A stretch of DNA of 61,780 nt from Mariprofundus sp. KV (lineage in GTDB: Bacteria > Pseudomonadota > Zetaproteobacteria > Mariprofundales > Mariprofundaceae): NCBI RefSeq assembly GCF_013387475.1, contig NZ_VWNB01000015.1, forward strand, positions 1 to 61,780. Reading direction: 5' to 3'. Each line of letters opens with the position of its first letter. Within the stretch, counting starts at the first letter, position 1. Shown one piece after another: positions 1 through 61,780 of this stretch. Made by a program: the position numbers and the translations under genes. The notes under the pieces were generated by a model, which had not been told where the DNA came from, did not search any database, and saw nothing but the letters and a program-made list of their open reading frames with translations.

Positions 1-68
1 AACGCCTCACGGCGCGTCTTGCGACGCTTGTGATCGTATTCCGCTTCCGCAAAACTCAACTGATCCAT
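1..68 (-). CDS. IS5 family transposase, N-terminus only
   Basis: A reading frame starts at ATG 68 and runs off the left edge. Its 22 visible residues begin MDQLSFAEAEY and continue with a basic KRRKTRRE stretch. This matches the well-known N-terminus of IS5-group DDE transposases, which begin with a similar L-x-F-A-E/D-A-E-Y motif followed by basic residues. AGGAGGAG lies just upstream of the ATG. The catalytic DDE residues are outside the window, so it cannot be judged whether the element is intact. The gene lies 190 bp from mtgA with no sign of shared transcription. Confidence 0.7.
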   Translation of the reverse strand, partial: MDQLSFAEAEYDHKRRKTRREA

Positions 69-123
69 AACTCCTCCTGTTCGGAGAAATTATACAGGAA
101 TCGACGAGTTATTCAGAGTATCC
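1..123 (-). mobile_element. End of an IS5-type insertion sequence (partial)
   Basis: The first 123 bases appear to be the 5' end of an insertion sequence that continues off the left edge. It contains the first codons of a transposase reading leftward, a strong ribosome binding site, a TATAAT -10 box (minus strand, 94 to 89), and what looks like the terminal repeat, ending at about 123. The four bases after it, TTAG at 124-127, match the YTAR target preference known for IS5-family elements. The exact boundary is inferred because the other end is outside the window. Confidence 0.6.
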
Positions 124-259
124 TTAGCAAATCGGTTTTACTCTGTTTATGGGGCGTTGTTGCTCTTTTCTATTCATCCTAGATTAAGTGTTGTACCACC
201 ACTTGATACCACCGCAGGATGCAGTTATTTGAGATTCACCTTTTGAATAGATGTTTTTA

Positions 260-1009
260 TTATTTGGGAATGCGAACCTTTGACATGCGGTTGATGATGA
301 TATCTGTTTTCTCATACATCCAGTCGGTTCGATTACCATCGTAGTAGCGGGGATTGGGCAGGATTGAAGCCAGACGGGCTGCCTGCCATGAGGTGAGTCT
401 GTCAGCAGAGACACCGTAGTGATGGCGTGCTGCGGCTTCGGCACCGTAGATGCCTTTACCCCATTCAGCATAGTTGAGATAGAGCTCAAGGATGCGCTGC
501 TTGGAGAGGGTGGTCTCCATCATGATTGTAATCAGTGTCTCCTCTGCTTTACGTATGAATGAGCGGTCAGCCGATAAAAACAGATTTTTAGCCAGCTGTT
601 GGGAGATGGTTGAACCACCGGCGGCGATGCGCCCTTTCTCAAGATTCTTCTCCAGTGCCAGCTGAATACCCTGCCAGTCAAAACCGCTGTGATTCACAAA
701 AGCTGCGTCTTCAGCGGCGATCACTGCGCGTTTAAGGTGGGAGGAGATGCGGCTGTAGTTCACCCACTGCTGTTTCAGCCTGACCTTGGGGTTGTTCTCC
801 GATGCCTGCTGCATGAATGCACTCATCTCCGGGTTTGCGCTGCGCATCTGATGCAGTTGCAGAAAGATCCACAGGCTCCAGCCCAGAGTGATGATGAGTG
901 CTAACGTGAGAAGGCGCTTCAGCCACGACACCATTTTCGCTGTGGGGGCAGGCGCTTTTGTAGTTGCAGGAGCAGACAAATCGGGCATGGGAGGGTTTGT
1001 GTGATTCAT
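260..1009 (-). CDS. mtgA: Monofunctional biosynthetic peptidoglycan transglycosylase
   Basis: This is a GT51 glycosyltransferase that polymerises lipid II into glycan strands on the periplasmic face of the inner membrane; unlike bifunctional PBPs it has no transpeptidase domain. The protein is about 249 aa, with a single N-terminal membrane segment at about residues 32-52. The GT51 motifs follow: EDAAFVNHSGFDW, with the catalytic Glu, then GGSTISQQLAKNLFLS, then the ETTLSKQRILELYLN region. Length fits the MtgA family (about 230-240 aa). I chose ATG 1009; an in-frame TTG 63 bases further up (1072) would place the start inside the terminator of the neighbouring gene. The gene follows the cytochrome gene on the same strand but is separated from it by that terminator. 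Confidence 0.9.
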   Translation of the reverse strand: MNHTNPPMPDLSAPATTKAPAPTAKMVSWLKRLLTLALIITLGWSLWIFLQLHQMRSANPEMSAFMQQASENNPKVRLKQQWVNYSRISSHLKRAVIAAEDAAFVNHSGFDWQGIQLALEKNLEKGRIAAGGSTISQQLAKNLFLSADRSFIRKAEETLITIMMETTLSKQRILELYLNYAEWGKGIYGAEAAARHHYGVSADRLTSWQAARLASILPNPRYYDGNRTDWMYEKTDIIINRMSKVRIPK

Positions 1010-1070
1010 GGACCTAAGGCTGGCATTGTCGTTAGCTGCTCCAATGAGGTGTGTCACAGTTTTTACAGAC

Positions 1071-1100
1071 AAAAAAAAGGCCGACTTTTCAGTCGGCCTT
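1071..1100 (-). terminator. Rho-independent terminator of the cytochrome gene
   Basis: A perfect 10-bp stem (AAGGCCGACT and its complement) with a 4-base loop is followed on the minus strand by eight T residues. It sits 55 bp downstream of the minus-strand cytochrome gene that ends at 1156, and just upstream of mtgA, so it should separate the two transcripts. Confidence 0.9.
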
Positions 1101-1155
1101 CTAAATCTGCGCCTGAAGGGGGAGGAGAGGTGCAGAGGTTGATTGGCTAAGTCAG

Positions 1156-1869
1156 TTAGCTGGCTTTTCTAAGCCACATCTCGTAGATCGAAACCACCCA
1201 CATAAAGGCGAATGCGACAGCCATACCTGCGCCACCAAACATCACCAGCCAGGCAAAGGCCGGATCAAATTTGGTCAGCCACCATGAGGCGATATCAAGT
1301 ACCTGTGAGATATAGGGCATGGCAATGGCGGAGGCTTTAAGCCATGTGGGCACACTTGTGGCAAACGAGAAGATCAGGCCGACAAACATAAAGATAAAGG
1401 CGATGCCGAAGAGGTGGATGTGTGAAACGCGGGTCAGTGATGCGAAACTTGCGCCGCTGTCGGTCTCTGAGACGTGTTTTACCGACTCATAGGTGCTGAA
1501 ATCAGGTAGCCCTGAGTCTGCGTTGTGGCACATCAGGCAGTTGTTTTCAAAGATCGGTTTGATGGTGGCTTTGAACTGCGTCTCATCGGCACCTTCGCGT
1601 ACCCATTTGATAATCTTGAAGCGATCTTCATCGGAAGCATTCTCTTTCATTGAGCCGTTAAGTTTGTTCTCAATCAGGGAGCCGTTGCGGTTGCCATAGT
1701 AGCTGTAGACGATGTCATCGACTGAGAGACCTACCTCGCCATCGGCCATGCCGTGGGTAAAGAGAATCTGAGTGAATGCCATCATATAACCGATGCCGAC
1801 TACGACCAGGTAGCTGGTGAAGAGCACCTTCAGTGATGTGTTGATGTTTGTGAATGTCCAGTTGGGCAT
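1156..1869 (-). CDS. Membrane-bound monoheme cytochrome c-like protein
   Basis: The protein is 237 aa. One N-terminal membrane segment (about residues 14-37) is followed by a roughly 110-residue soluble loop carrying a single heme c motif, CLMCH at 111-115. Three more hydrophobic segments follow, at about 145-170, 177-200 and 205-232. Histidines near the start of the second segment (VSHIHLFG) could be further metal or heme ligands. The layout suggests an electron-transfer protein with its heme domain in the periplasm. I do not recognise a named family. GGAGGA precedes ATG 1869 at good spacing; the in-frame TTG six codons upstream is therefore rejected. The gene is transcribed alone, ending in a strong terminator. 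Confidence 0.7.
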   Translation of the reverse strand: MPNWTFTNINTSLKVLFTSYLVVVGIGYMMAFTQILFTHGMADGEVGLSVDDIVYSYYGNRNGSLIENKLNGSMKENASDEDRFKIIKWVREGADETQFKATIKPIFENNCLMCHNADSGLPDFSTYESVKHVSETDSGASFASLTRVSHIHLFGIAFIFMFVGLIFSFATSVPTWLKASAIAMPYISQVLDIASWWLTKFDPAFAWLVMFGGAGMAVAFAFMWVVSIYEMWLRKAS

Positions 1870-1915
1870 GCTTCCTCCGGTTAGCAAAAACTATTTCGAC
1901 GGCATAATACATATT

Positions 1916-1944
1916 ATTAGAATATAAGCAAAGAATAATATCAA
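1916..1944 (-). promoter_or_regulatory. Possible sigma-70 promoter for the cytochrome gene
   Basis: In the AT-rich 260-bp gap between the divergent cytochrome and yceD genes, the minus strand carries TTGATA (1944-1939), a 17-bp spacer and TCTAAT (1921-1916). Both boxes are near consensus, about 50 bp upstream of the ATG. This was identified by eye only. Nothing else was seen in the 1870-2130 gap. Confidence 0.3.
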
Positions 1945-2130
1945 GATGAAGGAGTGGTTCGTTGCCGTAAGCAGGAAATATTGCTTTTATCACTCTCCTG
2001 CGCTGCCTTTGATTGCTTACTGTGACTGAAAAAGTAAGAGAATCATTCAGTTATTTCCTGAAAGTGGTGCTTGACCGACTACCGCCATTATTGATAATGC
2101 GCGCCTGCTTTAAATCGTCTGGAGGTAAGC

Positions 2131-2664
2131 ATGCAGCGACAGTGGTTCGTGATTTTGCAGAATCTTCCGGCGGCAGGCAGGGCATGGGATATTGATGTGC
2201 CGAAAAAACTGTTGCAGGACAGTGAGTTCGGTGAAGTCGATGTGGTTACCGGCTTGTGCGCTGATGTGCACTGGAATATGTCTCTTGAACGTCAGGGTGA
2301 TCTGTTTCACATGATCGGAGAGTGGCAGGCTGAGATGCCGCGTCACTGTTCACGTTGTAATGCGGCGTTTAACTGGCAGGTGACCGGTCAGACCGAGCGC
2401 GAATTTCAGCTTGGCCAGGAACCGACTGACGATGAGAATGATAGCCTCTGTGAGTATATTGCAGCGCCCGGTGAAGTGAACCTGGTGGATGTGCTGCGCG
2501 AGGATATCTGGCTGGCATGGAAGGCCGATGTGATTTGCAGTGAAACCTGCAGAGGCTTGTGTCAGGGTTGTGGCAACAATCTTAATACGGGCTCCTGTAA
2601 GTGCGAGCGGGATGAGAGTGATCATCCATTTGCCGTACTGCGTAATTTGAAGCTTGATGGTTAA
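2131..2664 (+). CDS. yceD: YceD family protein (DUF177)
   Basis: A 177-aa protein of the YceD/DUF177 family, encoded immediately before rpmF as in most proteobacteria. In plants and bacteria the family has been linked to 23S rRNA accumulation. A CSRC pair lies in the middle (about residues 73-76), and the C-terminal region is cysteine-rich (CSETCRGLCQGCG, then CKC), as expected for the family's likely metal-binding end. The ATG is preceded by GGAGG at 2120-2124. rpmF begins 31 bp downstream on the same strand, so the two are probably co-transcribed. Confidence 0.85.
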   Translation: MQRQWFVILQNLPAAGRAWDIDVPKKLLQDSEFGEVDVVTGLCADVHWNMSLERQGDLFHMIGEWQAEMPRHCSRCNAAFNWQVTGQTEREFQLGQEPTDDENDSLCEYIAAPGEVNLVDVLREDIWLAWKADVICSETCRGLCQGCGNNLNTGSCKCERDESDHPFAVLRNLKLDG

Positions 2665-2695
2665 TTTTTCACCACTGGTGAAAGGAGAGTAAGAA

Positions 2696-2878
2696 ATGGC
2701 AGTTCCAAAGAGAAAAACAAGCGCGTCCAAGCGCAATATGCGTCGCGCACATGATCGTATTGTACCGGCTGGTATGAGTGAGTGCCCTGAGTGCGGTGAG
2801 ATGATGCGTCCACACCATGCATGTCCACATTGCGGCACCTACAAAGGCCGTGAAGTAACATCTTCCAGCGAAGACTAA
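2696..2878 (+). CDS. rpmF: 50S ribosomal protein L32
   Basis: A 60-aa basic protein with the L32 opening [20 protein letters not shown] and a four-cysteine zinc-ribbon pattern (CPECG, then CPHCG). This is the cysteine-containing, zinc-binding form of L32. AAAGGAGAG precedes the ATG. It lies between yceD and plsX, the classic proteobacterial arrangement linking ribosome and lipid synthesis genes. Confidence 0.97.
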
Positions 2879-2918
2879 AATAGTCTTTTGTCAGCGATCA
2901 GCAGACTAAGCAATTCCA

Positions 2919-3980
2919 TTGCCTGACCCTGCTTACACGAACAGTGCCAACGGCCGGGATATTCGTATCTTGGTCGATGCGCATGGTGGTGACGCTGCAC
3001 CGGATATGGTGCTTGATGCGCTTGAGATGGTGCTTACTGCAAAATTCGCAGCACAGTTTTCCGGTTCGCTGACCTTCGGTATTGTAGGGCAGGAGGAGCT
3101 TCTTCGTCCGCTTTTACGAGAGCGTGGCATTGAAACGAAGGTCTCCCTGGTTCCCTCGACAGATGTGGTTGGCATGTGTGATTCACCATCGCATGCGCTG
3201 CGCCGCAAAAAAGAGTCCTCGATTCATGTCGGTGCACGCATGGTGCGCGACGGCTTCTGGGATGCGCTGGTAAGCGCCGGTAATACCGGTGCCCTGATGG
3301 CGATCTCCAAGGTCATTCTTAAAACATTGCCGGGTATCGATCGTCCGGCGATCGCTTCGATGATTCCGGCTGTGGATGATGGCTGCACGCTGATGCTCGA
3401 TGCCGGCGCCAACTCCGAATGCACCTCAGATCACCTGATTCAGTTTGCTATTATGGGTTCCTGTTATATGCAGGCGACCGAAGGGTTGTCTGCGCCGCGT
3501 GTCGGACTACTTAATATTGGTAGTGAAGATATCAAGGGCACCGATGTCATTAAACTCACCTCAGCCCAGCTTGCAGAGACCGATCTCAACTATATCGGCA
3601 ATGTCGAAGGTACGGACCTGTTCGGTAACGATGTCGATGTGGTCGTGTGTGACGGTTTCGTTGGCAATGTGGCCCTGAAAACAATGGAAGGCACAGCCCG
3701 TTTTCTTGCCCATAGCATGCGCAAAGAGTTGACCAGTTCTCTGGTGGCCAAGGCAGGCGCACTGCTGTCGCGCAGTGCACTGAACCGTTTCAAGGATCGT
3801 GTGAATCCTGGAAAATACAATGGTGCCCCTCTGTTAGGGCTTAATGGCATTGTTGTGAAGAGTCATGGCGGGGCCGATGCTGAAGCCTTTGTCAGTGCGG
3901 TCGCAGTGGCATGTAAAGAGGTTGATGCAAATCTTCTGGATCGTATCACCCAGTCCGTACAGGAGATGGTTGAGGCGTGA
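2919..3980 (+). CDS. plsX: Phosphate acyltransferase PlsX
   Basis: PlsX converts acyl-ACP and phosphate to acyl-phosphate, the donor for glycerol-3-phosphate acylation by PlsY, at the inner membrane. The 353-aa sequence has the family landmarks ILVDAHGGDAAPDM near the start, SAGNTGALMAI, VEGTDLFGNDVDVVVCDGFV and GLNGIVVKSHGGAD. The only plausible start is TTG 2919; no ATG or GTG lies between it and the conserved N-terminus, and the ribosome binding site is weak. A 6-bp inverted repeat (TAGTCT/AGACTA, 2881-2908) lies between rpmF and this start. The stop overlaps the fabH start, suggesting coupled translation. Confidence 0.93.
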   Translation: MPDPAYTNSANGRDIRILVDAHGGDAAPDMVLDALEMVLTAKFAAQFSGSLTFGIVGQEELLRPLLRERGIETKVSLVPSTDVVGMCDSPSHALRRKKESSIHVGARMVRDGFWDALVSAGNTGALMAISKVILKTLPGIDRPAIASMIPAVDDGCTLMLDAGANSECTSDHLIQFAIMGSCYMQATEGLSAPRVGLLNIGSEDIKGTDVIKLTSAQLAETDLNYIGNVEGTDLFGNDVDVVVCDGFVGNVALKTMEGTARFLAHSMRKELTSSLVAKAGALLSRSALNRFKDRVNPGKYNGAPLLGLNGIVVKSHGGADAEAFVSAVAVACKEVDANLLDRITQSVQEMVEA

Positions 3981-4996
3981 GTAACCCTTCTGTTCATATC
4001 ATCGGTATCGGTGGTTATCTGCCTGAGCGGGTGATGACCAATGCCGATCTTGAAAAGCTGGTGGATACCACGGATGAGTGGATCGCCGATCGTACTGGCA
4101 TTCGTCAGCGACACATTATTGCAGCGGATCAGATGACCTCTGATCTGGCTGTTGAGGCAGCTAAAATCGCACTTGCCGATGCCGGCATCACTATTGATGA
4201 TATTGATGCACTAATTGTTGCCACTACCACACCTGATCTTATTTTTCCGGCTACAGCAACCGTCGTTCAGTCCAAGCTGGGGGGCAAGGATTTCCCTGCC
4301 TGGGATATTCAGGCGGTCTGTTCAGGTTTTGTTTATGGACTGGCTCAGGCCGAAGGCATGATGCGTGGCGGCATGTTCAAACGCGTACTGCTCATTGGCG
4401 CTGAATCGATGAGTCGTATTGTCGACTGGACGGATCGTAATACCTGCGTGCTGTTTGGCGATGGCGCCGGTGCAGTTGTTCTTGAAGCCGGTGCAGCGGA
4501 TGATGCCAATGGTCTGGTCGGCTCAGTGCTGCATGCCGATGGTGCCTATCGCGATCTTTTAAAGGCGCATCACCCGCATGCTCCGATGACCCCTGAAATG
4601 CACCATGAGCCTGTCGACTTCCGTATTGATTCAGCTGGTGCTGCTGCTGTTGAGATGAAGGGTAACGAAGTGTTCCGAGTGGCTGTCTCCAAGCTTGGCG
4701 GTGTGGTTAATGAGATTCTGGCCAAGTATGAGTTGCAGGATTCCGATATCGACTGGCTGGTTCCGCATCAGGCCAATATCCGCATTATTCAGGCGACCGC
4801 AAAAAAACTGAAGATGGGTCTGGATCGTGTGGCGCTCACCGTTGAGAAGCACGGCAACACATCATCGGCCAGTGTGCCGATGGCGTTGAATGATCTGTAT
4901 GTCTCAGGTCGCCTTGAGAAGGGGCAGCTGATTCTGCTTGAGGCATTTGCAGGCGGTTTTGCCTGGGGCGCCAATCTGCTCCGTTGGTCGAAATAA
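3977..4996 (+). CDS. fabH: Beta-ketoacyl-ACP synthase III
   Basis: FabH starts fatty acid synthesis by condensing acetyl-CoA with malonyl-ACP. The thiolase-fold active site is complete: Cys115 in QAVCSGF, His in VPHQANIRI and Asn in HGNTSSAS. At 339 aa it is about 20 residues longer than E. coli FabH; the extra residues sit around HAPMTPEMHHEP, just before the second half of the fold. The GTG start overlaps the plsX stop by 4 bases (GTGA) and has AGGAG upstream. Confidence 0.95.
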   Translation: MSNPSVHIIGIGGYLPERVMTNADLEKLVDTTDEWIADRTGIRQRHIIAADQMTSDLAVEAAKIALADAGITIDDIDALIVATTTPDLIFPATATVVQSKLGGKDFPAWDIQAVCSGFVYGLAQAEGMMRGGMFKRVLLIGAESMSRIVDWTDRNTCVLFGDGAGAVVLEAGAADDANGLVGSVLHADGAYRDLLKAHHPHAPMTPEMHHEPVDFRIDSAGAAAVEMKGNEVFRVAVSKLGGVVNEILAKYELQDSDIDWLVPHQANIRIIQATAKKLKMGLDRVALTVEKHGNTSSASVPMALNDLYVSGRLEKGQLILLEAFAGGFAWGANLLRWSK

Positions 4997-5017
4997 TTTT
5001 CTATCAGGATATATCAT

Positions 5018-5959
5018 ATGACTGATTTTGTTTTTCTTTTTCCCGGTCAGGGATCTCAATCCAAAGGTATGCTTGATGCGTTTGATGGCATCAGCATTGT
5101 AAAAGATACGCTTGATGAGGCATCTGATGCGCTCGGTTATGATATGGCCGCGCTTATTCGTGATGATGCTGAAGATAAGCTGGGGCAGACCGAGTTCACT
5201 CAGCCTGCACTGTTAACAGCCTCGACAGCAATGCTGCGTCTGTGGCGTGAGATGGGGGGGGCAGAGCCAGCACAGGTTGCCGGTCACTCACTCGGTGAGT
5301 ACTCGGCACTGGTAGCTGCTGGTGTGATCGCTTTTTCTGATGCAGTTCAACTGGTTGCATTTCGTGGCAAGGCTATGAGTCAGGCTGTTCCTGCTGGTGT
5401 GGGTGGTATGGCAGCGATTCTTGGGCTGGCAGATGATGTGGTTGAAGGGCTTTGTGCAGCTGCCTCTGAACAGGAAGATAACGTTTGGGCTGCTAACTAT
5501 AATTGCCCTGGCCAGTTGGTTGTGGCTGGTAATGCTGCTGCAGTTGATCGTCTGATGGTTGCAGCCAAAGAGGCGGGGGCTAAACGTGCATTGCCACTGG
5601 CCGTCAGCGCGCCTTCGCATACCCCTTTGATGCAGCCGGCTGCAGATGCCATGGCAGTGCGTCTGCAGGAGATTACATTTAACGCACCAAGTTGCCCTGT
5701 ATGGGGCAATGCATCCGCAACGACTGAGCAAGATGTGGAGAAGATCCGGGCCGCATTGGTGGCGCAGCTGATCTCTCCTGTACGCTGGACAGAGACGATT
5801 CAGAAACTGGCGGCAACCGGTATAAGCAGGGGTGTTGAGATGGGGCCGGGCAAGGTTCTCTCCGGACTCGTCAAACGCGTTGAGCGTGATATGATTGTTG
5901 GGGTAAGCATTTCGCCGGATCAGCTGCAAAACAGCCTTGATCTGATGGCAGGGGAGTGA
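5018..5959 (+). CDS. fabD: Malonyl-CoA:ACP transacylase
   Basis: FabD loads malonyl groups onto acyl carrier protein. The 313-aa sequence shows the N-terminal FPGQGSQ motif, the nucleophile motif GHSLGEYSAL with Ser91, and the catalytic His in SAPSHTPLM near residue 201. It starts 21 bp after fabH with AGGA upstream of the ATG, and fabG follows directly, so it is part of the fab operon. Confidence 0.96.
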   Translation: MTDFVFLFPGQGSQSKGMLDAFDGISIVKDTLDEASDALGYDMAALIRDDAEDKLGQTEFTQPALLTASTAMLRLWREMGGAEPAQVAGHSLGEYSALVAAGVIAFSDAVQLVAFRGKAMSQAVPAGVGGMAAILGLADDVVEGLCAAASEQEDNVWAANYNCPGQLVVAGNAAAVDRLMVAAKEAGAKRALPLAVSAPSHTPLMQPAADAMAVRLQEITFNAPSCPVWGNASATTEQDVEKIRAALVAQLISPVRWTETIQKLAATGISRGVEMGPGKVLSGLVKRVERDMIVGVSISPDQLQNSLDLMAGE

Positions 5960-5965
5960 GTGGTC

Positions 5966-6706
5966 ATGAGTGATGCAAAAACAGCGCTGGTAACAGGCGC
6001 AAGTCGCGGCATTGGCAATGTTGTTGCCACTCAGCTTGCAGCAGCAGGTTATAATCTGGCTATCTGCGGTACGACTCAGGCTACCATCGATAAAGCCGCT
6101 GATGCGATTCGGGCTGCAAATGGTGTAGAGGTTCTGGCCAAAGCCGTTGATGTTTCTGATCGTGAGCAGATTCAGGCCTTTGTGCAGGAGAGTGCTAAGC
6201 ATTTCGGTAAAATTGATGTGCTGGTGAACAATGCCGGTATCACCCGCGACAACCTCTCTATGCGCATGAAAGAGGAGGAGTGGAGTGCGGTGATCGATAC
6301 CAATCTCACCTCGGTATTCAATGCCATGCAGGCAGCGCTTAAGCCGATGATGCGCGCACGTGGTGGCCGTATTATCAATATCTCATCAGTTGTCGCTGGC
6401 ATGGGTAATCCCGGACAGCTCAACTACTGTGCCAGTAAAGGTGGCGTGGAAGCGATGACCCGTTCTCTGGCGCGTGAAGTGGGTTCTCGCGGCATTACTG
6501 TGAATGCTGTGGCACCGGGTTTTATCGCTACTGACATGACCGCCGATCTGGGCGATGATGCGCATGCCAAGCTGACCGGACAGATCCCGCTGGGACGCCT
6601 TGGTCAGCCGGAAGATATTGCTGCTGCTGTTCTGTTTCTGGCCAGTGATGCCGCCGGTTATATCACCGGTCAGGTACTGCATGTAAATGGTGGCATGTAT
6701 ATGTAA
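5966..6706 (+). CDS. fabG: 3-oxoacyl-ACP reductase
   Basis: FabG is the NADPH-dependent reductase of the elongation cycle. This 246-aa short-chain dehydrogenase has the nucleotide-binding TGASRGIG at 10-17, NNAG at 88-91, and the catalytic set Ser141, Tyr154 and Lys158 (YCASK). GGGGAG precedes ATG 5966; an in-frame GTG six bases upstream abuts the fabD stop and is less likely. Its end VNGGMYM is typical of FabG. Confidence 0.96.
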   Translation: MSDAKTALVTGASRGIGNVVATQLAAAGYNLAICGTTQATIDKAADAIRAANGVEVLAKAVDVSDREQIQAFVQESAKHFGKIDVLVNNAGITRDNLSMRMKEEEWSAVIDTNLTSVFNAMQAALKPMMRARGGRIINISSVVAGMGNPGQLNYCASKGGVEAMTRSLAREVGSRGITVNAVAPGFIATDMTADLGDDAHAKLTGQIPLGRLGQPEDIAAAVLFLASDAAGYITGQVLHVNGGMYM

Positions 6707-6809
6707 GTTTAACTATCTTCTGCAGTAGCAGAAGTTAGGTGAAGGTTCAGACTTGTGCGGCTATGAACCTTATGATAGAAGCCGCATCTATTTTTTTCGG
6801 GAGGACTTT

Positions 6810-7049
6810 ATGTCTGCAGAAATCGAAGCTAAAATCATTAAAATCGTTTCCGATCAGCTCAACGTTGATGAGGAAGAGATCAATCCTGATTCATCTTTCG
6901 TAGATGATCTGGGTGCAGATTCACTGGACACAGTTGAGCTGGTCATGGCTTTTGAAGAGGAGTTCGGTGTTGAAATCCCAGATGAAGATGCTGAAGGCAT
7001 TCAGAGCGTACAGAACGCTATCGACTATATCGCTGCTAAAGCTGAATAA
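6810..7049 (+). CDS. acpP: Acyl carrier protein
   Basis: A 79-aa acidic four-helix protein that carries growing acyl chains on phosphopantetheine. The attachment motif [10 protein letters not shown] places the modified serine at Ser38. CGGGAGGA lies directly upstream of ATG 6810. The 103-bp gap after fabG is the largest in this operon and may hold a separate promoter, as acpP usually needs high expression. fabF starts 6 bp after its stop. Confidence 0.98.
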
Positions 7050-7055
7050 TTTCCT

Positions 7056-8300
7056 ATGACCAGACGCGTAGTCGTCACTGGTGTTGGGCTGGTAACTCCA
7101 CTCGGCACCGGTACCGATGTAACATGGGAAAATCTGACTGCAGGAAAATCAGGAATCCGTCGCATCAGCCACTTTGATGCTGAGGCGACGGGTATGGCCT
7201 GTACCATCGCCGGTGAGGTTCCCGACTTCAATGTTGAAGCTTTCGTCAATCGCAAAGATGCGCGGAAAATGGATAAATTTATCCAGTTTGGCGTAGCCGC
7301 GTCATTGATGGCACTTGAGCAGTCGGGCCTGACCATTGATGAGTCTAATGCTGAACGTGTCGGTGTCGCTGTTGGCGCCGGTATGGGTGGCCTGGTGAGT
7401 ATTGAGAATACCATGCGAGCCTATGAGGCCGGTGGTGCGCGTAAAATATCACCATTCTTTATTCCGCAGACGATCATCAATATGACATCCGGCTGGGTGT
7501 CTATGCTGACCGGTGCCAAGGGGCCGAATACTGCAGCAGTAACGGCCTGTGCCACAGGTACACATGCTGTCGGTGATGCCTTTGAGATCATTGCACGCGG
7601 CGATGCCGATGCGATGGTGGCTGGTGGTACCGAAGCGGTAGTCTGTGAGCTGGCAATTGGTGGCTTCTCTGCTGCCCGTGCTCTCTCCACACGCAATGAC
7701 GAGCCTGAACGTGCATCCCGTCCATGGGACAAGGACCGCGACGGATTTGTGATGGGTGAGGGTGCAGGTGTACTTGTGCTTGAAGAGCTTGAGTCCGCCA
7801 AAGCACGCGGTGCTGTGATCCTTGCAGAAGTGATCGGTTATGGCATGAGCGGCGACGCTTACCACATGACCTCTCCATCTCCGGGCGGTGAGGGCGGTGG
7901 TCGCTGTATGAAGGCTGCAATGAACCGTGCCGGTATCAATCCTGAAGATGTGGATTATATCAATGCACACGGTACATCCACACCTGCAGGTGATGTGGCT
8001 GAAACTCAGGGTATTAAATCGGTATTCGGTGATCACGCCAAAAAACTGATGGTCTCATCATCGAAATCGATGACCGGTCATCTGCTCGGAGCCGCCGGTG
8101 GTATTGAGGCTGCGTTCTCGGTGCTGGCAGTGCATAACGGTGTGGTTCCGCCGACGATTAACCTGGATAATCCTGATCCTGAATGTGATCTCGATTATGT
8201 TCCGCATGAAGCACGAGACGCTAACATCAAGGTGGCTGTATCCAACTCATTCGGATTTGGTGGTACCAACGCAACAGTCATCGTTCGCAAGTTCGATTAA
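7056..8300 (+). CDS. fabF: Beta-ketoacyl-ACP synthase II
   Basis: FabF is the elongating condensing enzyme of fatty acid synthesis. The 414-aa sequence has the active-site Cys165 in TACATGTHA and the two histidines in HGTSTPAGD and GHLLGAAGG that complete the Cys-His-His triad, plus the C-terminal GFGGTNA loop. It starts 6 bp after acpP, so the two are almost certainly co-translated from one message. Confidence 0.97.
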   Translation: MTRRVVVTGVGLVTPLGTGTDVTWENLTAGKSGIRRISHFDAEATGMACTIAGEVPDFNVEAFVNRKDARKMDKFIQFGVAASLMALEQSGLTIDESNAERVGVAVGAGMGGLVSIENTMRAYEAGGARKISPFFIPQTIINMTSGWVSMLTGAKGPNTAAVTACATGTHAVGDAFEIIARGDADAMVAGGTEAVVCELAIGGFSAARALSTRNDEPERASRPWDKDRDGFVMGEGAGVLVLEELESAKARGAVILAEVIGYGMSGDAYHMTSPSPGGEGGGRCMKAAMNRAGINPEDVDYINAHGTSTPAGDVAETQGIKSVFGDHAKKLMVSSSKSMTGHLLGAAGGIEAAFSVLAVHNGVVPPTINLDNPDPECDLDYVPHEARDANIKVAVSNSFGFGGTNATVIVRKFD

Positions 8301-8317
8301 ACGGTGAGTTAACTGAC

Positions 8318-9631
8318 GTGATATACCGCGTCATATCGAATCAGGGCCGTAAGCTTTCCGCTTACGGCCTTTTTTCTGCCTTCCCACATCAGTTCTCTGC
8401 CATTCTGGAGGATCCATCCGGTGTCGGTCGGCAGTTCCTGGTTTCACAACACGGGCAATCGATCTCGCTACAGCAGGATGCATCAGATGAGCATGTGGCG
8501 CTCTTTTTCAACAGCTGGAAATCTGCTGTTGCAACGGATAATGCCAATTCACCAGCCATTCGCTGTCTGTTTTATGCCGCCTATGAAGCGGCCTCACTGA
8601 TCGAAAATCTTCCGCGCTCTAAAACTGCTCTGCCCGGACCGGTACTATGGACACTCTATCCCACATTCTCTCTCTGCTTTGATGATGAATCGATCTATCT
8701 GGCAGCTAAGGATAAGTCCGCCGTGCAGACAGTTCTGATGTTGCTCGATGAAGTGGGGGAGTCACTGGTTCCAGCCACTACACTGCAACTACTGGCCCAA
8801 CCGGAGGTCACCTCTGCCAGCGCCTATAAACAGGCTGTTGAACAGGTGAAATCATATATTGCAGCAGGTGATATCTTTCAGGCCAATATTGCCCGCTTCT
8901 GGTCGATGCCGTTTGAGCAGAGTGATCTGGCAGGGCTCTATGATCAGCTGCGCCGGGTCAATCCGGCTCCCTTCGCCTCTTTTGTCTCAATAGGCAGTGG
9001 TAGAGAGCAGCTGACACTGATCTCATCCTCTCCTGAGCGGCTGTTTCGCATGCATCCCGATGGCGAGGTGGATACAAGGCCCATTGCAGGCACCAGAAGG
9101 CGCGCTGAAGGCGATATGGATGACTCTCTAAGGGCAGAGCTGCTGCTCTCAGAGAAAGAGCGTGCAGAGCACATTATGCTCGTTGATCTGGAGCGCAATG
9201 ATCTCGGGCGCGTCTGTACTCCGGGCAGCGTTGAGGTGAATGAGCGCATGGTGATTGAGCAGTACGCCACTGTGCAGCATATCGTCTCCAATGTGCGCGG
9301 CAAGCTGCAACAGGGAAGGGATGTCGTTGATCTGTTCAAAGCGATGTTCCCCGGTGGCACCATCACCGGCTGTCCGAAGGTTCACTGCATGGAGATTATC
9401 CATGAACTTGAGAGCAATGCCCGTGGCCCCTATACCGGTGGTCTGGGTTATATAGCATGGGATGGCACAGCTGATATGAATATTCTTATCCGCACCTTCT
9501 GGCACCATAAAGGCGAGCTCTGCTGGGCGGCCGGTGCCGGTATTGTTGCCGATTCCGATCCCGAACATGAGCTGATCGAAACCGAACACAAAGCTGAAGG
9601 CCTACTCAGGGCGCTAGCAACTGCACTGTAG
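8318..9631 (+). CDS. pabB: Chorismate-binding enzyme, probable aminodeoxychorismate synthase component I
   Basis: This 437-aa protein belongs to the anthranilate/aminodeoxychorismate synthase component I family, which aminates chorismate. The C-terminal chorismate-binding domain is complete: SSSPERLF, PIAGTRRR, ERNDLGRVC, FPGGTITGCPK and the final GIVADSDPEHELIE. PabB of E. coli has Lys in the PIKGT motif, whereas TrpE has Ala. Here the residue is Ala, so the motif alone does not exclude TrpE-like chemistry. Its place right after fabF, where pabC often lies, favours a folate role. The GTG start has GGTGAG about 10 bases upstream. Confidence 0.75.
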   Translation: MIYRVISNQGRKLSAYGLFSAFPHQFSAILEDPSGVGRQFLVSQHGQSISLQQDASDEHVALFFNSWKSAVATDNANSPAIRCLFYAAYEAASLIENLPRSKTALPGPVLWTLYPTFSLCFDDESIYLAAKDKSAVQTVLMLLDEVGESLVPATTLQLLAQPEVTSASAYKQAVEQVKSYIAAGDIFQANIARFWSMPFEQSDLAGLYDQLRRVNPAPFASFVSIGSGREQLTLISSSPERLFRMHPDGEVDTRPIAGTRRRAEGDMDDSLRAELLLSEKERAEHIMLVDLERNDLGRVCTPGSVEVNERMVIEQYATVQHIVSNVRGKLQQGRDVVDLFKAMFPGGTITGCPKVHCMEIIHELESNARGPYTGGLGYIAWDGTADMNILIRTFWHHKGELCWAAGAGIVADSDPEHELIETEHKAEGLLRALATAL

Positions 9632-9825
9632 AGCTTATTTGCGGGAGTAAGGCTGCTCTCCCTGTAGTGACAGTGGTAAGCAAGCTCGCTGAATACCTGT
9701 GATGAGATATTATTAGCGCGACGAAAGTGCTAAAGGTTGGCAGAGTTGCCCCCTTGTCCGTTTCAAAGGCACCGGCAGTGATTCAGATTGCGTGGATCGG
9801 ACATGACAAGATTGGAGGTGCCCCA

Positions 9826-10002
9826 TTGGCCAGAACAAATTTCAAGTTTGAGAAGCGACAGAAAGAGCTCGCCAAACAGAAGAAGAATGAAGAGAAGCGC
9901 CTGCGTAAGCTGGGGCTGCTTGATGAGAATGAAGAGGATAAGTCTGAGGCTGAAGCTCCGCTATCAGAGGCGGATGAAGTCGCAAACTGGTTGTCTAAAT
10001 AA
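9826..10002 (+). CDS. Small lysine-rich conserved protein
   Basis: A 58-aa highly charged protein. It begins with the recognisable pattern ARTNFKFEKRQKELAKQKK, which I know from small uncharacterised proteins in many proteobacteria. A perfect GGAGGTG at 9814-9820 sits 5 bases before TTG 9826; the longer frame from 9727 would add 33 residues unlike the family and has no such site. It is likely a helical, RNA- or ribosome-associated protein by charge, but function is unknown. A strong terminator follows. Confidence 0.75.
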   Translation: MARTNFKFEKRQKELAKQKKNEEKRLRKLGLLDENEEDKSEAEAPLSEADEVANWLSK

Positions 10003-10029
10003 GATCGCTATCAGGTAAATTGTAAGAAT

Positions 10030-10066
10030 AAAAAAGGCTGGCCGGGTTTCCCCGCCAGCCTTTTTG
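10030..10066. terminator. Bidirectional terminator
   Basis: A GC-rich stem (GGCTGGC/GCCAGCC) is flanked by A5 on the left and T5 on the right. It lies between the convergent small lysine-rich gene and the Tim44-like gene, so it can end transcription from both sides. Confidence 0.85.
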
Positions 10067-10085
10067 TTTTTATATGCTGAAAATA

Positions 10086-10982
10086 TTATCCGGCCTGCTG
10101 AATACCTGCCAGATACCAGGTCGGATCATCAGAATTCGGAGCATGCTGGAAGATCCACACCTCATTCACCTCTGCACTCTGGTCTTCAACCGTTGCGCCG
10201 GTGTGATCAAGCTGCTGCTCGCGCAACATGGCAGTGTAGTTGACAGCCACCCACTCCAGATCCGATTCAATCCAGCTGTCAGCTATCTCGGCATTAAGCG
10301 TGGCGACCTCGGTATGGTTGGCGCTGTTGGGAGACATGTCACGGGCGATACGCTCGGCAATTTCAGGGGTGCAGAACTGGCGGATATCGTCGATATCACC
10401 AGAATCCCACGCCTTCTGCATGCGTACATAAATCTCTTTGGCAGCCGGGATGAAATGTTTGGCATCGATCTCAGGACGCAGGGCGCTGCCAACTGGCTCA
10501 CGGCTCTGATCCTGAAAATCAAACGCCTCCTGCACAGCATCAGGTTCTGCATGGCTGCCCGGGAAGCTGCTTGCTGAAGGTTCATGACTATACCCTTGTC
10601 CGGCAAATGATTGCTGTTGTGGCACGGCTCGTCGGCGCAGGAAGTACATCACCAGAAATATGATGCCGCCGATCATGAGAATATCGAACAGGTTAATACC
10701 TTCAAAGGCACCACCGAAGAACATCGCACCAAGCAGGCCGCCAAGGGCTAAACCGCCTAGCATACCCATCATACCAGTGCTTGCTGAACCACGCTGATTG
10801 GCTGCAGCAGGCTGCTTCTGCGGTGCGGCCTTCTGCTGTGAGAAGTTGTTTGATTTTGGCTGGCTCATGCGCTGTTTGCCGAAGCTTGAGCCCATGCCGA
10901 AGCGCTTGGCATCGGCCAGCTCTGCGCCTGAAATCATGATACCAAAGATGGCGATCATCATAATTGTCATCAGTTTCTTCAT
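10086..10982 (-). CDS. Tim44-like domain membrane protein
   Basis: A 298-aa protein with an N-terminal signal-like helix, a glutamine/proline-rich linker (about residues 38-65), and glycine-rich hydrophobic segments around 70-115. A soluble C-terminal domain of about 140 residues matches the bacterial Tim44-like fold (AKEIYVRMQKAWDSGDID, then the end WYLAGIQQ). Mitochondrial Tim44 tethers Hsp70 to the import channel; the role of bacterial relatives is not settled. Its ATG overlaps the upstream gene's stop by 4 bases, so translation is probably coupled. Confidence 0.8.
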   Translation of the reverse strand: MKKLMTIMMIAIFGIMISGAELADAKRFGMGSSFGKQRMSQPKSNNFSQQKAAPQKQPAAANQRGSASTGMMGMLGGLALGGLLGAMFFGGAFEGINLFDILMIGGIIFLVMYFLRRRAVPQQQSFAGQGYSHEPSASSFPGSHAEPDAVQEAFDFQDQSREPVGSALRPEIDAKHFIPAAKEIYVRMQKAWDSGDIDDIRQFCTPEIAERIARDMSPNSANHTEVATLNAEIADSWIESDLEWVAVNYTAMLREQQLDHTGATVEDQSAEVNEVWIFQHAPNSDDPTWYLAGIQQAG

Positions 10983-11482
10983 TTTTTCTCCTCGTTATTT
11001 GCAAATGCAATCTGTGCAATGTGAGCCTTAAAGGCCGCTCTGCGCAGGGTGCGATCCTTAATGCCAGCGACGTCGCGCGCAACCCTGCGTTTTTCAGAGA
11101 AGCTTAAAGCTCTGCCAACAGGCTTGGGTGCTTTGGCTTTGATGCCGGCACCGGGTTGAACACGGGTACTGATTTTATGCAGGTTGGTGATTTTGGCGTG
11201 TTTGAAACAGGCCTTGCGAATCTCATCACGCAGAAAGCGGATCTGCTGGCCCATGATCGGATGATCAACAGCCACCCAGAGGCAGACGCCGTCATCAGAT
11301 AGCGGTTCAATCTGGATCGGCTCAGTACGCAGCGACATCATCGGGCCGACAATATCCGGCCATGCACGGCGCAATCGTGCCATACCCATCAGTTTGCCTA
11401 GTGACTCCTCACCGAGGATTTCCGAGAGGCCATCATTGATGCCTGTCAGTCTGGAGCGGGGACGTCCGGGGCGAAAGCTCAA
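10979..11482 (-). CDS. dciA: DUF721/DciA-family protein
   Basis: A protein of about 168 aa with the DUF721 core: LRRAWPDIVGPMMSLRTEPI followed by VAVDHPIMGQQIRFLRDEI. DciA is the ancestral loader of the replicative helicase DnaB in bacteria lacking DnaC-type loaders. The basic C-terminal half is typical. The start is uncertain: the open frame reaches ATG 11572, inside the HIT gene, but TTG 11482 falls 13 bp after the HIT stop and just before the conserved domain. The stop overlaps the Tim44-like gene start by 4 bases. Confidence 0.7.
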   Translation of the reverse strand: MSFRPGRPRSRLTGINDGLSEILGEESLGKLMGMARLRRAWPDIVGPMMSLRTEPIQIEPLSDDGVCLWVAVDHPIMGQQIRFLRDEIRKACFKHAKITNLHKISTRVQPGAGIKAKAPKPVGRALSFSEKRRVARDVAGIKDRTLRRAAFKAHIAQIAFANNEEKK

Positions 11483-11495
11483 GGTGTCTGCCTGT

Positions 11496-11831
11496 TCAAA
11501 ACGGCAGTCTCTTGCCGCCGAGAATATGTACGTGGATATGGAATACCACCTGACCACCACCTTCGCGCACATTAATGATCACGCGGTATCCTGCATCAAG
11601 CTTGAGCACCTCATCGGCAATATGGCGGACGCGATCCATCAGCTGACCAAGCAGAGCTGAGTCCTCTTTGGTGGCATCAGCCAGCGTGGCCAGATGAAAT
11701 TTAGGGATGACCAGCACATGGGTGGGGGCTTTAGGGTGAATGTCGTGGAAGGCGAAGAAATCATCATCCTCGTAAACCTTGTTGGAGGGGATCTCTCCGG
11801 CAGCTATTTTACAAAACAGGCAGTCACTCAT
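11496..11831 (-). CDS. Histidine triad (HIT/HINT) nucleotide-binding protein
   Basis: A 111-aa HINT-branch protein; the family hydrolyses purine nucleoside phosphoramidates. It begins with the typical CLFCKIAAGEIPS zinc-ligand segment and ends with HIHVHILGG, where His98, His100 and His102 form the triad and His100 is the expected nucleophile. The full-length sequence fits bacterial HinT. It is the first gene of an apparent HIT-DciA-Tim44 operon on the minus strand. Confidence 0.93.
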   Translation of the reverse strand: MSDCLFCKIAAGEIPSNKVYEDDDFFAFHDIHPKAPTHVLVIPKFHLATLADATKEDSALLGQLMDRVRHIADEVLKLDAGYRVIINVREGGGQVVFHIHVHILGGKRLPF

Positions 11832-11977
11832 CTCACTCTCCCTTCTTTGACATCAATTTATCGGGCATGTTCTGAAATGTAACAAGGGGGCGCTGATAAT
11901 CAAAGCTGCATGAATAAAAACAGATCCGCCCTGTATCTGTTACGAGAGCTGGGCGGATGCATCGGTGTGGAGCCTGA

Positions 11978-12550
11978 TTATTTCTTGGTGAACTTGGTCA
12001 GGATAACGATCAGCTGACCATCTACACGGCCTTCAATCTGCTCGGCATTATCCTGTACCAGGCGTATGTTGCGTACGGCTGTACCGCGCTTGGCGGTGAT
12101 CGATGAACCTTTGACATCCAGATCCTTGATCAGGGTGACGGTATCACCCGCCTCTAGCACTGCACCATTGCTGTCACGGTGGATAATCTTCTCTTCACTC
12201 TCATCGTTACTACCAGCTTCTGCCCAGCTGCGCACATCATCTTCCAGATACATCATATCGAGAAGATCCTGTGGCCAGCCTTCCGAACGCAGACGGGTGA
12301 GCATACGCCAGGCCATTACCTGCACCGCAGGCACCTGAGACCACATGCTGTCATTCAGGCAGCGCCAGTGGTTGGCATCAACGGTATCAGGATTATCGAT
12401 CTGACCACGGCAGGTTTCACAGGCCAGAATAGATTGATCAGCACTGCCATTAGAAGTTGGCGGCACTTCATAGATGCCAAGATTGTCGGAAGCGCCGCAC
12501 AATTCACATTTGGATTCGCTACGTGTCTGCAGTTCTGTTTCTACGCTCAT
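11978..12550 (-). CDS. PhnA/YjdM family zinc-ribbon protein
   Basis: A 190-aa protein with an N-terminal zinc ribbon (CELCGA and later CETC) and the C-terminal PhnA/YjdM domain (DSNGAVLEAGDTVTLIKDLD, then KRGTAVRNIRL and a terminal VILTKFTKK). Despite the historical name, the family is not clearly tied to phosphonate use. ATG 12550 is favoured over the upstream TTG because AGGA lies about 10 bases before it and the extra residues are unlike the family. It stands alone between the HIT operon and the PstS-like pair. Confidence 0.85.
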   Translation of the reverse strand: MSVETELQTRSESKCELCGASDNLGIYEVPPTSNGSADQSILACETCRGQIDNPDTVDANHWRCLNDSMWSQVPAVQVMAWRMLTRLRSEGWPQDLLDMMYLEDDVRSWAEAGSNDESEEKIIHRDSNGAVLEAGDTVTLIKDLDVKGSSITAKRGTAVRNIRLVQDNAEQIEGRVDGQLIVILTKFTKK

Positions 12551-12657
12551 ATTAAGGGTTTCCTGTCTGGTCAAACATCTTCTGCTAAAAGAGCGGTTTG
12601 AGTTGTTTGCTAATCGGGGATGCTTGAGTCTGGAGCTCTCGAAGTCAATTTAACGAA

Positions 12658-13185
12658 CTATTTTTTACTGACGTTGGCGTAGATGGCTACGCCCGATTTT
12701 GACTCCTCATAGACCTCAATCCATACATCTTTGCCTTTGGCACTGTCGGGAAGATCTGTGGTAGGGATGTGTGCCTTAAGGCTGATGTTAATGCCATTGA
12801 AGCGGTCGATCACCTGGCAGTCGCCGTTGATCTGGTATTCAGGGCTGCTGGCAACTGTATCGTCGTATTTAAAGGCGAGCTGGCAGTTGATACCTATATC
12901 TTCAAACTCGCCGCTCTTCTCGGCTCTGAGCACATCCTGCTGCAGGTTAATCACATCACCCGGCAGTGAATTTGCGCTGTGTGAGAGCATGAGCAGACGA
13001 GTGCCATCCATGGCACGAATAAACTCGCTGAAGCTGCCGAACATGATCGGATCAAATTCATAAGCGGCCTGGTTTTTCATGAATATCATCACATTCACAC
13101 TTCTTGCTTGATTCGGTTCTGCAACTGCACTGGTTGATGCCAGCCCTATACCCGCAGCCAAAAGAAAACATAGCAGTTTAGACAT
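12658..13185 (-). CDS. Secreted protein of unknown function
   Basis: A 175-aa protein with a clear signal peptide (MSKLLCFLLAAG, cleavage probably after AVA at about residue 22). The mature part has two cysteines (in INCQLAF and NGDCQVI) that may form a disulfide. I recognise no domain. AGGGG lies 8-12 bases before ATG 13185; a GTG 24 bases upstream is less likely. It starts 24 bp after the PstS-like gene and is most likely co-transcribed with it, so a link to phosphate or phosphate-like ligand handling is possible but unproven. Confidence 0.65.
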   Translation of the reverse strand: MSKLLCFLLAAGIGLASTSAVAEPNQARSVNVMIFMKNQAAYEFDPIMFGSFSEFIRAMDGTRLLMLSHSANSLPGDVINLQQDVLRAEKSGEFEDIGINCQLAFKYDDTVASSPEYQINGDCQVIDRFNGINISLKAHIPTTDLPDSAKGKDVWIEVYEESKSGVAIYANVSKK

Positions 13186-13209
13186 CACAATCCCCTGAAA
13201 TTTATTCAC

Positions 13210-14043
13210 TTATTTGGCCGGCACGTAGCCGAGTTGTTTGACGATGGCCTGACATTCAGGACCCTGCATAAATTCGATGAACGATTTCACTTCACCTGCC
13301 GGTGCACCATTTGTCATCAACAGAAGCGGTCGTGAGAGGGGATAAATGCCACTGGCAACATTGGCTTCAGAGCCCTCGATGCCATCGAGTTTAAGCAGCT
13401 TCACCTTGCCGTTCTGCGCAAACTCAGTGGCAACACCGACAGATGCAAAGGCGATGGCATGCGCATCATGAGCCACCTTGTCGAGTGCGATATCCTGTGA
13501 GAATGCGATCCAGGCTTTACCCTTGCCAAAGATCAGGTTGCCTTCGGACTCCTCTGCTTTGAGATGGAAGCGTTTGGAGAACAGCTCATAGGTGCCGTGG
13601 TCTGTGCCCAGCGAGATGAGGTTAACTGCGCCATCAGAACCGCCGACAGCTTTCCAGTTACCTGCCTCTCCTTTATACAGCTGTTCTACCTGTGCTGCGC
13701 TCAGGTCCGAGAGTGGATTATCTGCATGTACAACCAGAACCACGCCATCGGTGCCGATTTTGTAGCTTTTCATGGCAGGATAGGCCGCGCTCTCTGTATC
13801 TTTAATCGCACGCGATGCGCGGCCGATATCTACCTTACCCTTGGCTACGGTTTTCACCCCTTTGCCGGAGCCGCCACCGGCGATAATGAACTGCATATCG
13901 GCATGGCTGTTTTTATAGGCGATTGAGCAGGCCTTCATGGGCGGCTGAACGGTTGTTGAACCCGCTGAAGTGATAACACCTGCATGCGCAGTCGATAGCC
14001 ATAGAAGTGCAGTGAAGCCTGCGAACAAGCAGAGCCTTTTCAT
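13210..14043 (-). CDS. PstS-like phosphate-binding periplasmic protein
   Basis: A 277-aa substrate-binding protein of the PstS type. It has a signal peptide (residues 1-21), the opening GVITSAGSTTV, the GGGSGKGVKTVAKGKVDIG ligand loop, and SRAIKDTE. These resemble the phosphate-coordinating loops of PstS. No pstC, pstA, pstB or phoU is nearby; the only partner is the unknown secreted protein 24 bp downstream. It may serve a transporter encoded elsewhere, or have a sensing or surface role. Confidence 0.85.
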   Translation of the reverse strand: MKRLCLFAGFTALLWLSTAHAGVITSAGSTTVQPPMKACSIAYKNSHADMQFIIAGGGSGKGVKTVAKGKVDIGRASRAIKDTESAAYPAMKSYKIGTDGVVLVVHADNPLSDLSAAQVEQLYKGEAGNWKAVGGSDGAVNLISLGTDHGTYELFSKRFHLKAEESEGNLIFGKGKAWIAFSQDIALDKVAHDAHAIAFASVGVATEFAQNGKVKLLKLDGIEGSEANVASGIYPLSRPLLLMTNGAPAGEVKSFIEFMQGPECQAIVKQLGYVPAK

Positions 14044-14183
14044 GAGTCTGTTCTCCGGAAAATCAGAGCAGCGTGCCCTGATAAAAAATTTGGCGAACCA
14101 TAGCAGCCGACAATGGTTATGGAAGGCAATTTTATTGCTCTGTTCAATGGCTTACAGAGGTGGGAAGCGTTGCAAGGTGGCGC

Positions 14184-14837
14184 CTAACGGAGGTAGCGAA
14201 GCACTTGTCCTTTGGGCAGTGATTTAGTCAGATAATCGGTGTTTTCAGGGCGGCTCTGGCTATGTGAAAAACCGAGTATTACCATCTTTTTACTGAAACG
14301 GGCATGGTGGCCACGTCCCTGATCAACAATGATCACTTCACAATGGGGTTTGGCATGCTGGTTGATGAATCTCGAGAGCAGGTCGACATGCTCCTTTTCG
14401 TAGAGAATGTCACTGCCGATAATCAGGTCAAACTCACCAAGCTCTGTCTCTTCATCAGCCCAGCCGGTGCGCACATACGGGATGTCGCTTGCACTGTTGA
14501 GTTCGGTATTTTCCTGCAGAAAGGAGCCGGCTTCAGGGTGGTAGTCGGTAGCCGTTATGTCCGCATCCCTTTGATTGAGAACATGGCTGGAGAGCGCGAT
14601 GCCGCAACCTACCTCAAGAATGCGCTTACCCTTGATATCAAAGTCAGCCATCAGATGAGCCAAAACCTCACCGGATGGCCAGATGATCCCAAACAGCGGC
14701 CATGTGGCAGAGGATATTCCGAGCGCTTCGGCTTCGCCGTGGTCGTCGGAGAACTCCTGATTATCGCGCAGTGTGCGAAGGTGGATATCTACACCACCGA
14801 ATTCGATGGTTTGGTAGCGTACACGTAGCGAAGACAT
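14184..14837 (-). CDS. Class I SAM-dependent methyltransferase
   Basis: A protein of about 217 aa resembling the METTL21-like/lysine methyltransferase group. It has a WPSGEVLAHLM segment, motif I at RILEVGCGIALSS, ATDYHPE as motif II, and FDLIIGSDILYE, whose D-x-x-Y is typical of that group. The substrate is unknown. ATG 14837 (MSSLRVRYQTIEFGG) is chosen because homologous N-termini begin near there; an in-frame ATG 39 bases upstream is possible and neither has a strong ribosome binding site. Confidence 0.8.
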   Translation of the reverse strand: MSSLRVRYQTIEFGGVDIHLRTLRDNQEFSDDHGEAEALGISSATWPLFGIIWPSGEVLAHLMADFDIKGKRILEVGCGIALSSHVLNQRDADITATDYHPEAGSFLQENTELNSASDIPYVRTGWADEETELGEFDLIIGSDILYEKEHVDLLSRFINQHAKPHCEVIIVDQGRGHHARFSKKMVILGFSHSQSRPENTDYLTKSLPKGQVLRYLR

Positions 14838-14967
14838 AAATACCAGCTCAGTCGATAGTTTCGACATACGCAGCATGCGTGACTCAACCGGTTCACTACG
14901 TGGAGGGGCAACTTTAGTCGATCTGTGAGCTTATGACCAATCCTGACAGAGAGTTTGGATTCTGAAA

Positions 14968-15252
14968 TCAGGAAGCAGGCGGGGTATTACGCAGCCTTTT
15001 TTCCAGAAAGAAACAGCCAAAAGGCAGCACGGATGAGATCATCGCATAGTTCCAGAAAGATTTTGGCCACGCTTGCTGTCTGCTGACGATCTCCAGCAAG
15101 GGGATAAAAGCCAGCCAGAGCAGGCCGTGTGCAGGGCCGACAATTCGCACCATGTCATAGTCAAAACCATATTTGGCAGGCATGGCGATAAAGAAGAGGG
15201 CGATCAGTGACAACCCCTCAATGAAACTGATGATTCTGAATGTTTTCAGCAT
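14968..15252 (-). CDS. DUF3817 small integral membrane protein
   Basis: A 94-aa protein with three hydrophobic segments and the DUF3817 pattern: FRIISFIEGLSLIALFF at the start, a conserved GPAHGLLWLAF in the middle, and a basic C-terminus. The family also occurs as a domain in some transporters; its function is unknown. It is 18 bp downstream of the Kef-type antiporter gene on the same strand, so the two are likely co-transcribed. Confidence 0.8.
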   Translation of the reverse strand: MLKTFRIISFIEGLSLIALFFIAMPAKYGFDYDMVRIVGPAHGLLWLAFIPLLEIVSRQQAWPKSFWNYAMISSVLPFGCFFLEKRLRNTPPAS

Positions 15253-15270
15253 GGGGAGATTGTAAGCTCT

Positions 15271-16923
15271 TTAGTTTTGCTGTCTAACGCTTAATTCATT
15301 CTCCAGAGCGTCTTTCATTTTTTTACCCACGAAAGTCTGCAGTTCATTTGCAAATCCCAGGCCTGCTTCTGTATAGATGTTAAAAGTAAGGTCGACACCA
15401 ACAGCTTTCAGGGCATCTTCCTCATCCCTGAATTTTGTTGTGGCAGCGATACGACCCTGATATCCCATCTCTTTAAGTCGCATGGCAGCGCTCATGTTGG
15501 CTTTTTGCGACGGCAGGGTGAGCAATACCCACTCCAGCGCATCGAGCAGTTCGGGTGCCCGTGCCCAGAAATCGGGGTTGGTCGCATCACCGCTGACGAC
15601 ATTCCTCCCCTCTGTAGCGTGTTTTATGGCCCTGTCCCGGTCAATCTCCACGCCGACCAGATGGGCTGCGTAATCCGGCTCTAATACGTCGTAGGCAGCC
15701 GTGCCCATGCGCCCCATGCCGAACACCACAACCTTAATGCCGCTTAATGCCAGATTCTCTTCACCGGCAAGACGCTTTGAGCGTTCGAACCGTTTAAGCC
15801 GCGGGCGCCATCTCTGATAGAGATTGTCCCGGACATTCACCAGTGGCGCTGAAACGATAAAAGAGATCGACATGACAACAGCAAAGACCGCCAGCCACTC
15901 CTTTGGTAACCACCCTGCAGAGACAGCTATAGCACCGATAATCAGGCCAAACTCACTGTAGTTTGCAAGGTTGAATGAAGCGCGCAATGAGGTGCTGGAT
16001 CTGAGGTGGAACAGGTTAAAGAGTCCGAAATAGAGCGCCGTTTTCAGTGGCAGGATCAGAATAAACAGCAGTGCAATGAGCACTTCGTTCCAACCCGGCA
16101 GGGAGGCCATGCCGACGCTGAGGAAGAAACCAACAAGAAACAGCTCCTTGAGACCAAGCAGGGCTTTGGAGAGTTCGTTGGCTTTGACGTGGTTGGCAAG
16201 CATCATGCCGAATACCAGTGCCCCGACATCGGCCTTGATACCGACCAGTTCAAAGATATCCGCGCCGACCAGTGCCAGTGCAATACCGAAGAGAATCAGC
16301 AGTTCACCATGGCCGACCCGGTCGAGGATTCTGAAGATCAGGAAGCGCAGTGGAACCAATCCAACCAGCGCCAGCGCCCATATCGTAGGTAATTTCCCCA
16401 TTGAGGCGGCAATAAAAACGACGGCTGCGATGTCCTGTACCACCAATAGACCAATGGCGACCTGCCCGTGTCTGGCATTTGTTGCACCCAGTTCATCAAG
16501 TACCTTTACCGCAAACACGGTGCTGGAGAATGAGAGGGCGAAGCCGATAAGGAGGGCTGTAGCCATATCGACGCCGGAAATCAGCGGCAGGGCGGTATAG
16601 GAGAGCAGTACGATGATGGTGGCGACCAGAATCGTGATCATGCCCATATGTAGTGTTGCCACCCCCCATATCTCGGGGCGTATTAATGACTTTATCTTGA
16701 GCTTGAGGCCGATAGAGAAGAGCAGCAGGGTGATGCCGAGATCAGCCATGACATTGAGGAATTCACCACCCTCTACCCCGAGAGCATTGAGCAAAAATCC
16801 TGCTGCAAGGAAGCCAACCATCGGTGGCAGCCCTATTCTGCTGATCATTAGTCCACACAGGAAGGCCGTCGCTATCCAGAGCGGATCACTGTAATGAATG
16901 GAGAGGAGAATTTGCGATTCCAT
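15271..16923 (-). CDS. Kef-type cation/proton antiporter with TrkA-N domain
   Basis: A 550-aa inner-membrane protein of the CPA2 family. About twelve hydrophobic segments (residues 15-385, including ADLGITLLLFSIGLKLK and ALSFSSTVFAVKVLDELG) precede a cytosolic Rossmann domain, with GMGRMGTAAYDVL near 410, of the TrkA-N/RCK type. It resembles KefB/YbaL potassium efflux systems. The C-terminus is short and lacks an obvious RCK-C domain. Together with the DUF3817 gene it may form a two-gene operon. Confidence 0.88.
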   Translation of the reverse strand: MESQILLSIHYSDPLWIATAFLCGLMISRIGLPPMVGFLAAGFLLNALGVEGGEFLNVMADLGITLLLFSIGLKLKIKSLIRPEIWGVATLHMGMITILVATIIVLLSYTALPLISGVDMATALLIGFALSFSSTVFAVKVLDELGATNARHGQVAIGLLVVQDIAAVVFIAASMGKLPTIWALALVGLVPLRFLIFRILDRVGHGELLILFGIALALVGADIFELVGIKADVGALVFGMMLANHVKANELSKALLGLKELFLVGFFLSVGMASLPGWNEVLIALLFILILPLKTALYFGLFNLFHLRSSTSLRASFNLANYSEFGLIIGAIAVSAGWLPKEWLAVFAVVMSISFIVSAPLVNVRDNLYQRWRPRLKRFERSKRLAGEENLALSGIKVVVFGMGRMGTAAYDVLEPDYAAHLVGVEIDRDRAIKHATEGRNVVSGDATNPDFWARAPELLDALEWVLLTLPSQKANMSAAMRLKEMGYQGRIAATTKFRDEEDALKAVGVDLTFNIYTEAGLGFANELQTFVGKKMKDALENELSVRQQN

Positions 16924-16959
16924 ACTCTATCGTGGACTGATTCGTTTCAGCTGTAAACG

Positions 16960-17304
16960 TCAGGTTGGAACATGCTTACCATATGAGTCGCGATCCATAT
17001 CGATGATTTCGATTGTCACGACTGAGACAGGAAGGTTTAGCGGAGCAAGGCCTGCGAGAACCACCTCGCTAAGCTTCTTTTTGTTGTCCGCATCCCGGCC
17101 CGATTTTATGCGCGCCTGAATATGGATATAGGGATCACTTCCTCCTGCGTTGGTGAAGTGCCTGAAAGAATAAGCCCGTGCCTTGATCTGATCGGCCTTG
17201 AACAGGCCGCTCTCTGCAATGGATTGATGAATCGTTTGCAAAATCAGTTCCACTGACTTGTCATCAACAACTCCTTCCGGGTATTCAACAGTTATATGCG
17301 GCAT
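16960..17304 (-). CDS. CHMI/tautomerase-superfamily protein
   Basis: A 114-aa protein that begins MPHITVEYPEGV, so Pro1 would be exposed after methionine removal, the catalytic base of the tautomerase superfamily. The layout matches 5-carboxymethyl-2-hydroxymuconate isomerase-like proteins (HpaF): FRHFTNAGG, then YIHIQARIKSGRD and VVTIEIIDMDRDSYGK. No aromatic-degradation genes are nearby, so the true substrate is open. It starts 69 bp after the methyltransferase gene. Confidence 0.8.
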   Translation of the reverse strand: MPHITVEYPEGVVDDKSVELILQTIHQSIAESGLFKADQIKARAYSFRHFTNAGGSDPYIHIQARIKSGRDADNKKKLSEVVLAGLAPLNLPVSVVTIEIIDMDRDSYGKHVPT

Positions 17305-17373
17305 TGCTTATTCTCCAGGTTCAGGCTCCTAATAAGTATGAGGGCACCTTTTGTCTCATCTATACAAACTATC

Positions 17374-17958
17374 CTAATCTGTTCTTCCAATTCCCATAAT
17401 CACCTCCATTGAACCATGCTCGCTCGCCAGTGAAAATGGAATGGATGTGGTGCATTCGGTAAATCCGGCTTTTTCAAAGGCTGATAATATTTGCAGTTTC
17501 GAAAACCCCCGGCCTTCAGCGTTTTCATGTTTGAGCCAGTCCCACTGGATGAATAGACCGCCGGGTTTGAGTAACTGTTTGAGTAGGCGAAGGGATTGTT
17601 CATAGTCGGCAACAAAAGCCAGAGCCGAGGAAGCAACAATCAGATCAAATCCGGTTGTAAATATCTCGCTGCTATCAATCAGCTGCTGATGCAGTTCTGA
17701 TGTTATGGTTGTCACGTTCTGTAAGCCTTTATCATTGAGTACGGCAATCATCTTTTCAGACGGGTCGAGTGCGACGATTGAAACAGCATGACGTGACAGT
17801 TTCTCTGTCAGTAGCCCGGTGCCGCAGCCGAAGTCAAATATGCGGCACTCTTGAGGGTTGAACTCCTTAAGCAGGGAGCGGTAGGCCAGTTCGGAGTAGG
17901 TTTTGACTGATTCATCGCTGTCCCAGCCATCCGCGTAGTCATCCCAGCTTTCAGACAT
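17374..17958 (-). CDS. Class I SAM-dependent methyltransferase
   Basis: A 194-aa Rossmann methyltransferase. Motif I is FDFGCGTGLLTEKL (about residues 41-54), motif II is VALDPSEKMI, and motif IV is DLIVASSALAFV, followed by LLKPGGLFIQWDW. The substrate is unknown. It starts 5 bp after hisE ends (17964), so it is probably the third gene of a hisI-hisE transcript, though no histidine role is implied. Confidence 0.85.
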   Translation of the reverse strand: MSESWDDYADGWDSDESVKTYSELAYRSLLKEFNPQECRIFDFGCGTGLLTEKLSRHAVSIVALDPSEKMIAVLNDKGLQNVTTITSELHQQLIDSSEIFTTGFDLIVASSALAFVADYEQSLRLLKQLLKPGGLFIQWDWLKHENAEGRGFSKLQILSAFEKAGFTECTTSIPFSLASEHGSMEVIMGIGRTD

Positions 17959-17963
17959 TGGAT

Positions 17964-18281
17964 TTATTTGTTACGGGATGCCTTTTCATCATGGCCTGAG
18001 ACACCGAAGCGGCGTGCCAGTTCACTGAGGATGTCATCAGGGCTTAAGTCTTTCTGCGCCAGCATCACCATGCTGTGAAACCAGAGGTCGGCGGTTTCAT
18101 AGATGATCTGTTCGCGATCCCCGTTTTTGGCGGCGATGATCGTCTCCACCGCCTCCTCACCGATCTTCTCAAGCATCTTGTCCGGTTTGGCGTAGAGCGA
18201 GGCCACATAGGATGAATCGGCAGATTCAGATTTGCGTGCTTCAAGAATGGCGGCCAGCTCTTTGAGAATATCGTTGCTCAT
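17964..18281 (-). CDS. hisE: Phosphoribosyl-ATP pyrophosphatase
   Basis: HisE removes pyrophosphate from phosphoribosyl-ATP, the second step of histidine synthesis. The 105-aa protein shows the all-alpha NTP pyrophosphohydrolase motifs [17 protein letters not shown] and [15 protein letters not shown], with the acidic metal-binding residues. The ATG at 18281 overlaps the hisI stop by 4 bases, so the two proteins are made separately but probably coupled. The longer open frame to 18308 is rejected for that reason. Confidence 0.95.
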
Positions 18282-18637
18282 TTCAGGGGCTCCTCGGTGT
18301 TTACCCATTGATCATCCTGCCTCTTTTTATAAAAGCATGATTTACGGTTGGTATGGCAGGCGGGGCCGGTCTGCTCGATGATCAGCAGCATCGTGTCGCC
18401 ATCGCAGTCCAGATACATATCGATCACCTTCTGCACGTGCCCGGAGGATTCTCCCTTCATCCACTGCTTCCGGCGCGAGCGCGAGTAGTAGTGGGCGAAA
18501 CCTGTCTCCTGCGTCTGCTCAAGTGCCTCTTCATTCATCCAGGCCATCATCAGAACCCGGCCAGTTGCAGCGTCCTGTGCGATAGCAGGGACAAGGCCCG
18601 CTTCATTGAATGTTATGCTTTCTAGTAGACTCATCAT
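18278..18637 (-). CDS. hisI: Phosphoribosyl-AMP cyclohydrolase
   Basis: HisI opens the purine ring of phosphoribosyl-AMP, the third step of histidine synthesis. The 119-aa protein has [18 protein letters not shown], the zinc/magnesium site [19 protein letters not shown], and a terminal cysteine ligand in NRKSCFY. Tandem ATG codons occur at 18637 and 18634; GGGG lies just upstream. No other his genes are present here, although hisI-hisE often close a larger his operon. Confidence 0.95.
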
Positions 18638-18648
18638 TCGCCCCACTT

Positions 18649-18716
18649 AACCACAAAGGCACGAAGGCACAAGGAGTTATGATGTTCTCTTTGTGTCTCT
18701 GTGTCTTCGTGGTTCA
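18649..18716. repeat. Imperfect inverted repeat between hemL and hisI
   Basis: Nearly the whole 82-bp gap between hemL and hisI is an imperfect inverted repeat. The left arm AACCACAAAGGCACGAAGGC and the complement of the right arm AACCACGAAGACACAGAGAC agree at most positions over about 28 bp. Similar AACCACGAAG-type sequences occur as dispersed intergenic elements in many bacteria. It could also act as a transcript-end hairpin for hemL. Confidence 0.7.
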
Positions 18717-18719
18717 AAA

Positions 18720-20021
18720 TCATGCTGTCAGTTTCGCGAGTGCGCGAGAGGCCGCAGCGATGGTGTTCTCTACATCTGCATCGGTGTGCGCAGCGGACAT
18801 AAATGCCGCTTCATACTGGGATGGGGCAAGGTAGACGCCCTCATCAAGCATGGCATTGAAGAACTTGCCGAAGAAGGCGAGATCGCAGTGGTTGCTTACG
18901 TCACTACAGCAGGTGACGGCATCAAGCTCGGTGAAAAAGACGGTGAACATCGCACCGACCTGGTTGGCAACAGCAGGTACGCCTGCAGCTTTGCATCCAG
19001 CCAGCAGCCCCTCAACCAGTCGGGTGGTTTTGCGTTCCAGCTCTTCGTAGAAACCCGGTGTACGCAGGCGTGAAAGGGTTTCAATGCCGGCACGCATGGC
19101 CAGCGGATTGCCCGATAGTGTGCCTGCCTGATAGACCGGGCCATCAGGTGAAATCTTGCGCATGATCTCTTCGCGGCCACCATAAGCGCCGACCGGCAGG
19201 CCGCCACCGATAATTTTACCCAGGCATGTCAGATCCGGCATGATACCAAAACGCTCCTGAGCACCACCGGCAGCAACACGGAAGCCGCACATCACTTCAT
19301 CAAAGATCAGCAGGGCACCTTCGGCATCGCAGATGTCGCGCAGTTGCTGTAGAAAACCATTATCATTGAGCAGCATCACGCCGGTATTGCCCGGAACAGG
19401 TTCAACAAAGATGCAGGCGATCTCGCCCTTGTTTTCAGCGAAGAGGTTTTTTACCGCGTCAATATCGTTGAACGGGGCAGTCAGTGTCAGTTTGGCATAA
19501 TCGGCAGGCACGCCGGCAGAGTCAGGTTCGCCAAAGGTGGCCGCGCCACTTCCCGCTTTAACCAGGAAGCCGTCGGCATGACCGTGGTAACCACCGTCAA
19601 ACTTGATGAATTTATCGCGACCGGTAAAACCACGCGCCAGACGCAGTGCGCTCATGGTCGCTTCAGAACCTGAATTGACAAAACGGATGACATCAATCGA
19701 TGGCACCATATCGATTACCAGTCGGGCCAGATCTATCTCCAGCTCACAGGGAGCACCAAAGCTCATACCAAGTGCAGCAGTCTCCTGTACACCTTTAACG
19801 ACATCAGGGTGGGTGTGGCCGAGAATCATCGGGCCCCATGAGCCGACATAATCAATGTACTTATTGTTATCAACATCCCAGACATAGGCTCCACTGGCTT
19901 TGGCAAAAAAGCGTGGCGTACCGCCGACCGATTTAAAGGCACGAACTGGCGAATTAACACCGCCGGGGAGAAGTTTGCAGGCCTGCTCGAAATCATTTTG
20001 TGACTGGGTAGTGATTGACAT
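18720..20021 (-). CDS. hemL: Glutamate-1-semialdehyde 2,1-aminomutase
   Basis: HemL makes 5-aminolevulinate from glutamate-1-semialdehyde in the C5 heme pathway, using PLP. The 433-aa protein has the GSA signature [11 protein letters not shown] at the start, [47 protein letters not shown], and the PLP-lysine motif [16 protein letters not shown] near residue 270. Using the C5 route fits non-alphaproteobacterial lineages. Upstream lies a short gap to the SPOR gene; the stop is at the edge of the inverted repeat at 18649-18716. Confidence 0.97.
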
Positions 20022-20117
20022 GAATAATCCTTATTGTGGGTCTGTTTTTAAAAGTGACGGGACGTTAGGAAGCGGACGCGTCTGTGTCAATGTTACGGGC
20101 ATCAAATCAGGGCTTTC

Positions 20118-21029
20118 TCAGCGCTGTTGCTCCTCAATCCAGGCGCCTTTCAACCCCAGTTTTTTGGCCAGAAAAGTGCGTGTTACTTCTGCATCCTCCC
20201 GGCTCAATGTGCGATTGAGTTGAATGCGATGAAATATTTTACCTTTAACCTCTGCACGAACTGCCTTTGTCTCAATGTTGGAGGTCTTGATACGGGCGAC
20301 CAGCTGATGCGCTGATTTTTCCGAGCCAACCGAAGCGAGGTAGATGATCCAGTTGCCTGAATCTGTTGCTGGCAACGTAGCTGAAGGCGTTGCTGTTTTC
20401 GTTGACATCTCTTTTGCCACTTTAATCTTCGCAGCTTCTACCTTCGCAGCTTCTACCTTCGCAGCTTCTACCTTCGCAGCTTCTACCTTCGCAGCTTCTA
20501 CCTTCGCAGCTTCTACCTTCGCAGCTTCTACCTTCGCAGCTTCTACCTTCGCAGTCTCAACCTTTGCAGCCTCTACCTTTGCAGCCTCAACCTTTGCAGT
20601 CTCTACCTTTGCAGTCTCAACCTTTGCAGTCTCAACAGATTCTGGTTCTGCTTGCTCAACCTGAGCCGTCTGAACTGTTTTATCGCCGTTATCGGCAATC
20701 GTCAGATAGCCAATTGCGGCAACGGCAACAAGAATTACTGCTGCTACCATGCCGATGTTGACGCCGCTTTTCTGCTCTGGTGGAGTCGAATAGATAGGGG
20801 AGTCGGTCGTGGTCTCATCTGTTTTCGAGAAATCTTCCGGTGCCTCATCCGGAAACAGCGGCATCGCATCAGTCGGGTCTACGCTATTTTCAGGCTCAAT
20901 AGTCGGGGCATGATCAGGCTGCCGGGGGGATTCGTAAGAAGCAGGAGTCTCATCAAACAGAGGTTCAGAGTCATACTCACCGGCAAAGGGGTCGAGCTCC
21001 ATCTGATGTAGTTTTTTATCATCACTCAT
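20118..21029 (-). CDS. SPOR-domain membrane protein with KVEAA repeats
   Basis: A 303-aa protein with four parts: an acidic cytosolic N-terminus; one membrane segment (NIGMVAAVILVAVAAIGYLTI, about residues 90-110); a roughly 75-residue stretch of about fourteen 5-residue repeats (AKVEA/AKVET); and a C-terminal SPOR domain (WIIYLASVGSEKSAHQLVARIK). SPOR domains bind denuded septal peptidoglycan, so a divisome role is plausible. The repeats predict a rigid charged helix spanning the periplasm. GAGGAG precedes ATG 21029, so the longer frame to 21062 is rejected. Confidence 0.85.
   Translation of the reverse strand: MSDDKKLHQMELDPFAGEYDSEPLFDETPASYESPRQPDHAPTIEPENSVDPTDAMPLFPDEAPEDFSKTDETTTDSPIYSTPPEQKSGVNIGMVAAVILVAVAAIGYLTIADNGDKTVQTAQVEQAEPESVETAKVETAKVETAKVEAAKVEAAKVETAKVEAAKVEAAKVEAAKVEAAKVEAAKVEAAKVEAAKVEAAKIKVAKEMSTKTATPSATLPATDSGNWIIYLASVGSEKSAHQLVARIKTSNIETKAVRAEVKGKIFHRIQLNRTLSREDAEVTRTFLAKKLGLKGAWIEEQQR
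20431..20640 (-). repeat. 15-bp tandem repeat (VNTR-like) inside the SPOR gene
   Basis: Fourteen consecutive 15-bp units encode AKVEA/AKVET pentapeptides. The eight units at 20431-20550 are identical (GCAGCTTCTACCTTC on the plus strand); the other six differ at a few positions. The period is a multiple of three, so unit gain or loss would keep the frame and change only the spacer length. The identical block indicates recent expansion or homogenisation. Confidence 0.95.
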
Positions 21030-21195
21030 GCAGAACTCCTCACACCTGATCGATACTGTCAAAAGAGCCGGAGTGACAGCTTCGATGCCCTTGTGCTACG
21101 TTAGGTTAATGTAAAACTTTTGCAAGTCTGGCTACTCTCACTTGAGTACACAAAACTGACGGCCAATACGGCACTATTCTTGCTCGCACGGCTGC

Positions 21196-22056
21196 ATGAC
21201 AGAGATAGATAGCAGTGAAGAGCTGAAGCAGCGTTTAACTAACATGGTGGACTCTATGCCCGCCTTCCCTGAGAGCGTTCATCAGGTAATGTCCATTACC
21301 CGTGATATCAACTGCTCGCCCAAAGATCTGGTCAAGGTAATTGAGCGTGATCCGGTGATGACCATGAAGATTTTAAAGATGGTGAATTCAGCCTTTTTTG
21401 CTTTGTCCAGGCATGTTTCATCGGTTCAGCATGCGCTTGTTTATCTCGGACTGAACACGATTAAAAATCTGGCTGTCAGTATTGCTACGCTCGAGACGAT
21501 GCCGAGGAAGAGTATTCCTGAGCTTAGTATGTCCGAATTTTTGACTCACTCCCTGGCTACAGCGTCAGTTGCCCAATGGCTGGCCAGGAATCAACTCAAT
21601 ATTCGCGATGCTTCTGATCACTTTGTTGCCGGTCTGTTGCACGATTTTGGTAAAGCCGTATTCATCCAGTTTGAACCTGTCACCTATGGCAAGATTATTA
21701 CCGAAGCCAAAGAGAAAAATCTGCCCTTGGCACTGGTGGAAATGGAGCGGTTGGGCGTTTCCAGTGCTGAGGTAGGAGCTATGCTGGCTGAAAGCTGGCA
21801 GTTGCCGGAGACGCTGGTGGACTGCATCAGAACGCAGGTGAACTGTAGTGAGGAGTCATCCAATCTGGCGCTCTCGGTGGCTGCAGGAAGTTCGGTTGTT
21901 AAAGCGATGCACCTTGGTGATAACGGTGATCCCTATGTGGGTGACTTTTCTGCGGCAATGCATCAGCGCCTGCACTGTAGTCTCGAAGATGTGGTGGCGC
22001 AGATGGATGGACTGCAGGAAGAGGTTGATAAGCTTCTTAATATGGTGCGCTCATGA
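21196..22056 (+). CDS. HDOD-domain signalling protein
   Basis: A 286-aa protein consisting of one HDOD domain, a non-canonical HD relative used in bacterial signalling. Typical segments are PAFPESVHQVM, DPVMTMKILKMVNSAFFAL, VYLGLNTIKNLAVSIAT and the degenerate HD region FVAGLLHDFGKAVF, ending in EVGAMLAESWQLPE. No GGDEF, EAL or receiver domain is attached. The ribosome binding site is weak. The stop overlaps the next gene by 4 bases, so the two products probably act in the same pathway. Confidence 0.88.
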   Translation: MTEIDSSEELKQRLTNMVDSMPAFPESVHQVMSITRDINCSPKDLVKVIERDPVMTMKILKMVNSAFFALSRHVSSVQHALVYLGLNTIKNLAVSIATLETMPRKSIPELSMSEFLTHSLATASVAQWLARNQLNIRDASDHFVAGLLHDFGKAVFIQFEPVTYGKIITEAKEKNLPLALVEMERLGVSSAEVGAMLAESWQLPETLVDCIRTQVNCSEESSNLALSVAAGSSVVKAMHLGDNGDPYVGDFSAAMHQRLHCSLEDVVAQMDGLQEEVDKLLNMVRS

Positions 22057-22934
22057 AGCTGACATTCTGGGGCGTGCGCGGCTCAATTCCCTCACCGGGG
22101 CCAAATACGGTGCGTTATGGTGGTAATACCACCTGTATTGAGATCAGAACTGATGATGGGCAGCTTATCATTCTTGATGCAGGAACCGGAATCTTCCCGC
22201 TCTCACATACACTGTTCGGTGATTTTCCGCTGCATGCCCATATCTTCAACACCCATTCGCACTGGGATCATATCCAGGGACTACCCTTCTTTATTCCTCT
22301 GTTTGTACCGAACAACCGTGCGACAATTTATGGTGCCTACGACCCGATCACCCAGAACAGCATTGAAGAGATTCTCAGTGTTCAGTTGCAGTACCGTTTT
22401 TTTCCCATTCGTGAATGCGAGCTCAATGCCAAAATCGATTACGTCTCACTCAGAGAGGGTGAGAAGGTGAACATTGGTGAGGTTACTATCACCCCGGTGC
22501 TGCTGAATCATCCGGTGGTGAATTTTGGTTATCGCATCGATTGCCGTGGCAAATCCCTGTTTTTTACCGGCGATCATGAGAATCCCTATAATATCTATGA
22601 TCAGGAAGATGATGAGTATGAGATGTATCAGTCGCTTCTTGATCAGAAAGAGTCCCACTTTATGAATCAGATCCGTGGCGTGGATGTGTTGATTGCCGAC
22701 TCCTCCTATAGCGAAGCTGAGTACCCAGCCAAGAAGGGTTGGGGGCATGGCACCTACCACTCCTGCATGCAGATGGCTGAAAAGGCACAGGTGCAGCAGC
22801 TGTTTCTGACCCATCATGAACCGACCCGCAGCGATGATGCACTTGAAGCTCTGTTTAAGGAGAGCCGTAACAGCCTCACTGTTGAAGTGCCGGAGATTGC
22901 ACTGGCCCGGGAGGGGGTGAGTATCGAGTGGTAA
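22053..22934 (+). CDS. Metallo-beta-lactamase fold hydrolase
   Basis: A 293-aa MBL-fold protein of the PhnP/RNase Z-like branch. Near the start it has FWGVRGSIPSPGP and GGNTTCIEI, and then the metal-binding HSHWDH, the later His in LLNHPVVNFGYRI, the Asp in FTGDHE, and a C-terminal HHEPTRSDD. Proteins with this opening are common in bacteria that use complex second-messenger signalling; the substrate is unknown. Its ATG overlaps the HDOD gene stop (ATGA). The 270-bp gap that follows (22935-23205) has no gene that I can see. Confidence 0.88.
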   Translation: MKLTFWGVRGSIPSPGPNTVRYGGNTTCIEIRTDDGQLIILDAGTGIFPLSHTLFGDFPLHAHIFNTHSHWDHIQGLPFFIPLFVPNNRATIYGAYDPITQNSIEEILSVQLQYRFFPIRECELNAKIDYVSLREGEKVNIGEVTITPVLLNHPVVNFGYRIDCRGKSLFFTGDHENPYNIYDQEDDEYEMYQSLLDQKESHFMNQIRGVDVLIADSSYSEAEYPAKKGWGHGTYHSCMQMAEKAQVQQLFLTHHEPTRSDDALEALFKESRNSLTVEVPEIALAREGVSIEW

Positions 22935-23205
22935 TGTTTTTGATATAAGGGTTTCTTATTTTATTGCTTATCCTGTACTTGTTTTGTTTATAACACCTGC
23001 TGTTCGGCTTCCATATGAGTCTGACCAGGGGTAGGAAAAATCCTTATTTGTTGGGTGGTTACTCTCCTGTTCTTCAGGTGGTGAGCGATATTTTCCTCCT
23101 GAATCGGCTCCGGGCTAAGGCAATAATTACCCCTTGGCAACGCTGTTTTAGATTGAATAGTAGGGGCAGTTGTTGATCTTGTTTCAGGGGTTTCGGAGGT
23201 GATGC

Positions 23206-23517
23206 ATGGGTGAAGAGTTCAAAGATGAACATGAGCGTGCCGAATTTCTCCTGGAAGTACTGCTCAATCGCGACGAGACACTGGAGTTCCGCACTAGTGC
23301 TGCTGTCTATCTCGGCCATTTTGACTCCGAAAAGGCACTGAAATCGCTTATCGAATTTGCCTGTAATGATATGGAGGATGAACGGCTGCTTATCTCCTGT
23401 GGTGATGCCATTGCTGAAATTTGGGATAGAAATCACGACTTTGATATCAATGTTGTGCTCTCTCAGGTCGCCACGCCAACGAAGGATGAGATTAAATCTC
23501 GTTTAGCCAGCCGATAA
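23206..23517 (+). CDS. Small HEAT-repeat-like protein
   Basis: A 103-aa acidic helical protein. Internal helix pairs such as LEFRTSAAVYLGHFDSEKAL and DERLLISCGDAIAEIWDR follow the HEAT/Armadillo pattern. Function is unknown; such short solenoids usually mediate protein contacts. GGAGGTG lies just upstream of the ATG. A strong terminator follows, so the gene appears to be a single transcription unit. Confidence 0.7.
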   Translation: MGEEFKDEHERAEFLLEVLLNRDETLEFRTSAAVYLGHFDSEKALKSLIEFACNDMEDERLLISCGDAIAEIWDRNHDFDINVVLSQVATPTKDEIKSRLASR

Positions 23518-23544
23518 GCCAGAGTCGTCAATAGAGTCGTTAAT

Positions 23545-23587
23545 AAAAAAGAGCCCCTCTGAGAGGTATCAGAGGGGCTCTTTTTTT
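23545..23587. terminator. Bidirectional terminator
   Basis: A perfect 10-bp stem GAGCCCCTCT/AGAGGGGCTC with a 10-base loop is flanked by A6 and T7. It lies between the plus-strand HEAT-like gene and the convergent 49-residue gene, and can serve both. Confidence 0.92.
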
Positions 23588-23636
23588 GCTGAAAATGGCA
23601 AGATCAGAGTCGGGATTCAATCACCGGCAGGAGTGA

Positions 23637-23786
23637 TTAATCGTCCCACTCTTCCCAGTCATCATAATCGCGGCGCTTCTTCTCCAGCTGCTTTAGTTCA
23701 ATGCGATGGCTATGTTTAATTTTATCCTGCTTGGGTGGAACTTGATCCTTCTCCCAGATTGAGTAATCAAATGCGTGATGACCCAT
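23637..23786 (-). CDS. Small charged protein, 49 aa
   Basis: A short frame reads MGHHAFDYSIWEKDQVPP, continues with a lysine/arginine-rich helix (ELKQLEKKRRDYD) and ends in acidic DDWEEWDD. AGGAGAG lies 7-13 bases before the ATG. The composition is strongly biased and not that of random antisense, and the gene ends at the bidirectional terminator, all of which support a real gene. I do not recognise the family. Function is unknown. Confidence 0.6.
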   Translation of the reverse strand: MGHHAFDYSIWEKDQVPPKQDKIKHSHRIELKQLEKKRRDYDDWEEWDD

Positions 23787-23910
23787 ATGTGTTGCTCTCC
23801 TGACATGATGTCACTGAAAATCAAGGCGGTTTTGTAAGGCCGCAGGCGAATTATTGAGTCGAATGAATCGATTGGTAAATCAATAAAATTTGATCAGGCT
23901 GATCAATAAA

Positions 23911-25371
23911 TCAGATGGCTGGAAGTAGTGGGCGCAACAGATAAATGAGTGTTGTAACAACAATAATCATGATCAGATTCAGGCGTATGCCAGCCTTGAC
24001 CATGGCATGCATCGGCACCATACCAGAACCGAAAACAATAGCATTGGGTGGTGTGGCAACCGGCAGCATAAAGGCGCAGGAGGCGCCGATGGTTGCAACC
24101 AGCATCACCGACATGGCATCCAGTCCATTGGCTAGGCTAACAGCAGCCAGAATTGGCAACATCACCTGCGTGGTTGCAGTATTGCTGGTGATTTCAGTCA
24201 GGAAGATGATGACAACGGCAACGGCCAGCATCATCAGTGGCAGTGGTACACTTCTGAGAAACTCGAGTTGTCCACCAATCCAGAGTGAGAGGCCTGATTG
24301 CTGCATGCCGTGGGCCAGCGCGAAGCCGCCGCCAAAGAGTAGTACAATGTCCCAGGGTAGTTTTGGAAACGATTCGCGGCCGAGGAGAGGACGCCCATCT
24401 TCACTACGCAACAGGAATAGCAGTGAAGCCATAAAGATAGCAACAGTACCGTCATCGACCCCTTTGTAGGGGAGCAGAGAGGACCAGCCGGGAATATCCA
24501 GCCCTTCACTCTGGATGCCGGATCTGGTTATCCAGAGCAATGCGGTAATGGTCAGTACCCAGGCGACAAACTTCTCCTCCCGGCGTGCTTTACCCAGTGC
24601 CTGCAGGGCCTGCTTTAGCTGGCTGCCATCGGATCTGTTCCACGGGAGTTTCGCAAGTTGAGGCCCGAGTACGATAAACAGAACTAGTAGCCCGACGAGC
24701 ACCATAGGAATACCGATCATCATCCACTCAAGGAATGAGGGGACGGAATCAGGCAGGCTGACGCGCATATTTTCAAGGAAGACCAGATTGGGTGGTGAGC
24801 CGACCGGTGTGCCCATGCCACCGATATTGGCCGAGTAGGCGATAATCAGCAGGAAGGTGGCTGCCATCGGCCCTACCTCCTCAGCATCATGCTCCTCCAG
24901 TAGTTTTTTAAGAAGTGGCAGGGCGATGGTCACCATCAGCATGGCGGTAGCTGTATTGGAGATCCACATCGAGAGGAAGGCCGTGGCTGCAGCAAAGCCC
25001 ATGGCCAGTTGCAGGGGGCTGGCATGTAGTCGGCTCAACATATTCAGGGCGATACGTTTGTGCAGGCCGGAGCTCTCCATCGCCTGTGCGATCAGGAAAC
25101 CGCCGATAAAAAGAAAGATGATGCTGTTGAAATAACGGGGTGCTGTCTCTGAGCCTGTTGCGATACCGAGCAGCGGGAAGGCGACGAGCGGCAGTAGCGC
25201 GGTGACGCCCAGCGGTACACACTCTGTGATCCACCAGATCGCCATCCAGAGAGCAACGGCGAGCATGGCAGGCGCTGTAGGGTGTTCTGCGATATCAACC
25301 AGAATAAGGCTGACCGTTGCAACTGCAGGGCCAGCGATAAGAGCTATATTTTTACTGTTTATTGGCAACAC
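23911..25371 (-). CDS. DASS/SLC13-family anion transporter
   Basis: A 486-aa inner-membrane transporter with about eleven to fourteen hydrophobic segments. It carries the two SNT motifs that bind sodium and substrate in the divalent anion:sodium symporter family: ISNTATAMLM in the first half and TSNTATTQVM in the second, plus MWIAIWWITECVPLG-type N-terminal sequence. Substrates could be sulfate, phosphate or dicarboxylates; the sequence does not decide. The start is GTG 25371 or TTG 25368, inside the end of the upstream methyltransferase gene (13-base overlap), so the two are co-transcribed. Confidence 0.88.
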   Translation of the reverse strand: MLPINSKNIALIAGPAVATVSLILVDIAEHPTAPAMLAVALWMAIWWITECVPLGVTALLPLVAFPLLGIATGSETAPRYFNSIIFLFIGGFLIAQAMESSGLHKRIALNMLSRLHASPLQLAMGFAAATAFLSMWISNTATAMLMVTIALPLLKKLLEEHDAEEVGPMAATFLLIIAYSANIGGMGTPVGSPPNLVFLENMRVSLPDSVPSFLEWMMIGIPMVLVGLLVLFIVLGPQLAKLPWNRSDGSQLKQALQALGKARREEKFVAWVLTITALLWITRSGIQSEGLDIPGWSSLLPYKGVDDGTVAIFMASLLFLLRSEDGRPLLGRESFPKLPWDIVLLFGGGFALAHGMQQSGLSLWIGGQLEFLRSVPLPLMMLAVAVVIIFLTEITSNTATTQVMLPILAAVSLANGLDAMSVMLVATIGASCAFMLPVATPPNAIVFGSGMVPMHAMVKAGIRLNLIMIIVVTTLIYLLRPLLPAI

Positions 25372-26141
25372 TCAGGATCCGGCTTGCGGGCAGTAACCAC
25401 GATACAACGGCCAAGCAGCATCTCTGTGCTGTTGATCGTGTTGATGATCGGTTCGTTATGCCGGTCCAGTGTGCGGTACTTGTTGCGCTCTTTTTTCCAT
25501 GACAGGGCTGCAAGCAGTTGGATAGGCAGATAGAAGAGGACAAACCAGTAGAGCGAGTGAAACTGAATTTTGTCGGTTGAAAAGCGGGGCAGGTCAAATC
25601 CGGAATCCATCAACGCATGCGCCAGATAGGGGTATGGGATGGGGGTAATATGGCCACCGGCACTCTCAATTGATGTTTCGCCAACATGCAGTGGGCCGAA
25701 CATACTCCAGAAACCGGTGATGAGAAAACGCATGCGCGATTTCATATTCAGCACATTGGGGGTGGTGATCACGACAACGCCACCCGGTTTGAGGACTCTA
25801 TGAATCTCCCTGATAATGGCGCGGTAATTCTCCAGATGTTCGGCCACTTCGGTAAAGGTGACCAGATCAAACTGCTGGTCAGCATAGGGGAGTTTGCCAT
25901 CATTGAGGTCAACGACATCAACCTCTACACCATCAAGCTCCATAAACTCATCGGTATAGTCACAGGCGCAGCTTTTAACATCATACTCCTGACGGATGCG
26001 GCGAATCAGATTGCCAGTGCCGCTACCGATATCCAGATGTGTGCCGGAAATATCGGGGTAGCTGCTGGTCAGGCTGCGCACCGCACCTTCGAGCGTGGCG
26101 TCGAGGCTTAATTTATCATCTTTTGAGAAATTCTCAGACAT
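25359..26141 (-). CDS. SAM-dependent methyltransferase, membrane-associated type
   Basis: A 260-aa class I methyltransferase. Motif I is HLDIGSGTGNLIRRI, motif II is CDYTDEFME, and motif IV is FDLVTFTEVAEHLENY, followed by HRVLKPGGVVVITTPN. Near residues 192-215 a hydrophobic stretch (FVLFYLPIQLLAALSW) suggests membrane attachment, as in methyltransferases acting on lipid or glycan substrates. Its end overlaps the anion transporter start by 13 bases. The substrate is unknown. Confidence 0.85.
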   Translation of the reverse strand: MSENFSKDDKLSLDATLEGAVRSLTSSYPDISGTHLDIGSGTGNLIRRIRQEYDVKSCACDYTDEFMELDGVEVDVVDLNDGKLPYADQQFDLVTFTEVAEHLENYRAIIREIHRVLKPGGVVVITTPNVLNMKSRMRFLITGFWSMFGPLHVGETSIESAGGHITPIPYPYLAHALMDSGFDLPRFSTDKIQFHSLYWFVLFYLPIQLLAALSWKKERNKYRTLDRHNEPIINTINSTEMLLGRCIVVTARKPDPECCQ

Positions 26142-26230
26142 GCAGGCAGGCTAGGGCGGGGGTTAAATTCCGTCCACCGCTTAATCGGCCATACAGAGTG
26201 GCCGATGAGGCGCGAAGACGGAATTTACTG

Positions 26231-27115
26231 TTATTTATGGTAGCGGCTAACCCAGGAGCCTTGGTAGATCGACTCTTCCTTGAATTTCGCGTGCGCTGCA
26301 TCGGCCTCTTCAACGCTGCTGAAGTCAGGGACACGGACACGGTAAAAGGTGTTCTCTCCAATATTGATCTGTACCAGTTCGGTAGTTGTACCACTGGCTT
26401 TAAGTTTTTTAATCAAGCGGTCGGCCGCAGCATGGGTTGAGAGAGACATAAGATTAATAGCCCAGGCAAAGGTGGTGCCTTGAGGCGGTGAAATCACCTT
26501 GCGGGTAACCGGGTCAACTTCAAGTATAGCTGCAATAGTTGATGAGAGTTCTGTTTCGTCAGACGCTGTTGTTGAAGATGATTTTGCAACAGCTTCTGGC
26601 TGATCCAGCAGGGGCTTGAGGGAGACCGGTTTTTCAGTTGTTGCCACTTTTTTGGCGCTGGCAACCACTGGCTCGACGACTTTTTTGACCGTTTCCCTGG
26701 CAGTTGAGAGTGCCTTCGCAGCCTCATGAGTTACCGGTTTCTGCAGCGCAGTTGCTGGTGGACTGACCGCCTTGTTGCTGGCTGTGACTGTCTGTTGCTG
26801 CTCAGGGCTATCAGATGTTGTGGTGAAATAGGCGATACCGCCGACCAGCGCTGCAACGATGATGCCGCTCAGCAGAAGACTGCTCTTCTTCTCTTCGGGC
26901 GCTTCATCTGATGCATGATCATTCACCTCGAGAGCGATTGCATCATCTGCAGGGGTAATCGCAGGCTCTGCCTCAGCGTTTTCATCCGGCGCGCTAATTT
27001 CATTGAGCAGGTCACCGAGAAGTTCGCCATCATTGCTGTCATGCAGGATATCCTCGTCAGCGCGATGCGCTCTGTGTTCACCTGTTCCCGGCTGTTTGGA
27101 AAAATCGTCAGACAT
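26231..27115 (-). CDS. SPOR-domain membrane protein
   Basis: A 294-aa protein with the same plan as the SPOR protein at 20118-21029: acidic N-terminus beginning MSDD, one membrane segment (LLLSGIIVAALVGGIAYFT, about residues 78-97), a long Ala/Lys/Thr-rich linker, and a C-terminal SPOR domain (FAWAINLMSLSTHAAADRLIKK). Here the linker is not periodic. It probably binds peptidoglycan in the periplasm. No ftsN or dedD neighbours are present. Confidence 0.82.
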   Translation of the reverse strand: MSDDFSKQPGTGEHRAHRADEDILHDSNDGELLGDLLNEISAPDENAEAEPAITPADDAIALEVNDHASDEAPEEKKSSLLLSGIIVAALVGGIAYFTTTSDSPEQQQTVTASNKAVSPPATALQKPVTHEAAKALSTARETVKKVVEPVVASAKKVATTEKPVSLKPLLDQPEAVAKSSSTTASDETELSSTIAAILEVDPVTRKVISPPQGTTFAWAINLMSLSTHAAADRLIKKLKASGTTTELVQINIGENTFYRVRVPDFSSVEEADAAHAKFKEESIYQGSWVSRYHK

Positions 27116-27204
27116 GATTTCACTCCTTCCCCATGAGTTATGTAGATGGCAATGAGTGTTTCATGATCGGCCTGTTTTGTCCAATCATGACGCAATAGAT
27201 ACCC

Positions 27205-27642
27205 TTAACTCTCCAGTATGAAGGTGACCGGACCATCATTGGTCAGTGTGATCTGCATATCGGCACCAAAAAGACCTGTTTTCAGTGCCAACGGGTATGT
27301 TGAGAGCTGTTCGGTCAGTGCCAGAAACAGCCTCTCCCCCTCATCCGGTTCTGCTGCAGTTGAAAAGCCTGCCCGGGTTCCCTTGTTGGTGTCGGCAGCC
27401 ACAGTGAAATTAGGCACCAGCAGAATCTCTCCATCGATATCGGAAACACTGAGGTTCATGCGCCCCCGGGCATCGGGAAAAATCCGGTAGCTGCTGAGCC
27501 GCTCGGCCATGCGTTTTACAGAGGCCTCACTGTCACCCTTCTCGATGCCGATCAGGGCAACAATGCCCCGGCCAATGGCGCGTGGGGGGTGATCACCGGT
27601 GACAAGGCTTGCACCGGAAACGCGCTGAATAATGGCTCGCAT
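27205..27642 (-). CDS. dtd: D-aminoacyl-tRNA deacylase
   Basis: Dtd removes D-amino acids wrongly attached to tRNA. The 145-aa protein begins MRAIIQRVSGASL and has GIVALIGIEKGD, the loop PNFTVAADTNKGTR, and the C-terminal TNDGPVTFILES, which contains the Gly-Pro motif that gives chiral selection. The usual SQFTL loop reads PNFTV here, a modest deviation at a normally conserved site. It diverges from the transporter gene at 27689. Confidence 0.93.
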   Translation of the reverse strand: MRAIIQRVSGASLVTGDHPPRAIGRGIVALIGIEKGDSEASVKRMAERLSSYRIFPDARGRMNLSVSDIDGEILLVPNFTVAADTNKGTRAGFSTAAEPDEGERLFLALTEQLSTYPLALKTGLFGADMQITLTNDGPVTFILES

Positions 27643-27688
27643 CTTTTCCTCCTCGCCAAAGCGGCTGATTGAATGCTAAATTGCAGAG

Positions 27689-28951
27689 ATGAGTAAAGGC
27701 AACCGCAAAGTCATCTACTCCTGGGCGATCTACGACTGGGCCAACTCTGCTTACACCACGACAGTGATGGCCGGATTCTTCCCCGTCTTTTTCAAACAGT
27801 ACTGGGCCAGTGATCTGACTGCCAATGAATCCACCTTCTGGCTCGGTATCGCCAATGCGGTCTCCGGTCTGGTTATTGCACTGCTGGCACCGATCCTCGG
27901 GGCGATGGCCGATCAGGGCGGCTTGAAAAAGAAGATGATGCTCAGTTTTACCACGCTGGCTATTGTGATGACTGCCGCACTGTTTCTGGTCAGTGAGGGG
28001 ATGTGGCAGATGGCGGTACTGGTCTATCTTTTCGGTGCCATTGCCTTTTCCGGCGCCAACGTTTTTTATGATTCACTGATTGTTGATGTGGCCGAGCAGG
28101 AGCAACTCGACCGGGTCTCTGCACTGGGTTATGCCGCAGGTTATATCGGTGGCGGTCTCCTGTTTGCGATCAATGTGGTGATGACCCTGCACCCCGACTG
28201 GTTTTTCCTTGCCGATAAGGCGGAGGCTGTACGCTGGTCATTCCTCTCTGTGGCAGTGTGGTGGGCACTGTTTACGATCCCTGTTGCCCTGTATGTGCAT
28301 GAGAGAGGGCAGGAGGGACGGCTGGGCTGGGTAGCATCGGCTCGGGCCGGTTTCCATCAACTTAGCGGCACGATTCACCATCTGCGCTCGCTAAAACAGG
28401 TGTGGCTCTTTCTGATTGCCTATTTCCTCTATATCGACGGGGTGAATACGGTGGCCCATATGGCTGTTGATTATGGCCTCTCGCTCGGTTTTGATTCCAG
28501 TGTGCTGATCTCTGCACTATTGATGACCCAGTTCATCGCATTTCCTGCCGCGCTTGCGGCCGGCTGGCTGGGGGCAAGGTTCGGGGCCAAGCGGGTGATT
28601 ATCGCCAGTATCGCTGTCTATGCCGTTGCCTGTATCTGGAGCTCAACGATGCAGAATGCCAGTGACTTCTACTGGCTGGCGGCAGCCATCGGGCTGGTGA
28701 TGGGTGGCATTCAGGCGTTAAGCCGCTCGATGTATGCACGTATGATTCCCGAACAGCAGGCAGCTGAGTTTTTCGGTTTCTTTAATATGCTGGGTAAATT
28801 CGCGGCAGTATTCGGTCCTCTGCTGATGGGCCTGGCCAGCTATCTTACCGGTAGTGCGCGCTTCTCCATTCTGGTGATTGTTGCTCTGTTTGCTGCCGGT
28901 GCTATCGTACTTTATTATGTAGATGAAAAAACGCAGGTGCAGGAGAGTTAA
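27689..28951 (+). CDS. UMF1/Atg22-like major facilitator transporter
   Basis: A 420-aa protein with about twelve membrane segments. The N-terminus IYSWAIYDWANSAYTTTVM is characteristic of the UMF1 (Atg22-like) branch of the major facilitator superfamily. In yeast Atg22 exports amino acids from the vacuole; the bacterial substrate is unknown. lemA starts 2 bp after its stop, suggesting one transcript with the lemA and M48 peptidase genes. Confidence 0.88.
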   Translation: MSKGNRKVIYSWAIYDWANSAYTTTVMAGFFPVFFKQYWASDLTANESTFWLGIANAVSGLVIALLAPILGAMADQGGLKKKMMLSFTTLAIVMTAALFLVSEGMWQMAVLVYLFGAIAFSGANVFYDSLIVDVAEQEQLDRVSALGYAAGYIGGGLLFAINVVMTLHPDWFFLADKAEAVRWSFLSVAVWWALFTIPVALYVHERGQEGRLGWVASARAGFHQLSGTIHHLRSLKQVWLFLIAYFLYIDGVNTVAHMAVDYGLSLGFDSSVLISALLMTQFIAFPAALAAGWLGARFGAKRVIIASIAVYAVACIWSSTMQNASDFYWLAAAIGLVMGGIQALSRSMYARMIPEQQAAEFFGFFNMLGKFAAVFGPLLMGLASYLTGSARFSILVIVALFAAGAIVLYYVDEKTQVQES

Positions 28952-28953
28952 TT

Positions 28954-29544
28954 ATGGCAACAACGGTACTGGTAGTTCTGGGCATGATCCTATTTCTGAT
29001 CTTCTATATTGTGATGATCTACAACCGTCTGGTGAAGTTGAAGAACCGCTTCAAAAATGCATTCTCGCAGATCGATGTGCAGCTTAAACGCCGTTACGAT
29101 CTTATTCCCAATCTAGTTGAGACCGCCAAAGCCTACCTCAAACATGAAAATGAGACGCTTACCAAGGTGACAGAAGCGCGAAATCAGGCGCTGGCAGCAG
29201 TGAAGGGTGCAGCCAGCAATCCCGGTGATGCAACTGCGATGAAATCACTGATGGGTGCTGAAGCCGCACTTGGTGGGGCGCTGATGCATCTTAACGCCGT
29301 GATGGAGAGCTATCCGGATCTCAAAGCTGATCAGACCATGATGCAACTCTCTGAGGAGCTGACCAGTACTGAGAACAAAGTCTCATTTGCACGTCAGGCC
29401 TATAACGATGAAGTGATGGTTTACAATATCCAGCGTGAGACCTTCCCCGATGTCATGCTGGCACCGATGTTCGGTTTTGCTGAAGCAACACTCTGGCGTA
29501 TTGAAGCGGTAGAGGAGAAACAGGCTCCAAAGGTAAGCTTCTAA
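28954..29544 (+). CDS. lemA: LemA family protein
   Basis: A 196-aa protein with an N-terminal membrane anchor (VLVVLGMILFLIFYIVMIYN) and the LemA core KNRFKNAFSQIDVQLKRRYD, then LIPNLVETAKAYLKHENET and a C-terminal PDVMLAPMFGF. LemA proteins form a helical bundle at the membrane; their function is unclear, but they are often encoded beside membrane peptidases, as here. It is 2 bp from the transporter gene and 60 bp from the M48 gene. Confidence 0.92.
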   Translation: MATTVLVVLGMILFLIFYIVMIYNRLVKLKNRFKNAFSQIDVQLKRRYDLIPNLVETAKAYLKHENETLTKVTEARNQALAAVKGAASNPGDATAMKSLMGAEAALGGALMHLNAVMESYPDLKADQTMMQLSEELTSTENKVSFARQAYNDEVMVYNIQRETFPDVMLAPMFGFAEATLWRIEAVEEKQAPKVSF

Positions 29545-29604
29545 TACCTCTGCATACAGTTATGACAGTGTTTGGGGCACAACCGTTTCAGGATCGACTA
29601 ACCC

Positions 29605-31530
29605 ATGAATGACTTCTTCGGACAGCAGGAGCTAGCCAAACGTAACACCACACTTCTGGTGCTGCTGTTCTGCTGCGCTGTGATTCTGATTGTGCTGGCG
29701 GTCTATCTGGCTGTTACGGTGGGGCTGTTTGTTAGCCAGATGTTTGTGACTGAAGGTGAGTTTTTCATACGTAGTCTCTGGGATAGCGAGCGCTTTCTCT
29801 GGGTGGTCGGTGCAACAGTAGTGGTCGTGGCTTCAGGCAGTCTCTACCGTACCCGGCAGCTGAAGCAGGGGGGCGGTGCAGCCGTTGCCGAGATGCTGGG
29901 TGCGCAGCGCATGGCCCCGGCAACTGATGATCCTCTGCTCAGGCGCCTCTCCAATGTGGTGGAGGAGATGGCCATTGCAGCAGGCCTTCCCGTACCTCCG
30001 ATCTATCTTCTGCCACAGCCCGGTATCAATGCTTTTGCTGCCGGTTTTGGCCGCTCCGATGCTGTGATAGCGGTGACCAATGGTGCCATTGAACTGCTGA
30101 CCCGTGATGAGTTGCAGGGGGTGATCGCCCATGAGTTCAGTCATATCCTCAATGGTGACATCGGCCTGAAAATGCGTTTGATGGGCTTGCTGTTCGGCAT
30201 CACGCTGATCTCCGATGCCGGTATTCTGCTCATGACAGCCCGGCACTCTTCCCACTACAGCTCGCGCGAGCGTGGCAGCCATCCCGCTATTGTTGTGGTC
30301 GGCCTGCTGATCTTTGTTGTGGGCACCATCGGTGCTGTTTTTGCCGATATGATTAAACGTGCGGTATCCCGTCAGCGCGAGTTTCTTGCTGATGCGGCAG
30401 CGGTGCAGTTTACACGTAATCCGGCCGGTATTGCCGGAGCTCTGAAGGTGATTGGTGGATACAAAGGCGGTTCGCGTATCAATCATGCCGCCACCCAGCA
30501 GGCCAGCCACTTCTTTTTCGGTAATGCGGTGAAATCGTGGGAGAACAAGGATTGGTGGGCCACGCATCCACCACTGGCTGAACGCATCCGACGGCTCGAC
30601 CCCTCATTTGCAGGATCCTTTGCCCATATCGATTCGGCATCGCGAAGTTCAGTCATTATGCAGGAGGCTATCAGTTCACTGGCTGGTGAAGGCATGTCTG
30701 CAGTGCATACGCTGAACAGGGATCAGGTGATGCAATCGATTGGCCAGCCCGATGCTGCGGCACTGCAGCAGAGCAGCCTGCTGCTGCAGCAGATGCCGGA
30801 TCGGTTGCGACAGTTTGCCCATGACCCGTTCACTGCCCGCGCCATTGTTTACGGCCTGCTGCTTGATCCGGATAAAGCAGTGCGCTCTCTGCAGCTGAAA
30901 GCGCTGGAGAAGATGGCTGATGCCACCGTGTTGCGTGAATTGCTGGATATGCAGGCCGAGGTGTTGAGTCTGGATGCCACTCTGCGTATCCCGCTTCTGG
31001 AGCTGCTGATGCCAGCGTTGAAATCGTTGTCGCCGCCGCAATATAAAACCTTCCGTGCCTGCACCGCCGCGCTGATTAAAGCCGATAATGAGTTGAGTAT
31101 CTTTGAGTATATGTTGCATCGCATGCTGGTGCGTCACCTGCATCCAACCTTTGCCAAGGTGAAACCAGTGCCAACGCATTTCGATGTGGCAGCTGACATT
31201 GATCAGGAGATCGCCTGCATTATCTCAACATTGATCGGGCAGGGCAGCCATCACGATCCGGAGGCTCTGTTCAGCAGTGCCATCTCCGAGATCTTTGCCT
31301 GGCAGCTCGAGCTGAAGCCCTCTGAGGCGACTTGTGACCTCGCTGCTATGGATCGGGCCCTAAGCAAGGCTGAAAAGGCCACACCGGAGATTAAACGCCG
31401 CCTGGTGAAGGCGTGTGTCACGGTTGTAGTGGCCGATGGCAAGGTGCGGGTGAATGAATTCGAGCTGCTGCGCGCAGTCTGCGATGCACTGGGGGCACCG
31501 ATGCCTCAGATTACCCTCTCTTCATCCTGA
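29605..31530 (+). CDS. M48 membrane metallopeptidase with TerB-like tail
   Basis: A 641-aa HtpX-like protein. Two hydrophobic segments (about 17-45 and 64-80) precede the M48 catalytic domain, with zinc motif HEFSH at 176-180 and the third ligand region REFLADAAAVQFTRNP about 70 residues later, with further hydrophobic segments between. The C-terminal 300 residues are not part of HtpX; their end (KACVTVVVADGKVRVNEFEL) resembles the TerB-like helical domain. It probably degrades or processes membrane proteins together with LemA. Confidence 0.85.
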   Translation: MNDFFGQQELAKRNTTLLVLLFCCAVILIVLAVYLAVTVGLFVSQMFVTEGEFFIRSLWDSERFLWVVGATVVVVASGSLYRTRQLKQGGGAAVAEMLGAQRMAPATDDPLLRRLSNVVEEMAIAAGLPVPPIYLLPQPGINAFAAGFGRSDAVIAVTNGAIELLTRDELQGVIAHEFSHILNGDIGLKMRLMGLLFGITLISDAGILLMTARHSSHYSSRERGSHPAIVVVGLLIFVVGTIGAVFADMIKRAVSRQREFLADAAAVQFTRNPAGIAGALKVIGGYKGGSRINHAATQQASHFFFGNAVKSWENKDWWATHPPLAERIRRLDPSFAGSFAHIDSASRSSVIMQEAISSLAGEGMSAVHTLNRDQVMQSIGQPDAAALQQSSLLLQQMPDRLRQFAHDPFTARAIVYGLLLDPDKAVRSLQLKALEKMADATVLRELLDMQAEVLSLDATLRIPLLELLMPALKSLSPPQYKTFRACTAALIKADNELSIFEYMLHRMLVRHLHPTFAKVKPVPTHFDVAADIDQEIACIISTLIGQGSHHDPEALFSSAISEIFAWQLELKPSEATCDLAAMDRALSKAEKATPEIKRRLVKACVTVVVADGKVRVNEFELLRAVCDALGAPMPQITLSSS

Positions 31531-31628
31531 CCTTCAAACCAATCAAATTGTGACCTGATATACAGAAGGATTCTCCCTGTTTCATAAACTTTCATGCATT
31601 GAACTGGAACAAGCAGAGGGAGCCCTGT

Positions 31629-32039
31629 ATGAAAAAGATTCTGTTATTCTCATTTGCCGCACTACTTCTCTTTGTTGCCCACCATCCTGCGCATGCATCT
31701 GAGGTGATTCAAAGCAAATCACAGGTGAGAGTGGTATCCCAGCTGTTTGAGGCTGAGATAACAGATCTGATGAATGAGCAGGCCAACTGGGATAGCTGCA
31801 CCTCGTTTCGCACCGCCTGGCAAAACAGCTTTCATGCCGCCAACGCCGATCTTGAAGCCTCCTTTGCCTTTTATGCCAGAGCGTCGGCGAACAAAATCCA
31901 GCAGCAGAGAGAAGCCTTTGAACTGGTGAAATCAATTGCCGAGAAGTATCAGCACAACAACTGCAGAGCCATTCCCGGCGCCTTTGCCGTGATCGCAAAC
32001 AGCAGAAAAGTGTCTCACCGCTCCACACTTCGCCATTAA
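31629..32039 (+). CDS. Small secreted protein of unknown function
   Basis: A 136-aa protein with a signal peptide (MKKILLFSFAALLLFVAHHP, cleavage probably near AHA-SE). The mature part is mainly helical and has two cysteines (DSCTSF and NNCRAIPG) that may pair. I recognise no family. GAGGGAG lies just upstream of ATG 31629, so the ten extra residues of the longer frame are rejected. It converges with the hybrid histidine kinase gene, leaving 21 bp between stops. Confidence 0.7.
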   Translation: MKKILLFSFAALLLFVAHHPAHASEVIQSKSQVRVVSQLFEAEITDLMNEQANWDSCTSFRTAWQNSFHAANADLEASFAFYARASANKIQQQREAFELVKSIAEKYQHNNCRAIPGAFAVIANSRKVSHRSTLRH

Positions 32040-32060
32040 GTTAAACATCAGAAGTGATTT

Positions 32061-34799
32061 CTACTGCAAATCCAACTTCGTTCGAACCAGCTTGCTAAGT
32101 TGTATGATGTCATACGGCTTGGAAAGCACCTCATATTCAACAGAAGGCATTTCGCTTTTGAGTGCTTCATCCATGTCATAGCCGGTTGCAAAGATCACCT
32201 TTGCATCAGGGCTCATCTCTTTAATACGTTCAAAGGCCATAACGCCACCCATCTTAGGCATGACAATATCCATTATTATCAGTTGAACAGTCTCCTTATT
32301 TGCAGCAAATCGTTCTACAGCTTCAAGGCCATCAGAAGCGATTAACACCTGATATCCGAGGCTCTCTAAAACCTCTTTGTTGGTATGTAAAATCTCAGTG
32401 TTATCATCCACGATGAGGATCAGTTCACCTCTGCCTTGAACTGATACAGCCTCCCCTTCAGCGGTGACTGTATGTCTGGACTCTTTGATCAGAGGCAGGT
32501 AAATGTGTACAGATGTACCAATACCGACGCGACTCTCTATTTCAAGGAACCCTCCATGGCTCTGCACCGCGCCATAGGCCATCGGAAGTCCAAGGCCGGA
32601 ACCCTCACCAACCTCTTTGCTGGTAAAAAATGGTTCAAAAATGTGCTCCTGGTCATGCTCACTGATTCCACAGCCGTTATCACTTACCGTCAGGTGAGCA
32701 AATTGTTCACTATGAATTTCAGGGTGGGAAGATGTGAAATGTTTATCGGCTCTGAAGCTCTCCAGCTTGACGTGAATTTCAGGGGATGGCGTATTAGCCA
32801 GTGCATCACGCGCATTGTTCAGCAGATTCATCAGTACCTGTTGAATCTGCGTGGCATCACCCTTGATAATCAGCTCTTCCCTGCAGAGTTCGGTGTTCAG
32901 TACGATGTTTTCAGGAATAGTGGTAGCACTTAATTTGAATGCCTCTTTCATAAATGAAGTTAATCCAAACAGTTTCATCTCAATGGTACCTTTTCTGGCA
33001 AACACCAGCAGTTGCTGAATCATCTCTGCTGCACGGAAGCTGAGTTTAGATATATTATCCAGTTTCTCCTGAGCATCGGGTAATCCTTCAACTTTTCTTT
33101 TTGCCAGATAGAGGTTGCCAGTGATGCCGGCCAGCATGTTGTTAAAGTCATGGGCAATGCCACCAACCAGCGTACCAAGTGCCTCCATCTTTTGGGCCTG
33201 ACGGAATTTATCCTCAAGCGTTTGATGTGCCGTCATATCCTGTTGAATGCCAACGTAGTGGGTGATTTCTCCACTCTCATCGAAAATAGGAGAGATGCTC
33301 ATAATGGCCGGGTACTCACTTCCATCCTTTTTCCTGTCAATAACGGAGCTATGCCAGATATTCCCACTTGAGATGGTTCGCCAGAGTCTTTCGTAAAACT
33401 CTTCACTTTGATTGCCACTTTTTAGCACTCTTGGGTTTTTACCCAGAACATCTTCAGGCAGATAACCTGTGATTGTGGTGAAAGCGGCGTTGACGTATTC
33501 GATGATTCCCTGCCTGCTGGTGATGATCACCGATTCACCAGCCTGCTCGATCGCCTGAGATAGCTTGCGCAAGGTGGCTTCAGAAGCTTTGCGCTCACTG
33601 ATGTCCTCAACAATAGACCAGATACAGTCGTTCCCTTTATTATCCTTGATCAGCAAGCCATTGAGTCTGATGGGGATTAAGGAGCCATCCTTACGGCGAT
33701 ACTCTTTTTCATAAGGGCCATACTGACCTGTTTTTTCAAGTGACTCTAACTGACGGGCCTCATCTTCAGTATATTTTTCTGGCGTCAGTGCCCAGTAGTC
33801 CAGGCTGTTTAACTCATCTTTTGGATAGCCGCAGATGTTCTGAAATGCATCGTTAAATTCAATATAGCGCCCACGCATATCGGTTAAGGCGATCCCCAGT
33901 GGTGATAGTTCATAGAGGCCTCGCAGTTTCAGTTCATTTTCTGATAACCTGCCTGTAGCACGCGCTAAGGCAAAAAAAGGAAAAATAATCAGCATGGCTA
34001 TAGAGGCAAAAGCTGCTCTTATGATCCATAAATTATTTGGTTCAACAGGCCAGCCACCTTTAGGAATGGCAGCCATTTGCCATGAACCGTTGGGGATCGG
34101 AATGTTCGCTACGACAGGGTTGGTATCAAACAGATCAGACCGACCAAAGAAAACTGCGCCTTTTGCTCCAGCCCCATCTTTACCACGAATCGCAATCTCA
34201 AGTGGAATCTCAGCGTCCATCAAACCACTTTTTTTATAAAGTTTTTCGACATCAATAACTGCGGAGATCATGCCCCAGAATCTACTGTTCCCATCTTTAG
34301 TTCCTGTAACTACCGGTATCCGGCTGATGAAACCGCTACCGCCCTGCACCAGTTCAACAGGCCCGGCCAGAGCTATTTTCCCCGATGTTCGTGCAAGCTC
34401 CACCATGTCGAACTGGTCTTCTTTTTTCGTGTAATCCAGTCCTATGACCCCTTCATTGCCGATGATGGGATAGACATATCGCACAACCATATCCGGTGCT
34501 ACAGCGATGTTTCTAAGGCTCGATCCTGACTCAAAAAGTGGTTTTGCTGCTGTTGAAAATTCATCCTGAGAAATGTCAGGGTTTGATGCGATCACCGCAA
34601 CCAGCCCTTTAACAAGCTGAGTGTCGCTTTGAAGGTTGGCTTCCAGCTGGACGTGATAGAAGCGCAGTTGGTTTTGCGTATCGGACCGGGTCTCTGAAAC
34701 AAATTTCTCAAGTAATATCTTCTCACCAATGACTGCAGCAGCCAGTAGGCCAACCAGCAGAAGGGCAATTGCGAAATAGTTGGTTATCCGATTAGCCAT
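32061..34799 (-). CDS. Hybrid sensor histidine kinase (CHASE-PAS-PAS-HisKA-HATPase-REC)
   Basis: A 912-aa inner-membrane sensor. Two membrane segments (about 8-28 and 255-275) flank a periplasmic CHASE domain (SSLRNIAVAPDMVVRYVYPI). Two PAS domains with PAC ends follow (LYELSPLGIALTDM; ITSRQGIIEYVNAAF), then the kinase core with phospho-His about 550 in GGIAHDFNNM, N box NLLNNARDAL, and G boxes. A receiver domain with phospho-Asp about 844 (LIIMDIVMPKMGG) closes it. No response regulator gene is adjacent, so the output is not visible here. ATG 34799 is chosen over TTG 34805. Confidence 0.92.
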   Translation of the reverse strand: MANRITNYFAIALLLVGLLAAAVIGEKILLEKFVSETRSDTQNQLRFYHVQLEANLQSDTQLVKGLVAVIASNPDISQDEFSTAAKPLFESGSSLRNIAVAPDMVVRYVYPIIGNEGVIGLDYTKKEDQFDMVELARTSGKIALAGPVELVQGGSGFISRIPVVTGTKDGNSRFWGMISAVIDVEKLYKKSGLMDAEIPLEIAIRGKDGAGAKGAVFFGRSDLFDTNPVVANIPIPNGSWQMAAIPKGGWPVEPNNLWIIRAAFASIAMLIIFPFFALARATGRLSENELKLRGLYELSPLGIALTDMRGRYIEFNDAFQNICGYPKDELNSLDYWALTPEKYTEDEARQLESLEKTGQYGPYEKEYRRKDGSLIPIRLNGLLIKDNKGNDCIWSIVEDISERKASEATLRKLSQAIEQAGESVIITSRQGIIEYVNAAFTTITGYLPEDVLGKNPRVLKSGNQSEEFYERLWRTISSGNIWHSSVIDRKKDGSEYPAIMSISPIFDESGEITHYVGIQQDMTAHQTLEDKFRQAQKMEALGTLVGGIAHDFNNMLAGITGNLYLAKRKVEGLPDAQEKLDNISKLSFRAAEMIQQLLVFARKGTIEMKLFGLTSFMKEAFKLSATTIPENIVLNTELCREELIIKGDATQIQQVLMNLLNNARDALANTPSPEIHVKLESFRADKHFTSSHPEIHSEQFAHLTVSDNGCGISEHDQEHIFEPFFTSKEVGEGSGLGLPMAYGAVQSHGGFLEIESRVGIGTSVHIYLPLIKESRHTVTAEGEAVSVQGRGELILIVDDNTEILHTNKEVLESLGYQVLIASDGLEAVERFAANKETVQLIIMDIVMPKMGGVMAFERIKEMSPDAKVIFATGYDMDEALKSEMPSVEYEVLSKPYDIIQLSKLVRTKLDLQ

Positions 34800-34912
34800 T
34801 ATCAATACCCCAATGAAGCTTTAGCTGTTACATGGCAGCTTTCAGGATGCAGACCACCCTTTCAAGTTATCAAGCAAATTAACGGCCAATAACCAGAAGC
34901 CTGAACCACAAC

Positions 34913-34942
34913 AAAAAAGGCGGACCTTAAAGGCCCGCCTCT
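34913..34942 (-). terminator. Terminator of the fba transcript
   Basis: A GC-rich stem (GGCGGGCC/GGTCCGCC, one mismatch) is followed on the minus strand by six T residues. It lies 24 bp after the fba stop and should end the pgk-pyk-fba message. Confidence 0.85.
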
Positions 34943-34965
34943 TTGCGAAGTTAGACTTCTTCTGA

Positions 34966-36003
34966 TTAGCTGTAGTAGCCGATCATGCTCTCAAGAGAGC
35001 GTGCTTTGATCTTGGAAGCGTTACCCGCAGCACCGAATGCTTCAAAGCGTGCTTCGCAGATACCCTGCATTGCTGCTGTTGAGGCTTTCAGGAACTTGCG
35101 TGGGTCGAAGTTCGATGGGTTCTCAGCCAGGAACTTACGAACAGCACCGGTAGAAGCCATGCGAAGGTCTGTATCGATGTTCACTTTACGAACACCGGAC
35201 TTGATGCCTTCAACGATCTCTTCAACAGGAACACCATAAGTCTCGCCCATGTCGCCGCCGTACTCATTGATGGTAGCCAACCAATCCTGTGGAACAGAAG
35301 AGGAGCCATGCATGACCAGATGGGTGTTAGGCAGTTTAGCGTGGATTTCGCGGATGCGGTCAATACGCAGAACAGCGCCTGTTGGTGGCTTGGTGAATTT
35401 GTAAGCGCCATGAGAGGTGCCAATCGCGATAGCAAGCGCATCACAGCCGGTCTTCTCTACGAAGTCAGCAGCTTCATCAGGGTCGGTCAGCAGCATGTCC
35501 AGATCAAGTTTGCCCTCTGCGCCGTGGCCGTCTTCCTCGCCCATCATGCCGGTTTCCAGAGAACCCAGGCAGCCGAGCTCGCCCTCTACAGATACGCCGC
35601 CAGCGTGAGCCATGTCCACAACGGTCTTGGTCACTGCAACGTTGTACTCGTAAGAGGATGGGGTTTTACCATCAGCCATCAGAGAGCCATCCATCATTAC
35701 TGATGAGAAGCCGGACTGAATGGAGCGCAGACATACTGCTGGCTCAGAGCCGTGATCCTGATGCATAACAACAGGGATGTGTGGATACTGCTCAACTGCA
35801 GCAGAGATCAGATGACGCAGGAATGACTCGCCAGCGTATCCGCGTGCACCAGCAGAACCCTGCATGATGACCGGTGAATCGGTCTTGTCAGCAGCCTGCA
35901 TGATTGCATGAACCTGCTCCATGTTGTTGACGTTAAATGCCGGCATGCCGTAGCTGTTTTCAGCAGCATGATCCAGTAGTTGTCGCAATGAAATGAGTGC
36001 CAT
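34966..36003 (-). CDS. fba: Class II fructose-1,6-bisphosphate aldolase
   Basis: This zinc enzyme joins DHAP and GAP to fructose bisphosphate; in the Calvin cycle it also makes sedoheptulose bisphosphate. The 345-aa protein is of the CbbA-like class II type: [15 protein letters not shown], the zinc/catalytic motif [30 protein letters not shown] and the [12 protein letters not shown] phosphate site. It is the last gene of the cluster, 90 bp after pyk and followed by a terminator. Confidence 0.96.
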
Positions 36004-36077
36004 TTCTTCCTCCTTATGTTTTAAACGGGTCTTAACCCCAAAAAAATACTTACCCTATACTTTGACCCTGACGAGTC

Positions 36078-36097
36078 CTGAAATCAATCGATTTCAG
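36078..36097 (-). repeat. Perfect hairpin at the end of pyk
   Basis: An 8-bp perfect inverted repeat (CTGAAATC/GATTTCAG, 4-base loop) overlaps the pyk stop codon at 36094-36096. It has no U-tract, so it is not a standard terminator; it could slow ribosomes or stabilise the pyk part of a joint message with fba. Confidence 0.6.
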
Positions 36098-37548
36098 TCG
36101 TTGAAGACTTCTCCTGCACGGACAATCTTCATTGTGTTTGTTCCACCAGCTTTGCCCATTGGTGTACCAAGCGTGAATATGACCAGGTCATCATTTTCAA
36201 CTAGTCCATCGTAGAGCATCATCGCTACGATATCGCGGGTTGCCTGTGGCGCATCCTTTTCACCATAATCGAGACTGACCGGTTTCGGGATAACATTTCT
36301 GAACAGGGTTACCCGACCTGCAGTTTCACCCAGCGGGGTTAACGCATAGATCGGCACCTTGGTCAGATGACGGGACATATACAGTACGGTGTTGCCACTC
36401 TGTGTGAATGAGGCAATGGCCGTGATCGGCATCATGTGTGATGCTTCCATGGCCTGACGTGCCATACACTCATCGATTGAGTGCGGCGGGAAACGAGGAT
36501 CACGTGTTGAGGAGGAGGGCAGAACCTTCTGCTTCTCTGTCTCGATACAGGTGCGATGCATCGCCTGCACAGCTTCAATCGGATATTTACCAGCCGCAGT
36601 TTCACCGGAGAGCATGATTGCATCAGTGCCATCGAGAACCGCATTGGCAACATCGTTAACCTCTGCTCGTGTTGGAATCGGATTTTCACACATCGATTCC
36701 ATCATCTGCGTTGCAACGATAACCGGAGTGTTGTGCTTGGGGGCTTCGCGCAGGATGCGTTTCTGCACCGGCGGTACAGCGGCATCACCGATCTCAACAC
36801 CAAGGTCACCACGGGCAACCATCACCACATCAGAAGCCTCAAGGATGCTGTCGAGATTCTCTACCGCTTCTGCACGTTCAACTTTTGCAACCAGACCGGC
36901 ATTGCTGCCTTCTGCACGCACCAGTGAACGGGCATACTCCATATCAGCACCGTCACGCGGGAAGGAGATTGCAATGTAGTCTACACCAATGGCGCAGGCC
37001 GTTTTGATATCTTCCTTATCCTTGTCGGTCAGGGCTGCAGCTGAAAGGCCACCACCGGCACGGTTAATGCCTTTGTTGTTGGAGAGTACGCCACCAACAA
37101 TAACGGTACAGTGAATCTCCTGTCCGATAATCTCATCTACATCCATGACAATCAGGCCATCATTGAGCAGCAGACGGGCACCGGGCACAACATCACCTAC
37201 AAGTTCCTTGTAGGTGAGTCCTACGCGTTCATCATCACCATCATCCAGGCCCAAAGCACCATCAATAATGTACTTCTGGCCTGGTTTCAGGAGTGTCTTG
37301 CCGTTTTTGTACTTGCCGATGCGGATCTTGGGGCCCTGCATGTCTGCCAGAATACCTACGCATACGCCGTTATTTTTGGCTGCAGTGCGTACACTTTCAG
37401 CACGCTTGCGGTGATCTTCAGCAGAGCCGTGTGAGAAGTTCAGACGAACAACGTTCACACCGGCTTTGATAAGCTTGTCCAGTACCTCCGGAGATTCAGA
37501 GGCCGGACCGAGTGTTGCTACAATTTTAGTTCTACGGAATTCAGTCAC
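36094..37548 (-). CDS. pyk: Pyruvate kinase
   Basis: Pyruvate kinase converts PEP and ADP to pyruvate and ATP. The 484-aa protein has RTKIVATLGPAS at the start, VRLNFSHGSAEDH, the B domain, MVARGDLGVEI, the switch region ATQMMESM, and SGETAAGKYPIEAV. The GTG start at 37548 directly follows the pgk stop with no gap, so its translation likely depends on pgk. The C-terminal domain appears complete. Confidence 0.96.
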   Translation of the reverse strand: MTEFRRTKIVATLGPASESPEVLDKLIKAGVNVVRLNFSHGSAEDHRKRAESVRTAAKNNGVCVGILADMQGPKIRIGKYKNGKTLLKPGQKYIIDGALGLDDGDDERVGLTYKELVGDVVPGARLLLNDGLIVMDVDEIIGQEIHCTVIVGGVLSNNKGINRAGGGLSAAALTDKDKEDIKTACAIGVDYIAISFPRDGADMEYARSLVRAEGSNAGLVAKVERAEAVENLDSILEASDVVMVARGDLGVEIGDAAVPPVQKRILREAPKHNTPVIVATQMMESMCENPIPTRAEVNDVANAVLDGTDAIMLSGETAAGKYPIEAVQAMHRTCIETEKQKVLPSSSTRDPRFPPHSIDECMARQAMEASHMMPITAIASFTQSGNTVLYMSRHLTKVPIYALTPLGETAGRVTLFRNVIPKPVSLDYGEKDAPQATRDIVAMMLYDGLVENDDLVIFTLGTPMGKAGGTNTMKIVRAGEVFND

Positions 37549-38727
37549 TTAAGCAGCTCTCTCCTCTAGCATGGTAACTGCTGGCAGTGCTTTGCCTTCC
37601 AGGAACTCAAGGAATGCACCACCACCGGTAGAGATATAGGAGACTTTGTCTGCAATATCGTATTTATCTACGGCTGCCAGCGTGTCACCACCACCTGCAA
37701 TTGAGAAACCTTTGGACTCTGCAATAGCCAGTGAGATGGTTTTGGTGCCTTCACCGAACTGATCGAATTCGAAAACGCCTACAGGGCCGTTCCAGACGAT
37801 GGTGCCGGCATTGCGGATGATCTCTGCCAGCGCTTCAGCTGAATCAGGGCCGATATCAAAGATCATGTCGTCATCCAGACACTCATCAGCAGCCTTCAGG
37901 GTTGCAGCAGCAGTAGGGGAGAACTCTTTGGCACAGACGATGTCAGTCGGTACAGGGATGCTACCGCCATTGGCTTCTGCAGCGGCAGTCAGACGTTTGC
38001 AGGTGTCAATCAGATCCGGCTCATAGAGGGATTTACCAACAGGGAAACCTGCTGCAGCGATAAAGGTGTTGGCGATACCACCGCCAACAACCAGCTGGTC
38101 CACTTTGGTGGAGAGTGATTCCAGTACAGTCAGTTTGGTAGAGACCTTGGAGCCACCAACGATTGCAACCATCGGGCGGGCAGGATTATCAAGGGCTTTG
38201 CCGAGCGCTTCCAGCTCACCAGCCAGCAGCGGGCCTGCACATGCAACAGGTGCGTAAACACCGGCGCCGTGAGTAGAGGCCTGAGCGCGGTGTGCGGTGC
38301 CGAATGCATCCATCACGTAGATGTCGCAGAGCGCAGCGTACTTCCTGGAGAGCTCTTCATTGTTCTTGCCTTCGCCAGCGTTGAAGCGGACGTTTTCCAG
38401 CAGTACGACTTCACCGTCAGCAACGTCGAAGCCACCATCAAGGTAGTCGCGGATCAGGCGAACAGGTTTACCCAGGAGGCCTGCGAGGTGATCTGCAACA
38501 GGCTGTAGAGAGTTCTCTTCGCTGAATTCGCCTTCAGTTGGACGGCCAACATGAGACATCAGCATAACCTTGGCGCCCGCATTGGCCGCGTGGGTGATAG
38601 TTGGCATTGATGCGCGAATACGGGCATCAGATGTTACTTTACCATCTTTAATCGGCACATTGAGGTCTTCGCGGATCAATACGCGCTTACCAGCAAGATC
38701 AAGGTCGGTCATTTTAATTACAGACAT
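37549..38727 (-). CDS. pgk: Phosphoglycerate kinase
   Basis: Pgk interconverts 3-phosphoglycerate and 1,3-bisphosphoglycerate, working in glycolysis and in the reductive direction of the Calvin cycle. The 392-aa protein has [13 protein letters not shown] at the start, [33 protein letters not shown] and the C-terminal [15 protein letters not shown]. It lies downstream of gap (171-bp gap) and is followed without spacing by pyk. Confidence 0.97.
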
Positions 38728-38865
38728 TCTCTACTCCTTTAAGATAAATAGATCACACCCTTATCAATCAGCATGACAAGGTAGTGACATTGGATTTAAC
38801 AACAACGTATGAACGTTTGTCGCTGCCAGCTTCTGCCTAAATAAAATAGAAGCGGGCAATGACAA

Positions 38866-38890
38866 ACGTGGGAGCTAAAAGCTCCCACGT
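38866..38890 (-). terminator. Hairpin after gap, possible weak terminator
   Basis: A perfect 11-bp stem (ACGTGGGAGCT/AGCTCCCACGT, 3-base loop) lies 9 bp after the gap stop. On the minus strand it is followed by only a short TTTG tract, so it may terminate poorly or protect the gap message from decay while some transcription continues into pgk. Confidence 0.65.
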
Positions 38891-38898
38891 CTATTTGA

Positions 38899-39924
<1,026 letters not shown>

Positions 39925-39948
39925 TTACTCTAAAGAAAACGTTTTGGA

Positions 39949-39993
39949 TTTTTCTGCCCCTCGACGACAATATATAGTCGAAAGGCAGAAAAA
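39949..39993. repeat. Long inverted repeat between tkt and gap
   Basis: Two stem blocks are nested: TTTTTCTGCC pairs with GGCAGAAAAA, and TCGAC pairs with GTCGA inside. Because the outer A/T runs are within the stem, neither strand gives the G+C stem followed by a T-tract expected of an intrinsic terminator. It may be an RNA processing or stabilising element or a regulator site. Confidence 0.7.
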
Positions 39994-40010
39994 GTCCAAT
40001 AAACGTTGAA

Positions 40011-41999
40011 TTATGCTACTTCGTTTACTGCAGCGATAACCGCTTCAGTGGTGATGCCAAACATTTTGAACAGCTCGCCAGCCGGAGCTGACTCACCAAA
40101 GGTGTCGATACCGATAACCTTACCGTTCAGACCAACATACTTCGCCCAGAAACCGGTAACACCAGCTTCAACAGCAACACGTGCAGTGACAGACGATGGC
40201 AGTACAGACTCTCTGTAGGCTGCATCCTGATTGTCGAATGCGTTGGTGGATGGCATCGATACAACACGAATGTTCTTATCTGATGCAGCCGCTGCTTCCA
40301 TAGCCAGCGATACTTCAGAGCCGGTTGCAATGATGATCACATCAGGGGTGCCGTTTGAGTCTTTCAGAATATAACCACCGCGTTCGATCAGTTTGATCTG
40401 CTCAGCAGTACGATCCTGATGTGGCAGGTTCTGACGTGAGAAGATCAGTGAAGTAGGGCCGGTCTGGTTCTTGATTGCAACTTTCCATGATACAGCTGAT
40501 TCAACTGCATCACATGGGCGCCATACATCCATGTTTGGAATCATGCGCAGGGTTGCAGTCTGCTCGACAGGCTGATGGGTTGGGCCATCTTCGCCCAGAC
40601 CGATGGAGTCATGGGTGAATACTTCGATATGGCGAACTTTCATCAGTGCAGCCATACGCAGTGCGTTACGTGCATACTCAGAGAACATCAGGAATGTAGC
40701 ACCGTAAGGTACAAAACCGCCGTGCAGGGCAACACCATTGATCATTGCAGCCATACCGAACTCACGCACACCGTAGTTGACGTAGTTACCGGCAGGATCT
40801 TTGATTACAGGTACTGCACCAGACCACAGGGTCAGGTTGGAACCGGCGAGGTCAGCAGAACCACCGAGGAACTCAGGGGTAATCTTGGCCAGGCCTTCAA
40901 TAGCGTTCTGTGAAGCTTTACGTGAAGCGATGGTTTCGCCTTTGGCAGCAACTTCAGCAATGAATGCGTCAGCGCCAGCATCCCAATCAGCAGAGAGCTC
41001 ATTGTTGATGCGGCGGGTGAACTCGGCGGCTTCAGCAGGGAACTCAGCAGCATAGGCAGCAAAGCGGGCTTCCCACTCAGATTCAGCAGCAGCGCCAGCC
41101 TCTTTGTTGTCCCAGCCAGCGTAAACATCGTCAGGGATTTCAAATGGCTCATATTCCCAGCCCAGCTCTTTGCGAACCAGTGCGATCTCATCGTGACCGA
41201 GAGCAGCGCCATGGCAGTCGTGTGTGCCAGAGAGGTTTGGAGAGCCGAAACCGATAATAGTTTTGCAGCAGATCATGGTAGGTTTGTCGCTCTCTGCCTT
41301 GGCAGTTTCGATAGCCTGTCTGATCTCTTCTGCATCGTGGCCATCAACACCGCGAATCACCTGCCAGCCGTATGCTTCAAAACGGCCCGGAGTATCATCA
41401 GAGAACCAGCCTTCAACATGTCCGTCAATTGAGATGCCGTTGTCATCCCAGAATGCGATCAGCTTGCCCAGACCCAGTGTGCCGGCCAGTGAACATGCCT
41501 CATGAGAGATGCCTTCCATCAGGCAGCCATCACCAAGGAATACGTAGGTGTTGTGGTCAACAATGGTGTGTCCTGGTTTGTTGAACTGGGCTGCCAGAGT
41601 CTTCTCAGCCAGTGCCATGCCGACACCGTTGGTGATGCCCTGGCCCAGAGGGCCGGTAGTGGTCTCAACACCAGGTGCATAACCGTACTCAGGGTGACCC
41701 GGAGTGCGTGAGTGTAGCTGACGGAACTGTTTCAGATCTTCAATACCGAGATCGTAGCCGGTCAGGTGCAGCAGGGAGTAGATCAGCATAGAGCCGTGAC
41801 CATTAGAGAGGATGAAGCGGTCACGATCAGCCCATTTCGGGTTGGTCGGGTTGTGCTTCATGTAGTCGTTCCAAAGTACTTCGGCGATATCTGCCATGCC
41901 CATTGGAGCGCCCGGATGTCCGGAATTTGCTTTCTGAACGCCATCCATTGCGAGTGCGCGAACGGCATTGGCGAGGTGTCTACGGCTGCTATTACTCAT
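40011..41999 (-). CDS. tkt: Transketolase
   Basis: Transketolase moves two-carbon units between sugar phosphates using thiamine diphosphate. The 662-aa protein has the expected landmarks: [11 protein letters not shown], the ThDP-binding [14 protein letters not shown], the pyrimidine domain entry [15 protein letters not shown], and the C-terminal domain with [14 protein letters not shown]. It lies between glpX and gap in the carbon cluster, where it would serve the regeneration phase of the Calvin cycle or the pentose phosphate pathway. Confidence 0.97.
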
Positions 42000-42141
42000 A
42001 TGCTATCTTCCCCTTATATATGTTTAGAGTTGTGCTGGCGAATAGTTGCAGATGCAACTGTTCGTGCCAAATCAGTAGTTATTATTTTTTTCATAAGCTG
42101 AGCTTATGATGGTTGTTTAATGACTAAGAATTATTTAGTGA

Positions 42142-43095
42142 TCAAACGTGCAGTGTGGTCTGGACTCGACGGATGTTACCGACAGAGCCGGAGAGCACCA
42201 CCGTATCAGTGGTCATGTAGCGACCATCGGCATCAGCGCCAACCTTGACGTGGTGACAATATGCGCCACTGGTCAGGCCTGTTGCAACAAACATGCAGTC
42301 ATCAGAGGTGATCAGTTCATCGCGGGTGATGATGCGCTTGGTGTCGATTCCCTCTTCTTCACATAGCTTAATCTCAAAATCTTTCTGAGGCGCCATGCGA
42401 CCGAACATCTCCGCACCCATTGCGCGGGCTGCACAGGCAGTCACAATGCCTTCAGGCGTGCCGCCGATGCCGAACAGCGCATCAGAACCCATGTTCAATA
42501 CAGCCTGAATGGCACCGTTCACGTCGCCATCTGTAGCCAGACGAACCTTGGCTCCGCATGCATAAACTTCCTGAATCATCTCTTTGTGACGAGGCTTGTC
42601 GAGGATGAATACGCGGATCTCTCTGATGTCTTTGCCCAGTGCTTTAGCAAGTGCGTGCAGACGATCTGCTACCGGTGCTTCAGGATCAATTTTGCCGCGT
42701 GCTGCTTTTGGATACACCTGCTTGTCCATATAGAAGCATGAACCCGGACGGTACATGGTGCCTGCAGGTGCTGCTGCCAGCGTTACGATTGAACCAGGCA
42801 TATCTTTAGCGAAGAGGTTGGTGCCCTCAATCGGGTCAACGGCGATATCAACACCGATACCTTCACCCGTGCCGACAGGTTCATCGTCATACAGAGCAGG
42901 GGCTTCATCTTTAGCGCCTTCGCCGATAACAATAACACCTTTCATCTTCACCTGATTAATGCGCTCGCGCATGGCATCCACTGCCAGGCCGTCGCCCTCA
43001 TCTTTCTGTCCAGAGCCTACAAATGGGGCACAAGCGCGGGCTGCTGCCTCACACACTTCCACCAGATCAATCTTAAGATCGCAAACGCTTCCCAT
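42142..43095 (-). CDS. glpX: Class II fructose-1,6-bisphosphatase (GlpX type)
   Basis: This lithium-sensitive type phosphatase removes the C1 phosphate of fructose bisphosphate, and some relatives also act on sedoheptulose bisphosphate. The 317-aa protein has VIGEGAKDEAPALYDDE, the metal site VDPIEGTNLFA, and GIGGTPEGIVTACAARA. It begins the cluster, 142 bp upstream of tkt on the same strand. A separate phosphofructokinase gene is encoded divergently nearby, so both directions of this step are represented. Confidence 0.96.
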   Translation of the reverse strand: MGSVCDLKIDLVEVCEAAARACAPFVGSGQKDEGDGLAVDAMRERINQVKMKGVIVIGEGAKDEAPALYDDEPVGTGEGIGVDIAVDPIEGTNLFAKDMPGSIVTLAAAPAGTMYRPGSCFYMDKQVYPKAARGKIDPEAPVADRLHALAKALGKDIREIRVFILDKPRHKEMIQEVYACGAKVRLATDGDVNGAIQAVLNMGSDALFGIGGTPEGIVTACAARAMGAEMFGRMAPQKDFEIKLCEEEGIDTKRIITRDELITSDDCMFVATGLTSGAYCHHVKVGADADGRYMTTDTVVLSGSVGNIRRVQTTLHV

Positions 43096-43218
43096 GTTTC
43101 CCCCTCATAAAATACAAAGACGCTAAAATTTTAGCAACCGCACACTAGCTGTTTTTTCGGTAAAATGCGACCCCAAATGGAGTGAGTAAAAAAGTACTTT
43201 ATATATATAGTAGATTCA

Positions 43219-44010
43219 CTATCGCAGCTGCTGTTTTAGCTCATCCTGAAGGGAACGGCTGCAAGTGGCCAGAATGGGGGAGGAGAGAGAAGAGGTCGGA
43301 AATAGTTCTGTTGCGGAAAAATCGCCGACACAGCACCCCGCCTCAGATGCCAGCAGTGAGCCAGCGGCAAAGTCCCACAGTTTTTCGCCTCCGTGGATAA
43401 TAAACTGGCCGCGTCCGGCGGCAAGCCATGCCCACTCCAATGCGCAGCTGCCGACATTGCGCTGGCTACGATAGATCTTTTCAGTTGCCAGGCGGCAGGC
43501 GATCTCTCTCTGCAGCCGTTTGAAATCGATAAAGCCGACGCTGTTGCTCAGCACGTTCTCTTCTGAGCAGTGGATGGGCTGGCCATTCAGTGAGGCGCCG
43601 CCACCGAGACAGGCGGTAAAGGTCTCTGAACGCACCGGGTCATGGATGCAGGCGAGCTCAGTATGGCCGTTTCTGATCAGGGCCAGTGAGATTGAGAAGC
43701 CCGGGAAGGAGGTCGCAAAGTTGGTGGTGCCATCAAGCGGATCAAGGCACCAGAATGCTCCGCCTCTCTGCTGCAGGCAGCTTAACTGCTCTGCCTGGCT
43801 CATCTCTTCACCAAGAAAACCGATCATCGGGTCGATTTTAAGCAGTTCCTGTTCGATAAAGTGCTGACAGGCCAGATCGGTCTCGGTCACCACAGAACCG
43901 TCAGCTTTACTTGTTGCCTGCACAGAGCGTGCATAGGCGGGCATAATAATCTCCCTGCCTGCTCTGATCAGGATGGCGGATAACTGCGCCAGTTGCTGCT
44001 TAAAGGTCAT
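43219..44010 (-). CDS. Inositol monophosphatase family protein
   Basis: A 263-aa metal-dependent phosphatase. Motifs are FLGEEMSQAE, the WCLDPLDGTTNFATSFP metal site, and the second signature WDFAAGSLLASEAG. Family members act on inositol phosphate, histidinol phosphate, PAP or fructose bisphosphate, and the sequence does not decide. AAGGAAGG lies 6 bases before ATG 44010 and directly abuts the in-frame ATG 44016, so the former is chosen. It is divergent from the PFK gene. Confidence 0.88.
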   Translation of the reverse strand: MTFKQQLAQLSAILIRAGREIIMPAYARSVQATSKADGSVVTETDLACQHFIEQELLKIDPMIGFLGEEMSQAEQLSCLQQRGGAFWCLDPLDGTTNFATSFPGFSISLALIRNGHTELACIHDPVRSETFTACLGGGASLNGQPIHCSEENVLSNSVGFIDFKRLQREIACRLATEKIYRSQRNVGSCALEWAWLAAGRGQFIIHGGEKLWDFAAGSLLASEAGCCVGDFSATELFPTSSLSSPILATCSRSLQDELKQQLR

Positions 44011-44111
44011 GTTCATCCTTCCTTGGATTGATATCAGTAGTCTGTAAAAAGAGGGGTGTCATGCAGCCCATAAGTCGCTATTATGCCGTGCCAATCATAG
44101 GAGGGCTAATC

Positions 44112-45296
44112 ATGGCTTTGAAAGGTAAGATGGTGATCGGACAGTCGGGTGGACCGACGGCAGTCATTAATCAGTCGCTGGTAGGTGCTGTACTGGCGGC
44201 AAGAAAGCAGTCCGACATTACAGGTATCCTTGGTGCGCACCACGGTATTGCCGGTATTATGAAGGAAGATTTCATCGACCTGACGACACAGAGTGATGAA
44301 GAGCTTGAAGTTGTTGCGGCTACGCCTGCCGCCGGCCTGGGTTCGGTACGTCTGAAACCCGGCAGGGCAGAGTGCGAGCGCGTTTTTGAAGTGTTTAAAA
44401 AGCATGATGTACGTTACTTCTTCTATATTGGTGGTAACGATTCAGCAGAAACCGCCCATATTATCGCCGAGATGGCCAAAGAGGCGAACTACGACTTCTG
44501 CACTATCCATATTCCTAAAACCATTGATAACGATCTTCGTGTCACCGACCACTGCCCGGGTTTTGCGTCAGCGGCTAAGTTTGTAGCGCTGGCCTTCATG
44601 GGTGATGATCGTGATAACGCAGCCCTTGCCGGTGTTAAGATCAACGTGGTGATGGGGCGTGATGCCGGTTTCCTGACTGCTGCATCGGCACTGGCGCGTC
44701 AGGATGAGGGTGATGGTCCGCATCTGATCTATGTACCTGAGCGCACCTTTGATGTGGCCAAGTTCCAGGCTGATGTGAAAGCAACCATGGCCAAATATGG
44801 TCGCTGCGTGGTGGCTGTATCAGAAGGTATTACCAATGCTGCCGGTGAACCTGTGATGACCTCGGGTGAGCGTGACTCTCACGGTAACCTGCAGCTCTCC
44901 GGTACAGGCGCGCTGGGTGATTTTCTCTCATCCAAGGTGAAAGAGGCCTATGCAGGCGAGTCGGTACGTGTGCGTGCTGATACCTTCGGTTACCTGCAGC
45001 GCAGCTTTCCGACCATTGTCTCTGAAGTCGATGCCCGTGAAGCGCGTATGGTCGGTGAGTTTGGTGTCAATCACGCCGTGGCAAATGCTGAGCCGGGTTC
45101 TGTAGCGATTCGCAGGCTCTCCAGTGTACCTTATAGCAGTGAGTGCTTTATCACGCCGCTCTCTACTGTTGCACGCGAAGCAACCGAGCTGAAAGATGAG
45201 TACATCAACGAGGCTGGTAATGATGTCACTCAGGCCTGGATCGATTATGCTGCACCACTGGTAGGTGAAATGCCGAAGATGGGTAAACTCTGCTGA
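44112..45296 (+). CDS. pfp: Probable PPi-dependent 6-phosphofructokinase
   Basis: A 394-aa PFK-family enzyme phosphorylating fructose-6-phosphate. The motif PKTIDND has Lys where ATP-dependent enzymes usually have Gly (PGTIDND), and the phosphate-donor motif is GGNDS rather than GGDGS; both point to pyrophosphate as donor, which makes the step reversible. FSIGQSGGPTAVIN-like N-terminus (VIGQSGGPTAVIN here) is typical. AGGAGGG precedes ATG 44112, so the 28 extra upstream codons are rejected. A terminator follows. Confidence 0.85.
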   Translation: MALKGKMVIGQSGGPTAVINQSLVGAVLAARKQSDITGILGAHHGIAGIMKEDFIDLTTQSDEELEVVAATPAAGLGSVRLKPGRAECERVFEVFKKHDVRYFFYIGGNDSAETAHIIAEMAKEANYDFCTIHIPKTIDNDLRVTDHCPGFASAAKFVALAFMGDDRDNAALAGVKINVVMGRDAGFLTAASALARQDEGDGPHLIYVPERTFDVAKFQADVKATMAKYGRCVVAVSEGITNAAGEPVMTSGERDSHGNLQLSGTGALGDFLSSKVKEAYAGESVRVRADTFGYLQRSFPTIVSEVDAREARMVGEFGVNHAVANAEPGSVAIRRLSSVPYSSECFITPLSTVAREATELKDEYINEAGNDVTQAWIDYAAPLVGEMPKMGKLC

Positions 45297-45318
45297 TATA
45301 AGATCAGGTCTCAAATGA

Positions 45319-45349
45319 GAAAGGGCTGCCATTCGGTGGCCCTTTTTTA
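45319..45349 (+). terminator. Terminator of the PFK gene
   Basis: A stem of about 10-12 bp (AAGGGCTGCC with GGTGGCCCTT, including G-T pairs) with loop ATTC is followed by a T6 run. It lies 23 bp after the PFK stop. The remaining gap to 45534 shows no gene. Confidence 0.88.
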
Positions 45350-45534
45350 TTGCGCAGGATCGGGTCGGATCAGGTTTATTGAAACTAACCAATTGCAATA
45401 AAAGGATAAGATTTCTAAGTATGGGCGATACAAGGGCTTAGAGGCATTTTTTGGTGGTGAAAAGCAGCCTCTATGGTTCAGGCTCATTATGAGTCCGGAG
45501 TTGTCATGGTTGCCGCTAACCTCAAGGGATCATT

Positions 45535-47187
45535 TCACTCCATGTCGAACGGATAGCCGGGGATCTCGGAGGGTTCAATAATATCGATCAGTTCAGGGGC
45601 CATGAACTCCTGTGCGTAGGGGAGGTAGACCTTCTCCTCAATAAAGAGATCGAAGAGGTCGGGATCGATGTGATGCTGCTGTTTCATCTTACCCAGAATC
45701 GATAACGATTCAGAGAGTTTTTTGGCATCTTTGTAGGGGCGATCTCTGGCGGTGAGTGCTTCAAAGACATCGGCAATTGCCATCACTCTGGCCGGTACGC
45801 TCATCTCTTCGCGGGTTAGCCCCAGCGGGTAGCCTTTCCCATCCATGCGCTCATGATGGCCGCCTGCATATTCAGGCACATTCTCCATATCACGCGGGAA
45901 CTTCATCGATCTAAGCATTTTGTTGGTGACCACGATATGGTCGTTGACGATCTGTCGCTCATCGGCATTAAGGGTGCCGTAGTGGATCAGCAGGTTGTTC
46001 AGCTCATCCTCAGAGAAGAAGGGGACAACCTCGCCATCACAGTTGCACCATGTGCGCTTGGCGATGGCTTTGACGCGCTCTTTGAGTTCAGGTGCCATCG
46101 ATTCAACGCCTTTGTTGCAGTGGCGGATAAAATCGCGTTCGTTATCAAGCGCTTCAAGCTCGCGATGGTAGTTGCGAACAGCATCCTCAGCAGCTGGCCC
46201 CTCCAGACCTATCTCCAGAAGCTGCTTTAACATGGCGATTTCGGCATCGCGTTTAAGAACTTCGAAACGGGTGTCGATCAGGGTGATGCGATCATAGATG
46301 GTCTCAAGCTTGGTCGCTTTGTCGACCACATGCACAGGCGTGACAAGTTTGCCGCAATCGTGCAGCCATGAGGCCACTTCAAGGCTGTAGCGCTCCTTCT
46401 CTGTCAGGGTGAAATCTTTCAGCGCTCCATCTGCACGGCTGGCAGCATCAGCCAGAGCCAGTGTCAGTACCGGAACACGCTTGCAGTGGCCGCCGGTGTA
46501 GGGTGACTTCTCATCGATGCCGGTTGCGATGGTTTTGATGAAGGAGTCAAACAGCTCTTTGAGATCATCAATCAGCCGTTTATTCGTCAGTGCGACAGCG
46601 CCCTGAGAGGCCAGTGATTTCACCAGATGGATATCATCTTCATCAAAGGCGATGGCGTCACTATGCTGGCCGCCCTGTTTATTGATTAGCTGAATGACAC
46701 CGACTGTTTTGCCATCATGGTTAACCATCGGTACGGAGAGCATGGAGCGGGTGCGGTAGTTCATGCGTTCATCAAACATACGCGGTCCTGTGAAATCGAA
46801 GCCGGCACCATTGTCTTCATAAACATCGGCGAGATTAACTGTCTCATTGTTCAGGGCAGAGTAGGCAACCACACGCTCATTGTTGGGTCGTCCATCACGG
46901 TGGTAGAGTGCTATGGCTTTAAATTGCACCGACCGTTTCGTGGTGCCGCCCATATTGATGCCGAGCGAGCTGGTGCGCACAATTTCAAAATGCAGGCTTT
47001 TATCATCAGACACTGTATACAGTGTGCCACCGTCAGCGCGGGTGATCACTTTGGCGCCGACGAGAATCATCTCCATCAGGCGTGGCATGTCGCTCTCGGC
47101 TGAGAGCGCAATGCCGATGGCATTAAGCTTCTCAATACGTTGAACCAGATCCTGATCATGCGACAGGCCCGTGGGAATTGTATACAT
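45535..47187 (-). CDS. GAF-HD-GYP domain protein
   Basis: A 550-aa protein with an N-terminal GAF domain (about residues 15-200; YRTRSMLSVPMVNHDGKTVGVIQLIN) and an HD-GYP domain (about 220-530). The HD pair is in WLHDCGKLVTP and the signature is HHERMDGKGYPLGL, followed by ALTARDRPYK. HD-GYP proteins hydrolyse cyclic-di-GMP; the motif is complete, so activity is likely. Between the HD and GYP parts there is an insert of about 100 residues with a WCNCDGEVVPFF segment. It is divergent from the DUF5610-like gene. Confidence 0.9.
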   Translation of the reverse strand: MYTIPTGLSHDQDLVQRIEKLNAIGIALSAESDMPRLMEMILVGAKVITRADGGTLYTVSDDKSLHFEIVRTSSLGINMGGTTKRSVQFKAIALYHRDGRPNNERVVAYSALNNETVNLADVYEDNGAGFDFTGPRMFDERMNYRTRSMLSVPMVNHDGKTVGVIQLINKQGGQHSDAIAFDEDDIHLVKSLASQGAVALTNKRLIDDLKELFDSFIKTIATGIDEKSPYTGGHCKRVPVLTLALADAASRADGALKDFTLTEKERYSLEVASWLHDCGKLVTPVHVVDKATKLETIYDRITLIDTRFEVLKRDAEIAMLKQLLEIGLEGPAAEDAVRNYHRELEALDNERDFIRHCNKGVESMAPELKERVKAIAKRTWCNCDGEVVPFFSEDELNNLLIHYGTLNADERQIVNDHIVVTNKMLRSMKFPRDMENVPEYAGGHHERMDGKGYPLGLTREEMSVPARVMAIADVFEALTARDRPYKDAKKLSESLSILGKMKQQHHIDPDLFDLFIEEKVYLPYAQEFMAPELIDIIEPSEIPGYPFDME

Positions 47188-47417
47188 ACCAGTACTTAAA
47201 TGTGGATCTGGAATCGTCCTGTCTCCTTGATAGGGCTAACTTATACGTATATCGGTGAAATAAGCCTGAGCTTAAGCTTTATCTGCTTAAACTGCAGCAT
47301 TGCTCCACACCTTGCAATTACGCTCTCCTCCTGCTGCTTCAGTTTACCTGAATTTATGCGATAATGAGTAAGGAGGTTGCGGCTGCATGTTAATCAGCCA
47401 GATCTCAGGAGAATGTG

Positions 47418-47957
47418 ATGGCGATTACAATTCCCGGCTATAGCACTGCCAATGCGACTCTTCTTCCACAGAAGGGTGTAGCAGAGCAAGGCAAAGCTTC
47501 TGCGCTTCCGGCGGCTGTTCAGGCTAAACTTGATAACCGTATGAGTCTGAATGCGGCAAACAACCCTACCGCGTTGATTTTGCAGGCGGCACAGGAGAAG
47601 ATAAACGAGATGTTTAAACCCTATCTCGGTGACGGGGCGGTCCAGCGCGCTGTTGATTCTGATCTGGATATGAGTCCGGAAGCGACAGCTGAGCGGATCA
47701 TCAGTTTTGCAACCCGGTTGATCGGAAGTGCTGAAAATGTGCAGTCTGAGCTGCCAGTCGATGAGCAGCGTTCCAGAGAGCAGCTGTTTAATAACGTGAA
47801 GATTGGTGTCGAACGTGGTTTTGAGCAGGCACGGGATATTCTTGAAAGTATGAAGGCGCTGGAAGGGGGTGTAAAAGAGACCGTCGATACCACCTACAGC
47901 CGCGTACAGGAGGGGCTCTCTGATCTGGCCCTGCTGCTTGGCCTTTCACCTGCCTGA
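47418..47957 (+). CDS. DUF5610-like protein
   Basis: A 179-aa protein with a disordered N-terminus and a helical domain of about 120 residues. The segment DMSPEATAERIISFATRLIG and the later EQLFNNVKIGVERGFEQARDIL match the DUF5610 family as I know it; that family is seen mainly in motile or surface-living proteobacteria and its function is not established. AGGAG lies 6 bases before ATG 47418; a GTG directly before it is less likely. Confidence 0.65.
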   Translation: MAITIPGYSTANATLLPQKGVAEQGKASALPAAVQAKLDNRMSLNAANNPTALILQAAQEKINEMFKPYLGDGAVQRAVDSDLDMSPEATAERIISFATRLIGSAENVQSELPVDEQRSREQLFNNVKIGVERGFEQARDILESMKALEGGVKETVDTTYSRVQEGLSDLALLLGLSPA

Positions 47958-48127
47958 TAATTTCAGGCTTAAAGGTGCTTTCACACGTTCGTGAGCTTGG
48001 ATTTATAACGTCATAGCTACTTGTTCTGTTTTCCTGACCTCCTTTTCAGGGCTGTTTAATATTCGATTTATTCGACATTTAACAGTGCAAGTAAGGAATC
48101 CTGTCACTTGAATTCAGAGAGAAAAAG

Positions 48128-48169
48128 CGCAGGCTGCGTGCCACCCTGGGAGGGGTGAGTCCTCGACTC
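48128..48169 (+). other. Cluster of short hairpins upstream of the b561-like gene
   Basis: The 293-bp gap 47958-48251 holds no gene I can support. Within it, three short inverted repeats follow one another: CGCA/TGCG (48128-48138), CACCC/GGGTG (48142-48157) and GAGT/ACTC (48157-48169). They lie about 80 bp before the gene. The arrangement might be a structured RNA leader, but I match it to no known riboswitch class. Confidence 0.4.
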
Positions 48170-48251
48170 GAAAATCTGTATTATATTAGATGTTGATAAT
48201 ATAATGAAATCATTCTATTGTTCGCTGCCAATTGTAGGTACGGAGGAACAG

Positions 48252-48848
48252 ATGGACAGAATTAATACGGCAACGCGCGTTCTGCATTTTTTATTTATTG
48301 TGACCGTGGTGTTTCAGCTTGGTAGTGCGCTGGTAATGCGCGTGCCTGAACCGGGCAAAATGGTGATCTGGGCGAATGTTCTCTTTTCATGGCATATCAT
48401 GTTTATCGGCTGGACCGCTTACCTGCTCAGCTTTATCTACGCCATGACCCGTTTTGCCGATAAGGAGGCCTGGGGTCGTCTGGTGCCATGGTTCTCGAAA
48501 AAGCATCGTGCAGCCTTTTATAAGTCGGCCAGAGAGGAGTTGCCAGGTATCTTCACCGGTAAGCTTGCACTGCCTGAAAAACGTACCGCACTGGCTGGTG
48601 CCATGCACGGTCTCGGCTTCCTGACGCTGATTGCACTGGGGACGACAGGAGCCTACGTCATGAACGGGGTGCGTTCTGACGGTAGTATGACTATGGATAT
48701 GTTGTTCATGTTTAATCTGCACGAGTTTTTTGGCGTTGTGATCTATGTGTTCATTGCATGCCACGTATCTATGGTGCTTTACCATCTTCTGCTTGGGCAT
48801 AAGAGAGTTCTCGATATCTTCGAGCGTCCCAACATCAGATGGAAGTAG
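48252..48848 (+). CDS. Cytochrome b561-like membrane protein
   Basis: A 198-aa protein with four hydrophobic segments. Histidines that could bind heme b lie in ATRVLHFLF, FSWHIMFIG, NLHEFFGVVIYVF and ACHVSMVLYHLLLGH, in the pattern of bacterial cytochrome b561/NapC-like b-type membrane cytochromes. It should pass electrons between quinol and a periplasmic partner. GGAGG at 48242-48246 lies 5 bases before ATG 48252, so the 16 extra upstream codons are rejected. The next gene begins 11 bp after its stop and is surely co-transcribed. Confidence 0.8.
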   Translation: MDRINTATRVLHFLFIVTVVFQLGSALVMRVPEPGKMVIWANVLFSWHIMFIGWTAYLLSFIYAMTRFADKEAWGRLVPWFSKKHRAAFYKSAREELPGIFTGKLALPEKRTALAGAMHGLGFLTLIALGTTGAYVMNGVRSDGSMTMDMLFMFNLHEFFGVVIYVFIACHVSMVLYHLLLGHKRVLDIFERPNIRWK

Positions 48849-48859
48849 GGAGAGTGAAT

Positions 48860-49660
48860 ATGAATTTTCATAAGCGTGGTTTTGTTGGCCTGATATTCTC
48901 AATTGCCCTGCTGGCAGTGCAGGTGAAGGCAGTGGCCGATGAGCCGAAAGCTGGCGATGTGATGACCGATGAGTTTGGTATCGAGTTCGTCTACATTGCA
49001 CCGGGCAAGTTCATCATGGGTACGCCAGAGGGTGAATTTGGACGTTATCCCGATGAGGAGCAGCACGAAGTTGAGATCAAGAAAGGCTTCTGGCTGGGTA
49101 AGTATGAAGTCACATTCGAGCAGTATGATTACTTCTGCAAGAAGACCGGTAATGCCAAAGCCCGCGATGAGAAGTGGGGTCGTGGTAATCGTCCTGCGAT
49201 CCATGTCAAATGGCAGGATGCTCAGATGTATGCTGACTGGCTTACCAAAAGGGCAGGCCAGAAGTATCGCCTGCCGACAGAAGCTGAATGGGAGTATGCA
49301 GCCCGTGCAGGTACGACAACCGCCTTCTCCTGGGGTGAAGATCCCACTGCGTTTTCCGAGTATGCATGGAATAGCAGCAATGCGGATAAGAAGACTCATC
49401 CGGTTGGTCAGAAGAGGCCCAATCCCTGGGGACTCTACGATATGCATGGCAATGTCTGGGAGTGGACTGGTTCTTACTACAAACAGGAGTGGGACGGTTC
49501 CGAGTTAAAGTACAGTGAGACAAAATCCAACAAAGATCGCTCTGTTCGTGGTGGTGCATGGTATCGCTTCCCCAAGGATATGCGTTCGGGTGACCGTCGG
49601 GTCTTCCATCCGCGTTATCGCCTGCCATATATTGGTTTCAGACTGCTTCGCGAACAGTAA
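48860..49660 (+). CDS. Secreted FGE/SUMF1-fold protein lacking catalytic cysteines
   Basis: A 266-aa protein with a signal peptide (MNFHKRGFVGLIFSIALLA) and a complete formylglycine-generating-enzyme fold: FIMGTPEGEFGRYPDEEQHEV, YEVTFEQYDYFCKKTG, RLPTEAEWEYAARAGT, NPWGLYDMHGNVWEWT and RSVRGGAWYRFP. The two catalytic cysteines of true FGE, expected in the segment after RGGAW, are absent; the only mature cysteine is in DYFCKK. It is therefore not a sulfatase-activating enzyme and may be a binding or scaffold protein working with the b561-like partner. Confidence 0.85.
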   Translation: MNFHKRGFVGLIFSIALLAVQVKAVADEPKAGDVMTDEFGIEFVYIAPGKFIMGTPEGEFGRYPDEEQHEVEIKKGFWLGKYEVTFEQYDYFCKKTGNAKARDEKWGRGNRPAIHVKWQDAQMYADWLTKRAGQKYRLPTEAEWEYAARAGTTTAFSWGEDPTAFSEYAWNSSNADKKTHPVGQKRPNPWGLYDMHGNVWEWTGSYYKQEWDGSELKYSETKSNKDRSVRGGAWYRFPKDMRSGDRRVFHPRYRLPYIGFRLLREQ

Positions 49661-49683
49661 TCTGCTGCGGAGTAATTTTTATC

Positions 49684-49712
49684 AAGGGCTACTTTTAAGT
49701 AGCCCTTTTTTT
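49684..49712 (+). terminator. Terminator of the b561/FGE-fold pair
   Basis: A perfect 10-bp stem AAGGGCTACT/AGTAGCCCTT with a 4-base loop runs into a T-tract. It starts 24 bp after the FGE-fold gene. Confidence 0.92.
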
Positions 49713-49778
49713 ATCTCCGTGAAATAGAGCCGAGATAAATGTAGGGTGCGCCACCAATTTTTTTACAAGGTTGAAATC

Positions 49779-52277
49779 ATGAATGAAACAGTAAAACCTC
49801 ATCGCCGAATTACCGATGTGCCACCGCTGGATAAAACAGCTGATGGTCTGGTCAACGGTATCCAGCGCCATTTCCTGCGTACACTGGGCCAGCACTCCAG
49901 TAGCACCAATTTCCACTATCGTTATCGTGCGGTGGCTCATGCCGTGCGCGATCATCTGATGGAGAACTGGAAGAACACCAAGGACGCCTATGAGACGACA
50001 GAGGGCAAACGTGCCTACTACCTCTCACTTGAATTCCTGATGGGGCGTTCGCTTGGCAATGCTGTTCTTAATCTTGATCTTGAACCGCAGGTGGAAGAGG
50101 CACTGCATGCGCTCGGGCTTGATCTGGAAGAGAAGATGGAGCAGGAAAACGATGCTGGGCTTGGTAATGGCGGCCTGGGTCGACTGGCCGCCTGTTTTGT
50201 TGACAGCTGCGCCACGCTGCAGCTGCCTGTTACCGGTTACGGCATCCGTTATGAGTACGGCATGTTTCGCCAGAAGATCGTTAATGGTTATCAGGTCGAA
50301 GAGCCGGACCACTGGCTGATCAATGGTAATGTCTGGGAGATTGAGCGCCCTGAATATGCTCAGCGTATCCATTTTGGCGGTCGTACCGAGTGTTATCATG
50401 ATGATACAGGTGTGCAGCGCTGCCGCTGGGTTGATTCTCACGATGTTGTAGCAATTCCTTATGATACCCCGGTTCCGGGATACAAAAACGGAACAGTGAA
50501 CACCCTGCGTCTGTGGAAATCGGCAGCGACCGACGAGTTTGATCTGGGTGAGTTTAATGCCGGTAGTTACCCGGAATCTGTGGCTCAGAAAAATGAAGCT
50601 GAGCATATTTCGATGGTACTTTATCCCAATGACTCCAGCGAAAACGGTAAGGAACTGCGCTTAAGGCAGCAGTACTTCCTTGCCTCTGCCAGTATCAAGG
50701 ATGTGATTCGCCAGTGGGTAAAAAACCACGGTGCTGATTTCAGCAAGTTTGCTGAAAAGAACTGCTTCCAGCTTAATGATACCCATCCGACTGTCTCTGT
50801 GGCCGAACTGATGCGTATTTTGATTGATGAGTATCGCATGGGTTGGGATGAGGCGTGGGCGATCACCTCTAAAACCATGGCATACACCAACCATACACTC
50901 CTTCCCGAGGCGCTGGAGCGCTGGCCTGTCTACCTGTTCGGTCGCTTACTGCCACGCGTTCTCGATATTATTTATGAGATTAACGCGCGTTTCCTCTCTG
51001 AGATTGCCAAACATTGGCCTGGTGATGTTGAGCGTCAGCGTCGTATGTCGATCATTGAAGAGGGCGATGTGCAGCAGGTGCGTATGGCCTATCTGGCGAT
51101 TGCTGGCAGCTTCTCTGTTAACGGTGTGGCGCAGCTGCACTCCGACCTGCTGGTTGAAGGGCTGTTTGCCGATTTCTATGCCTTGTGGCCAGAGAAATTC
51201 AACAACAAAACCAACGGTGTAACACAGCGCCGCTGGATGGCATGGTGTAACAAGCCGATGTCCAAACTGATCGGTGAAACCATTGGTGAAGGCTGGGTGA
51301 CTGATCTGAACGAGCTGCGCAACCTGGTACCTTATGCTGATGATGCTGCTTTCCGCGCTAAATGGGCAGCCTGCAAGCGTCAGAATAAAGAGCGTCTGGC
51401 AGACGTGGTCGAGAAGGAGTGTGGTGTCACATTCAGTCCCGATGCGATGTTTGATATTCAGGTGAAACGTATCCATGAATACAAGCGTCAGCTATTGAAC
51501 TTGCTGCATGTGATTCATCTTTATGACCGTATCAAACGTGGTGATAGTGAGAACTGGACAAACCGTTGTGTGCTGATTGGTGGTAAGGCAGCGCCGGGTT
51601 ATTACATGGCCAAGCAGATCATCAAACTGATCAGTAATGTCGCTGAGGTTGTGAACAACGATCCTGAAGTGGGTGACAAGCTGAAAGTGGTCTTCTTCCC
51701 GAACTACCGTGTTTCTGCCATGGAGGTGATTGCCCCGGCTGCTGATCTCTCCGAGCAGATCTCTACGGCCGGTAAAGAGGCTTCAGGCACCGGTAACATG
51801 AAGTTTATGATGAATGGTGCGATGACCATCGGCACACTTGATGGCGCCAATATCGAGATTCGTGAAGAGGTTGGGGATGAGAACTTCTTCCTCTTTGGTC
51901 TGGATGCAGGAGAAGTGGAAGCGGTGCGTGGTCACTATGATCCCAATGCAATCATCGCGGCGGATGAAGATTTCAGGCGTGTGATGGGGCTGCTGGAGAG
52001 TGGTCACTTCAATCAGTTTGAGCAGGGACTTTTCCAGTCGGTGATCGGTGCGATCCGTTGCGCCAATGACCCATGGCTGGTGGCAGCAGATTTCCGCTCT
52101 TATGTTGATGCGCAGCAGCAGGCTTCGCTCGCATTCCAGGATCAGGATCGCTGGCAGAAGATGAGTGTTCTTAATACTGCATACAGTGGTAAGTTCTCAA
52201 CTGATCGCACCATGCAGGATTACAATCGTGATATCTGGCATCTGGATCCGGTTAAACCAGAGCCGATACTTCGCTGA
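49779..52277 (+). CDS. glgP: Glycogen/alpha-glucan phosphorylase
   Basis: This PLP enzyme releases glucose-1-phosphate from glycogen. The 832-aa protein has the GT35 landmarks YYLSLEFLMGRSLGNAV, GLGNGGLGRLAACF, LNDTHPTVSVAELMR, VQVKRIHEYKRQLLN-like (FDIQVKRIHEYKRQ here) and the PLP-lysine motif EASGTGNMKFMMNG. The ATG at 49779 has AAGG upstream and removes 11 unrelated residues from the longer frame. Its gene ends at a bidirectional terminator. Confidence 0.97.
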   Translation: MNETVKPHRRITDVPPLDKTADGLVNGIQRHFLRTLGQHSSSTNFHYRYRAVAHAVRDHLMENWKNTKDAYETTEGKRAYYLSLEFLMGRSLGNAVLNLDLEPQVEEALHALGLDLEEKMEQENDAGLGNGGLGRLAACFVDSCATLQLPVTGYGIRYEYGMFRQKIVNGYQVEEPDHWLINGNVWEIERPEYAQRIHFGGRTECYHDDTGVQRCRWVDSHDVVAIPYDTPVPGYKNGTVNTLRLWKSAATDEFDLGEFNAGSYPESVAQKNEAEHISMVLYPNDSSENGKELRLRQQYFLASASIKDVIRQWVKNHGADFSKFAEKNCFQLNDTHPTVSVAELMRILIDEYRMGWDEAWAITSKTMAYTNHTLLPEALERWPVYLFGRLLPRVLDIIYEINARFLSEIAKHWPGDVERQRRMSIIEEGDVQQVRMAYLAIAGSFSVNGVAQLHSDLLVEGLFADFYALWPEKFNNKTNGVTQRRWMAWCNKPMSKLIGETIGEGWVTDLNELRNLVPYADDAAFRAKWAACKRQNKERLADVVEKECGVTFSPDAMFDIQVKRIHEYKRQLLNLLHVIHLYDRIKRGDSENWTNRCVLIGGKAAPGYYMAKQIIKLISNVAEVVNNDPEVGDKLKVVFFPNYRVSAMEVIAPAADLSEQISTAGKEASGTGNMKFMMNGAMTIGTLDGANIEIREEVGDENFFLFGLDAGEVEAVRGHYDPNAIIAADEDFRRVMGLLESGHFNQFEQGLFQSVIGAIRCANDPWLVAADFRSYVDAQQQASLAFQDQDRWQKMSVLNTAYSGKFSTDRTMQDYNRDIWHLDPVKPEPILR

Positions 52278-52297
52278 TTCGCAGTTTAACCTGACAA

Positions 52298-52334
52298 TGA
52301 AAAGACGCGGGGCCCTGGCTCCGCGTCTTTTTTT
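52298..52334. terminator. Bidirectional terminator between glgP and yigZ
   Basis: A perfect 10-bp stem AAAGACGCGG/CCGCGTCTTT with a 10-base loop is flanked by A and T runs. It lies between the convergent glgP and yigZ genes and reaches the yigZ stop codon. Confidence 0.92.
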
Positions 52335-52956
52335 ATCTCTGGCTCTCAGGGAATGTGACACTGGCACTGCCACTGCTGATATTGATCACAGCCTCTTCAA
52401 GCGCAGACTCTCTGCCGATCTCTACCTCGATATGCATTTCAACGCTGGTGTGATAAAGGGTTTTGCCGATGGCAATACCCAGCCCCTCAAGCAGGTGGCG
52501 AAGCTGACTCTCCAGTGCAAAGGGGAGGTGGATAATGGCTGGCACTGTGGCGGTGTGCAGTTTAAGTGGCAGCGCTTCAACAGCTTGCTGTACAGCACTT
52601 GAGTAGGCGCGCACCAGTCCACCGGCACCGAGTTTGATGCCGCCAAAGTAGCGACTAACCACCACCACGATCTCTCCGATATTTTTATGTTGCAGTACAT
52701 TCAACATCGGCTTTCCAGCTGTACCCTGTGGTTCGCCATCATCAGAGCAGGCCCGATCAATTGATTGAACAGGGTGACCGGCAATATAGGCCCAGCAGTG
52801 GTGGCGTGCTTCAGGCTCCCGCTTTTTGATCTGATCAATAAAAGCAAGTGCATGCTCTTTTGACTCAGCCTGAGCGATGTCGGTGATAAAGCGACTGCGT
52901 TTAATCTCCTGCTCTACGCAGATATGGTCAGCAGGTATGGCATAGGAGCTACCCAC
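52333..52956 (-). CDS. yigZ: YigZ/IMPACT family protein
   Basis: A 207-aa protein with the UPF0029/IMPACT N-terminal domain: EQEIKRSRFITDIAQ, the signature DDGEPQGTAGKPML, and VVSRYFGGIKLGAGGLVRAYS. A C-terminal ferredoxin-like domain follows. In eukaryotes IMPACT modulates translation control; the bacterial role is unclear. The start is GTG 52956, 3 bp after glk, without a clear ribosome binding site, suggesting translation coupled to glk. Confidence 0.92.
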   Translation of the reverse strand: MGSSYAIPADHICVEQEIKRSRFITDIAQAESKEHALAFIDQIKKREPEARHHCWAYIAGHPVQSIDRACSDDGEPQGTAGKPMLNVLQHKNIGEIVVVVSRYFGGIKLGAGGLVRAYSSAVQQAVEALPLKLHTATVPAIIHLPFALESQLRHLLEGLGIAIGKTLYHTSVEMHIEVEIGRESALEEAVINISSGSASVTFPESQR

Positions 52957-52959
52957 AGG

Positions 52960-53883
52960 TTAGCTGCGAGAGGCGATAGCAGCGGCTCCAAGCAGTCCCG
53001 CATTGTCATCAAGCAGGGAGTGAACAACATTGATCTTACCACGCAGGGGGGGGATCAGATTGCTGTTGAGTTCAGCCATCAGAGGCGGGTGAATGAGGTG
53101 CCATGCATGGCTTAAGCCGCCGCTGATACTGACAGTCTCGATATCAAGCAGCTTCACCGCTTCGGCAATGGCAAGGCCCAGGTAGAAGCCGGTATCCCTG
53201 AGTATGTCAGCTGCTTTTTTGTTGCCGTCACAGGCATATTCGTAAACCTGTCTGGCATCGGTATCGATACCACTGATCTCGGCAAAGCGGCGGCTGACAG
53301 CGGTAGCCGATGCATAGGCTTCAAGGCAACCGTGATTACCACAGCCGCAGCTGCGCCCGTGCTTATCTACCACGCGCAGGTGACCGAACTCCATCGCCAT
53401 GCCGTGCTCACCGGTATAGGGAGCGCCAGCCAGAATCAGGCCGCCACCCACACCGGTGCCAAGGGTGACATGCAGCAGGCTGTTTTTACCCCGTCCGGCA
53501 CCGAAACGGTGTTCGCCGATAGCTGCGCAGAGGGCATCATTCTGTACTGAGACGCGGATACCCAAACGCTGGGAGAGACGCTCTGCCAGCGCAAACTCCT
53601 GTAGTAGCGGAAGATTGGGTGAGCCTGCCAGTACCCCACTATGGCCACGGAAAAAGCCCGGAAAGCCGATGCCGATATCAACAACCGGATTTTGTGCCAG
53701 GAAAGGGGCGATAGCCTCCTGCAGGGTATCGAGAATATAAGCTTCGGCCTCTTCTGCTGTTGCTTTGTCGTGACGACTAAGTCTGGCTTCAATCCGGCAC
53801 TCATCAAGAAACAGACCGTTGTGATCGATCAGGGCAAGGCGAAGATTGGTGCCGCCGATGTCGGCGGCCAGAACCCTGTTCAT
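52960..53883 (-). CDS. glk: ROK family glucokinase
   Basis: A 307-aa sugar kinase of the ROK family. It has the ATP phosphate loop ADIGGTNLRLALID, the sugar-binding VSVQNDALCAAIGE with catalytic Asp, GTGVGGGLILAG, and the ROK zinc cluster SCGCGNHGCLEAY. Glucose is the likely substrate given its neighbours glgA, glgP and pgi; related ROK kinases act on fructose, mannose or N-acetylglucosamine. Its ATG overlaps the glgA stop by one base (TGATG). Confidence 0.9.
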   Translation of the reverse strand: MNRVLAADIGGTNLRLALIDHNGLFLDECRIEARLSRHDKATAEEAEAYILDTLQEAIAPFLAQNPVVDIGIGFPGFFRGHSGVLAGSPNLPLLQEFALAERLSQRLGIRVSVQNDALCAAIGEHRFGAGRGKNSLLHVTLGTGVGGGLILAGAPYTGEHGMAMEFGHLRVVDKHGRSCGCGNHGCLEAYASATAVSRRFAEISGIDTDARQVYEYACDGNKKAADILRDTGFYLGLAIAEAVKLLDIETVSISGGLSHAWHLIHPPLMAELNSNLIPPLRGKINVVHSLLDDNAGLLGAAAIASRS

Positions 53884-55337
53884 CAGCTGATCAGCTGCCT
53901 GTATAGCTCGGCATAATCACTGGCGGAGGCTTCCCATGATGAGTCGCGTTTCAGAGCATTGCTGCGCATGCGCGCCCAGATGGTTTTGTTGCCATATAGC
54001 GAGATGGCGTACTCGACAGCCTCGTCAAAGGCCTCAGGTGTAGCATCTGTGAAGTGGATGCCGGTTGCTGTGCCCCGACTAACTTTGTGATCGGTAACGG
54101 TATCTTTCAGGCCACCTGTTGCGCGTACCACAGGTACTGTACCATAGCGCATGGCCATCAATTGCCCTAGTCCGCACGGTTCAAAACGCGATGGCATCAG
54201 GAAGATGTCACCACCGGCATAGATCTGGCGGGCCAGTGTTTCATTAAAGCCGCGCCAGAAGAACATCTGTTTGGGGTTGGCATCGGCAATCTGATGCAGG
54301 GCATGTTCACTGTGTGGGTCACCGGAACCCAGAATGCCCAGTTGATAGCCGCGATCAAGCCACCGTTGTGCATTGGCCAGCAGCAGATCAATACCTTTCT
54401 GATCCGCCAGCCGGGAGATAAGTACCATCAGCGGTGTATCAGCCGATACCTGCAGTCCGAACTCCTTCTGCAGCTCCTCTTTGCACAGTTTTTTGCCAGC
54501 AGTACTGCCGGCTTTGTAGTTGCTGATCAGTGTTTTGTCGGTAGATGGGTCCCAGTCGTCAATATCCAGCCCATTGACGATACCGGTAAGTTTACCTGTG
54601 TGATGCTGCAGGAAGCCCTCCAGCTCACAGCCATATTCAGGTGTCAGGATCTCTTCGGCATAGGAGGGGCTGACGGTGGTGATGGCATCGGCTGAGGCGA
54701 TGCCGGCCTTCATGCAGTTGATCTGGTGGTGAAATTCGAAATCACCCGGATGGAAATGGTGGCTGGGGATGCCAAGACGATGAATCCACTCCGGCGAGAA
54801 GTTGCCCTGATAGGCGAGGTTATGAATGGTATAAACCGTTTTGGCCTGAGCAATAGCGGGGTGGTGCTGGTACTGTGTTTTAAGCAGTACCGGAATCATG
54901 CCGGTCTGCCAGTCGTGGCAGTGAATGATATCCACCTTTTTGCCAGGCATGGCTGCCGCTTCCAGTGCGACACGATCAAAGAGCAGGAAGCGCAGCAGGT
55001 TGTCTTCATAGGCGCCACCGGGCGGGCCGTAGATACCTTCGCGGTCATAGAGATCATCCTGCTCGATGAGAATATAGTGCAGACCACTGATCTCGGCCTG
55101 ATGCAGAGGGCACTGGCGCTGCACACCATCGGCCCACATCTCGATGGAGGTATGCAGCGGTTTTGTACTGATACCGTTTTTTTCGAGCTCTCTGCGATAG
55201 AAGGGCAGAATCACCGTAACCTTGTGGCCGATGTGCTGCAGTGCATGCGGCAGTGAACCTGCCACATCAGCTAATCCTCCCGTTTTTGCGAGCGGTGACG
55301 CTTCCGATGCGATAAATACAATATTCAGCTCAGCCAT
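53883..55337 (-). CDS. glgA: Glycogen synthase
   Basis: A 484-aa GT5 glycosyltransferase that adds glucose from ADP-glucose to alpha-1,4-glucan. The N-terminal donor loop is KTGGLADVAGSLP; the C-terminal GT-B domain has VLISRLADQKGIDLL and the EPCGLGQLMAMRYG motif. GGGAGAGG lies just before ATG 55337, so the longer frame to 55370 is rejected. No glgC (ADP-glucose supply) or glgB (branching) is in the window. The gene leads a glgA-glk-yigZ operon. Confidence 0.96.
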   Translation of the reverse strand: MAELNIVFIASEASPLAKTGGLADVAGSLPHALQHIGHKVTVILPFYRRELEKNGISTKPLHTSIEMWADGVQRQCPLHQAEISGLHYILIEQDDLYDREGIYGPPGGAYEDNLLRFLLFDRVALEAAAMPGKKVDIIHCHDWQTGMIPVLLKTQYQHHPAIAQAKTVYTIHNLAYQGNFSPEWIHRLGIPSHHFHPGDFEFHHQINCMKAGIASADAITTVSPSYAEEILTPEYGCELEGFLQHHTGKLTGIVNGLDIDDWDPSTDKTLISNYKAGSTAGKKLCKEELQKEFGLQVSADTPLMVLISRLADQKGIDLLLANAQRWLDRGYQLGILGSGDPHSEHALHQIADANPKQMFFWRGFNETLARQIYAGGDIFLMPSRFEPCGLGQLMAMRYGTVPVVRATGGLKDTVTDHKVSRGTATGIHFTDATPEAFDEAVEYAISLYGNKTIWARMRSNALKRDSSWEASASDYAELYRQLIS

Positions 55338-55501
55338 TTGACCTCTCCCCTGACATCGCCATCCTAGCATGGCTGTTGCCTCTCATAAACATGTTGTGCG
55401 TCTATTTCATAGTTTGAATCCTGAGCTGACTAGGTTTAGCCTGTGCAGAGGCTGAGCCATACACTTCTGGTCATCCGTTCATCAGCGGTAAGGGGGGATA
55501 A

Positions 55502-57148
55502 GTGTCTGAACTGACGCAAACAGCAGCATGGAAAAAACTGGCAGTACACGCCGAAGCGATGAAAAAGGTACATATGCGCGATCTCTTTGCCGATGATCCG
55601 CAACGCTTTGATAAATTCTCCCTGCATTTCGGCGATACGCTTGTCGACTACTCCAAAAACATTCTTACCGAAGAGACCCGTGATCTGCTACTCGATCTGG
55701 CGCGTGAACGTGATGTTCAGGGCTGGACAGAGCGCATGTTCGCTGGCGAAAAGATTAACAACACAGAAGACAGGGCCGTGCTGCATACGGCACTGCGCAA
55801 CCGCTCCAACCGTCCGGTGATGGTAGATGGCCATGATGTGATGCCTGATGTGAATCGGGTACTGGCGCAGATGCGCAGCTTTACCGAATCGGTGCGCTCC
55901 GGTGAGTGGCTGGGAAGTACAGGCAAACCGATCACCGATGTGGTCAATATCGGTATCGGTGGCTCGGATCTGGGGCCGGTCATGGTGAGTGCCGCTCTGA
56001 CTCCCTATGGCCGTGACAAGATTCATATGCATTTTGTCTCCAATGTTGATGGTACGCATATGGTTGAGACGCTCAGGCATCTCTCCCGCGAAACCACGCT
56101 GTTTGTCATTGTCTCCAAAACATTTACCACCCAGGAGACCATCACCAATGCGCGCACAGCGCGTGACTGGTTTCTCACGCGAGGTGGTAGTAAAACAGCG
56201 GTTGCCCAGCACTTTGTCGCCGTCTCAACCAATGCCAAGGCGGTCTCTGCATTCGGCATTGATACCGCCAACATGTTTGAGTTCTGGGACTGGGTGGGTG
56301 GTCGTTATTCGCTCTGGAGTGCGGTAGGCCTCTCCATTGCGCTCTATCTCGGCATGGATCATTTCGAGGAGCTGTTAGAGGGTGCTCATGAGATGGATGA
56401 GCATTTCCGCACGGCGCCATTTGAGGAGAATATACCGGTTATGCTGGCCATGCTCGGTGTCTGGTATAATAATTTCTTTGATGCCGATTCGCATGCCATG
56501 CTGCCGTATGATCAGTATATGCATCGATTTGCTGCCTACTTCCAGCAGGGTGATATGGAGAGTAACGGTAAGCGGGTAACCCGCAGCGGCGAAGCTGTAG
56601 ACTACTCGACCGGTCCGATTATCTGGGGCGAACCGGGCACCAATGGGCAGCACGCCTTCTATCAGCTGATTCATCAGGGTACCAAGCTGATCCCGTGTGA
56701 TTTTCTGGCGCCGGTAGAGACCAAAAACCCGGTGGGGCGTCACCATCCGATGCTGCTCTCCAACTTTTTCGCCCAGACTGAAGCGTTGATGGTTGGAAAG
56801 ACCGAAGACGAGGTGCGTGAAGAGCTTGAGGCTGAAGGTTTAAGCGGCGAAGCGCTGGAGGCACTGTTGCCGCATAAGGTGTTCCCCGGCAATAAGCCGA
56901 CCAACTCCATCCTGTTTCAGAAGTTGACGCCGAAAGCGCTTGGAAGCCTGTTGGCGATGTATGAGCATAAGATCTTTGTGCAGAGTGTGATCTGGGATCT
57001 TAATGCCTATGATCAGTGGGGCGTTGAACTTGGTAAACAGCTGGCCAGGAAAATCCTTCCTGAACTGGACGATTTTGAAGAGACAACCAACCATGATGCA
57101 TCGACCAATGGTCTGATTAACTATTACAAAGAGCACCGGAAGGAGTAG
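55502..57148 (+). CDS. pgi: Glucose-6-phosphate isomerase
   Basis: Pgi interconverts glucose-6-phosphate and fructose-6-phosphate, linking the glycogen module to the fructose phosphate genes. The 548-aa protein has [13 protein letters not shown], the signature [13 protein letters not shown], the active-site region [14 protein letters not shown] and the C-terminal signature [19 protein letters not shown]. It uses a GTG start at 55502 with AAGGGGGG upstream, and diverges from glgA. Confidence 0.97.
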
Positions 57149-57213
57149 GGGCGACTGTGCACCTTTGACGTCTTAATGTGATGTTATTATCCTCTCATTT
57201 TACGGGGTGAATC

Positions 57214-57450
57214 ATGGATAAAAGCAAGGCTAAGCAGGCAACCATCTATTTTGATGAAAATATTCACAAGGCGTTACGGCTACGGGCAGCAGGAACGGAT
57301 CGTTCCATTTCCGATATTGTCAATGAAGCGGTCTGTAACATGCTGGCAGAGGATCAGAAGAACCTGATGGCCTTTGAAGCACAGGATTATGAGCCGGTCA
57401 TCAACTATGAAGATCTGCTCAATGATTTGAAGTCCGAAGGCAAAATTTAG
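57214..57450 (+). CDS. Ribbon-helix-helix (CopG/RelB-like) protein
   Basis: A 78-aa protein. Residues 7-45 fit the ribbon-helix-helix fold: a short beta strand QATIYFDEN, helix HKALRLRAAG and helix SISDIVNEAVCNML. The acidic tail (EPVINYEDLLNDLKSEGKI) matches the C-terminus of antitoxins of RelB/ParD type, which normally precede a RelE-like toxin. No toxin gene follows here. It may be an orphan antitoxin or a stand-alone regulator. It is 65 bp after pgi. Confidence 0.85.
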   Translation: MDKSKAKQATIYFDENIHKALRLRAAGTDRSISDIVNEAVCNMLAEDQKNLMAFEAQDYEPVINYEDLLNDLKSEGKI

Positions 57451-57501
57451 CTGCAAACAGAAGCAGTATGCCGAATGGATACGGATTCGGTTAATTGTAT
57501 G

Positions 57502-57515
57502 TTAAAAGCTTTTAA
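57502..57515. promoter_or_regulatory. 14-bp perfect palindrome, possible operator
   Basis: TTAAAAGCTTTTAA is a perfect palindrome just downstream of the ribbon-helix-helix gene and about 125 bp before the first beta-propeller gene. Symmetric AT-rich sites of this size are typical operators. Which protein binds it is unknown. Confidence 0.4.
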
Positions 57516-57517
57516 TC

Positions 57518-57585
57518 TGTGACGAAAGTCACAAAGGCTTACGAAAGTGCAGATGTATGATTCGCCTGCTTTAGGTGGGGGCCTA
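57518..57585 (+). other. Hairpin-rich leader upstream of the beta-propeller genes
   Basis: A 6-bp stem closed by a GAAA tetraloop (TGTGAC-GAAA-GTCACA, 57518-57533) is followed by a second copy of ACGAAAGT (57541-57548) and a TAGG/CCTA hairpin (57572-57585). They lie in the 189-bp gap before the propeller gene. This may be an RNA leader; I cannot fit it to the conserved core of a cyclic-di-GMP or other known riboswitch. Confidence 0.4.
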
Positions 57586-57639
57586 GTAGTTGAAGTTCTC
57601 TTCACGAAGCAGAAATAACTGTATTCAGGAGATCACGAC

Positions 57640-58734
57640 ATGAAAATCAGATACTTGCTGTCAGCCGTCGCAGTTGCAGCTATGTTGGTTCAACCCTCAC
57701 TGGCCATGAGCCAGACGATAGTCTCAAAGCCGCAGCCTCCGCTCTATCCGGTTGCCCCCTACGTTGCAGATCGGGGCGTTGAGAGTGTTTATCCCTCTGT
57801 CGCCGGACAGTTTCTGGTTTTCGGTCAGCGCAAGGGTGATGACCTCTCCATGTACCGTGTCGCCAAGACAACGCCAAATTCAGGTCGTTACCAGATGAAG
57901 AAGCTGGCGCTGCATGACTCCATGCGCTATGGCGTTGCTGTTGATGATGGCTCTATCGGTTATGTGAGTGATCGCGTCGGTCCGATCTCGGCATGGATGT
58001 GGCAGGGCAGAGGTGATGGTCAGGTCTCTATTGGCGGTATGGCTATCTACCGGGGCACCATTGCTCCATTCCACCTCAATGCCTCCAGCGATGGTAAGCT
58101 GTGGTGTTTTGATACCACATTCCAGAAGGCACGTTACAACCAGATGCTGGCAGAGTTTACCAAGTATCCGCACTCTGAACTGGTGGGTCAGCACTGGCGT
58201 ACCTACGATTCCGACAACTTCCGTTACAAACAGGGTTATGCTGCAACCAAAACGGGCAAAGAAAACCAGCTTGATGCCCCGGTACTCTACCTCTTCACAC
58301 GCAGCAGCAGCGAGATCATTATGATTCCCAATGCCTATGATGGTGCGATCTCTCCCGATGGCAAACGCATTGCATTTGTCCGGGAGACGAACGGCAACTA
58401 CGACATCTGGATGCAGGATATTGATGGTGACAACCTGATGCAGGTGACCAACTCTGAGTATGGCGATTTTGAGCCAGCCTGGAGCCCGGATGGTAAAAAA
58501 CTGGCCTTTGTCTCTAACCGTGATTCAGCGGGAGATGTTCGCAACACCTCAATCTATATGCTGGATGTCAGCAGCAATCGTGCAACGCGCCTGACCAATG
58601 CAAAAGATGCAACCGATGGCGGTCCTGCCTGGCTGGATAACGACAGTGTTGTGTTCCACTCGAACCGGACATTAAGCAATCCTCAGGGTGATACTTACAC
58701 CGGCTGGAATATCTGGAAAGTGGATATCAAGTAA
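57640..58734 (+). CDS. Secreted TolB-like beta-propeller protein
   Basis: A 364-aa protein with a signal peptide (residues 1-22, ending in LAM). Repeated PD40-type blades include GAISPDGKRIAFVRETNG, DIWMQDIDGDNLMQVTN, and FEPAWSPDGKKLAFVSNRD. This is the beta-propeller half of TolB, without the TolB N-terminal domain and away from tol-pal genes. It probably binds periplasmic or surface proteins. CAGGAG precedes the ATG. The next gene, a likely paralogue, follows immediately. Confidence 0.85.
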   Translation: MKIRYLLSAVAVAAMLVQPSLAMSQTIVSKPQPPLYPVAPYVADRGVESVYPSVAGQFLVFGQRKGDDLSMYRVAKTTPNSGRYQMKKLALHDSMRYGVAVDDGSIGYVSDRVGPISAWMWQGRGDGQVSIGGMAIYRGTIAPFHLNASSDGKLWCFDTTFQKARYNQMLAEFTKYPHSELVGQHWRTYDSDNFRYKQGYAATKTGKENQLDAPVLYLFTRSSSEIIMIPNAYDGAISPDGKRIAFVRETNGNYDIWMQDIDGDNLMQVTNSEYGDFEPAWSPDGKKLAFVSNRDSAGDVRNTSIYMLDVSSNRATRLTNAKDATDGGPAWLDNDSVVFHSNRTLSNPQGDTYTGWNIWKVDIK

Positions 58735-58757
58735 TGATCTCAAGAGGAGGTAGTAAC

Positions 58758-59825
58758 GTGATTCGCTTTGCTTTTGCTCTGGTGGCGACGCTCGTTTTAT
58801 CCTCTAATGCTTACAGTGATGATCTTCTTGACTGGTTACAGCAGGAGGTGATGGAGAGGAGTCCTGCAGCCGAAACCTCTTCATTCTCTTCTGAAAATGC
58901 CACACTGCTGACGTTGGAGTCCGGTGAGACGGAGATGTACCCAAAAATATCGCCCAACGGTAAACACCTTCTGGTGGTCTCTGGAAAGCACAACAAAAAC
59001 AGGGTAACGCGACGTCTGCTGGAGAATGGCGACCCTCTGAATGTGGTGACCGATGATCAGCGGGCTTTCCGCTCAGCCGCCTGGCACGGCCCTGAACACG
59101 CCACCTTCCTCTCTGATCGGGGTGGTGATCTGGGGGTCTGGCAGATGGGGGCCAATGGTCAGGGGGCTGTACGGCGACTCGCCCGTCTGACTGGTGAGTT
59201 TGTTGAGATGATTGTGCTTGATAGTGGGGAGTTAATCGGTGTGCGACTGCTGCCAACCTCCGGTCTGGTAAGGTCAGGCAACGTCAAAATGATCAATCAA
59301 CTGGATTTTAAAAACTGGAAGATTGCCGGTAATGAGACGCGCCTGCTGCATATCGGTAAAAATGGAGAGGAGAGCAGTCTGACGGCAGGCGTGAATCCAT
59401 CGATCTCACCTGATGGCAAGAGCATCGTTTTCTCAATGCAGACAGGCCATAGCTGGCACCTGTTTATGGTGGATGTGGATGGTTCAAATCTGATTCAGTT
59501 GACCAACTCCAACAGCATTGATGTGCAGCCAACATGGAGCCCGAATGGCAAGTGGATCGCATTCACATCCAACCGTGGTGAAGCGGGTGCCAAAATCAAA
59601 AAAGAGAACTGGGATGTATGGATGATTCGCCGTGATGGTCAGCATCTGACACGCCTTACTTCTGATGCTGCCCACGATGGCGCACCAGCAATCGGTGCCA
59701 ACGGTAGGGTTTATTATCACTCTGATCGTAAGGTGGATCGAGTCGCGAAAAAGGGTATGCATGCTGCTGGTGGCACTTCCGGGTTTCATATATGGAGTCT
59801 TCCGCTTCCGGCGATGGTTGAATAG
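58758..59825 (+). CDS. Secreted TolB-like beta-propeller protein, second copy
   Basis: A 355-aa protein with a signal peptide (MIRFAFALVATLVLSSNAYS) and PD40-type blades: NPSISPDGKSIVFSMQTGH, DVDGSNLIQLTNSNSIDVQ, and PTWSPNGKWIAFTSNRGEAG. It resembles its upstream neighbour in size and blade sequence (both have the D-x-DG-x-NL-x-Q-x-TNS block), so the two probably arose by duplication. AGAGGAGG lies before GTG 58758; this start gives a clean signal peptide, while ATG 58734 overlaps the previous stop. Confidence 0.83.
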   Translation: MIRFAFALVATLVLSSNAYSDDLLDWLQQEVMERSPAAETSSFSSENATLLTLESGETEMYPKISPNGKHLLVVSGKHNKNRVTRRLLENGDPLNVVTDDQRAFRSAAWHGPEHATFLSDRGGDLGVWQMGANGQGAVRRLARLTGEFVEMIVLDSGELIGVRLLPTSGLVRSGNVKMINQLDFKNWKIAGNETRLLHIGKNGEESSLTAGVNPSISPDGKSIVFSMQTGHSWHLFMVDVDGSNLIQLTNSNSIDVQPTWSPNGKWIAFTSNRGEAGAKIKKENWDVWMIRRDGQHLTRLTSDAAHDGAPAIGANGRVYYHSDRKVDRVAKKGMHAAGGTSGFHIWSLPLPAMVE

Positions 59826-59836
59826 ATTATTGAAGA

Positions 59837-59866
59837 AAGCAGCGACAGTTCAGGCTGTGGCTGCTT
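59837..59866. terminator. Hairpin between the convergent propeller and anti-sigma genes
   Basis: A stem AAGCAGC/GCTGCTT extended by ACAG/CTGT lies between the stops of the two convergent transcripts. On the minus strand it is followed by TTTCTT, which could support termination of the anti-sigma transcript; on the plus strand the T-tract is weak. Confidence 0.55.
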
Positions 59867-59877
59867 GTTGAAGACTT

Positions 59878-60123
59878 CTAGTTCAGCTCATCCATTGCCT
59901 TATGCAGGCGGTTGCGTTGTGAATCGGTGAGTTTGATCTCGCCATAGCGGCTTTGATGCATCAGCGCAGCTGCCTGATGCATCAGTTCAATAGCCTGCTC
60001 AAAGTTCCTGCAGTGTTTGCACACGGCCATGTGCAGATGGAATCTGAACCTCTCCCAGAGGGATAATTCTCGTTCGATACTCTCGGATGCCAGTCGCGAG
60101 ATCTCTTTACATGCGTGATTCAT
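59878..60123 (-). CDS. ZAS-type anti-sigma factor
   Basis: An 81-aa protein with the zinc anti-sigma motif H-x3-C-x2-C (HMAVCKHC, about residues 31-38) preceded by a first cysteine at position 5 (NHACKEI). There is no membrane segment, so it is a short soluble anti-sigma. The family releases its ECF sigma factor on signals such as oxidative stress. Its ATG overlaps the sigma gene stop by 4 bases, so it is made in step with its target. Confidence 0.88.
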   Translation of the reverse strand: MNHACKEISRLASESIERELSLWERFRFHLHMAVCKHCRNFEQAIELMHQAAALMHQSRYGEIKLTDSQRNRLHKAMDELN

Positions 60124-60683
60124 CGGTTTTCTCCCACGCCAAACCAGTGGATCTCAAGACATTTTCGCAGTGCAAGGCGCGCCCGGTGCAGAAGAACATG
60201 CAGATTGGTCGCTGTAATACCGCAACTCTTACAGACAGTTTCCGTGTCATCACCGCTGATGTCACGCAGCCGGAAAATAAGGCGCTGTTTTTCAGGAAGT
60301 TTACTTACACATTTTTCAAGTACGTTATTGAACTGCTCGTTGCGACAGAGGCTCTCAGGATTTTCATTCCATGCATGCGGGGCTTCACTCCAGCTGCCAT
60401 CGTTGTTGAAGTAGGCAGTGGTAGGATCGCTACTCACGTTATCACTCAGGTTTCGCTCACGGATCTCTTTGCGGATGTGATCGATGATTTTATGTTTGAG
60501 AATGCCGGTCAACCACGTTCGAATGGTAGATTGGCCGGCAAAAGTAGTGTGACTTTTCCAGGCTGCAAGCAGTGTCTCCTGCAGAAGATCAGCAGCAATC
60601 TCCTCACTGTGAACACGTGACATCGCATAACGGTAGAGATAATCGCCATGTTCATTGATCCATTGGTGCGGGTCAGAGTGCAT
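60120..60683 (-). CDS. ECF RNA polymerase sigma factor
   Basis: A 187-aa group 4 sigma factor. Region 2 is YRYAMSRVHSEEIAADLLQETLLAAW, here seen at residues about 17-42, and region 4 is LPEKQRLIFRLRDISGDDTE followed by a helix-turn-helix (VCKSCGITATNLHVLLHRAR). It is first in a two-gene operon with the ZAS anti-sigma. Its regulon is not visible; the convergent propeller genes are on the other strand. Confidence 0.92.
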   Translation of the reverse strand: MHSDPHQWINEHGDYLYRYAMSRVHSEEIAADLLQETLLAAWKSHTTFAGQSTIRTWLTGILKHKIIDHIRKEIRERNLSDNVSSDPTTAYFNNDGSWSEAPHAWNENPESLCRNEQFNNVLEKCVSKLPEKQRLIFRLRDISGDDTETVCKSCGITATNLHVLLHRARLALRKCLEIHWFGVGENR

Positions 60684-60812
60684 AAGATGATTCTGGTCAC
60701 ATGATGCGTTATCATCAATAACTATATTACTTCAGATATTCCGGTTTCTTAATCTGATGTTTTATTCTCTTCGCTTGGCTTCTTTTTTGGATAGCTTCAG
60801 CACTAAAATGAA

Positions 60813-61619
60813 ATGGGAGCGATGGAACATTCCACTATGCAGAAATCTATAGGTGTATTCGACTCCGGTGTTGGCGGGCTCTCCGTGTTGACGCATATTC
60901 ATCAGTATCTGAGCTCCGAATCATTGATCTATGTGGCTGACTCCGCCTTTATGCCTTATGGCTGCAAAAGCCCGGCAGAGGTGAGCGAGCGCTGCATTAA
61001 GATCTCTGACTTTCTCGTAGCGCAGGGGGCGCAGGCGATCGTCGTGGCTTGCAATACGGCTACTGCCGTGGCGGTCAATCTGCTCAGGGCTCGCTATACT
61101 ATTCCTGTCATCGGTATGGAACCTGCGCTTAAACCGGCTGTAACACATAGTCGCACAGGTGTGGTGGCTGTACTGGCCACCAGTGGTACAGTGAGTAGTG
61201 AACGGTTCAATAGCCTGAAAGCGCGCTTTGCTGCCGATGCCAGACTGCTGGTTCAACCCTGTCCCGGACTGGTGGAGCGCATCGAGTCGGGTGATCTTGC
61301 GGGAGAGGAGACCCGAGCCATGTTAACCGCTTATCTCAAGCCGTTGTTGGAGCAGGGGGTTGATACTATTGTTCTCGGCTGTACCCACTACCCCTATGTG
61401 ATACCTCTGATTACTGAGATTGCAGGTGATAACGTCTCTATTCTTGATACCGGCGATGCCATTGCGCGTGAACTGAAGCGGCAACTTCAGCTGCGCGGCA
61501 GCGTTCATCAGGAGCAGCAGAGTGGGGGCGTTGAGTTCTGGAGTACAGGCAGCCCAAATCAGACATTGATCTCCCGACTATGGGGGCAGCCTGTGCACGT
61601 GGGTCAACTTGACATCTGA
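60813..61619 (+). CDS. murI: Glutamate racemase
   Basis: MurI makes D-glutamate for peptidoglycan. The 268-aa sequence has the N-terminal IGVFDSGVGGLSVL, the first catalytic cysteine in VACNTATA, and the second in LGCTHYPYV. The start is uncertain: in-frame ATGs occur at 60813, 60822 and 60837. The last would give MQKSIGVFDSG, closest to family N-termini, while GGGAG lies just before the middle one. The gene is flanked by the divergent sigma operon and the window edge. Confidence 0.93.
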   Translation: MGAMEHSTMQKSIGVFDSGVGGLSVLTHIHQYLSSESLIYVADSAFMPYGCKSPAEVSERCIKISDFLVAQGAQAIVVACNTATAVAVNLLRARYTIPVIGMEPALKPAVTHSRTGVVAVLATSGTVSSERFNSLKARFAADARLLVQPCPGLVERIESGDLAGEETRAMLTAYLKPLLEQGVDTIVLGCTHYPYVIPLITEIAGDNVSILDTGDAIARELKRQLQLRGSVHQEQQSGGVEFWSTGSPNQTLISRLWGQPVHVGQLDI

Positions 61620-61765
61620 TTATTTTATGCACTGCAGTATAAATTGATGATTACACTGCTGTCCGGTTAAAGATTTAGCAGTAAGAAAGTAGGCCTGAAT
61701 TCCCAACGTTTGTGGTACATTTGTAGTTGTCGAGACAGCAAATTTACCGCGCGGAGAACCCAGGC

Positions 61766-61780
61766 CATGAAGCACACTAA
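61766..61780 (+). CDS. Possible start of a gene at the right edge
   Basis: The last 15 bases read ATG AAG CAC ACT AA, preceded by GCGGAGA about 11 bases upstream. Only four full codons are visible, so nothing can be said about the product. The 146-bp stretch before it has no other gene. Confidence 0.3.
   Translation, partial: HEAH

Follow-up and report, generated by a model that had tools for sequence, protein, structure and literature searches.

A conserved cytochrome b561/FGE-fold gene pair associated with aa3-type oxidase in Mariprofundus and relatives

Introduction

The closest described counterparts of the locus presented here are PvdO and FGE/SUMF1 for one of its two proteins and the prokaryotic cytochromes b561 (PF01292) for the other. 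With PvdO, a periplasmic FGE-fold protein that has a redox role is already known. PvdO is needed for the last oxidation of pyoverdine formation, the purified protein has no detectable cofactor and is inactive, and it may require further components, for example electron-transport systems (PMC6206403). On the respiratory side, M. aestuarium CP-5 and M. ferrinatatus CP-8, both of which lack cbb3, are described as unusual in having an aa3-type oxidase, which also occurs in M. micogutta (PMC5513912). The same study ties the use of aa3 instead of, or beside, cbb3 in iron oxidisers to their oxygen niche (PMC5513912).

Here, we analyse a gene pair in a stretch of 61,780 nucleotides (hereafter the window), which is contig 6 of the 2.53-Mb genome of Mariprofundus sp. 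KV (G000). An initial annotation, made from the sequence of the window, had described a cytochrome b561-like protein encoded next to a secreted FGE-fold protein without catalytic cysteines, and had suggested that the two form a new redox pairing. No published pair of a b561 and a formylglycine-generating-type protein was found in the open-licence literature.

Results

Organisation of the gene pair

The features of the locus are as follows.

48183..48203, + strand: palindromic box ATATTAGNNNTTGATAATATA, putative operator of the pair (from conservation)
48252..48848, + strand: b561-type membrane protein (Ni_hydr_CYTB/PF01292, 7e-16), 198 aa, about four membrane helices
48860..49660, + strand: FGE-fold protein, predicted to be exported, without the FGE catalytic cysteines, 266 aa (PF03781, 1.9e-50)
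49684..49707, + strand: stem-loop resembling an intrinsic terminator (10 pairs, of which 5 are GC), with a T run behind it

Re-reading the sequence bore out the coordinates, the gene order, the 11-bp distance from the b561 stop codon to the ATG of the FGE-fold gene and the presence of a terminator-like stem behind the pair, all as initially annotated. The scanned stretch holds three terminator-like sites against 2.1 expected from shuffles, and the stem at 49684–49707 is the longest of them. A mechanical ORF list gives earlier start codons for both genes, at 48204 (b561) and 48839 (FGE-fold). The pair is flanked by a DUF5610 gene on one side and by glycogen phosphorylase on the other, and the b561 and FGE-fold genes are best explained as one operon and one functional unit. 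The DUF5610 protein (PF18433, 5e-25) is encoded at 47415–47957 of the window, just 5' of the pair; its gene is also kept in G001 and is absent upstream of the pair in G008.

The FGE-fold protein is closest to PvdO

With 172.3 bits for PF03781 against a cut-off of 23.3, the second protein of the pair is a member of this Pfam family. Its AlphaFold2 model has a mean pLDDT of 93.1 and a pTM of 0.88, and the nearest solved fold is that of PvdO (5hha; TM 0.82, Z 34.4, rmsd 1.9 over 238 aligned residues with 35 % identity). The N-terminus is hydrophobic (best 19-residue window from residue 8, mean hydropathy 2.18) and is followed by an Ala-x-Ala-type end, so that a Sec signal is likely. Judged by hydropathy only, the protein is therefore likely exported, in agreement with its initial description as secreted.

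The columns of the FGE catalytic cysteines, assigned in the alignment from the human FGE motif, hold R/F and M/L in all nine pair members and a cysteine in none (0/9). The sole cysteine of the protein, Cys93, is not conserved. The proposal of an FGE fold devoid of active-site cysteines was thus confirmed, and it is at these columns that the pair member differs from FGE/SUMF1, with which it has the Pfam domain and the fold in common. A role as sulfatase activator was rejected on the missing catalytic cysteines (9/9). The EgtB reading was rejected as well: PF03781 is the single Pfam match at E ≤ 10, a DinB-type N-terminal domain like that of EgtB, OvoA and SenA was not found, and the EgtB model scores 73.9 bits versus 360. 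The absent cysteines and the absent DinB domain together support the earlier statement that the protein is neither of the two. Loss of the cysteines as a mark of distinction was rejected, since only 1/45 aligned relatives from other bacteria has both; these relatives were drawn from 80 FGE loci, of which 46 were checked for an open frame, with one dropped for lacking it and the other 34 unused.

PvdO resembles the pair protein in its FGE fold, in having no cysteine at the catalytic columns of the alignment, in its periplasmic location, which is predicted for the pair protein, and as the best structural match. The pair protein nevertheless scores 152.5 bits with the NCBIfam PvdO equivalog, below the cut-off of 500 bits, and differs in having a b561 as its operon partner. 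No pyoverdine genes were seen in the neighbourhoods annotated. A heme motif, a conserved cysteine or another cofactor site, flavin included, is not visible in its sequence. In a tree of 77 leaves the FGE-fold proteins of the pairs form an exclusive clade (support 0.991), and six residues invariant among them are rare among relatives (Y45, N171, Y235, K239, D245 and R247). In G023, the FGE partner (L150:15839-17359) is fused to an N-terminal caspase-like domain in which the position expected to hold the catalytic Cys reads Ser (LDASR).

Further FGE-fold genes were noted in two of these genomes. G023 encodes another FGE protein fused to a TIR domain (L158:6206-7651), and a second FGE-fold gene of the window's genome (L157:5997-6893; G000:C22) is next to genes for a DUF3641/radical-SAM protein and a methyltransferase.

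The b561 is related to those of oxidase islands

The first protein of the pair scores 58.9 bits for PF01292 against a gathering cut-off of 30.1, which places it in the family, and hydropathy indicates hydrophobic segments at about residues 3–33, 37–66, 111–132 and 148–184. His 12, 48, 119, 157, 171 and 178 are present in 9/9 pair orthologs and in 7/7 paralogs from oxidase islands; His183 is found in 9/9 and 6/7, respectively. These conserved histidines are candidate heme ligands on the predicted membrane helices. Among 47 sequences, the b561s of the pairs form a single clade (support 0.997), nested in a clade (0.994) whose remaining members are exclusively b561s of oxidase islands. Descent of the pair b561 from b561s encoded in such islands is the best explanation of this topology. 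In its domain score and invariant histidines it is a regular prokaryotic cytochrome b561; it differs in having no adjacent hydrogenase or multiheme cytochrome partner, in its FGE-fold partner gene and in its kinship to the b561s of aa3 islands.

Elsewhere in the class, b561s of the same family are encoded directly 3' of argininosuccinate synthase in three genomes (L153, L154, L155). The family seems to be used differently there.

The pair is conserved in nine genomes of the class

Orthologs of the b561 (49–96 % identity) and of the FGE-fold protein (55–91 %) occur in the same nine of 80 related genomes and are adjacent in all of them. Counted over the class, 9/78 genomes have a b561 ortholog, each with an adjacent FGE gene; the search for the FGE partner covered the 80 relatives, that for the b561 also 25 further class genomes. 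Beyond the nine carriers, no b561 of more than 37 % identity was found in the 78 class genomes or in a 398-genome phylum sample that includes class members. The intergenic gap measures 7–14 nt at the eight loci other than that of G012. The initial annotation had made its proposal depend on the two genes being found together elsewhere, and they lie side by side in 9/9 carriers; with both proteins in exclusive clades, the b561/FGE pair is real.

A general b561–FGE pairing across bacteria was considered and rejected, as none of 80 FGE loci has a pair-type b561. An FGE fragment accompanies one of 26 non-pair b561 loci, that of G186, and this is the one genome with an adjacent FGE among the 14 that lie outside the class and match the b561 weakly. 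There (L263:3-1235(-)), the gene of a distant b561 precedes that of an FGE-fold fragment, which lies at the contig end. This neighbourhood is a possible independent pairing; chance adjacency is possible too, because genomes of that family can carry many FGE genes (23 matches in G078).

Co-occurrence with the aa3-type oxidase

An aa3-type cytochrome c oxidase is present in all nine carriers. With the COX1 of G034 as reference, 11/78 class genomes encode a COX1 of 71 % identity or more; nine of these 11 have the pair, and the b561 is present in 0/67 of the other class genomes. G036 and G045 have the aa3 oxidase without the pair, which is therefore not essential for the oxidase. In G027, a twelfth genome, the COX1 reaches 51 % and there is no b561 of this kind. 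A phosphoglucose-isomerase (PGI) tree of 30 genomes, which does not include G034, G036 and G045, unites the seven carriers of the window's genus in one clade. The co-occurrence thus amounts to about three lineages and not nine events, and nine independent co-occurrences were rejected on the basis of this tree.

In two carriers, G034 and G023, which belong to two other genera, the pair is located inside the oxidase island (2/9). The G034 island encodes COX3, SCO, COX2, COX1, a CyoE-like prenyltransferase, PCu(A)C, a GyrI-like protein, a short cupredoxin, further b561s and CtaA, and that of G023 encodes COX1, a UbiA-type prenyltransferase, a cytochrome c and another b561; not each of these genes was typed in both. 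Within the window's genus, pair and oxidase are tens of kilobases apart (about 75 kb in G008 and 87 kb in G012, from coordinates) or on separate contigs. In G000, the oxidase island lies on another contig (C26) and contains a b561 paralog and no pair; a cbb3 oxidase is also encoded in this genome. Overall, the association between the pair and the aa3 oxidase is fairly well supported.

Cox11 and SURF1 are standard aa3 assembly factors. Searches that were positive in control genomes detected neither Cox11 (PF04442) nor SURF1 (PF02104) in the 11 aa3 genomes. Since G036 and G045 also lack both, the pair cannot be their sole replacement. Its suggested task, maturation or upkeep of the aa3-type oxidase, would be analogous to that of Cox11/CtaG and SURF1, whereas the protein families involved are different.

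A palindromic box upstream of the pair recurs at a regulator gene

The AT-rich palindrome ATATTAGNNNTTGATAATATA (48183–48203) overlaps a perfect TATAAT (48200–48205). With 0–1 mismatches it lies upstream of the pair at 8/9 loci, the exception being G034, where the best match has 6 mismatches. Among the matches listed from 21 scanned genomes, seven sites have no mismatch, all of them at the pair. At ≤3 mismatches the pattern gave 0 to 7 matches per strand and genome, and reversed-pattern controls gave 0 to 3.

In six pair carriers of the genus (G000, G001, G008, G012, G016 and G020), the ATG of an ArsR-family gene is preceded, at 24–25 bp, by a similar box (1–2 mismatches), and copies with 1–2 mismatches also lie near related genes in G023 and G028. 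No such regulator was found at threshold in G019, and G034, G036 and G045 have poor boxes (3–5 mismatches). As a control, 2000 random AT-rich stretches of 150 bases were taken from 11 sequences: the best match had 2 or 3 mismatches in none of them and 0 or 1 in 106, which are presumably pair boxes left in the pool.

The ArsR-family product matches YgaV (4e-14) and BigR (3e-12). It scores 80.6 against 55 in the ArsR/SmtB subfamily model and stays below the NCBIfam BigR equivalog (57.4, cut-off 155 bits), and its cysteines are at positions 32, 40, 98 and about 102. In E. coli, YgaV responds to sulfide and acts on genes of respiration (PMC11858517). From its sequence and conservation, the box is likely the operator of the pair, and we infer that the regulator binds it because a copy lies in the regulator's own promoter. 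In G000 the regulator gene (L236:2161-2490(-); G000:C2:25663-25989) is followed by a TolC-type gene, with a divergent ABC-transporter gene beside it. The initial annotation could reveal neither the aa3 link nor this palindrome common to the pair and the YgaV/BigR-like regulator gene; the aa3 link is new here.

Single box copies were found near a thioredoxin-like gene (G030) and a glutaredoxin-like gene (G023). A promoter element common to the pair and the oxidase genes was sought and not found, and the oxidase islands contain no good box copy save the pair's own in G023. Upstream of ccoN, a gene of the cbb3 oxidase encoded in G000, a weak copy (3 mismatches) lies at a distance of about 35–55 bp (L240:4839-4895; G000:C4); it may be due to chance.

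Discussion

The pair travels with the aa3-type oxidase and so would probably be a redox helper of this enzyme. We consider it quite possible, if somewhat short of probable, that the two genes are a functional unit which, in some members of the class (Mariprofundus and relatives), serves the branch ending in the aa3-type cytochrome c oxidase. The b561 would take electrons from the quinone pool, presumably with quinol as donor, and make them available on the periplasmic side of the membrane. Its exported partner, the FGE-fold protein, would work in the manner of PvdO or of other FGE-fold proteins without the cysteines, as a periplasmic binding or oxidoreductase module that docks or treats the client, in the role of docking or substrate partner. 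With Cox11 and SURF1 absent, the likeliest client would be the oxidase, or else the chaperones that insert its cofactors; the aa3 islands themselves encode SCO, PCu(A)C and CtaA. Expression would probably be gated by an ArsR repressor of the YgaV/BigR kind, putatively sensing thiol or reactive sulfur, and with such a repressor the module would come into play when the oxidase is under redox or sulfide stress. Electrons might also pass from the b561 to the FGE-fold protein, which has no visible cofactor site.

Several observations weigh against a module for the aa3 oxidase: seven of the nine carriers are one clade, pair and oxidase genes are unlinked in the lineage of the window, the box is missing at the island-borne pair of G034, the FGE-fold protein has no visible cofactor site, and the b561–FGE neighbourhood of G186 may have no link to an oxidase. 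A more specific version, in which the pair is an undescribed redox-powered maturation or rescue device that builds or protects the heme-copper centre where Cox11 and SURF1 are missing, with the reactive-sulfur-type repressor as its switch, seems to us rather unlikely.

Our findings raise the question of how aa3 oxidases of this kind are built when Cox11 and SURF1 are missing. A conserved b561/FGE unit that tracks aa3 provides a named, testable gene pair for oxidase assembly and for the oxygen-niche question. It would also serve as a model for the route that electrons take in PvdO-type FGE-fold proteins, a matter on which the PvdO report touches (PMC6206403).

The new redox pairing suggested at the outset may exist: seven histidines are invariant in the nine pair b561s, but the FGE-fold protein shows neither a heme motif nor a conserved cysteine. 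Its most direct form, in which the b561 hands electrons to the FGE-fold protein itself, a PvdO-like periplasmic oxidoreductase acting on a small-molecule or protein substrate unrelated to the oxidase, is unlikely in our view. PvdO is nearest in fold and in sequence, and the report on it raises the question of a possible electron-transport partner (PMC6206403); together with the invariant histidines, this is what speaks for such a transfer. The same scheme has to do without any visible heme, flavin or cysteine site, Cys93 being unconserved, and it leaves the oxidase link unexplained. Equally unlikely, as we see it, is a division of labour in which all redox activity lies with the b561, which might for instance provide an additional path from quinol to cytochrome c and into aa3, and in which the FGE-fold protein acts as an adaptor or scaffold with no enzymatic role. 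PorK/GldK and variable proteins use the FGE fold as a structural or binding module, and the FGE-fold protein of the pair matches PorK and a Treponema variable protein; the G023 partner, with its caspase-like domain bearing Ser for the catalytic Cys, is built as a scaffold might be. The residues Y45, N171, Y235, K239, D245 and R247, however, could equally line an active pocket.

Common inheritance must also be weighed, with one clade and two relatives accounting for all co-occurrence and the pair serving reactive-sulfur or thiol stress under the ArsR-family regulator. That seven carriers are one clade agrees with it, as do the box that ties the pair to the YgaV/BigR-like regulator gene and the box copies near the thioredoxin-like and glutaredoxin-like genes. 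We regard it as decidedly unlikely, given that the pair sits inside the oxidase island in two other genera and that the pair b561 appears to be derived from island b561s. These last two points fit the reading that we favour, a functional unit serving the aa3 branch.

The aa3 islands also encode a heme-copper-oxidase-superfamily protein of 454–455 aa (L149:12599-13966, L151:5120-6484(-), L152:5859-7226(-)). Two of these were typed, with PF00115 at about 1e-12 to 1e-17. The gene lies beside CtaA with a short cupredoxin gene nearby, in G034 NnrS is encoded close to it, and the ligand motifs of its product are unlike those of the aa3 COX1 from the same island.
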